This document shows, piece by piece, positions 1 through 26,804 of a stretch of DNA of 26,804 nucleotides. Source of the stretch: a virus; IMG/VR virus record IMGVR_UViG_3300029448_000291, positions 1 through 26,804 of that record; one strand, written 5' to 3'. Within the stretch, counting starts at the first letter, position 1. Every line of letters starts with the position of its first letter. The position numbers and the translations under genes were made by a program. The notes under the pieces were generated by a model. The model was given only the letters and a program-made list of their open reading frames with translations. It did not search any database and was not told the DNA's origin.

Positions 1-1395
1 AGCATTACCATTTTTATTTATTTGCCAACCAGCCGTACTAGAAAAATTATTTGATTGAATTACATTTCCAATCTTTGCGTTATCGATTGATGCATCTTGA
101 ATCATTGCAGATTTTATATATGTAGTGCCGTTAATAACTTCAAATGGTTTAAACGAAGTAGTGCCTGATGAAGCAACTTGTTGCGAAGTTGCAACTATAA
201 ACGAATCAGCAGTGAATCGAGCATAACTATCGCCCACAAACATAGTAGCGTTACCAACAGTATCTATTGTTTGTTCACCTGATGTTGGGTCAGTAGTATA
301 GTACACAGTGCCACCAGCATACAGGTATGTAAATCTCGCTTTTCCTCCAACAAACTGGGATGATGTTGAAATTCCAGTAGTAAGTTTGTTTGTACTAAGA
401 TCAGATATTTTTGCACTCGTAATAGTTGCTGTTGCAATAACTGCACTTTTAATAATTGTTCGTCCGTCTTGTATAGCAAAAGGAATGTTTTCATCCGCTG
501 GAGTATTGGTTAGTGTTGTTGCAGTTGGTGTTGGATCAACAATTGCAAACTTATCTGCACGAACAATAAACGAAGATTCAGTTGAACCATCTACTGTTTC
601 TGATGCTAAACCAAAACCAGAAACAGCTCCATTGTCATCAATTTTTACTGTGTATTGTGAAAGTAATCCAGCTTCATTAATTTCTCTAATAGATGTTTCT
701 TCAGCTATTAAAGATTGAGCATCTTGTTGTAATATTCTTTGTGAACTGTCTTCAATAGTTTGAATTCTATTTGCAAGACTAACATTTAAATGACTAGTAT
801 CAATCTTTCCTTCAACAGCTTTAATAATTATTTCAGGAGCTATTTCAGCTTTTTTTGAAACTGGAGATAAAGTATATGCTCCTGTAACGTTTGCTTTAGA
901 AACTAAACGTATCCAATAATAATATTTTAAATCAGGGGTAACACTATCTACAAACATAGAAGAAACAGACTGTCCTATTAAAATTGCATCTCCTACATTT
1001 TCATTTTGCGATCTCCATATCTCAGCCATAGAATGATTTCTATATCTAGGAACACTCCATGAAAGAAACATTGTATTAATTGTTGATTCTATTTTTAATC
1101 CAGTAGCAACTGGTGGTGGAGTTAAATCTGTAGTTGGATCGTAACGAGAAACTATATTTGTGTTTCTGGTATAAACAGGAATATTAGCTTGCTGAGTTGT
1201 ACTTGTACTTTGTACTACTTCATTGGATTTGTCTTTACACAAATCCAATGCAATAAGATCACGGTAAGTAACATTTGAATCAAGTTTATCTCCTACTCTT
1301 CCTTCTCGTACATCTGCTGTATTTTTTAAAGCTTCAACAGCACGAGTTAGATTCTCCTCGTTAACATATGGTATCGAAGGTACTTTAGTTGTCAT
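1..1395 (-). CDS. gpJ-like tail tip / central fibre protein (DUF1983), 3' end cut by window edge
   Basis: The 465 codons in the window are open from ATG at 1395 to the left edge, so the C-terminus is missing. The N-terminal ~90 residues are unassigned. Residues ~92-185 look like a fibronectin type III domain (PPPVATGLKIE, then SWSVP and a YYYWIRLVS strand). Residues ~245-335 match the lambda gpJ central-fibre pattern (DUF1983): YTVKIDDNGAVSGFGL, then FIVRADKFAIVDP, PFAIQDGRTIIKSAVI and ATITSAKISDL. A second, weaker copy follows at ~388-450 (ADSFIVATS, TYIKSAMIQDASIDNAKIG). In lambda this protein forms the tail tip that contacts the receptor; a distal tail role here is inferred. Its ATG overlaps the stop of the upstream tail gene (ATGA), and a GAGGAG ribosome site lies 11 nt upstream. 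Confidence 0.75.
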   Translation of the reverse strand, partial: MTTKVPSIPYVNEENLTRAVEALKNTADVREGRVGDKLDSNVTYRDLIALDLCKDKSNEVVQSTSTTQQANIPVYTRNTNIVSRYDPTTDLTPPPVATGLKIESTINTMFLSWSVPRYRNHSMAEIWRSQNENVGDAILIGQSVSSMFVDSVTPDLKYYYWIRLVSKANVTGAYTLSPVSKKAEIAPEIIIKAVEGKIDTSHLNVSLANRIQTIEDSSQRILQQDAQSLIAEETSIREINEAGLLSQYTVKIDDNGAVSGFGLASETVDGSTESSFIVRADKFAIVDPTPTATTLTNTPADENIPFAIQDGRTIIKSAVIATATITSAKISDLSTNKLTTGISTSSQFVGGKARFTYLYAGGTVYYTTDPTSGEQTIDTVGNATMFVGDSYARFTADSFIVATSQQVASSGTTSFKPFEVINGTTYIKSAMIQDASIDNAKIGNVIQSNNFSSTAGWQINKNGNA

Positions 1396-4229
1396 TTAGC
1401 ACTTAACTCCTCTAATGAATGTGATAAATGTAAGCTCGTTATCGTTGCACTTCCTTGAACTTGAATCTGCCAATCAGATGCCAAGTAACCACCTTGTAAT
1501 CTAAATGGGTCATCACTTGAAATTGTTTTTGTTTCCACGGCAGAGCCATCTGCATATAAAGTTAAAGAAACACCATCACCATAATCATCTGCAACTACTT
1601 GTGCAGTAGAAAAGTTTGTTGGTTTTGGAAACTCAAATAATTTACTCTTCCATGTATATGATTTTGTATTAGAAGCTTTGTCCATTTTTTTGATGTTTCC
1701 TGATTCAATAATGTAAAGCGAATCTTCTAACGGAACTACTTGGGCAGACGTTGAATACTGAGAACCTAAAGACATGATTGCATCTGAACGATCTAAACTA
1801 AATATTAATAAACCACTCGTAGTAGAGTTTCTATAAAAAGCGTAATATTTATTTTCATGGTAATAAGCATGTATAGAACTTGGATTGTAAGATTGCCATT
1901 GTGCTTGAGATAAAATTCTTGAAGTAATTACATTTGCACCATTTAAACCAACGCTAACAAGTCCATCTGGACTTGCATAAAAAACAGTTGAACCAGTTTC
2001 AATAATTGATCTTTTAGATAGACACGCTTGTTGCAAACTTGTTTTAATTAAACTCATTGAGCTTGGATCAATGCCTGTTGCAATGTAAGGAATAGACTCT
2101 GTAAGAATAACTACAGATTGACCAAATGTTCCAAGACCAACAATGTTGTGATCTACAGTTAAGAAATTTAAGGATGACCATGCATGAGGTAAATACGCTT
2201 CAGAAAAACAAACATCTTTTCCACTAAAGCCAACCATCACTCCATTTGCCATTACTTTTAAACCCTTCATATTAGAAGGTGGAGCTTCATAATTTGTTGA
2301 AGTAATTAATTCACCTAATTCAACTTGTTGTAAGTTATCAGACGTACTTGTTGTGGCAACTGGTATTTCTTTTACAAACTGATAATTTGTATCTCCTGTT
2401 CCAGAAGAAGTTCTGTAAATATATTTTTTTGTTATATTAAAGTTACCTGATGGAGCATCTAAAGTTTGAACAGTAACTGGTTCGTATGGATCAATATCAA
2501 TTGTGTCAGAAGGTTCAGAAGGTTCTCCTTCTTCACCATACGCAGATACATATGTATATACATAATTTCTAGATTCAGCAATATTTTTTGGTGGCAATGT
2601 TGCCACTGCTCCAAATACATCTTGAGGATTATTTAAACCATCTAAAAAACTTGGTGATGCATTACTAGCCAAAGAAGATGTTGCTACACTATCTTTATAT
2701 GATCTTTGAGAAGCTGGTAATTCTTTTACTAATTTAAAATCACTTTCTGATAGAACATAAGTTCCATCAGAACTGTAAGTAATATCTTGTCTATATAATC
2801 TTTTAGCAACAACTTCAGAAGGAACATCTTGCGACATTGAAACATTAATTTGTGTCGCTCCATCTACAACTTCAAAAACTGCTGACTCATCACTGACAGC
2901 CGATTCAGTTCCATCAAGAACCTTATAAGTTAATCCATAAACTCTACTCGCTGTACCTACAGAAACATTTTGAATAGAGAAGGGTACTGCTGGATGTGTA
3001 ACTCCAGTAGAGTTATATCTTACAACTGTGGAAGAATTAACAGATAAAATAGTTTTATTTCCTGATATTCCGTCAATAGTAAATTCATCTCCCACTTTAA
3101 GCTTGTGAGCAATCTCAGTTGTAAATAATGTAGATGCACCTGTACCCTCAACTTTTTTAACAGAAATATTTCTCGATTCATTTCTTGTTACCGAATCATC
3201 ATCAAATGGAATGGAACCAGAAGGAGCAAAATTTGGTTTTTCTGGTCTACTTAAAACAGCAGTTGCTATAGCTGACTGACTAGCTGATTCTGTATCAGAT
3301 AAATGATCTTCAAAATCTGATTCATTAATACCTACCGTTCCAACTTTTCTATATGTTCCAGAAGTTAAACGATATATATTTTTATGAGTTGCACCATCTT
3401 CATTTTGTTCAACTGGTAAATCTGAAAAAGTTACAGTAGGCAAATATCTTTTTCTTAATGTGAAACTTCCTGATGGTGGATTTGATGGAAACGTAGAAGT
3501 ATTTTTAATTTTAATTTTTTTTGTTGATTCAACAGAGTCAACTTGCCATTTTGTATTCCAACCAGATTCAGATGAATTTGTAAATGCAATATAGTCTAAG
3601 TTTTCTAAATTATGTTCTACTTCAAAATTAATAATATGTAAGCTTGATGATTCTGCTGAAAAAGTTGAAGGATATAACCTTCCTGTATCAACAGAATCTG
3701 ACATAGCACTAAGAGTAAATGATTCACTTAAACCAGACTCTGATGCATCATCACCTTTGGTAAGAGAAACTTTATAAGTTCGATTAGTTAAAGCTGGTTC
3801 GCTAATTTGTGATCCACTTGTTAATGGTGCAATGGTAGGTTTTGGAATTCCGAGATCATAACTTGCTCTTGGATATTGATCTGAACCTGAACTAAACGCA
3901 ACGGATACAGGAGCCATTTTTGGATTACCTTGTCCTGTCCAATAAACTCTTGCATGTTGATCTTGCGTAATCGGAGATAACGCAACATCGACATCAGTAG
4001 AGAACTCAAACCAATTAAGAGCTTCATCTGTATTATTTTGTACTCTATAAATTGTTTCTGCTGTTACAGATATTTTTAAAGGTGTAACAGTTGTATTTTC
4101 TTGGATTGGTTGTATCGCACCTGAAAACAATCTAACATCTGTTGCACTTTCAGCTTCTGTTGCATTTAGCACTTTTGGGTTTGCTATTGGTCGCATTCCA
4201 TTAAAACCCCTAACAATTATTCCAGCCAT
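1392..4229 (-). CDS. Large tail protein, probable tail nozzle / beta-propeller structural protein
   Basis: 945 residues. The protein opens with GIIVRGFNGMRPIANPKVL and continues as beta-rich, Ser/Thr-rich sequence. Repeated segments of the type YKVSLTKGDDASESGLSE, YVYTYVSAYGEEGEPS and KNIYRLTSGTYRKVG resemble Ig/FN3-like modules. From about residue 645 the character changes to blade-like repeats (VMVGFSGKDVCFSE, LPHAWSSLNFLTVDHNIVGL, VVILTESIPYIATG, VFYASPDGLVSVG, KYYAFYR), suggesting a beta-propeller as in podoviral nozzle proteins (P22 gp10, T7 gp12 type). The assignment rests on fold impression and gene order, not on a recognised family signature. The ATG directly follows the TAA of the chaperone gene, and the stop overlaps the gpJ-like start, so the three genes are translationally coupled. 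Confidence 0.6.
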   Translation of the reverse strand: MAGIIVRGFNGMRPIANPKVLNATEAESATDVRLFSGAIQPIQENTTVTPLKISVTAETIYRVQNNTDEALNWFEFSTDVDVALSPITQDQHARVYWTGQGNPKMAPVSVAFSSGSDQYPRASYDLGIPKPTIAPLTSGSQISEPALTNRTYKVSLTKGDDASESGLSESFTLSAMSDSVDTGRLYPSTFSAESSSLHIINFEVEHNLENLDYIAFTNSSESGWNTKWQVDSVESTKKIKIKNTSTFPSNPPSGSFTLRKRYLPTVTFSDLPVEQNEDGATHKNIYRLTSGTYRKVGTVGINESDFEDHLSDTESASQSAIATAVLSRPEKPNFAPSGSIPFDDDSVTRNESRNISVKKVEGTGASTLFTTEIAHKLKVGDEFTIDGISGNKTILSVNSSTVVRYNSTGVTHPAVPFSIQNVSVGTASRVYGLTYKVLDGTESAVSDESAVFEVVDGATQINVSMSQDVPSEVVAKRLYRQDITYSSDGTYVLSESDFKLVKELPASQRSYKDSVATSSLASNASPSFLDGLNNPQDVFGAVATLPPKNIAESRNYVYTYVSAYGEEGEPSEPSDTIDIDPYEPVTVQTLDAPSGNFNITKKYIYRTSSGTGDTNYQFVKEIPVATTSTSDNLQQVELGELITSTNYEAPPSNMKGLKVMANGVMVGFSGKDVCFSEAYLPHAWSSLNFLTVDHNIVGLGTFGQSVVILTESIPYIATGIDPSSMSLIKTSLQQACLSKRSIIETGSTVFYASPDGLVSVGLNGANVITSRILSQAQWQSYNPSSIHAYYHENKYYAFYRNSTTSGLLIFSLDRSDAIMSLGSQYSTSAQVVPLEDSLYIIESGNIKKMDKASNTKSYTWKSKLFEFPKPTNFSTAQVVADDYGDGVSLTLYADGSAVETKTISSDDPFRLQGGYLASDWQIQVQGSATITSLHLSHSLEELSAK

Positions 4230-4664
4230 TTATGCACTCGGTTCTGTAGGTAAATCAATGTAAGGAAACCCAGACTCGCTCGGTAAATCACGAAGTTTTT
4301 GTCGATACGTTCCCCACTCTGATTTTTTAGGATGAGTAAAATCTGAAACTTGAGTCCAATCACTTTTTAACAGAAGTTCATTTCTTCTTGTTCTTACATC
4401 ACTAGAAACTTTTTCTGTCCATGCTGTTTTTTCTGCATCCGTTTTTTCTTTGACCTCGACAATGTAAACTTTTCCGTCCTTGAGTATTGGGTCAATAGAA
4501 ACTAGATTTTGTGTTTTTTTATCATAAGGCAATGTTCTGACTACGTCATAACATTCATTTTCACTAAGCCATGTTGTTGATGGAACCCCAGCAAAACTTG
4601 TTGTTGGGAACAATTGTCTATATGTTCCGACTGTCCAAATTTCATTAATTTTTTTCCCTATCAT
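4230..4664 (-). CDS. Tail assembly chaperone-like protein (Phage_tail_APC type)
   Basis: 144 residues. The C-terminal part carries the pattern of the Phage_tail_APC family: TRRNELLLKSDWTQVSDF, then W-G-T-Y-RQKLRDLP and a closing FPYIDLP. This family usually lies beside tail fibre genes and is proposed to assist fibre or tail assembly. The N-terminal half (EIWTVGTYRQLFP, RTLPYDKKTQNLVSIDPILKDG) looks like a small beta domain. The gene lies directly after the LamG giant and before the large tail protein. A very strong ribosome site (GGGGGG, then AAA and ATG) overlaps the end of the LamG gene. Acting as assembly helper for the giant LamG protein is an inference from position. Confidence 0.65.
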   Translation of the reverse strand: MIGKKINEIWTVGTYRQLFPTTSFAGVPSTTWLSENECYDVVRTLPYDKKTQNLVSIDPILKDGKVYIVEVKEKTDAEKTAWTEKVSSDVRTRRNELLLKSDWTQVSDFTHPKKSEWGTYRQKLRDLPSESGFPYIDLPTEPSA

Positions 4665-4672
4665 TTTCCCCC

Positions 4673-7600
4673 CTATCGTCTTGGAAATAATTCAGTTGGA
4701 ACATCTATCGAAGAATCTGTTCCATATCTATTTGCTCTTGTTATTCGTAATTGGTCGATATAACCTTTTAAACTTCTTGACCCACCAGATTGACCATAAC
4801 TACCGAAGTAAAAATCAGATGATACCGAAAGTGTGTAATCCGATGCTGTTCCTAAAGAACTTACTGTCGTGCCTGTGACTGCACCAGCATAAAGACGTAG
4901 AAGATTGCTTGAATTTCTAGTAAGTGCTAAGTAATACCATTGCCCTGATGACAAAGATTGAGCAACTTGAATTTGTGGAGTAGGTTCATTACCAACTTCC
5001 CACTCATTGCCATACCTTTGAATAATAAAACTTCCAGTATTTCTAACTATTGATTGATTTGTTGTATTTGGATTGTTTAAAAAGTAAACAAAAAATTCAA
5101 TAGTAAATTCTCCAGTTAATATGTTTACTGATTCTTGATTCATTCGTGTTCTGAGCGTTGTACCCTCGTCAAAAAATAAACTTCCCAAACCATTCTTTGA
5201 CCTTGACGAAGAAACCATAACTGTTTTTGAATTGTTGCCAGAATAATCTTGTTCAAAGTTACTAAACGTCATTCTTCCGCTTTGATCGTAAATACCAGCG
5301 TTATCAAAGTTATATAACATTTTTACGTTTGCTTGATTTCTAACTTCAGAACTCAGGGTTGCAGGACTTGTTCTTGGTATAAAATTTTCTGTGTAAACTG
5401 GTTCATTGCGAGTGAATCTTAGATCACAAAAATATCCATCTAATGAATAACCCCAACTACCAAAGTATTTATTCATTAAATAATTTGTATATGCACTACC
5501 AGAAGCCCATCCTTGTGTCCAGTTTGTTTGTTCATCAACTTTAACTCCGTTTCTGAACATTCTCAGAGTTTTGTTGTTTTCTAAATCATGCGTAATAGCA
5601 TAATGAATCCACTCCCCAACTTTCGCACTCTCATTGTCTTGTACATTACTTCCATGTCCAGATGATGGCGAATGGTCAAGTGCTAAAATTCCTGATGTAC
5701 TTAAATATCTTAATGACCATAAACTACCATCTTGTTCCCAATGTCGTTTCCACCCTGTTGGGTAAGTTTCTATGTACACCCAGTATTCAAAGCAAAAACT
5801 ATGGGTGTTCATCATGTCGAATTCATCAAAATTTCTATTTTGAATTTGAACACCATCATTTCCCCCATCAAAACTTATTGAGCCACCATGATTTTCCTTA
5901 CTGTAAGGAAAATTTTGTGAATCAATATTAAAAGGAGATTCAAACAAACATTTTGGGTGTCCACTTTTTATAAATAAATCTTTTTTTCCGTATGTTGCGT
6001 TGTTTATTAATCGGTTTGATTGGAACCCTAAGAACACAGTTTTTGAATCACTTTCAAGTGGACTTGTTGGAACAGTAACTGATGAAACTCCTGATCCTTT
6101 TTTTACCCTAAGATTTGATATGTAACCCTTAAAGTCATTGTTGCCTAAAGTATAACCAGACACTCCTATTACTGGTCGATCAGTATCTACAACATAACTT
6201 GCTGAATCTGAATAGTCAGAACCTTCTTGGCTACCATCAAGAAATAATCTGGTTGTTCCAGAAAGTCTTGATAAACAAACGTGATACCAACGTCCAACTG
6301 CTAGAGCAGTTGAACCAGTAATCATTGTTGTACCAGTATTAAAAATAATCAAAGTATTATTACTCTGAATCCTTATTCTTAATTTGTTACTGCCAGCACC
6401 TGACCGACTATCATACAAATCTTGAATTGAATCAACGATATTCAAACGTATAAACATTTCAATTTGAAAGTCGCTAGTACCAAAAGCAAAATCATCCCCA
6501 GACAACTTTACATAGTAATTATCTGTTGCACCTAAATAGAGTGACCAATATCCGTCAGGTAAATAAGGGCTGAAACTTGATAAACTTACCTCTTCATTAA
6601 AATATTTAACTTGTCTGCTTGGAAATGCTTTGTCGATCATTCCTGTGTTTCTTGCACCGCCAGAAAACTGACAGGTTAACATTTCGGTATTTGAATCTGC
6701 TGTTCTTGGAATTGTTGGAACTCTATCTAATCCTGATGCCGATTCAACTTTTACATCTGCAATATGACCTTGAAACTCATCTCCATAATTAGTGTAAGAA
6801 TTTCCACCTATACCAAAAATTGTTCGTGAGATGTTGTCGCTATAAGTAAATGAACCAGCTTGTTTACCATTCATCTTGACATAACAAGTCGTACCTTTTC
6901 GCCTTAATTGGATGAAGTTCCAATTAAATTCATTAGCCATAATACTTCCAGCATTTAATTGATAACCAGCCGTGTACATGACTTGATAGCCAGTAGCATT
7001 TACTCCAAATCCAAATGCACCAGCAACACTCTCATTTGAACCCCTAAATGAAATAACGTAATCATTACTTGCAAAGGCTTGTCCATAAATCCAAAGACTA
7101 ATTTGAAAATCCCCAGTACCAATAGCATTTACTAAGTGTGCTTGTGCGTGACTACCTACTGCTCCAGTGTTATACATACTTCCGTCATTTACATCTCTTC
7201 TTGTATAATCTTCTCCATTTATTATCTTCCCACCCATGCCTGAATGGGCAGTACAGTAATAGTTTAAATCTGGTGTACTTGTAGTAGGTTTGTATTCTAA
7301 GTAAGCACCAGATTGACCTTGTGTTCCTGACACAGTTACATTTGTTGAATATATAGAACCATCTGGAACAGAAGAAAATGGAACAGTTGTTGTTCCAGTT
7401 GTTGGCGTTGCTCTTTCTTCCAAAGGTTTATTTAGTCCAGAGTTATCCTGATTTAAACTTGAACTCTGACAACAAAGTAAAACTGTCATTGCATGAGGTT
7501 GTGTTGGAGTTGTTGGCGGTGTGTATGTTGTTCCGTCTGGATATTTACAGTGACCATTTATAATATGGAAATTTGAAATGCTACCGACAAACGCTGAAGA

Positions 7601-10423
7601 TGTAAATGCACCAGTTTGTCCAATCGCAAAATATTCACTTGGTTCTGCATTGTAGTCGTCTGTTGCTGTTTGTCTTTGAACACCCCCTTGATAAATCCGT
7701 ACAGTCCCACTCTGTCGAACAACTGCAACGTGAGTCCATGTATTCTGTGCAAGTGCTACTCCTGATGTCGCTATAGCACCGCCATCAGAATAAATAACAA
7801 CATATTCGTTTGCATCTTTATAAATCTGAAAACTTGTACTTGCACCCGCTCCGTTGCTAGGTGCATCTCCACAAAGACATTTTAATCCTGTTGTTGTTGG
7901 ATAAACCCAAAACTCAACTGTGTAGTCATTGTGTGAGAAATGGAAATCAGGATGGTGTGATGTTAATAAACCCTCTGTTCCATCAAATGCCGTAGCATAA
8001 TAACCATCTTGTTTTGAGTGACTGCCATCTATTGTTTCTGATAATTTAAATGGGTGTGTTGCAGTGGTTGAATCACTTAAGTCAAAACGATACGTTACTC
8101 CTGACATATGTGCCAATGTCTTACTTGCAACCGATTCATTATTAAATAAAAATTTATTCCCACCAGCAATACTTGCAACAGTCACTTTTATTGTTTCTCT
8201 TGTAACAACTTCTGTAGCTGTTGGTTCTGAGAATGGAATACTTGTACTGGAAAATGGTTCATCAACTTTTGCAATTATATGTGGAGAAGATGAATTATCT
8301 TTTGTTACTCCATAGGATTGACACGTTAATAAACCTGTATTCGTAACTGCTGTTAGTGGTGTAGTTGGAACAGTAATTGAAGTGTTGGCAACTCCGTAAA
8401 TGTCAGTTCCTTTAACAACTCTAACATTAGAAATACAGCCATTAAAAGCACCAGAGGTTGAAGAGTATGAACCAATCAGAACATTACCAGAAGTTGACCC
8501 TATAGTCGTAACACCAGAATACCCTGTCCAGTTACCTGACTTAGTAGAAACTCTTGTGCCATTTAACCAAAGAGAAACATTATTACTTCCATCTCGTCCT
8601 AAAGCAACGTGATACCATTTGCCAGTTGTAATTACATCATTACTAGTTTTTACAACATCAACACCGCTTATTAATGTTAAATATTTATTTGTTACGTTAA
8701 TTTGAAAATAAATTTGATGTGTGCCGTTTGTTGGAAATGAGAGAATAACTGGACTTTCTCCATCAGCAACAATCGTATCTGCTTTAAACCAAAACTCTAC
8801 AGTCAAAGCACCATCAAGCACAATTGCAGATGTCGGAGTAACTGCTAAATTATTACCATTCGTTCCCACAAAATCAGTTGAAAAATATCTATCTGGTCTA
8901 GCCAGTAAATCATTGTCAGAACGATAAGGATTAAAAGCATTTGTAATTGCATCTGGTTCTGTGCCATTGGCTGTTATCGTGTGTTGACTTGCTGAATTAT
9001 CAATTATGGTTGTGGATTGTAAACATAACAATCCTGTACTTGATGTATTCTCCAATGGCAAAGTCGGAACTGTAGAAGTTGTTATTCCAACACCTTTTTG
9101 TACTCTAAGATTAGACATAAAAAATGGCATCTGTCCTTCTGAGCCATGATTACAAATATCTAAATTCCCCGCTGTTCCATTAAAGTTTGTTGAGTTACTT
9201 ACTGATTTTTGCAACGCTCCATCTACAAATAATCGTATTGTTCCTGATGCCCTTGAACATTCCATAAAATGCCATCTGTTACGAGTCGGAGCAGATGTCG
9301 TAAATATATCTGCATTGTTATGTGCCGATTGCACATGAATAAGTCCGTTACTATCATGTGAGATAGCAAAATATCCTGTTGTACCACCTGTCATGCAGTA
9401 AATTCCACCACCTGTCTTGTATTGTATGTATATCCAAAATGAAACTGTAAAATCCCCTGTGCCAAACTGAAAGTCTGCATGATTAGGAATGCTAAGATAA
9501 TCATTTCCATCGAAATGAACTGAATGGTATCCATCAGGGGAAAACAATCTACTGTTGATATTAAATGGATTAAATGTTCTTACGGCTGGACTAAAAGCTT
9601 GTGTAGAAAAAACTTCATAAGATGGTGCTAATTCAATTGATTGGTCGTTAAAATTATTTCCCAGACACGCTAATATTTTTGTTCCTGTTTCATGCGTCAG
9701 AGGTTTGCTTGGCATAGAACCATCTGATATTGTTCCTACTCGCCACCGCACATTCGACAAGAAACCATTTAAAGCCTGTGACGATTCTCCGTTATAACCA
9801 ATTCTCCATTCTACTGAAGCATTAATAGTCACATTAGTCCAAGAAGATGATGCAACTGATTTGCCATCAGCAAACAACTCCACGTTACCATCGGTTTTTC
9901 TAAAACATAAGAATGTCCATTTTTTTTCTGGTAACCTGTAATCGCCAGAGTACCAAGACTGTGTTCCAAACCCATTTGTGTGTATGTGAAGTCGTCCAGT
10001 AGGTTCTAAAATGAACATGAATTTTGCTGTTCCACCTCCACCCCCAGAAAAACCAAATATCCCAGAAGTGCCAGATTTAATTTTCCAGTAAATGAAACAT
10101 TCAAAAGAAAAATCCCCAGCTTGTGGATATAAATATGTTTGACTAGGAATTTTTATATATGGAACAGTCTCTCCAAACTCAACCGAATAGTATCCATTTT
10201 TCTCGTAAGGACTAAACCCTGTTCCTACAGGTCGTGTATCACTTTCATCGCCATTAGAACCATGAGCATCTATTCTGGTCACTTTACTAGAAGCATCATT
10301 AAAAACATTATAAGAAACTTCATCTTCGGAATGATGTGCTTCAGGTTGAATCAATAAAGATACATCTTTAAAGTTTGGGTCTGTATCGTCTGACTTTGGA
10401 GCAGAACCTTTAATTAATGGCAT
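4673..10423 (-). CDS. Giant virion surface protein with eight LamG/ConA-like domains and a split cupredoxin-like domain
   Basis: 1916 residues. Eight LamG-like (concanavalin A-like) units lie at residues ~73-232, 296-446, 509-675, 804-965, 1078-1235, 1289-1448, 1512-1680 and 1740-1905. Each has an opening DGYxSxxFDG, a strand of the type GTGDFTVSFWIY, a middle W-x-H/F-x-A/E-x-x-R, L(F/Y)xDG, and a closing (I)SNxRVxKG followed by VPTxPL and LLxCQS. LamG domains usually bind glycans or proteins, so cell-surface adhesion or capsid/tail decoration is likely. Residues ~740-803 and ~1018-1070 resemble the two halves of a cupredoxin (H790; C1057, H1060, M1063) with LamG unit 4 between them. The ribosome site AGGA lies 7-8 nt before ATG. 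It is the largest gene here and sits between the small fibre genes and the tail chaperone. Confidence 0.85.
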   Translation of the reverse strand: MPLIKGSAPKSDDTDPNFKDVSLLIQPEAHHSEDEVSYNVFNDASSKVTRIDAHGSNGDESDTRPVGTGFSPYEKNGYYSVEFGETVPYIKIPSQTYLYPQAGDFSFECFIYWKIKSGTSGIFGFSGGGGGTAKFMFILEPTGRLHIHTNGFGTQSWYSGDYRLPEKKWTFLCFRKTDGNVELFADGKSVASSSWTNVTINASVEWRIGYNGESSQALNGFLSNVRWRVGTISDGSMPSKPLTHETGTKILACLGNNFNDQSIELAPSYEVFSTQAFSPAVRTFNPFNINSRLFSPDGYHSVHFDGNDYLSIPNHADFQFGTGDFTVSFWIYIQYKTGGGIYCMTGGTTGYFAISHDSNGLIHVQSAHNNADIFTTSAPTRNRWHFMECSRASGTIRLFVDGALQKSVSNSTNFNGTAGNLDICNHGSEGQMPFFMSNLRVQKGVGITTSTVPTLPLENTSSTGLLCLQSTTIIDNSASQHTITANGTEPDAITNAFNPYRSDNDLLARPDRYFSTDFVGTNGNNLAVTPTSAIVLDGALTVEFWFKADTIVADGESPVILSFPTNGTHQIYFQINVTNKYLTLISGVDVVKTSNDVITTGKWYHVALGRDGSNNVSLWLNGTRVSTKSGNWTGYSGVTTIGSTSGNVLIGSYSSTSGAFNGCISNVRVVKGTDIYGVANTSITVPTTPLTAVTNTGLLTCQSYGVTKDNSSSPHIIAKVDEPFSSTSIPFSEPTATEVVTRETIKVTVASIAGGNKFLFNNESVASKTLAHMSGVTYRFDLSDSTTATHPFKLSETIDGSHSKQDGYYATAFDGTEGLLTSHHPDFHFSHNDYTVEFWVYPTTTGLKCLCGDAPSNGAGASTSFQIYKDANEYVVIYSDGGAIATSGVALAQNTWTHVAVVRQSGTVRIYQGGVQRQTATDDYNAEPSEYFAIGQTGAFTSSAFVGSISNFHIINGHCKYPDGTTYTPPTTPTQPHAMTVLLCCQSSSLNQDNSGLNKPLEERATPTTGTTTVPFSSVPDGSIYSTNVTVSGTQGQSGAYLEYKPTTSTPDLNYYCTAHSGMGGKIINGEDYTRRDVNDGSMYNTGAVGSHAQAHLVNAIGTGDFQISLWIYGQAFASNDYVISFRGSNESVAGAFGFGVNATGYQVMYTAGYQLNAGSIMANEFNWNFIQLRRKGTTCYVKMNGKQAGSFTYSDNISRTIFGIGGNSYTNYGDEFQGHIADVKVESASGLDRVPTIPRTADSNTEMLTCQFSGGARNTGMIDKAFPSRQVKYFNEEVSLSSFSPYLPDGYWSLYLGATDNYYVKLSGDDFAFGTSDFQIEMFIRLNIVDSIQDLYDSRSGAGSNKLRIRIQSNNTLIIFNTGTTMITGSTALAVGRWYHVCLSRLSGTTRLFLDGSQEGSDYSDSASYVVDTDRPVIGVSGYTLGNNDFKGYISNLRVKKGSGVSSVTVPTSPLESDSKTVFLGFQSNRLINNATYGKKDLFIKSGHPKCLFESPFNIDSQNFPYSKENHGGSISFDGGNDGVQIQNRNFDEFDMMNTHSFCFEYWVYIETYPTGWKRHWEQDGSLWSLRYLSTSGILALDHSPSSGHGSNVQDNESAKVGEWIHYAITHDLENNKTLRMFRNGVKVDEQTNWTQGWASGSAYTNYLMNKYFGSWGYSLDGYFCDLRFTRNEPVYTENFIPRTSPATLSSEVRNQANVKMLYNFDNAGIYDQSGRMTFSNFEQDYSGNNSKTVMVSSSRSKNGLGSLFFDEGTTLRTRMNQESVNILTGEFTIEFFVYFLNNPNTTNQSIVRNTGSFIIQRYGNEWEVGNEPTPQIQVAQSLSSGQWYYLALTRNSSNLLRLYAGAVTGTTVSSLGTASDYTLSVSSDFYFGSYGQSGGSRSLKGYIDQLRITRANRYGTDSSIDVPTELFPRR
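4709..10207 (-). repeat. Eight-copy LamG domain array (protein-level repeat)
   Basis: The coding sequence repeats at a domain period of about 160-290 residues, including linkers. Copies are strongly diverged at DNA level, so this is an old duplication series rather than a recent tandem repeat. Linkers also repeat: most units end with a VPTxPL stretch, a CQS/CLQS motif and DNS or NN before the next DGY start. Confidence 0.8.
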
Positions 10424-10432
10424 TTTTAATTC

Positions 10433-11335
10433 CTAGTTATAGTTTTGACTAACAATCCAACCATTCCAGTTAGAGCCATCAGCAACAAATTGAAAGATAT
10501 CCCAATAGCTTGCTGTAGTTGTTAGAGTTGGAACAGTTGCACTTGCCCACTTGACAGTTGACCATGTAATCGTTCTACTCCCTGTTCCATCCTGTATTGC
10601 ATAAAGAAGAAATGATTTTCCAGCGGTTGCTGTTGGCATTGTTATTGTTGTACTTGCGGTTAATGTAATCCTTTGGATACTTCCATTTGCTAAGTCCAAA
10701 GTTATTGATGAACCAGAATTTGCAGTATGGACTTCCTCTACAAATGCATCATTAATTGTTGGTGTTGTTAGCACTGGTGATGTTAAGACCTTGTTGGACA
10801 AGGTCTGACTTCCAGATAGACTTACGTCACCCTGATCACCCTTAGAACTTAACAGTGTCCAATATGCAGTTGCTGTTGTAGGGTTTTGATTAGAAGATGC
10901 TTGGCTTGCAACATATGAGTTACTATTACTTGCAGATACAACGTCATTTTTCACATAATTACTACCTGATGCCCAAACTCCACGAGGTGTGAATCCTGAA
11001 GCTACACTTGCTTGATCCTCACTAACAGAGTAATAAGATTCAAGTCCAGTTGAAGTAGAAGCTGTTGCTAATATTTTATCTCCAGCTCCAAGTGTTAACA
11101 CTTTTGGAAAAGTGTATTCACCATCAGCAACAATACTTTTTGTATCTATAATTGTTCTGGTTGCATTATCAGCATAATTAAACACTTGAAGAGTTACCGT
11201 TATAGCAGAACCACTTATGTTGGAAAAATAAATAGTGTGAACGGCAGAGCTATTACTGGCTGGACATGTATAAATCGTAGTTGCAGTATTCCCATGTGTT
11301 GCCGAAATAAGTACAGGCTTTCCTTTTAAAGGCAT
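10433..11335 (-). CDS. Tail fibre / receptor-binding protein with chitin-binding-like module
   Basis: 300 residues. Residues ~10-105 form a beta domain common in marine phage structural proteins (TATTIYTCPASNSSAVHTIY, SITVTLQVFN-like strands). Residues ~115-163 resemble a CBM5/12 (chitin-binding type 3) module: W121, Y127, DVV at 131-133, Y141 and W159 fall in the usual aromatic spacing. A short GDQGD collagen-like stretch follows. The C-terminal ~100 residues (ITLTASTTITMP, KSFLLYAIQDGTG, WDIFQFVADGSNWNGWIV) form a fibre tip type seen in many phage fibres. It is probably a small fibre recognising surface carbohydrate; the ligand cannot be read from sequence. The start has GGGAG 7 nt upstream, within the preceding gene's end. 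Confidence 0.65.
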   Translation of the reverse strand: MPLKGKPVLISATHGNTATTIYTCPASNSSAVHTIYFSNISGSAITVTLQVFNYADNATRTIIDTKSIVADGEYTFPKVLTLGAGDKILATASTSTGLESYYSVSEDQASVASGFTPRGVWASGSNYVKNDVVSASNSNSYVASQASSNQNPTTATAYWTLLSSKGDQGDVSLSGSQTLSNKVLTSPVLTTPTINDAFVEEVHTANSGSSITLDLANGSIQRITLTASTTITMPTATAGKSFLLYAIQDGTGSRTITWSTVKWASATVPTLTTTASYWDIFQFVADGSNWNGWIVSQNYN

Positions 11336-11338
11336 TTT

Positions 11339-11566
11339 CTAACTCCCAAAGACAATAGCTAATGCTGTTGCTTCTTGCGATGTTAATGCGGTTGCAGTTG
11401 CTTGAGCAGTAGCTTTCCAGACGGAAGATTCATACTTTAATACATCGCCCTCGCTTGGAGAGTTGGAAGCTTGAATTTTGTCTGTATTTAAATTGGTAAA
11501 GTTATTGTCCACTTCCGTATTCGTAAGTGGACTACCTTTACCAGAACGTGTTGTTATCGTACTCAT
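11339..11566 (-). CDS. Small tail-fibre-associated protein
   Basis: 75 residues. The N-terminus has the pattern TTRSGKGSPLTNTEVDNNFT followed by NLNTDKI, which recurs at the starts of fibre and structural proteins of marine phages. The rest is Ala/Thr-rich with SPSEGDVLKYESSVWKA, a typical fibre strand. Here it is a stand-alone small gene, probably a fibre accessory or trimerising segment. It follows the 154-residue structural protein by one base and precedes the chitin-binding-like fibre by three bases. Confidence 0.5.
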   Translation of the reverse strand: MSTITTRSGKGSPLTNTEVDNNFTNLNTDKIQASNSPSEGDVLKYESSVWKATAQATATALTSQEATALAIVFGS

Positions 11567-11567
11567 T

Positions 11568-12032
11568 TTAAGAAGCCGATAAAGTAATTGTCCAAGTAAT
11601 ACTCATCGTGTCGCTTGAACCTTTGGTTACTGTTGAAAAAACTGTACGACAAAGCATGTCGCCACCACTAGATGCGTTGAATATTCCAGCTTCAGTAACC
11701 GCTCCAGTGCCATCACCAGCTTCAAAGCTTGAGACATATACAAGAGCATTTGTGCCAGATATAGTTGTTGAGTCTAGAGCTTCTCTTGAACCTAAAATAC
11801 TTACAAGGTCTGTCTGGGATGCACCAGCAGAAGTTGTTCCACTTCCAACAGCCATATGTGTCATTACAGCTTTTCCACCTGAAGCATCACGCTTCATTCG
11901 GTCAACGATATATGTTAATCCAGCATTAACTACTAAATTATTTATATCTCTTTTATCTTTGATGTTTCCATCTTGATCTTTTAAAACGATTGCAACATCG
12001 CCTTTAAGTTTAATGCTTTCATTCGTATTCAT
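11568..12032 (-). CDS. Phage structural protein, probable fibre/tail component
   Basis: 154 residues. It shows the pattern of a common phage tail-fibre-associated family: NLVVNAGLTYIVDRMK, MTHMAVGSGTTSAGASQTDL, then SREALDSTT, VSSFEAGDGTGAVTEAGIFN, GGDMLCRTVFSTVTKG and a final DTMSITWTITLSAS. The conserved GTGAVTEAGIFN centre and the ITWTITL end are the best anchors. No enzymatic motif is present. GGAG lies 5 nt before ATG. Position in the fibre cluster suggests a tail surface role. Confidence 0.6.
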   Translation of the reverse strand: MNTNESIKLKGDVAIVLKDQDGNIKDKRDINNLVVNAGLTYIVDRMKRDASGGKAVMTHMAVGSGTTSAGASQTDLVSILGSREALDSTTISGTNALVYVSSFEAGDGTGAVTEAGIFNASSGGDMLCRTVFSTVTKGSSDTMSITWTITLSAS

Positions 12033-12043
12033 TATTTCTCCAA

Positions 12044-12895
12044 TTAAAAAGTTGTTTTAGTTCCGATGTAATCATCGGAAAAGTAATCAGCACAGTAATC
12101 TTGTTTTAAAACGATTCCTGAATCTGTTAGCGAAGATGTTTCTGATAAAACTTTTGCTACTCCTAGTGCGTGTGAATCTGAAATTGACGGTGATTCAGTT
12201 AACACTTTTCCAAATGCAGTTACATGTATATCTGTAATTGCTGGGTTTTCTGTTAGTATTTTTCCAATAGCAAGAACAGCCTGATCTGAAAATGATGGTG
12301 TCTCACTGTTTGATAACCCCAATTGATTTACTTGAGAAAAACTATCTGTTAGTGCAATCGAATCAGATAAAACTTTTGTAATATTTTTTACTGCACTATC
12401 AGTTAGCGAAGGTGTTTCGGAAAGAACTTTTCCTAAACCAACAGAACTTTGATCAGAAACACTTGAAGTGTTTGATAATATTTTTCCTACACCAATTACA
12501 CTTAAATCTGTAATTGATGAACTATCTGATTGAGTTGGAAAATTAGTTTGATTAATAATATTTTCTGAATCAGTAATTGAAATTGTTTCAGAAAGATTTT
12601 TAGAAATAGTTATTACATGTGTGTCAGTAATACCTAATGATTCTGATGCAACTTTTCCATAAGCCAATACAACAGTTTCAGCAAAAGTTAAATTTTCTGT
12701 TAAAACTTTTGCAAAAGAAATAACTTGTCCATCTGCTAAGTTAACTATATGCGACATAGTTTTATCTTTTAATGTCACAAAACTGCCTTGTACGGCAGTT
12801 ACAACTAATTGAGTTGCAATTGAACTTGCAAATAAAGCATCAGCTTGCGATGCAACTACTAAAGAAGTTGCAGTCGCAGAAATATTGATGCTCAT
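12044..12895 (-). CDS. Tail-associated protein made of 18-residue (K-V-L-S-E-T...T-D-S) repeats
   Basis: 283 residues. After an N-terminal region (ISATATSLVVASQ, FVTLKDKTMSHIVNLADGQV), residues 63-265 consist of about eleven units. Nine are exactly 18 residues and two have small insertions. The consensus is K-(V/I)-L-(S/T)-E-(T/N/S)-x-(S/A)-(I/L)-(T/S)-D-(S/T) plus six variable residues often ending I-G or F-G. The protein ends with the unrelated tail QDYCADYFSDDYIGTK. Such Ser/Thr/Asp repeats occur in phage tail proteins and suggest an elongated beta fibre. It overlaps the next upstream gene by ATGA. Function beyond structural is not recognised. Confidence 0.6.
   Translation of the reverse strand: MSINISATATSLVVASQADALFASSIATQLVVTAVQGSFVTLKDKTMSHIVNLADGQVISFAKVLTENLTFAETVVLAYGKVASESLGITDTHVITISKNLSETISITDSENIINQTNFPTQSDSSSITDLSVIGVGKILSNTSSVSDQSSVGLGKVLSETPSLTDSAVKNITKVLSDSIALTDSFSQVNQLGLSNSETPSFSDQAVLAIGKILTENPAITDIHVTAFGKVLTESPSISDSHALGVAKVLSETSSLTDSGIVLKQDYCADYFSDDYIGTKTTF
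12101..12709 (-). repeat. Eleven-unit 54-nt coding repeat array
   Basis: This is the coding counterpart of the 18-residue repeats. Units are diverged in DNA but keep the amino-acid frame: residues 63, 81, 99, 138, 156, 174, 212, 230 and 248 begin units of exactly 18 residues. The units starting at 117 and 192 carry 3 and 2 extra residues. Confidence 0.75.
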
Positions 12896-13215
12896 GCAAA
12901 GTCTTCTCTAAGTTTGAATTTCAATAAATCATAAACAGTTTGTCTGGTAGTATCTCCAAATACAACTTCTACTTCGCCTTCATAATCTCCAGCATCTCTA
13001 ACTAAGTCAGAGGTCTGCCAAACAACAGTTGCAATACCATTACTTGCATCTGTTATTGAAGCGTTTCTAGAAAACAAAGTTGTTGAACTTCCAACTGCCC
13101 TGAAATGTAAAGTAACAGTTGCACCAGTTATATCTATTGGAGAACCATTTTCTGATATCGTTAATTTTACTTGTGGCTTTGTATCGCCTTGTACTAATTT
13201 AATTTTCTCTGCCAT
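12892..13215 (-). CDS. BppU N-terminal-like Ig-fold tail protein
   Basis: 107 residues. The pattern KLVQGDTKPQVKLTISENGS, then PIDITGATVTLHFRAVGSST and GDYEGEVEVVFGDTTRQTVYD matches the Ig-like domain found at the N-terminus of lactococcal-phage BppU and in many small marine phage proteins. These domains attach fibres to the tail or baseplate. Here the domain is the whole protein. It overlaps the 18-residue-repeat gene by ATGA and lies one base after adaptor 2, so it may anchor the fibres to the head-tail connector region (inference). Confidence 0.6.
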   Translation of the reverse strand: MAEKIKLVQGDTKPQVKLTISENGSPIDITGATVTLHFRAVGSSTTLFSRNASITDASNGIATVVWQTSDLVRDAGDYEGEVEVVFGDTTRQTVYDLLKFKLREDFA

Positions 13216-13216
13216 G

Positions 13217-13873
13217 TTAAATTCTCGGTATGTTTATTTTGACGGAAGACCTTACATAACCCTTAGTCGAAAGTTGTTTGACTTTGTTAATCCCTTGTTG
13301 GAATCTCATTGCATGGAAGCCAGCCATTTGTGTATTGGAATATTTTTTATTAGGACTCATCATTAATGTTGATAGAGTTCCATCAGCAATTATTTCTGCG
13401 TAGTCCTCGTACAAAACATCTTCAACTGTTGTTGTTGCTCTTGTAGGTTTCAATGCAACACGCATTGTTAAACTTAAAGAAGTAGTTTTGTCTGGAATAG
13501 GAAGTAAGGTAAAAGTTCTTTCGTCTTTTTGAAAAATATTTCGTGGCATTCCTGTTAACGTTGTATTGTCTTCTAATGCAAATTTATTATAGATAGTCGG
13601 ATCATGTACATCATCTGGTGAAATAGGATTTAAAGGTGTTCCTTGATGCCAAGCATTCATAATTTTTATTATTAAATGTCCTGACAATGGTGTTTCAAAA
13701 TCATAATCAGCAATATCCTTAACAATAGAAACAGGATCGTGATCTCGTTGAATGATTAATGTTCTTTCACAAAATTCTATGATTGCACTTTTTAAACTTG
13801 TATCAACAGTAATTTCTGGACAACCGTTTACATGTGGAATGATATATGGGTAAAAACTATTTAATGTAGCCAT
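13217..13873 (-). CDS. Head-tail adaptor protein (second connector)
   Basis: 218 residues. The N-terminus FYPYIIPHVNGCPEITVDTS followed by KSAIIEFCERTLI and the middle part YDFETPLSGHLII, PRNIFQKDERTFTLLPIP and YEDYAEIIADGTLSTLMM are typical of phage adaptor proteins found next to DUF6682 proteins. It probably forms a ring below the portal, as a tail-tube or adaptor component. The start overlaps the stop of adaptor 1 by one base (TAATG). No enzymatic motif is seen. Confidence 0.65.
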   Translation of the reverse strand: MATLNSFYPYIIPHVNGCPEITVDTSLKSAIIEFCERTLIIQRDHDPVSIVKDIADYDFETPLSGHLIIKIMNAWHQGTPLNPISPDDVHDPTIYNKFALEDNTTLTGMPRNIFQKDERTFTLLPIPDKTTSLSLTMRVALKPTRATTTVEDVLYEDYAEIIADGTLSTLMMSPNKKYSNTQMAGFHAMRFQQGINKVKQLSTKGYVRSSVKINIPRI

Positions 13874-14568
13874 TAACTTGCTCCAGTTTCTTTGGGTGTA
13901 ACTCCTTGAACATTTGAAACATTAGGAGAGGTTAAATAAAGTTGTTGTTTACTAATGCCAATTGCAGTAGCAAATAGGTTGTAATGTGAAATTGCTCTTT
14001 GAGCATTTCCTGTATATTCCGCATCCTTTGAATATGCTTTTGATAAAATATAATTTATCAATGTATTCACATGTAAATCTTCTTTACTTAAAATTGTTGT
14101 TGAAGTTAAATCTGAATTGGTAACATCAACAGGTGTTACCGAATATAAAATTTCTAATTTATGTCCATTACCAGAAGCTGGTGGATAAACATAAAATGTT
14201 TTTGGACTTCTTTCATCAAATGTAAAATTTACAATTGCAGTTGAAGAAGTTGATGAATGCCAATCTGGATTTTGTGAATCTAAAACTTCTCTTTCAACTA
14301 AACTTACTGATCTACCAACAACATCACCTGATGTGTAATTTCTAGTAGCATCAAGAAATTTATTTCCTGTCGAAGGAATAGATTGTTTTGTTCCACTTGC
14401 TAATGTAATTGATGAATACTCGGAATAAAGATCAGGGCGATGAAGTGCAAGTTCTCTTCGTCCGTCATTTAAATAACGTAACAATTCTGTTGCCGTCCAT
14501 CGAACATTACCACTGTCCTGTAAAGTATCAGCTACTCTAGCAAAAATATCATTTGGAGTAAGTGCCAT
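13873..14568 (-). CDS. Head-tail adaptor, DUF6682-like
   Basis: 231 residues. The pattern RVADTLQDSGNVRWTATELL followed by RYLNDGRRELALHRPDLYSE, KQSIPSTGNKFLDATRN, VEREVLDSQNPDWHS and FDERSPKTFYVYPPA corresponds to the DUF6682 family, regularly encoded just after the capsid gene in podoviruses. A gatekeeper/adaptor role at the portal is inferred from gene order. It is the first gene after the MCP terminator, so its expression depends on read-through or on a promoter not recognised here. Confidence 0.7.
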   Translation of the reverse strand: MALTPNDIFARVADTLQDSGNVRWTATELLRYLNDGRRELALHRPDLYSEYSSITLASGTKQSIPSTGNKFLDATRNYTSGDVVGRSVSLVEREVLDSQNPDWHSSTSSTAIVNFTFDERSPKTFYVYPPASGNGHKLEILYSVTPVDVTNSDLTSTTILSKEDLHVNTLINYILSKAYSKDAEYTGNAQRAISHYNLFATAIGISKQQLYLTSPNVSNVQGVTPKETGAS

Positions 14569-14580
14569 TTTTTTCTCTCA

Positions 14581-14612
14581 GAAAAAGTAATGGGAGAGGT
14601 TTCCCTCTCCCA
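14581..14612 (-). terminator. Intrinsic terminator after the major capsid gene
   Basis: Reading leftward, TGGGAGAGG, loop GAAA, CCTCTCCCA forms a nine-base-pair stem with a GNRA tetraloop, followed by TTACTTTTTC. It lies 16 nt after the MCP stop and 13 nt before the next start. It probably lets capsid transcripts outnumber those of the adaptor and tail genes. Confidence 0.8.
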
Positions 14613-14627
14613 AATACTCAGGACAAA

Positions 14628-15602
14628 TTAACCAGCATAGGCATGTAGTTCAGCCATTGCTTCTGGCTTAATTACTTTAAAGCCATAAACATTTAGACCA
14701 CGAACTATTTGCCCAAAGGTTGTTGTGGAACGCAAGGTTTCCATTCTTGTGAACTGTGATGCAAAAGTAATTGCATCATTTGTTCCAGCAAAAATAGAAG
14801 TTGCTGTGATAGAAGAGTCTGAACCTTCTCCAGTAACGGAAGCAGTTGTAGGTAACAGATTCGATAAATACAATGTAAATCTATCGATTGTTCCTAAACG
14901 TCCATTACGCATTGGAGAAACAGAATCACCTGATATGGAAGCATCTTTAAGATCAGATGTTTTGATCTTTGATGCAAACCATGCTGGGATAACCATCCAG
15001 CGACCTTCTTCTGGTACGTTCTGCTCGTCTAGTACTTGTCCAAGCTCAATGATGTGTGAAACTACATCAGAAGCTTCTACTTTCCTAGCGGTTTTAGAAC
15101 TACCAGTAGAAACACCAAGGTTAATATTTCCAGAGATTTGACCAGCAGTCGCACCCTCGTTCTTTGTTGCTGATGCTCCCTGAAGTGCAGTAAGCAATTG
15201 TGTTTCAATTGCTATCTTCATTTGCTGAGATGCATCGTTAGTGAAGATGTCCATTAACTGAAGATCAGCTTGAACTTCATCGACATCGTCAACAACAACT
15301 TGGAAATATTTACCCTTGTCAATCAAAAGCTCTTCTACTGAAGTAGTAGGAACTTGAGATGCAAGAGGAAGACCTTTGGTGTAATCAGAAATTGTAATCG
15401 TTGGCACGGTTCTAATTTCCACTTTATCACCTTGGTTACGAATTTCACCTTCCCACGAATTATTTGTAATTGCGGAGAGGAAAGTTTTATCGTAAAACTT
15501 AACTTGTAATTTACCAGACCAAATCTCTGGAATAAATTTACCAGTATATAAATCGTTGGTTGAACCACTTTGATGGTAACCACTAGTAACGGCTAAAGAC
15601 AT
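14628..15602 (-). CDS. Major capsid protein (HK97-fold)
   Basis: 324 residues. The pattern FIPEIWSGKLQVKFYDKTFL, then GDKVEIRTVPTITISDYTKG, LLIDKGKYFQVVVDDVDEVQ, EGRWMVIPAWFASKI and the C-terminal VRGLNVYGFKVIKPEAM is that of HK97-fold coat proteins of short-tailed marine phages. The N-arm, E-loop-like section (residues ~50-100), P-domain and A-domain order is plausible. It forms the icosahedral head shell around the scaffold encoded immediately upstream. The ribosome site GGAG lies 7 nt before ATG. An intrinsic terminator follows directly. Confidence 0.9.
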   Translation of the reverse strand: MSLAVTSGYHQSGSTNDLYTGKFIPEIWSGKLQVKFYDKTFLSAITNNSWEGEIRNQGDKVEIRTVPTITISDYTKGLPLASQVPTTSVEELLIDKGKYFQVVVDDVDEVQADLQLMDIFTNDASQQMKIAIETQLLTALQGASATKNEGATAGQISGNINLGVSTGSSKTARKVEASDVVSHIIELGQVLDEQNVPEEGRWMVIPAWFASKIKTSDLKDASISGDSVSPMRNGRLGTIDRFTLYLSNLLPTTASVTGEGSDSSITATSIFAGTNDAITFASQFTRMETLRSTTTFGQIVRGLNVYGFKVIKPEAMAELHAYAG

Positions 15603-15624
15603 TTTAAAACTCCATTAAAAAAAT

Positions 15625-16635
15625 CTAAGGTGTCGCTCGAATTCTTCCTTCGGCTTGTGCCTTAAATATATCGGTTTCAATCCTTTTCGCTTCGTCCTGA
15701 CTTCGCATATATTTTCCATTCCTTACGTCCGAATAAAATTTCGCAACGTCTTGAGTGGTGTAATATTTTTTCGCTGAAGGCGAGTTACTCCTACCAGTTG
15801 GTTTTGGAGTTACTTGTTGTTCCAACGGATCAGGTTGATTTGATGAAGGGTCGGCTTTTGGTTGCCCTTGTAAATATGAATTGAAAAAATTTGCTACTCT
15901 CCAAGAATCGTAAGACTTAAAAGCATCATCTAAAATAGATTGTCGAGCTTGACCACTAAACGGATCAATCTCTCCTAACCAATCAAGAAATCCTTTTTCA
16001 GTATTAAGAGCTTGCCATGTCGGACAAAAAGAACCTAGCTCGTTAAAGAACTTTTGTTCTTGTAATTTCACTACATCTTTTTGTGTATCGTTAACACTTT
16101 GTTCAAGATGTTTAACATCTTGAGTAGGTGCTACATTTTCTGAATACACTTCCTTAGAAGCTCTTTTAATCACATCCAATAACTCTTCGCCATACTGCTC
16201 ACGATCAGCATCAGTGATTAAACTTTTTTTAGCAACAGGTTGTGATTCAACTGGCTTTACTTTTAAAGTTTCGTTTTCACTTCGTAAAGTGCTTAACTCT
16301 TCTTTAAGACCTCTTAACTCAGAAGCAAGCCTTGGAACTTCAGCACTGTATTTGTTCTGTAGAACTTTATACTTATGCTCAAAGTCTTCTGACTTTTGTA
16401 CTTCAGGTTCTGGTTGTGTTTCGTTTTTCTGTTCTACAACTTCTTGCTTAACTTCCTCTACAGGAGCTGGAGCTTGAGTTTGAACAGAAGCGACATCTTC
16501 AACTGTTGCCTGTTGTTTAACTTCTGCTTTTGGTTCTTCTACAGGAGCTTCTGCCGAAGTATTCCCATACATTTGATTGTGCAATTCGTTTGCAATTCGT
16601 TCTGCTTGCATAACAGCTTTATTTTTTCTAGGCAT
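15625..16635 (-). CDS. Capsid scaffolding protein
   Basis: 336 residues from ATG 16635, preferred because GGAG lies 6 nt upstream; an in-frame ATG at 16665 would add ten residues. The N-terminal ~85 residues are acidic and rich in Pro/Glu/Gln/Val. A coiled coil follows (HKYKVLQNKYSAEVPRLASE, then LRGLKEELSTLRSENETL). The middle is more globular (FCPTWQALNTEKGFLDWLGE). The C-terminus is a basic helical segment (TTQDVAKFYSDVRNGKYM, AKRIETDIFKAQAEGRIR), as in coat-binding ends of scaffolds. Gene order portal-scaffold-coat supports the role. It is expected to guide coat assembly and leave the procapsid before or during DNA packaging. Confidence 0.8.
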   Translation of the reverse strand: MPRKNKAVMQAERIANELHNQMYGNTSAEAPVEEPKAEVKQQATVEDVASVQTQAPAPVEEVKQEVVEQKNETQPEPEVQKSEDFEHKYKVLQNKYSAEVPRLASELRGLKEELSTLRSENETLKVKPVESQPVAKKSLITDADREQYGEELLDVIKRASKEVYSENVAPTQDVKHLEQSVNDTQKDVVKLQEQKFFNELGSFCPTWQALNTEKGFLDWLGEIDPFSGQARQSILDDAFKSYDSWRVANFFNSYLQGQPKADPSSNQPDPLEQQVTPKPTGRSNSPSAKKYYTTQDVAKFYSDVRNGKYMRSQDEAKRIETDIFKAQAEGRIRATP

Positions 16636-16726
16636 TATTTTCTCCGTGAGCCTTCCTTCGTGCATAGGAGCCTTTAAAGGTTTTCCGTTGCCTACGCAAA
16701 GGTATTCTCGGTTAGGTTAAAAAAAA
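16636..16726 (-). promoter_or_regulatory. Leader between the 66-residue protein and scaffold
   Basis: On the minus strand this 91-nt gap starts with a T-run of eight after the upstream stop. It contains the short stem TTGC/GCAA (16688-16699) and the perfect palindrome CCTTTAAAGG (16671-16680). It is longer than other gaps in the late operon, so it may hold a promoter or processing site; no clear -10/-35 pair is seen. Confidence 0.3.
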
Positions 16727-16927
16727 CTACTTACTACTTATAGAAATTAAATCTCGCAGAGCTTGGCTGTAACCTTGCAACTTATGAATCTGGAGTGCTT
16801 GATTTGCGTCTTCCAGTTCCTCAAGTTTTTCTTTACGACATTTAATTAAAAATTCAATTAATAATTTAAAGTCATCATTAGTTTTTAAAACTAAGAGCGA
16901 CTTTTTTAATTTTTCTGAAGGTATCAT
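16727..16927 (-). CDS. Small helical virion-cluster protein, unknown function
   Basis: 66 residues, almost entirely predicted helix: SEKLKKSLLVLKTNDDFKLL, IEFLIKCRKEKLEELEDANQ and KLQGYSQALRDLI. The final LQGxxQALRDL pattern recurs in small proteins near portal genes of podoviruses. I do not know its function. It overlaps the preceding gene by ATGA. Confidence 0.6.
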   Translation of the reverse strand: MIPSEKLKKSLLVLKTNDDFKLLIEFLIKCRKEKLEELEDANQALQIHKLQGYSQALRDLISISSK

Positions 16928-17301
16928 TTTTTGAAATTAGCTTCTTGCCAACTCATACGGTCTGGGCATCCACCCATCCCACCATGATAATAACCACCAG
17001 CAGTACTTCCGATTACTCCACCTTCAGCATAATAAGCTGTTGGTTGAGAAGATAGAACACTTTTAGCTAATTTTTCTTTCTTTTCTTTCTCTTGTGTAAC
17101 AACTTCAGGTGATTGATAAAGTGTTCCCTGTGTAGCATTGTCATCGCCATAAACTACTGAATTTTTAACTACACCAGAATCGTTTTGAATCAAAGCATCT
17201 AGCTTTGAATTAAAATCTTCACGATCTGCTTTACGTTGCTTCATTAGTTTTGCTTGCAAAAAACCGCCAGCTACTCCAGTTCCTATTTGCATTAAACTCA
17301 T
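16924..17301 (-). CDS. Small protein between portal and scaffold, unknown function
   Basis: 125 residues. The N-terminus MQIGTGVAGGFLQAKLMKQR is a hydrophobic Gly/Ala segment followed by a basic-acidic helix (KADREDFNSKLDALIQ). The middle is a charged stretch (QEKEKKEKLAK). The C-terminus is Gly/Tyr/His-rich (AEGGVIGSTAGGYYHGGMGG) and ends CPDRMSWQEANFKK. The Gly-rich N-terminus resembles small ejected or internal virion proteins, but this is only an impression. The ATG overlaps the portal stop (ATGA) and has GGAGG 9 nt upstream. Confidence 0.5.
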   Translation of the reverse strand: MSLMQIGTGVAGGFLQAKLMKQRKADREDFNSKLDALIQNDSGVVKNSVVYGDDNATQGTLYQSPEVVTQEKEKKEKLAKSVLSSQPTAYYAEGGVIGSTAGGYYHGGMGGCPDRMSWQEANFKK

Positions 17302-19262
17302 TGAGGGATACCTCCAGTTGGTTGTTGTGGTAATGGTTGTGCAGATGGCATTGGTGCTTGTTGTGCTTGAGCTTGTTGTGCCATCATCATTTGTTGTTCA
17401 AGCTCTTGAGCTTTTATTTCTTCTGCATCAGGAATTAATTTGTCAACATCCATATTTAATACCTTGGCAGTTTCTCGTAGAAGTTCTGATCTTCCAGCCT
17501 TACCCATAATCTCTATATCAACTGGATTAGAAGTAAGCTGTAAGAATTCATTCCTACGTTGTTGAACAGTTTCTTTTAACAATGTTGCAATGATTCCACT
17601 TGCGACAATTTGCATGTCGCCTTTAATAGTTGAATCAGGATCGTAAATCATAATGTGGTCATACAATCTTTTAAGAACTTCTGCTACTGCTGTATCTATA
17701 TTTAAGATTGCTTGTTTAATTCCTTTTGATGCATTTTCCATCATCATTGATAAACCACTTGCTGTTCTTCCAGCACCAGATGAAAGATTACTTGAGCTTC
17801 CATAAACGTAGTTAGGAATACCAGTAACCTCGTCTGCTTGTTTTTGATAATACTGATACACCTTTAAAAGGGTATCGGCATTCATGTTAGGTTGAAAAAA
17901 TTGTATCGCTGGTTGACCACCACCAGTTCTATCACTTGTGGTTTGCCATATTTTCCAAGGATACATTTTTGTAAGGTCTTCTCCTTCAGGTAAACGATCT
18001 ACACTTACCATGACTTGAGGAGCAGAAGCTAATGCCATATTGTTCGCCAAAGCCCTAGCACTAGCATTACACATTACTTGAATGTCTCGCATTACCTCTG
18101 GTAATGCTAGACCCCAGAATGCTGAAGGGATTTGCTCCCATGAACATTTGCTATAAGGTCTTCTTTGTAGCGGATCAATATTTAATGAACATTTAACAAC
18201 TTCGTTACCTATTACCCAAACATTTACTTCGTACTCTCTATAATCTTCACAGTCTTCCATACCCCATTCTTTGAGCATGATTCCTGACACACTTCCCCAA
18301 AATTCTATTCCTTCAATTAATTCTGTTCCAACAAGACTATTATTTCTTCCTTCTAATAAATTACGTTCTGTATCTGCTTGTGTTAAATCTCTTAAACCAG
18401 TTGACCCATAAGTTATTAAGACTTGTTTTAAAGCTTCTTTATCAAAGCCTTCCATGTTTAATAAACTTTCTAAATCTTTCCTTGTAAATTTATGTCGTTG
18501 GATAATGTATCCATCTTGTGTTGATACTGCATTAGGTGATGGGTAAATATCGTATGGACTTACTCTTTCAAAGTCTTCAATAATTTTTTCAGTAACAATA
18601 GGTTTAAAATTTTCTGACCATTTCATTACTTTCTTTTTGCGAATGATTGGTGCTTTAATAATTGCACATGGAAAAGTTACAAAGTCATAAATTACTTCGC
18701 CCAATACATCTTTATAATTTACTTCTTCCATCTTATCCATGATGCGTTTTTCCATTAACATCGCAGATTCATTTACATCTTCTTGTATACGTTTTTTTAC
18801 CTCAACATATATTTCATCCATACGAGCTTCTATTGCTTTAGGATCAAAAGACATTCCCATTTGTTCTGTTGTCTCAGCTTCTGAAACAACTGTGTCTACA
18901 ATTTCTTGTTCGTATTGGGCTGGAACTTCAGGCTCTGTAGTTGGGGAGAGCGACCAACTCTTCTCACCAGAAGAAAACATTACATCTTTAATCCAAGATT
19001 CAGAAGCTCGGCATTTGATATCAGTTAACATCATAAATATATCTGACCCACCAGTATCTTTAATACCAGCTAATTTATCTGGATCGTATTCACCTCTGCG
19101 TTGTCTCTCACAACGCAAGAGTCTTTCAGTAACATCGGACTTTGCAGACTTTGCTTCGTCATAACATTTGTGAACGTATTGAGCCAAAGATGACATTACT
19201 AGTTCATCTTCTATTTGAGACTCCTCACTTGCTTGGGTTAATTTAATATTATTGAGTGCCAT
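17298..19262 (-). CDS. Portal protein
   Basis: 654 residues from ATG 19262, preferred over an in-frame TTG two codons upstream; AGGA precedes it by 6-7 nt. The pattern GGSDIFMMLTDIKCRASESW, then IKDVMFSSGEKSWSLSPT, FPCAIIKAPIIRKKKVMKW, RVSPYDIYPSPNA, CSWEQIPSAFWGLALPEVM and GAGRTASGLSMMMENASKG is that of large podoviral portals. It forms the dodecameric DNA-entry ring at one capsid vertex, docking terminase during packaging and the adaptors afterwards. The C-terminus is Gln/Met/Pro-rich (AQQAQAQQAPMPSAQPLPQQ). It overlaps the 58-residue gene upstream by 14 nt. Confidence 0.88.
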   Translation of the reverse strand: MALNNIKLTQASEESQIEDELVMSSLAQYVHKCYDEAKSAKSDVTERLLRCERQRRGEYDPDKLAGIKDTGGSDIFMMLTDIKCRASESWIKDVMFSSGEKSWSLSPTTEPEVPAQYEQEIVDTVVSEAETTEQMGMSFDPKAIEARMDEIYVEVKKRIQEDVNESAMLMEKRIMDKMEEVNYKDVLGEVIYDFVTFPCAIIKAPIIRKKKVMKWSENFKPIVTEKIIEDFERVSPYDIYPSPNAVSTQDGYIIQRHKFTRKDLESLLNMEGFDKEALKQVLITYGSTGLRDLTQADTERNLLEGRNNSLVGTELIEGIEFWGSVSGIMLKEWGMEDCEDYREYEVNVWVIGNEVVKCSLNIDPLQRRPYSKCSWEQIPSAFWGLALPEVMRDIQVMCNASARALANNMALASAPQVMVSVDRLPEGEDLTKMYPWKIWQTTSDRTGGGQPAIQFFQPNMNADTLLKVYQYYQKQADEVTGIPNYVYGSSSNLSSGAGRTASGLSMMMENASKGIKQAILNIDTAVAEVLKRLYDHIMIYDPDSTIKGDMQIVASGIIATLLKETVQQRRNEFLQLTSNPVDIEIMGKAGRSELLRETAKVLNMDVDKLIPDAEEIKAQELEQQMMMAQQAQAQQAPMPSAQPLPQQPTGGIPQ

Positions 19263-19425
19263 GAGCAATCCTATTTTTCAGTACCACTTTGTAACTATTT
19301 TTTTTCTTTCCAATTTCTTTATTTCTTAGTTCTTGAGAAGCTTTTAATATCCATGTGAAAATATTTCCATCTCTAGTCTTATCGTATTGAGGTCGATCAC
19401 TGTTTTTTGAATAATGAAATTCCAT
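19249..19425 (-). CDS. Small basic protein, unknown function
   Basis: 58 residues from ATG 19425. This start has GGAG exactly 6 nt upstream and overlaps the endolysin stop (TAATG); an in-frame ATG at 19437 lacks a ribosome site. The sequence is polar and basic (EFHYSKNSDRPQYDKTRDGN, NKEIGKKKNSYKVVLKNR). I recognise no family. Its position between endolysin and portal does not define a role. Confidence 0.5.
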   Translation of the reverse strand: MEFHYSKNSDRPQYDKTRDGNIFTWILKASQELRNKEIGKKKNSYKVVLKNRIAHGTQ

Positions 19426-19817
19426 TAATAACTCCATATTGTTGGTCTACGGTTTTCATCAGTACCCATGTCAATATGGATAAAGCGTTGTTCAAAAGCT
19501 CCCTTCTGATTAAATCCTATACCTGTCCAAACTTTCATTTGAATAATTAAATTCAAAAGAATGTAAGCTTCTTTACCGTGTATTAATACATCTGAAGCAA
19601 GACCTGTTGTATGCATTCCACCACCAGATTTTTTCTTTGCTTCTATTGGATGTTTCTTTGAACGAAATCCACTTGAGATAAGCATCGGTTTACCGTATAT
19701 GGATCGAAGTTGATTGATCTGCAAGATGAATGATTCTTGCATTTTATTCTCGCCAGTTGCCTGACAATCAAATTCTTCTTTTAAAAAATATTTTGACTTA
19801 GACCAATCGACCATCAT
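19425..19817 (-). CDS. Endolysin, peptidase M15 family (D-Ala-D-Ala carboxypeptidase-like)
   Basis: 130 residues. It has the Peptidase_M15_3 layout: FLKEEFDCQATGE, NQLRSIYGKPMLISSGFRS, KKHPIEAKKKSGGGMHTTGL with ASDVLI, then GIGFNQKG, RFIHIDMG and a final RPTIWSY. H69 (GMH), D76 (ASD) and H114 (F-I-H-I-D) are the expected zinc ligands. The family cleaves peptide cross-links in peptidoglycan, so this protein should degrade the cell wall at lysis once the holin opens the membrane. It lacks a signal peptide, consistent with holin-dependent release. It overlaps the holin stop by ATGA. Confidence 0.88.
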   Translation of the reverse strand: MMVDWSKSKYFLKEEFDCQATGENKMQESFILQINQLRSIYGKPMLISSGFRSKKHPIEAKKKSGGGMHTTGLASDVLIHGKEAYILLNLIIQMKVWTGIGFNQKGAFEQRFIHIDMGTDENRRPTIWSY

Positions 19818-20272
19818 ATCTTTGGTGCTTTCTTTTCTAGTAAATCATTTATCTCATTTGACTTCTGTTTACTACCTACGCTACTTCCGAAATAGTATGC
19901 CAAAATCATCGTTGTGGCGGAATTTAACGCCCCTAGGACGTACACCAAAATATCTTTAGAACCAGAATTTACATCGACTTCTACAAAAATAATCACTAGG
20001 AACAAAGCAAAAGACATAGATACTGTTCCTAATGCGAGTAATGGGGTAACGCATTTATTTAACCAACTGGCATTTTCGCTAGTAGCAATTTGAATTTCTC
20101 TTTGTCTGGCTGAATCTCTATCAGCATACTCAGCTTCAAGCTTGGCTAACTCGCCTGATTGTTGCATGCGTTTTAGCTCATTGAGAGCGTTCTGTTTGGC
20201 TTCAGGATCAGGGATTAGCTTATCGATTAGCTTTTCACCAACTGGGAGTAAACTTGCAATTAAATTTAACAT
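19814..20272 (-). CDS. Holin (Holin_3TMs-like)
   Basis: 152 residues. The N-terminal section PVGEKLIDKLIPDPEAKQNA and the charged helix ELKRMQQSGELAKLEAEYAD with RDSARQREI are typical of phage holins of this type. Two clear membrane segments follow, residues ~74-97 (VTPLLALGTVSMSFALFLVI) and ~108-129 (DILVYVLGALNSATTMILAY), then YFGSSVGSKQKS and a charged tail. A third membrane helix is not evident. The protein should form lesions in the inner membrane that release the M15 endolysin encoded immediately downstream. Confidence 0.8.
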   Translation of the reverse strand: MLNLIASLLPVGEKLIDKLIPDPEAKQNALNELKRMQQSGELAKLEAEYADRDSARQREIQIATSENASWLNKCVTPLLALGTVSMSFALFLVIIFVEVDVNSGSKDILVYVLGALNSATTMILAYYFGSSVGSKQKSNEINDLLEKKAPKI

Positions 20273-20273
20273 T

Positions 20274-20780
20274 TTATTTTGATACTTCCTCTATCATTGA
20301 CCAAAGAATTGAAATCAGATATCCAAGTACGGCTAACAGAACAGCAAGTGCTGTTAGCAATTTACTTTTGTAAATGAATTCTTTTTGTTTACGTTTTTTT
20401 AAATATATTTCTCGCTCTCTAGCTTTTTGAATTTGAGAACGAAGTGCGATGTACTTGTTGTAAAAATCTAATCCAAGAAAATTTAAATCACCCCAAACCA
20501 TACGATGTTTTAAATCTTTATCTATTTCTTTTAACTTTCTTTCAATCATCAACTGATCGATTGCTTCGCCCCCAGCCGTTAATTTTTTTTGTGTAACTTT
20601 TTTTAATAGACTTGGTTTTTCTGGTTCTTGGCGACCGTACTCACGCAAGTCACAATACGCTTCAGAAAGTTTTTTTAAGTTGCCATGTATGGCTGAAATA
20701 TTTTTAGTTGTTTTGGCAATTGTGTCGATAGCTTTGACTGTTCCTGAAATAACAGCTATAGCTGTGACAGGATCAATCAC
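20274..20780 (-). CDS. Lysis-cassette protein with C-terminal membrane anchor, unknown function
   Basis: 168 residues, starting with GTG that overlaps the TGA of the 54-residue gene (GTGA). The N-terminal region is amphipathic (DPVTAIAVISGTVKAIDTIA). The middle is charged and helical (EIDKDLKHRMVWGDLNFLG, LRSQIQKAREREIYLKKRKQ). The C-terminus holds one membrane helix at ~140-162 (LLTALAVLLAVLGYLISILW) and a short tail. The location directly before holin and endolysin suggests a role in lysis, for example an inner-membrane spanin or holin regulator. No spanin lipobox or Pro-rich partner is seen, so this remains open. Confidence 0.55.
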   Translation of the reverse strand: MIDPVTAIAVISGTVKAIDTIAKTTKNISAIHGNLKKLSEAYCDLREYGRQEPEKPSLLKKVTQKKLTAGGEAIDQLMIERKLKEIDKDLKHRMVWGDLNFLGLDFYNKYIALRSQIQKAREREIYLKKRKQKEFIYKSKLLTALAVLLAVLGYLISILWSMIEEVSK

Positions 20781-20941
20781 GGCATCTTCAGTACAATTGC
20801 AATGAGCAATAAGAGCATAGCACCAGAGCTACCAATCAAAATCATTTCAACTCTTTGAATCCTTGCTAGTGTTTCTCTCCATCTTTCCTCGCACACTGCT
20901 TCATGGCTTGTCAATCTTTTGTCCAATTCATGTAAGTCCAT
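20777..20941 (-). CDS. Small XhlA/holin-accessory-like membrane protein (54 aa)
   Basis: The 54 residues begin MDLHELDKRLTSHEAVCEER, continue WRETLARIQRVEMILIGSSG and end in a membrane helix (AMLLLLIAIVLKMP). An amphipathic N-terminal helix followed by one C-terminal membrane span resembles haemolysin XhlA-type phage proteins, which attach to the membrane and assist lysis. The ATG overlaps the terminase stop (TAATG) and the TGA overlaps the next GTG start (GTGA), so the gene is coupled on both sides and is very likely translated despite its size. Confidence 0.7.
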   Translation of the reverse strand: MDLHELDKRLTSHEAVCEERWRETLARIQRVEMILIGSSGAMLLLLIAIVLKMP

Positions 20942-22389
20942 TATGTCCATCCTACGGCTGATTTATTTTCTATTGATCTAGCTCTCGTTTGAGCTAGTCC
21001 ATTACGAATTCTTAAACATGCATATTGAAGAGCATCTTGAATATGCGACATATCGTCTTTTAAAGGACGATCACGATAACGTGCAGTACCAGTTACTTTT
21101 AATCTTTGATACTGATACTTACCATTCATACCTTTCCTTAACACCTTGCAACTCTTATCTAATAAGAATGCTGGCTTACCATCGTTCATTCTTGTTAAAA
21201 AGAATGCGACAGCTTCTCTTCTTGGTAACCAATCGTTAGTACTGGCAATCTCTGTTGGAATGCCAATCTCAAATAACTCTTGGACACAAGACCTTTCATC
21301 TACTTGACTTCGTTGATTACCACTTGGATCACAAGTAGACACACGACTATAACCACCATATTTATTTATTAGTATTGGTCTGACAATGTCACTTGCAAAT
21401 TGTCTGATACCCATATCTTCACTAACAATCTCTTCCAGAATTTGTATCTGCCCTCTATTGGTTTGTTGCATAATTACGCAACTCGGAGTTAATCCAAAAT
21501 CCCAACCAAGAACAATTGGTAAACCTCTTATTGGTTCCAATGGAACTTCAGAAGTATGAATCTTATCTTTGAACTCTGGAAAGACAGGCTTACCGCTTGA
21601 GGTAGAACCATAGTTTCCTAATACAAAAACATTGATCCAGTTCTCATCTTTAGCCCCTAGCATATTTAGATAGTAGTTATAACCATTCGGTAGGTTGTCT
21701 ATGTTTTCGGCATCAGGATTTGGTTTGTATTCATCGCCATCTTTGTACAAGCCACCAGCTTGTCTAAAAAATTTCCATCCCTTTGGGGTTTCTTCTTCCG
21801 CAATCCGAAAGTAATACGAATCGTCATCTGGGGGATTGGTATCTAAAAGCACACAAGGATTGTGAAAACCACCGTCTGCTTTTCTTGGGTATCTGCCAAC
21901 ACGTTGGGTTGCAATATCAAATATTTCTTTTGGTACTTCTGAACACTCGTTGATCCAGCAAATGGAAACTTCTAATGATCTCATTCGACCAGTATCAGAA
22001 ACCTTATCCAATGCAATAAACCAAACCTCTAAATGTAAAGCTGTGCCGTCACCAATATCAGAAATGTTCATGGTACTGGTAATCGGAGTATCCCATTTAA
22101 TAGGAGCTATGTTATGTGGGAACCACTGTTCCCACGTTTTAATAGTAGTAGACTTTAACTCAGGATATGTATTCCGAATAACTAAAGCTCTACACTTGCG
22201 TACACCGTCAGGAGAGGGCGGTTGTTGTAAAGCTAGGTTCACTATCTCAACACAACAAGCAGACGATTTACCAGAGCCTACGCATCCCATTAAGCCTTTA
22301 ACAAATCCTTTAGCTTTATGAAACTTTCTGGCTACCTTGCCAGAAGGAGTGTAGTTAATAACCTCATCCAATGGATAATTCCTTTTCAA
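20941..22389 (-). CDS. terL: Terminase large subunit
   Basis: 482 residues. The ATPase Walker A is G-C-V-G-S-G-K-S at 35-42. Walker B with the catalytic glutamate is VSICWINE at 141-148, and the coupling motif LDTNPP is at 182-187. The nuclease domain shows GWDFG (D297), TCDPSG (D354) and DDMSHIQDALQY (D445/D446/D452). The protein translocates DNA into the procapsid through the portal and cuts the concatemer. The start is TTG at 22389: the frame is closed by TAA at 22399-22401 and no ATG lies near the N-terminus. The ribosome site is weak, so translation is probably coupled to the overlapping upstream gene (26 nt overlap). Confidence 0.93.
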   Translation of the reverse strand: MKRNYPLDEVINYTPSGKVARKFHKAKGFVKGLMGCVGSGKSSACCVEIVNLALQQPPSPDGVRKCRALVIRNTYPELKSTTIKTWEQWFPHNIAPIKWDTPITSTMNISDIGDGTALHLEVWFIALDKVSDTGRMRSLEVSICWINECSEVPKEIFDIATQRVGRYPRKADGGFHNPCVLLDTNPPDDDSYYFRIAEEETPKGWKFFRQAGGLYKDGDEYKPNPDAENIDNLPNGYNYYLNMLGAKDENWINVFVLGNYGSTSSGKPVFPEFKDKIHTSEVPLEPIRGLPIVLGWDFGLTPSCVIMQQTNRGQIQILEEIVSEDMGIRQFASDIVRPILINKYGGYSRVSTCDPSGNQRSQVDERSCVQELFEIGIPTEIASTNDWLPRREAVAFFLTRMNDGKPAFLLDKSCKVLRKGMNGKYQYQRLKVTGTARYRDRPLKDDMSHIQDALQYACLRIRNGLAQTRARSIENKSAVGWT

Positions 22390-22720
22390 TAAGTTCTTTT
22401 AAATTCTTTTCCCTCTTATTAAAGATATGACCAAACAAAGAAAAATTTTTCCATAATATTAAAGGTTGCCCCTCACCTATATAAGCTCCCTCAATATTAA
22501 AATCGATATACTCCAAAGCCATCTCTTCGGTCATCCCATCACGCTCCATCAATACTTCAACCATTAAATTGGCATCATAGACAAGCTTCTTTATTCTGGT
22601 GTGATTAGACCAAACATCGGTAGCACCGATTATTGCCCTGTTAAAACCATCCCAACGAATTAACTCATCAGGATGGCAAGTGTCCTTCTTCATCATTTTC
22701 TTTTTCTGATTCTTCTTCAT
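22364..22720 (-). CDS. Conserved phage protein of unknown function between the terminase genes
   Basis: 118 residues from ATG 22720, with GGAG 9 nt upstream. Alternative ATGs lie at 22726, 22696 and 22693, and the first ~11 residues are a low-complexity Lys/Met stretch. The core reads DELIRWDGFNRAIIGATDVW, VYDANLMVEVLMERDGMTEE, then EMALEYIDFNIEGAYIGEGQ and PLILW. This pattern (LMERDGMTxEEAxEYxxFNIxGAYxGE) is familiar from many phage hypothetical proteins, but I know no function. It overlaps terS by 53 nt and terL by 26 nt. A packaging accessory role is suggested only by position. Confidence 0.6.
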   Translation of the reverse strand: MKKNQKKKMMKKDTCHPDELIRWDGFNRAIIGATDVWSNHTRIKKLVYDANLMVEVLMERDGMTEEMALEYIDFNIEGAYIGEGQPLILWKNFSLFGHIFNKREKNLKELIEKELSIG

Positions 22721-22955
22721 CACCATCTACTCCAGCTACGTTCAAATTAAAAGTAATACCTTGCGAGGTATGTTCCATTTTTACGTCTGATAAGTTCGGT
22801 AACGACTTATCAAGCAATATCTTGATAGCAGTGATCTGGGAGCTTTGTAGCTCAACATCGCCACCTATGTGACCCATGAGTCTATTGATCAGTTGAGAAG
22901 CTTGTATCTTCTTTCTGATCTCCTCAGAGTGTCTTGGGTTTAATCTTCGTGCCAT
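22668..22955 (-). CDS. terS: Terminase small subunit
   Basis: 95 residues from ATG 22955, chosen because AGGA lies 7-8 nt upstream; an in-frame ATG at 23006 would add a hydrophobic 17-residue stretch without a ribosome site. The pattern RHSEEIRKKIQASQLINRLM, then GHIGGDVELQSSQITAIKIL and LDKSLPNLSDVKM resembles small terminases, with an N-terminal helical DNA-binding section. The C-terminus is very acidic (DGDEEESEKENDEEG). It should recognise the packaging start and load terL. It is the first gene of the leftward operon. Confidence 0.7.
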   Translation of the reverse strand: MARRLNPRHSEEIRKKIQASQLINRLMGHIGGDVELQSSQITAIKILLDKSLPNLSDVKMEHTSQGITFNLNVAGVDGDEEESEKENDEEGHLPS

Positions 22956-22988
22956 ATCATTTCCTGTTAAAAATATAAATAAGATGTG

Positions 22989-23020
22989 TGGGTTTGCCCT
23001 ATACATGTATATAAGAACCC
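22989..23020. promoter_or_regulatory. Palindromic operator/promoter candidate upstream of terS
   Basis: A perfect 12-bp palindrome TATACATGTATA (23000-23011) is flanked by an outer inverted pair GGGTT (22990-22994) / AACCC (23016-23020). Reading leftward the site ends ATGTATAGGGC, which resembles the end of T7-type promoters (CTATAGGG). It lies about 45 nt before terS, where a late promoter or operator would be expected. Its activity is inferred. Confidence 0.4.
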
Positions 23021-23030
23021 CCCAGCCATG

Positions 23031-23103
23031 CCACGGTTGTCCAGCGTGGGTAGGGTTGTAGCACTTCGAGGGTTTTCACTGCCCTCGCTTGGTCTTTAAC
23101 CAA
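23031..23103 (+). other. Three consecutive hairpins in the divergent control region
   Basis: Stem 1 is CCACG (23031-23035) / CGTGG (23045-23049). Stem 2 is CGAGGG (23067-23072) / CCCTCG (23082-23087). Stem 3 is TTGGT (23089-23093) / ACCAA (23099-23103) with a five-base loop. They sit in a stretch visibly richer in G+C than its surroundings, with no credible ORF on either strand. Confidence 0.5.
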
Positions 23104-23123
23104 TCGATGTCAGAGCTACGCAT

Positions 23124-23219
23124 TCAGTATCCGTGAGCATTGGCTTACGTTCAACGATCTTGCGTGGTCTGAGGGCAATACCAAAGGCAATAGAAGTGTC
23201 TGTTGGTCACGGATGCTGA
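23124..23219 (+). ncRNA. Candidate structured RNA: 13-bp helix closing a 70-nt loop
   Basis: TCAGTATCCGTGA (23124-23136) pairs with TCACGGATGCTGA (23207-23219) over 13 positions with a single U-G wobble if the plus strand is transcribed; on the minus strand that position would be an A-C mismatch. The 70-nt loop contains a short CCAA/TTGG stem and two copies of GGCAATA. It does not fold as a tRNA. This region and the hairpins before it form most of a roughly 400-nt gene-free stretch. Confidence 0.35.
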
Positions 23220-23244
23220 TCCAATACCAGAATCCCACCTCTAT

Positions 23245-23300
23245 AATCTCTCCCTTTTTTCTCTCGTAAAGGGGGGATTCTCTATCTCCCTTTTAACTTC
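23245..23300 (+). promoter_or_regulatory. Element E, copy 1 (Y-arm / G-run / Y-arm)
   Basis: A pyrimidine tract (CTCTCCCTTTTTTCTCTC) is followed by AAAGGGGGGATT and then CTCTATCTCCC and TTTTAACTTC. AAAGGGGGGATT can pair with the upstream tract or, through GGGGGA/TCTCCC, with the downstream tract. It lies before the first rightward gene. A TATAAT at 23242-23247 touches its left end but has no good -35. Confidence 0.6.
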
Positions 23301-23374
23301 ATAAGTGACTGAATCAAGGTTGCTTTTTCAACTGACTACTCTTCTGAAGTCTTTTGGCTTGATTGCTGAATTAA

Positions 23375-23410
23375 CACACGCAAAGTCGCTGGATTACCCA
23401 TATGCGTGTG
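23375..23410 (+). promoter_or_regulatory. Inverted repeat before the two-TM membrane gene
   Basis: CACACGC (23375-23381) and GCGTGTG (23404-23410) form a seven-base-pair stem with a 22-nt loop. It covers the ATG at 23402, another reason to prefer the start at 23438. Confidence 0.4.
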
Positions 23411-23437
23411 GCTTCTCCTATCTACGAAAGGTATAGC

Positions 23438-23737
23438 ATGAACGATAGAACTCACTTTCAATTCCTCGTAGCCTTATGTGGCTACGGATTGCAATGCATA
23501 ACGATGATTTGGTTTGCTTACTTCTTATCATCTCCTTTTATCTTTAGCATCCTTGACTACAGTCATTGGATTCAGTACTGCATGGCTTTCTTAGCCTTTG
23601 CATTTCCTTTTGCTTTTGGTTTAGCTGGAGTTGCTGGCATCTACTACGTCCTTAAGGATTGGGAAGACTGTCATAGCTTTCGTTGTTATCGGAAAGCTCG
23701 TGCGACAGCTAAACAAAAACTCTTAAGACTTTACTAG
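23438..23737 (+). CDS. Two-TM small membrane protein, unknown function
   Basis: 99 residues from ATG 23438, with AAAGG 7 nt upstream; an in-frame ATG at 23402 has no ribosome site. Two long hydrophobic segments lie at residues ~8-36 (FLVALCGYGLQCITMIWFAY) and ~45-72 (IQYCMAFLAFAFPFAFGLAG), followed by a basic cytoplasmic-type tail (RCYRKARATAKQKLLRLY). It is the first rightward gene, bracketed by element E copies 1 and 2. It could be an early membrane-acting phage protein such as superinfection exclusion or host membrane modification. That is a guess from topology and position only. Confidence 0.55.
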   Translation: MNDRTHFQFLVALCGYGLQCITMIWFAYFLSSPFIFSILDYSHWIQYCMAFLAFAFPFAFGLAGVAGIYYVLKDWEDCHSFRCYRKARATAKQKLLRLY

Positions 23738-23741
23738 TTCT

Positions 23742-23797
23742 ATTTCCTCCTCTTTTTCTTCTGAAAGGGGAGGAATTCTTTCTCCCTTCTTAACTTC
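23742..23797 (+). promoter_or_regulatory. Element E, copy 2 (hairpin and leader before the 174-aa gene)
   Basis: TTCCTCCTCTTT (23744-23755) pairs with AAAGGGGAGGAA (23764-23775) over twelve positions with one wobble. CTCCCTT (23782-23788) can instead pair with AAGGGGAG, bulging one G. The end TTAACTTCA is shared with copy 1. It lies just after the stop of the two-TM gene and before the GGAGG of the next gene, so it may act as terminator, attenuator or leader. Confidence 0.6.
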
Positions 23798-23814
23798 ACT
23801 TTGGAGGTCATACT

Positions 23815-24339
23815 ATGACTGTTATCCTTCCTGTTGAGTCCTCAAAGCAAGAGGACATTCCTATGGCTACTCAACCTAATGAGTCAGCTCCTGTAACCGA
23901 GAATCAGCAAAGATTTCTCGCTGACCTAGTAGCTCGTGGTCAGGTAAAACAAGCCACTGTTGATGGCTTGAAAACCAGAGCGGAAGCATCTGCTTTGTTA
24001 ACTGCTCTACAGGCTAGAGCTAACACCTCTCAACTGCCTAAAGCTTTGGTTTTTAAGCTTCAACAGTTCGGTGTTCGTTTAACACCTGTTCAGTTACCTT
24101 CTCAATCTTCACCTGTTCATTTGTCTACTGAACACTCATCAAGATTTCAGATGCAACAAGCTGGCAGAGATGCTATTGAAGCTGTTAACTCTGGAGCTGA
24201 TGCGAAGGGAGTTCTTCTTACCTTGATCGAGCAAACGATTAAGATTTCTTCAACCACCGCAGAGTTCAACAAACTTCTGCCTGATTCCGACCACGGATCA
24301 GTTAACACAGCTTCTATGTTCGGAGACAAAGTCTCTTGA
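23815..24339 (+). CDS. Unknown protein, Gln/Ser/Ala-rich (174 aa)
   Basis: 174 residues with GGAGG 8 nt before ATG. The N-terminal ~25 residues look unstructured (SSKQEDIPMATQPNESAPV). Residues ~28-70 (TENQQRFLADLVARGQVKQA, then TVDGLKTRAEASALLTALQA) resemble the small helical motif T-x-x-Q-x-x-F-L-x-x-L ... S/T-x-x-E-A-S-x-L-I-x-x-L found in many DNA-related and unknown proteins. The rest is helical (RFQMQQAGRDAIEAVNSG, GVLLTLIEQTIKISSTTAEF). I recognise no enzyme. A strong hairpin follows the gene. Confidence 0.6.
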   Translation: MTVILPVESSKQEDIPMATQPNESAPVTENQQRFLADLVARGQVKQATVDGLKTRAEASALLTALQARANTSQLPKALVFKLQQFGVRLTPVQLPSQSSPVHLSTEHSSRFQMQQAGRDAIEAVNSGADAKGVLLTLIEQTIKISSTTAEFNKLLPDSDHGSVNTASMFGDKVS

Positions 24340-24350
24340 GCATCGGAGCT

Positions 24351-24386
24351 GAGAAGCAAGGGCAACTGAAAGGTTGCCCAAGCTTC
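24351..24386 (+). terminator. Strong hairpin after the 174-aa gene
   Basis: GAAGC, AA, GGGCAAC, loop TGAAAG, GTTGCCC, AA, GCTTC gives 7 bp plus 5 bp around a symmetrical AA/AA internal loop. No T-run follows, so it may be a factor-dependent terminator or an RNA-stabilising end rather than a classical intrinsic terminator. Confidence 0.6.
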
Positions 24387-24395
24387 AGCCTTCCA

Positions 24396-24455
24396 GCATT
24401 TGGTAGCTAAGACTATGCACACAGCAATTAGTAGCTAGGACTATGCACATAAAAT
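24396..24455 (+). promoter_or_regulatory. Element B, copies 1 and 2 in tandem (core GACTATGCACA)
   Basis: Two copies start at 24396 and 24424, a 28-nt period. Shared parts are TAGCTA and GACTATGCACA; copy 2 also has GCAATTAGT upstream. The pair lies after a strong hairpin and 65 nt before the next operon. The AATTAG...CTATG layout is loosely like promoters of single-subunit phage RNA polymerases; a promoter role is inferred. Confidence 0.55.
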
Positions 24456-24475
24456 TGCATGTTACATCCAGTGTG

Positions 24476-24507
24476 TTACTATCAATAACAGTTACTAACA
24501 ATAACAA
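24476..24507 (+). repeat. Tandem 16-nt repeat in the leader of the 80-aa gene
   Basis: TTACTATCAATAACAG is followed directly by TTACTAACAATAACAA (14 of 16 identical). It ends 12 nt before the start codon. It could be a protein-binding site or just leader sequence. Confidence 0.55.
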
Positions 24508-24519
24508 TCTAGGATTAAA

Positions 24520-24762
24520 ATGAAGAAACCACTTAATAACATATTGCCCAAAGATATACGCAAATCATTAGAAAGCAAGTATGTACATTACCTCTTAGGT
24601 TCTCTCACTGAAGCAGAGAGAACTAAGTCAATCATTAAAACTATCTGTACTTGTGTTCGCAACTGGAATGATTCCTTTCTAATCAACCAATGTTTACAAA
24701 GAAACATACCTGTAGTGATCTTACCTGAAGTAAAACCCATAACCGTTAAGGAGGAACAATGA
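24520..24762 (+). CDS. Small unknown protein (80 aa), first gene of an early operon
   Basis: 80 residues (KKPLNNILPKDIRKSLESKY, VHYLLGSLTEAERTKSIIKT, then CTCVRNWNDSFLINQCLQRN and IPVVILPEVKPITVKEEQ). The N-terminal half is basic and helical. I recognise no family. TAGGA lies 6 nt before ATG. The gene overlaps the ART-like gene by ATGA. It follows element B copies 1-2 and the tandem 16-nt repeat. Confidence 0.55.
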   Translation: MKKPLNNILPKDIRKSLESKYVHYLLGSLTEAERTKSIIKTICTCVRNWNDSFLINQCLQRNIPVVILPEVKPITVKEEQ

Positions 24763-25316
24763 AAGATACCTTAAATGAAAAGCATCTGTTTACCAAGCAT
24801 CAGGCTTGGATTAGCGGAATAGCTAATCGGAGATACCGTGCTGTATCTCTAGAAGGTAAAGGAACTGGTGTGGCATCAATGGGTGCTGGTCTTTACTTAA
24901 CTAGCGAAGAACAAGCAAAAAGTTTTGCTCTCTCTTTCTATGGTAACAACGCATTAATTGAAGAGTATGCAGTTACTCATCCGTTAAAGCTAATCGATTA
25001 CTACTCTAAACTTTTTCAAGCATGGAGAAAAGAATGGTACATGAAATATGCCATTAGTCATATGACTGAGATAGACGGAGAGTATTACTTAGAAATCGAT
25101 GAGTATCCAGCAAAGAATGCTCCGCATTATATTCGTGATGGTTACGGCAAATTCTTAACTAACAAGATGGAAGCAACTATCTACTTAGATGGTGTTGCAA
25201 ATCGTAACCCTCTATTCGGTATCTGTCTAATCAACCCACAAAACTACGAGTTAATAAACACAGTTGAAGTAGATGCACCTAAAACCAAAGTTTTATCACT
25301 AAAGGAGTTGATATGA
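24759..25316 (+). CDS. Possible ADP-ribosyltransferase-like protein (185 aa)
   Basis: 185 residues with AAGGAGGAACA before ATG. Residues 26-58 read Y-R-A-V-S, then GVASMGAGLYLTSEEQAKSF. This resembles ADP-ribosyltransferase folds, where an R or H strand is followed by G-x-G-(I/L)-Y-(F/L) and a helix containing A-x-x-(Y/F)-A/C. The next strand, ALIEEYAVTHPLKLID, matches the V-x-L-x-x-P/G-x-x-x-x-L/D strand after it. R27, Y46 and T48 would be NAD-binding; E138 (MEATIYLDG) is a candidate catalytic glutamate but is uncertain. If real, it could modify host proteins early in infection, as T4 Alt/ModA/ModB do. The match is by eye only. Confidence 0.45.
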   Translation: MKDTLNEKHLFTKHQAWISGIANRRYRAVSLEGKGTGVASMGAGLYLTSEEQAKSFALSFYGNNALIEEYAVTHPLKLIDYYSKLFQAWRKEWYMKYAISHMTEIDGEYYLEIDEYPAKNAPHYIRDGYGKFLTNKMEATIYLDGVANRNPLFGICLINPQNYELINTVEVDAPKTKVLSLKELI

Positions 25317-25393
25317 GCATTGCTCACAAACGCAGAAAGAAACTGATCAAACGTGGTCAGTGGAAATTTAAACCTCAACCAAAGGGAGTATGA
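25313..25393 (+). CDS. Micro-gene: 26-residue highly basic peptide
   Basis: The ATG at 25313 overlaps the TGA of the ART-like gene (ATGA), and AAGGAG precedes it by 5 nt. The TGA at 25391-25393 is one base before the ATG of the next gene. The peptide begins MSIAHKRRKKLIKRGQWKFK and ends PQPKGV, with a large excess of Lys/Arg. Coupling on both sides and the strong ribosome site argue for translation. A nucleic-acid-binding or translation-coupling role is possible. Confidence 0.5.
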   Translation: MSIAHKRRKKLIKRGQWKFKPQPKGV

Positions 25394-25394
25394 A

Positions 25395-25787
25395 ATGGAA
25401 GACCTTGACGTACAAACATTAAACAGTAACTACGACCTAAATTCTTTTATAGGTTCTGCAACCTTTACAACTGTGGGTGGTATGTACTCAAAGTACATAG
25501 TATCTGAAGGTGTAAAACATCTTATGACCGAAGCAAATGCAACATGGTTAGTTACAGATGCATTAGCTGTTCATTCTATAGAGCTAACTCAGAAAGCTGG
25601 TTGCAGACTCGTTAGATGTGATGTGACAGTTACTGATTCAAAAGCTCAATTCACAATGGCTAATGATGACAATGAAAAAGTTTACGAAAAAGACTACAGC
25701 TTCACAGACCTTGCTGATGGATTTTATCAATTCTTCATCGGTTGGAATGGCGAAGGCTGGACTCTTTACCTACCATCTGAGCATTAA
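25395..25787 (+). CDS. DUF6876-like protein (130 aa)
   Basis: 130 residues from ATG 25395 with GGGAG 7 nt upstream; an upstream in-frame GTG at 25353 lies inside the micro-gene and is less likely. The pattern LNSFIGSATFTTVGGMYSKY, then IVSEGVKHLMTEANATWLVT, DALAVHSIE and a final GWTLYLPSEH resembles the DUF6876 family (F-x-G-T ... T-x-G-V-K-x-L-x-x-x-A-x-x-x-W-L ... L-x-L-P-S-E), small proteins of phages and plasmids with unknown function. No catalytic motif is visible. A strong hairpin follows. Confidence 0.55.
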   Translation: MEDLDVQTLNSNYDLNSFIGSATFTTVGGMYSKYIVSEGVKHLMTEANATWLVTDALAVHSIELTQKAGCRLVRCDVTVTDSKAQFTMANDDNEKVYEKDYSFTDLADGFYQFFIGWNGEGWTLYLPSEH

Positions 25788-25795
25788 CTTTAACT

Positions 25796-25825
25796 CAAGG
25801 TAACGGCTACCAAGCCGTTGCCTTG
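25796..25825 (+). terminator. Strong 13-bp hairpin after the DUF6876-like gene
   Basis: CAAGGTAACGGCT (25796-25808), loop ACCA, AGCCGTTGCCTTG (25813-25825) pairs completely with one U-G wobble. It is followed by TATCAACATTC rather than a T-run. It ends the operon before element B copy 3. Confidence 0.65.
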
Positions 25826-25845
25826 TATCAACATTCATAGTTGTA

Positions 25846-25885
25846 GCAATTAGTTGCGATGACTATGCACACAAAATAAGGAAAG
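25846..25885 (+). promoter_or_regulatory. Element B, copy 3, plus shared ribosome-site block
   Basis: The 32-nt box at 25846-25877 matches copy 2 at 28 of 32 positions, including GCAATTAGT, GACTATGCACA and AAAAT. It runs into ACAAAATAAGGAAAG (25871-25885), which recurs exactly at 26312-26326 before the next gene. The position is right after a strong hairpin and right before a new operon. Confidence 0.6.
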
Positions 25886-25887
25886 TC

Positions 25888-26340
25888 ATGTCACCTAAAA
25901 TGATACCTGTTGTCTCGCCTGAATCAATTAATGACGGCAAAGTACGCAAACCAATTATGCAGTTTGATGCTGAATTTTTAGTCAGTATGTTTGATGAGTT
26001 TGCTCACAAAAAATACAGTCTAGGTTTTGATTACTGGATAGAAACTCTAACAACTGAAGACAAGATAGAGATCATAACCAAAGGCGAAAATCTTAGTGAT
26101 TCAATTATAGCTTTTATCGAATGGAATAAAAAACAAGTAGAAATGGATTCGATAAGAATGGAAACTCAATGTGTATATGAAGCTGATCCAGAAATGTATG
26201 CTCATCAGGAATCAAAACAAAATTTATTTTCGATGGAAGATGAAAAATACATTCAGGAATGTGCTGAGTTTATTACTACTAAATGGGTTGGCTTTGTTCC
26301 ATCAACTAAAAACAAAATAAGGAAAGATAATGCCAATTGA
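25888..26340 (+). CDS. Unknown acidic protein (150 aa)
   Basis: 150 residues with AAGGA 8 nt before ATG. The sequence is acidic and helical (FDAEFLVSMFDEFAHKKYSL, then GFDYWIETLTTEDKIEIITK, MEDEKYIQECAEFITTKWVG) and ends with a basic tail (STKNKIRKDNAN). No family or motif is recognised. It is the first gene after element B copy 3, and its end overlaps the DUF6891-like gene by 11 nt, so the two are co-expressed. Confidence 0.55.
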   Translation: MSPKMIPVVSPESINDGKVRKPIMQFDAEFLVSMFDEFAHKKYSLGFDYWIETLTTEDKIEIITKGENLSDSIIAFIEWNKKQVEMDSIRMETQCVYEADPEMYAHQESKQNLFSMEDEKYIQECAEFITTKWVGFVPSTKNKIRKDNAN

Positions 26341-26743
26341 CCTTCGCATAGATGCACAGCCCTTGAAGAAAGCTCTCAAGGAAATACAAACCGTAACACA
26401 TAGTAAAGATAACGACATGAAACCTATCGTTACTAAAACAAACTATCAATGTTGCCAAAGCTGTGGTTGTAGTTTTATCTCTCATTATTATGGTGAGGAT
26501 TGCAACTACATTTTTTATCACAACCAAAGCAATGAATCACTCAAAGCTTATGGTTGCACTACGTTGTATCACACGATTGAACCTAACAATCGTAGATTCG
26601 TTGTTGATACTCTTCGCAAACATGGTTGCACCGTTAACTGGGATGGAGATCACCACGAAGCCATTGAAGTTATGGTTCCAAAAGCTAAAGAAATACTAAA
26701 GCCTGAACATTGGGTAACAGAAATTAAAAATGAGAAGTACTAA
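26330..26743 (+). CDS. DUF6891-like small protein (137 aa)
   Basis: 137 residues. The ribosome block ACAAAATAAGGAAAG lies just before ATG. The pattern QCCQSCGCSF, then CNYIFYHNQSNESLKAYGCT, RRFVVDTLRKHGCTVNWDGD and HHEAIEVMV resembles DUF6891-type proteins (a C-C-x-x-C-G motif, FYHxQ, a helix, then G-x-x-V-x-W-D-G-D-xx-x-x-I-x-V). The four N-terminal cysteines (CC, SC, C) could hold a metal, but the spacing is not a standard zinc finger. The biochemical role is unknown. Element E copy 3 follows. Confidence 0.55.
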   Translation: MPIDLRIDAQPLKKALKEIQTVTHSKDNDMKPIVTKTNYQCCQSCGCSFISHYYGEDCNYIFYHNQSNESLKAYGCTTLYHTIEPNNRRFVVDTLRKHGCTVNWDGDHHEAIEVMVPKAKEILKPEHWVTEIKNEKY

Positions 26744-26748
26744 ATCAT

Positions 26749-26803
26749 AATCCCCCTCTTTTCTTTATATAGGGGGGGTATCTCTTTCTCCCCCTAAACA
26801 CCA
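26749..26803 (+). promoter_or_regulatory. Element E, copy 3
   Basis: CCCCCTCTTTTCTTT is followed by ATAGGGGGGGTAT and then CTCTTTCTCCCCCT. The G-run can pair with CCCCCTCT on the left or CCCCCT on the right. It starts after the stop of the DUF6891-like gene and is cut off by the window edge, so its downstream partner gene is unseen. Confidence 0.55.
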
Positions 26804-26804
26804 T

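Follow-up and report, generated by a model that had tools for sequence, protein, structure and literature searches.

The minus-strand open reading frame (ORF) at positions 4673 to 10423 of the window, by which we mean the whole analyzed stretch of 26,804 nucleotides, part of a 28,977-base virus record, encodes a 1916-residue tail protein with eight LamG domains and a single cupredoxin domain that is interrupted by 221 residues. Sequence comparisons confirmed that residues 744 to 803 and residues 1025 to 1067 are the two halves of one domain, and the fourth LamG of the eight lies between them together with an inter-LamG linker. The most probable reading, and one that we hold with fairly good confidence, is that of a receptor-binding tail array in which a LamG unit stands in frame in a loop of a cupredoxin that acts as a copper-binding scaffold.

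Two halves of one domain

The ORF is flanked by a tail-fibre gene upstream and a Phage_tail_APC chaperone gene downstream, and the other minus-strand genes in the window include those for the terminase large subunit, the portal, the major head protein, tail fibres, and an internal virion protein. The portal belongs to PF23899 (SU10_portal), and its best phage matches are the Rhizobium RHph_TM phages, followed by Roseobacter CRP and Pelagibacter HTVC033P phages (27 to 34% identity across these matches). The virus would be a podovirus with a portal resembling those of Roseobacter phages CRP-2 and CRP-3 and of HTVC033P. PF13385 matches the 1916-residue protein with 343.7 bits against a cut-off of 27.6 (E value, 1.6e-103) in eight stretches, the best of which spans residues 824 to 956. 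The gene context and the LamG array indicate binding to the host surface, and the product is best described as a putative modular receptor-binding tail protein made of eight lectin-type LamG domains and one plastocyanin/azurin-type cupredoxin module.

The uninterrupted form of the cupredoxin domain in other marine phages is about 105 aa long, and intact copies were gathered from IMG/VR, GenBank phages, and genome contigs. A hidden Markov model (HMM) was derived from 139 unique intact domains of phage and viral-contig loci, excluding the window, and was split at the loop. The N-half model found residues 744 to 803 (positions 8015 to 8194, minus strand) at profile positions 1 to 58 with 63.3 bits and an independent E value of 7.5e-18, and the C-half model found residues 1025 to 1067 (positions 7223 to 7351, minus strand) at its positions 1 to 43 with 67.8 bits and an independent E value of 3.4e-19. 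Each half occurs once in the protein, the two being in order, complementary in profile, and separated by 221 residues. Residues 733 to 806 and 1015 to 1075, each used alone as a tblastn query, matched adjoining segments of one protein both in Synechococcus phage S-B68 (118190 to 118366, then 118373 to 118507) and in Pelagibacter phage Baldr (24213 to 24383, then 24384 to 24503). The first-pass annotation had proposed that the halves join into one continuous domain, and this adjacency and the split-model E values bear it out. Among the loci searched with the HMMs, paired halves are 0 to 6 residues apart in 174 cases; the exceptions are the window, with its gap of 221 residues (repeated by its own copy in the locus set, L001), and one environmental phage locus, L167, with a gap of 102. 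The uninterrupted marine phage tail domain (S-B68, S-TIM5/S-TIM66, Baldr, and Mosig; PHROGs 30742, 27200, and 693) has homologous halves and the same ligands as the 1916-residue protein but a short loop in place of the 221 extra residues.

Structure prediction gave a similar picture. AlphaFold2 was run on residues 738 to 1078 with an alignment of 30 intact cupredoxin homologues from IMG/VR loci, and both halves, which make up the first ~60 residues and residues ~290 to ~330 of the model, came out mostly with pLDDT above 90 and block means mostly between 86 and 98 (about 86 to 98 for the N-terminal and about 91 to 98 for the C-terminal half). The LamG segment was of low confidence because the alignment contained no LamG homologues. 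An intact homologue was predicted with a pLDDT of 95.1 and a pTM of 0.87 (L017), and its strand order is the same as that of the split halves; two separate, unrelated folds, an outcome that would have spoken against the proposed joining, were not seen. Mixed alignments of the window, intact cupredoxins, and LamG homologues were misaligned by MAFFT and were dropped.

The predicted copper site and the identity of the fold

Four residues form the predicted type-1 copper set, all encoded on the minus strand: H790 as the first ligand (codon CAC, positions 8054 to 8056), C1057 as the thiolate ligand (TGT, 7253 to 7255), H1060 (CAT, 7244 to 7246), and M1063 as the axial ligand (ATG, 7235 to 7237). 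All motifs, residue numbers, and codons first noted for this ORF were found in their places, including the C-x2-H-x2-M spacing at C1057, H1060, and M1063. The Cys ends the penultimate strand and is followed, in the loop that leads to the last strand, by the second His and the Met; the order His, Cys, His, Met, with one C-terminal loop holding the last three, is that of type-1 sites. The complete set is present in all 139 intact domains, a figure to which the search patterns themselves contributed at the Cys and the second His. When 37 diverse intact homologues were aligned by MAFFT without constraint, the H, C, H, and M of all 37 fell on H790, C1057, H1060, and M1063. The invariance of the ligands in intact members suggests that metal binding matters there, and retention of all four in the 1916-residue protein makes copper binding by its split cupredoxin likely, as judged from sequence.

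Assignment to the cupredoxins draws mainly on Pfam, in which some relatives pass the Copper-bind model, and more weakly on the top ranks in Foldseek, and in this way the cupredoxin-like identity proposed at the outset was supported. Three family members, all homologues in marine bacteria, exceed the PF00127 Copper-bind cut-off of 21.2 bits (L313, 22.4; L317, 24.5; L312, 27.8); 3 of 30 phage members match the model weakly (best E value, 0.0026), and the window halves alone stay below the curated cut-off. A Foldseek search of the PDB with the intact-homologue model placed rusticyanin and amicyanin among the top matches (probability, 0.91 to 0.97; E value, 0.04 to 0.1; TM score, about 0.5) and immunoglobulin-like sandwiches below them, with no match having an E value below 0.001. 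This backing for a cupredoxin fold is moderate, being supportive but not conclusive. The same kind of search with the whole split model, with its low-confidence middle, returned nothing useful. At the sequence level, phmmer and hmmsearch against the PDB found only weak antibody matches and pseudoazurin at an E value of 0.71, and hhalign gave no significant match (probability, 3%) between the domain and a profile of three pseudoazurin-like sequences.

The phage domain shares with PF00127 proteins such as rusticyanin and amicyanin the ligand order H...C-x2-H-x2-M and the position of the last ligands, in the loop that joins the final two strands. It differs from them in that most phage members, the 1916-residue protein included, score below the curated cut-off that some relatives exceed, and in its setting, a tail protein where it is interrupted by LamG. 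The type-1 copper fold also occurs in phage genomes as cyanophage plastocyanin, PetE, but petE is a separate photosynthesis gene of 324 to 369 nt, an auxiliary metabolic gene and not a domain of a tail protein (PMC3037559). A role as a classical soluble electron carrier is improbable for the cupredoxin of the 1916-residue protein.

The LamG unit and other modules in the same loop

The insertion comprises residues 804 to 1024 (positions 7352 to 8014, minus strand). It holds the PF13385 stretch at 824 to 956, which has LamG relatives in phages, and a linker of the kind that precedes the next LamG at other places in the array (..PFSSVPDGS..). On its two sides stand ..DGSHS and YSTNVT, and at this point of the loop intact members have only a few residues, for example GGGSE; their loop from the His strand to the YTTGV strand is short, with 11 to 20 residues counted from the His. 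A LamG with its linker, placed after GSHS and before the YTTGV-type strand, is what had been described from the sequence at first, and it was recovered here. Compared with LamG/concanavalin A-like lectin arrays in general (PF13385), the inserted unit is an ordinary member; what differs is that one unit stands inside another domain instead of beside it. Among about 217 cupredoxin-bearing ORFs, just 3 others contain LamG, and in none of them does it lie inside the domain. The hexamer AGATGG is found at both ends of the LamG cassette (8004 to 8009 and 7359 to 7364) and once more where the N half ends (8025 to 8030). These copies could be microhomology; a recombination scar is not claimed, since the hexamer encodes a recurring DG motif and occurs 29 times in the window against 11 expected.

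Is this loop interrupted in other phages? A Foldseek match to Synechococcus phage ACG-2014e, extending over 175 columns for a 108-residue query, pointed to a second nested family. In virion proteins of T4-like cyanophages that match PHROG 6005 (ACG-2014e gp086, S-PM2p089, S-RSM4, Syn1, and S-RIM44), the same domain is interrupted in the same loop by a beta module of ~70 aa, which is not homologous to the LamG of the window; the architecture is alike, but the inserted family is different. The ~70-aa insert is present in 46 phage records, among them S-PM2, S-RSM4, Syn1, and S-RIM44, and the nested domain of ACG-2014e is at L301:2381-2953. A third group, a tail-fibre family of environmental phages (L167, at L167:3089-3751, and L304 to L308), has at this site a module of ~100 aa that is found in baseplate-wedge proteins; unlike the 1916-residue protein, this group has lost its copper ligands. 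In the window, in the L301/S-PM2 group, and in the L167 group alike, a foreign module separates the strand after the His from the YTTGV strand. This makes the loop a recurrent insertion site, with at least three unrelated inserts seen, a count of modules and not of independent events. The architecture had been called unusual in the first-pass annotation, and this holds for the nesting of LamG, found only in this protein, but not for nesting at this loop as such, which involves at least two unrelated modules elsewhere. LamG in this loop has been seen only here, and the recurring pattern of loop insertion is apparently undescribed: our search of the open-access literature found no paper on cupredoxins or blue copper in phage tail or structural proteins or on domain insertion into cupredoxins, which does not prove that the pattern is unpublished. 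Two further divergent domains of this type occur in one ORF of Synechococcus phage S-RIM8 (L015; stop-to-stop residues 338 to 425 and 675 to 730), one with H...C-x2-H-x2-M and an enlarged loop and the other with only the N half recognizable.

The ligands of these nested relatives bear on whether the site of the 1916-residue protein still binds metal. All four are kept in 3 of the 9 cyanophage versions examined (ACG-2014e, S-RSM4, and S-RIM44), while the other six have lost at least one and kept the fold and the insert, the versions of S-PM2 and S-B43 being without Met; C, H, and M are all gone in L304 to L307. Such losses in most nested cyanophage versions suggest that no metal is needed for the fold to act as a scaffold, and they speak for a reading in which the halves of the 1916-residue protein, too, form a purely structural beta-sandwich with relic ligand residues and no copper. 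We consider this unlikely, since the protein itself has all four ligands in the canonical C-x2-H-x2-M arrangement that is invariant in the 139 intact relatives, and a different fibre, encoded at the same gene position in relatives of the virus, retains H...C-x2-H-x2-M. This fibre, which is glycine-rich, is found in L179, L180, and L185, three of the contigs whose head protein is similar; it follows the homologue of g154, and in L179 and L185 it precedes the internal virion protein gene; the fibres of all three (15965 to 16483 in L179) contain a divergent, weakly matching H...C-x2-H-x2-M domain. L178 and L188 have LamG arrays at that gene position, the one in L178 being cut by the contig end. 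The copper-type module may therefore be a lasting feature of the gene position while the scaffold around it changes.

A proposed scaffold for LamG and the wider occurrence of the domain

In the scaffold reading that we favor, an in-frame insertion would have placed one LamG with its linker in a surface loop of the cupredoxin, between the post-first-His strand and the YSTNV strand, and the two halves would still close into one beta-sandwich with a complete H-C-H-M type-1 set. Most likely, the cupredoxin would then be a compact, copper-binding, and possibly copper-stabilized module from which the LamG projects as a side branch, and the side-branch LamG would bind sugars of the host surface. The presence of copper in the site, the binding of sugars, the geometry of the side branch, and the function of the 1916-residue protein are our inferences.

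We regard as very unlikely a redox-active copper site that works on the surface of the host while the phage attaches or enters, with host proteins of electron transfer or copper uptake as possible targets. In its favor are the complete set of type-1 ligands, conserved among the tail proteins of marine phages, and the occurrence of similar domains in proteins that marine bacteria secrete; against it, nested versions have often lost ligands, an argument that redox activity can be dispensed with. Given the readiness of LamG arrays to recombine, deletions from one repeat to another could plausibly have left remnants of two cupredoxin domains, each cut and folding separately or not at all; this is highly improbable given halves that are exactly complementary (profile positions 1 to 58 and then the remainder), occur once each and in order, and are confidently predicted by AlphaFold2 as strands of one domain. 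An assembly chimaera is just as improbable: LamG at this site is known from a single metagenomic contig, with no second instance of the nested form in IMG/VR, no close relative in a scan with the N half of the window, and only three matches, all unrelated, to a junction-specific DNA pattern over IMG/VR, but both junctions (8014/8015 and 7351/7352) preserve the reading frame and coincide with loop boundaries, third-position GC runs evenly through them (0.17 to 0.23 in all parts around the insertion), a composition without sign of recent foreign origin, and cultured isolates carry inserts in the same loop.

Beyond this protein, we offer only as a tentative idea, somewhat doubtful at present, that the cupredoxin is a general socket, a copper-stabilized scaffold whose post-first-His loop takes up varied adhesion modules and lets phages swap receptor-binding parts. 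If so, the loop would represent one route by which tail proteins gain binding modules. Few domain insertions leave a discontinuous metal site intact, and in this phage domain one and the same loop has received three unrelated modules. If the domain binds copper, type-1 copper sites would be present in many marine virions.

Among the tail proteins of marine phages the domain is widespread: it is found in 70 phage records at an E value of 1e-5 and in at least 595 IMG/VR stretches, and no Pfam model dedicated to it was found. Its description as common in marine phage proteins stands as far as phages are concerned, but the scope had to be widened, as marine bacterial genomes also carry it. Those encoding the same domain belong to SAR86, Pelagibacteraceae, and other gammaproteobacteria (loci including L276, L267, and L270); some of the bacterial versions are short proteins with a lipoprotein-like N terminus (..ACGGGGGG), and others are several hundred residues long.

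Follow-up and report, generated by a model that had tools for sequence, protein, structure and literature searches.

A short intergenic element occurs three times on the plus strand of the window analyzed here (26,804 nucleotides, positions 1 to 26,804 of IMG/VR record IMGVR_UViG_3300029448_000291, a fragment of a podovirus-like phage), and elements of the same class lie upstream of early genes across its terminase relatives. Each copy consists of a pyrimidine arm (A), a purine arm (B) and a pyrimidine tail (A′), and B can pair with either A or A′. Comparison among the relatives suggests that selection keeps both folds. We tentatively read the element as a cis-acting, two-state RNA leader of the attenuator type, in which a read-through hairpin (A:B) would compete with a terminator-like one (B:A′).

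Three copies in one phage fragment

The three copies described in an earlier note on this DNA are present where it had placed them, all on the plus strand, and the two mutually exclusive hairpins it had proposed both form in each copy by computation (gapless-stem scan and RNAfold). E1 (23249..23295, +) has A at 23249-23258, a loop, B at 23268-23277 and A′ at about 23284-23295; its right hairpin pairs 23267-23278 with 23284-23295, and the first rightward gene, an ORF of 111 aa (23402..23737, +), carries it in its leader. E2 (23744..23788, +) has A at 23744-23756, B at 23763-23775 and A′ at 23779-23788, its right hairpin pairing 23766-23775 with 23779-23788. It precedes a gene of a small early-protein family (174 aa, 23815..24339, +), whose ATG at 23815 lies 39 nt from the end of B and whose product has neither Pfam nor PHROG matches. 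E3 (26752..26796, +), with A at 26752-26759, B at 26771-26778, A′ at 26788-26796 and a right hairpin between 26770-26778 and 26788-26796, shows no U-tract after A′; it stands at the end of the window and is followed in the record by 10 N, which breaks its downstream context. In two-state folding the right hairpin was favored in E1 (−15.0 versus −12.0 kcal/mol for the left) and E3 (−15.7 versus −13.9 kcal/mol), and the left hairpin in E2 (−19.0 versus −12.5 kcal/mol for the right). The G-run had also been likened to a Shine-Dalgarno (SD) sequence, which did not hold: the true SDs lie downstream, such as the GGAGG before the ATG at 23815.

The copies are real, and chance does not account for them. 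A mechanical scan of the window returned four matches on the plus strand and none on the minus strand, comprising E1, E2, E3 and a palindromic hairpin at 14572 in the structural region that is unrelated to the three copies; 60 dinucleotide-preserving shuffles of the window, scanned on both strands, gave a mean of 0.05 matches and a maximum of 1. A simpler pattern gave five overlapping matches at two of the three sites (0.05 expected). A control with sequences reversed but not complemented (82 versus 100 matches) was dropped because a Y-R-Y element read backwards remains a Y-R-Y element. An Rfam search of the window returned zero matches at the gathering score; the best weak match within 22900-26804 (E 0.51) was on the other strand, and Rfam matches in seven relatives were tRNAs and nothing else.

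Occurrence among terminase relatives

Relatives were found with the terminase large subunit (20941..22389, −, the strand opposite to the elements) as query. A search of genome contigs gave 14 distant relatives, among which one MAG contig carries the label Limnohabitans at 58%, too thin a basis for naming a host. The earlier note had placed the element before early genes and had recommended a search of related contigs; that search found the class across the terminase relatives, and the placement was upheld, with 60 elements upstream of genes on the early-gene strand and 2 on the structural-gene strand (denominators: 308 early-strand and 203 late-strand hairpins upstream of genes). The elements were de-duplicated at 85% identity and not by phylogeny, their sequences are related, and the gene caller used for the loci was crude. 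Loci L084-L110 were cut by contig coordinates and not oriented to the terminase, and a few of their strand labels are possibly inverted; they contribute none of the 60 elements.

Genes that follow elements include an amidoligase and the small early-protein family; besides the gene after E2, weakly similar small early proteins follow elements in seven other loci. E1 has a counterpart at the same place in L004 and L005, and E2 has one in L005, before the homologous gene. A comparison by eye of the window with L005 shows A′ kept as sequence and two B:A′ pairs of E1 lost. Across the class, stem sequence and loop are highly variable. Six phages with terminases 37-42% identical (BcepC6B and Ss1, scanned whole, and Hodr, MEP301, VA-RY-3 and Y3, each scanned over more than half) gave two scan matches in total, both within annotated genes of BcepC6B; the scanned parts of MEP401 and MEP402 gave none, and none of four matches in a Manatee Spring podovirus stretch with an amidoligase was class-shaped by eye.

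Matching of each tail to its own arm B

Across the class, B paired more strongly with its own tail than with tails swapped in from other elements (−11.48 versus −10.21 kcal/mol; 0 of 5,000 permutations). Modest in size (1.3 kcal/mol), the effect persisted when swaps were confined to the same GC quartile (4/5,000) or the same locus (39/5,000) and when each locus contributed a single element (mean z −3.6, n = 36). It was not seen in ordinary hairpins from these phages (248 early, 201 late), and for 21 hairpins whose 5′ arm is purine, swapping the upstream arm gave no significant effect (1,377/5,000). In half of the elements an outer stem extends A:B, drawing on tail bases; this outer stem is itself element-specific in the class (3/5,000), a specificity that ordinary hairpins do not show, and the own-tail effect held in elements with it (10/5,000) and without it (0/5,000). 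Loop bases join B in the B:A′ pairing in 37 of 60 elements. When one particular hairpin, CCCCT(T)CAC..GTGAA(A)GGGG, was pulled from viral contigs regardless of its tail, B:A′ reached −11.0 or better in all 12 non-redundant cases on contigs of known terminase relatives and in 2 of 27 on other contigs. A′ aligned poorly in the MAFFT alignments A3 and A4. Both alternative pairings are element-specific beyond composition across relatives, a result close to the covariation check that the earlier note had proposed. At the level of predicted pairing, the comparison establishes location, strand, A:B, and the element-specific complementarity of B:A′ and of the outer stem.

Candidate mechanism and alternative readings

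Of the two roles raised in the earlier note, attenuation is reasonable and the one we tentatively favor, and the evidence weighs neither way on RNA processing. In such a two-state leader, A:B would form first as the RNA emerges, with the outer stem also tying up tail bases in half of the elements. In the alternative fold B, often together with loop bases, would pair with A′ to give a hairpin that tends to precede a U-rich stretch and has the shape of an intrinsic terminator. Polymerase would read through into the downstream gene while A:B stands, and B:A′ would stop or pause it once A is blocked or absent. By stacking energy A:B is stronger than B:A′ in 59 of 60 elements, so the terminator fold would require something to unseat A; a protein, ribosome or small RNA might do so, as might an RNA whose 5′ end falls within the element. 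Ribosome release at an upstream stop codon is not supported as the trigger, since stop codons of upstream genes are not specially placed (within 3-14 nt of A in 15/31 versus 31/87); at E1, no leader ORF that stops ahead of A was evident. A trans-acting RNA from 23009-23240 was likewise rejected, the block not being conserved even with L005.

Terminator/antiterminator pairs are known from the trp, pyr and ribosomal-protein leaders. Like these, the element lies in a gene leader and has one arm common to two exclusive hairpins, with a U-rich stretch that tends to follow one of them; unlike these, it is short (about 50 nt), shows no leader peptide or aptamer, occurs in several copies per phage genome, has A:B outcompeting B:A′ in nearly all cases, and would attenuate by a mechanism predicted here from sequence. 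T4-type phages carry intergenic promoter/stem-loop cassettes, which resemble the element as repeated intergenic stem-loops ahead of early phage genes, but no promoter was recognized in the element, the element has a second, exclusive pairing, and the phages are unrelated. A bolder and rather doubtful proposal is that the elements form a new family of small RNA switches with two states, present several times per genome, that coordinates early genes (the amidoligase and the small protein family among them) throughout a large uncultured clade of podovirus-like phages, with one phage or host signal unseating A in all copies and turning the set down together. If so, it would be a compact phage-encoded RNA switch, with no aptamer, leader peptide or phage polymerase in evidence, and reused across a widespread uncultured group. 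It would also show how phages apparently dependent on host RNA polymerase shape early expression, and offer a minimal model of how selection acts on competing RNA hairpins. Precise predictions follow from the comparative pattern and can be checked in vitro without the phage.

It is improbable that the elements are plain intrinsic terminators, imperfect and with a tail rich in C and U, whose second pairing is a by-product of purine-pyrimidine composition. In the AT-rich loci L006, L007 and L009, tracts such as TCTCTTTTTTC do follow A:B almost directly, but at least five T in the next 8 nt were found after A:B in 11 of 60 elements and after A′ in 31 of 60. At least six T in the 8 nt after A:B, as a plain terminator would have, occurred in 5 of 60; in the 8 nt past A′ the count was 16 of 60, the U-tracts being imperfect. 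At the 3′ end of A′ the composition changes from C 0.54/T 0.37 to C 0.17/T 0.66, and the 8 nt after A′ hold 4.74 T versus 3.67 expected (n = 38). Composition-controlled swaps also still favor the own tail. Moreover, a start codon lies at most 52 nt from the element in 27 of 60 cases (median distance from B to ATG, 55 nt), which leaves little room for a promoter of the downstream gene, so that this gene would need read-through. A Y-R-Y triplex or H-DNA, which the earlier note had raised, is a very remote prospect: the tracts do run pyrimidine, purine, pyrimidine and there is a weak parallel-orientation signal (104/5,000 permutations), but the antiparallel signal is stronger (0/5,000), several arms (such as GGGGGGCGGG/TCCGCTTTCC) are not homopurine/homopyrimidine, and the strand bias relative to genes is strict.

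The short distance to the SD also fits a module of the 5′ UTR that acts on mRNA stability or on translation. In it A:B might cap or protect the message, perhaps once the loop has been cleaved, and the pyrimidine-rich tail, lying directly ahead of the SD, might act as a ribosome standby or S1-binding tract. A TTTAAC-like stretch recurs ahead of the SD, and many early genes have a hairpin and T-run 17-26 nt before the ATG; this reading, which we consider somewhat unlikely, would alone leave the match of A′ to its own B unexplained. The T7 gene 10 leader likewise combines a hairpin whose arms carry GGG and CCC with a UUUAACUUU stretch ahead of the SD, but a T7-like polymerase promoter or leader was rejected because no such polymerase was found in the relatives. 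Single-subunit RNA polymerase (PF00940) was not found in 13 of 13 relatives, with positive control W01 detected, nor in 21 of 21 in a separate search in which no control was detected, although the records may be fragments; phages of this group appear to depend on the polymerase of the host. It is unlikely, though less so than a plain terminator, that A:B is a protein-binding hairpin (an operator or nut-like antitermination site) for a phage protein, with the tail accessory. A 13-element sub-family carries an extra A in B that is bulged out of A:B, and many have a second bulged A lower in the stem; however, the bulged A is paired in the B:A′ fold as well, and the class is highly variable in stem sequence and loop, as a fixed protein site would not be. 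In an own-A-count test 17 of 19 fit, but antisense readings accounted for 6 of the 19; among real elements 11 of 13 fit (L035 and L062 do not), and in a repeat on 16 the outcome was better for 11, tied for 3 and worse for 2. We do not lean on this result, given the two misfits and a bulge that could be a protein site. HK022 put and lambda nut are antitermination sites, and resemble the elements as phage RNA hairpins in early operons that in some loci lie upstream of a terminator; unlike them, the elements show no conserved boxA/boxB or two-hairpin put sequence (by eye and Rfam), and stem and loop vary freely. In GC-rich loci a canonical terminator stands 21-24 nt before the amidoligase ATG and 40-85 nt past the element, as if the element aided passage of the polymerase.

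Copies of element E in the window

Three copies of the intergenic element E lie on the + strand in the rightward part of the window, at 23249-23295 (E1), 23744-23788 (E2) and 26752-26796 (E3). Each consists of a left pyrimidine arm (A), a loop, a central purine arm (B) and a right pyrimidine tail (A'), with B able to pair with either A or A' in mutually exclusive hairpins (left/right energies by two-state folding: E1, -12.0/-15.0 kcal/mol; E2, -19.0/-12.5 kcal/mol; E3, -13.9/-15.7 kcal/mol). The earlier note's report of three copies was confirmed: a scan of the window matched E1, E2, E3 and one palindrome at 14572, against a mean of 0.05 matches (max. 1) in 60 shuffled windows. Its proposals of a Y-R-Y triplex and of the G-run as a Shine-Dalgarno (SD) sequence were set aside. 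The strong palindromic hairpin at 14572 is a false Y-R-Y match; it has a counterpart at about 15421 in the late region of L005, the nearest large relative (terminase 91% identical), and both lie upstream of the same structural gene.

The window covers bases 1-26804 of a viral record of 28977 bases. Its - strand encodes the terminase large subunit, portal (head-tail adaptor) and major head protein, and short rightward genes, mostly of unassigned function, run from 23402 onward. Ten N directly follow E3 (record bases 26805-26814; 3806-3815 of L003, the locus of this record), which leaves both the gene downstream of E3 and the leader of that gene in doubt. A GC-rich, strongly foldable noncoding block (23009-23240) separates the divergent gene sets; it had no Rfam match and is not conserved in L005. 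Two intergenic spaces (24379-24451 and 25829-25873) hold repeats with a common GACTATGCACA, possibly promoters or operators. Early proteins encoded at 25353-25787 and 26330-26743 match DUF6876 and DUF6891, and 4673-10423 encodes a 1916-aa protein with eight laminin-G-like stretches.

An early-strand class among terminase relatives

Querying viral contigs with the window terminase returned 268 loci, of which 80 were kept, and further loci were added through three more terminase queries. L005 carries two copies in the same layout as the window, one preceding the homologue of the gene after E2, and similar elements occur in L006, L007 and L009. Across the nonredundant loci (106, less window duplicates), hairpins of at least 6 pairs (loop, 3 to 12; stacking energy ≤-12) that lay up to 130 nt upstream of an SD plus start codon were collected and de-duplicated at 85%, giving 308 opposite the terminase strand (early) and 203 on it (late). 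Requiring a B arm of ≥70% purine and a 25-nt tail of ≤40% purine, with B:A' pairing not a criterion, left 60 and 2, respectively. Among hairpins with a pyrimidine tail, the B arm was purine in 60 and pyrimidine in 21 on the early strand, compared to 2 and 8 on the late strand. An earlier scan in which B:A' pairing was required gave 87 matches opposite the terminase and 13 on its strand; the 13 include 5 copies from the window itself, where the terminase is on the - strand. The element thus extends from the window to a class across the phage clade with a strict address, the early strand upstream of genes. The class was absent from the scanned stretches of named phages with 37 to 42% identical terminases, and no Rfam family matches the element.

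Genes following 20 elements were examined. Some encode Amidoligase_2-type proteins, and others belong to a small early-protein family for which Pfam and PHROG gave no convincing match. Passages on OM43 phages in PMC10580990 mention amidoligase genes; terminators, promoters and hairpins are not mentioned in those passages. A literature search of titles and abstract openings, covering few subscription papers, found no description of such an element.

Element-specific pairing of the tail

B paired with its own tail averaged -11.48 kcal/mol, compared to -10.21 kcal/mol with tails of other elements (sd, 0.27; 0 of 5000 swaps) and -10.23 kcal/mol with shuffled tails. The observed value was reached in 4 of 5000 swaps within genome-GC quartiles, in none within tail-GC or tail-C strata and in 39 swaps restricted to the same locus; when each locus contributed a single element (n = 36), the mean z was -3.6 (range, -5.25 to -2.15). 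No own-tail effect was found in ordinary hairpins (248 early and 201 late). In 30 of the 60 elements, A:B is prolonged by at least 3 pairs using tail bases, and this outer stem was element-specific in the class (3/5000) but not in ordinary hairpins (1267/5000 and 1158/5000). The B:A' signal persisted in elements with (10/5000) and without (0/5000) the outer stem. Since both pairings are element-specific, the tail is common to two exclusive structures, as in attenuators.

As a natural control, all viral contigs were scanned with CCCCT(T)CAC..GTGAA(A)GGGG as the sole hairpin pattern, and tails were read afterwards (76 places; 39 after de-duplication). B:A' was -11.0 or better in 12/12 hairpins whose contigs had been identified earlier as terminase relatives and in 2/27 on other contigs (groups assigned by contig name); therefore, this hairpin brings no complementary tail elsewhere. 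The switch proposed in the earlier note is partly supported by these comparisons; however, the own-tail effect is about 1.3 kcal/mol, and between the window and L005, read by eye, A' is conserved as sequence without compensation.

Terminator likeness and possible modes of action

B:A' tends to resemble a terminator hairpin with a U-tract, because composition turns T-rich directly after A' (C 0.54/T 0.37 to C 0.17/T 0.66; 4.74 T in the next 8 nt, where 3.67 would be expected from the remainder; n = 38, out of 41 elements whose B:A' reached -10 or better). The clearest cases by eye were in L016, L031, L079 and L081, but many members, E3 among them, have weak U-tracts. B lies a median of 55 nt from the start codon, and 27 of 60 genes start ≤52 nt from it, which leaves little promoter room, so that they must be reached by read-through. 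By default, A:B would probably fold and polymerase read through, with B:A' forming once A is blocked, since A:B stacks more stably than B:A' in 59/60 elements and RNAfold makes B:tail dominant in only 9/60, yet the right hairpin wins in E1 and E3. Stop-codon placement of upstream genes indicated no trigger.

An element helping polymerase through a downstream terminator would also fit, given the element-then-terminator order in GC-rich loci, where a canonical terminator follows 40 to 85 nt after the element. Where the start was called, this terminator lies 21 to 24 nt before it (L033, twice; L081; L166; L082), and the early genes behind include amidoligase; in L156 and L158 the terminator is present and the start codon was not called. 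A sub-family of 13 elements (in L021, L035, L043, L044, L045, L056, L058, L062, L065, L067, L115, L134) has a bulged A in the hairpin CCCCTCAC..GTGAAGGGG, often with a second bulged A further down the stem. This shape recalls hairpins bound by proteins, and the bulged A may be a protein site. In relatives such as L166, L043, L067 and L081, tRNA genes lie to the left of the terminase.
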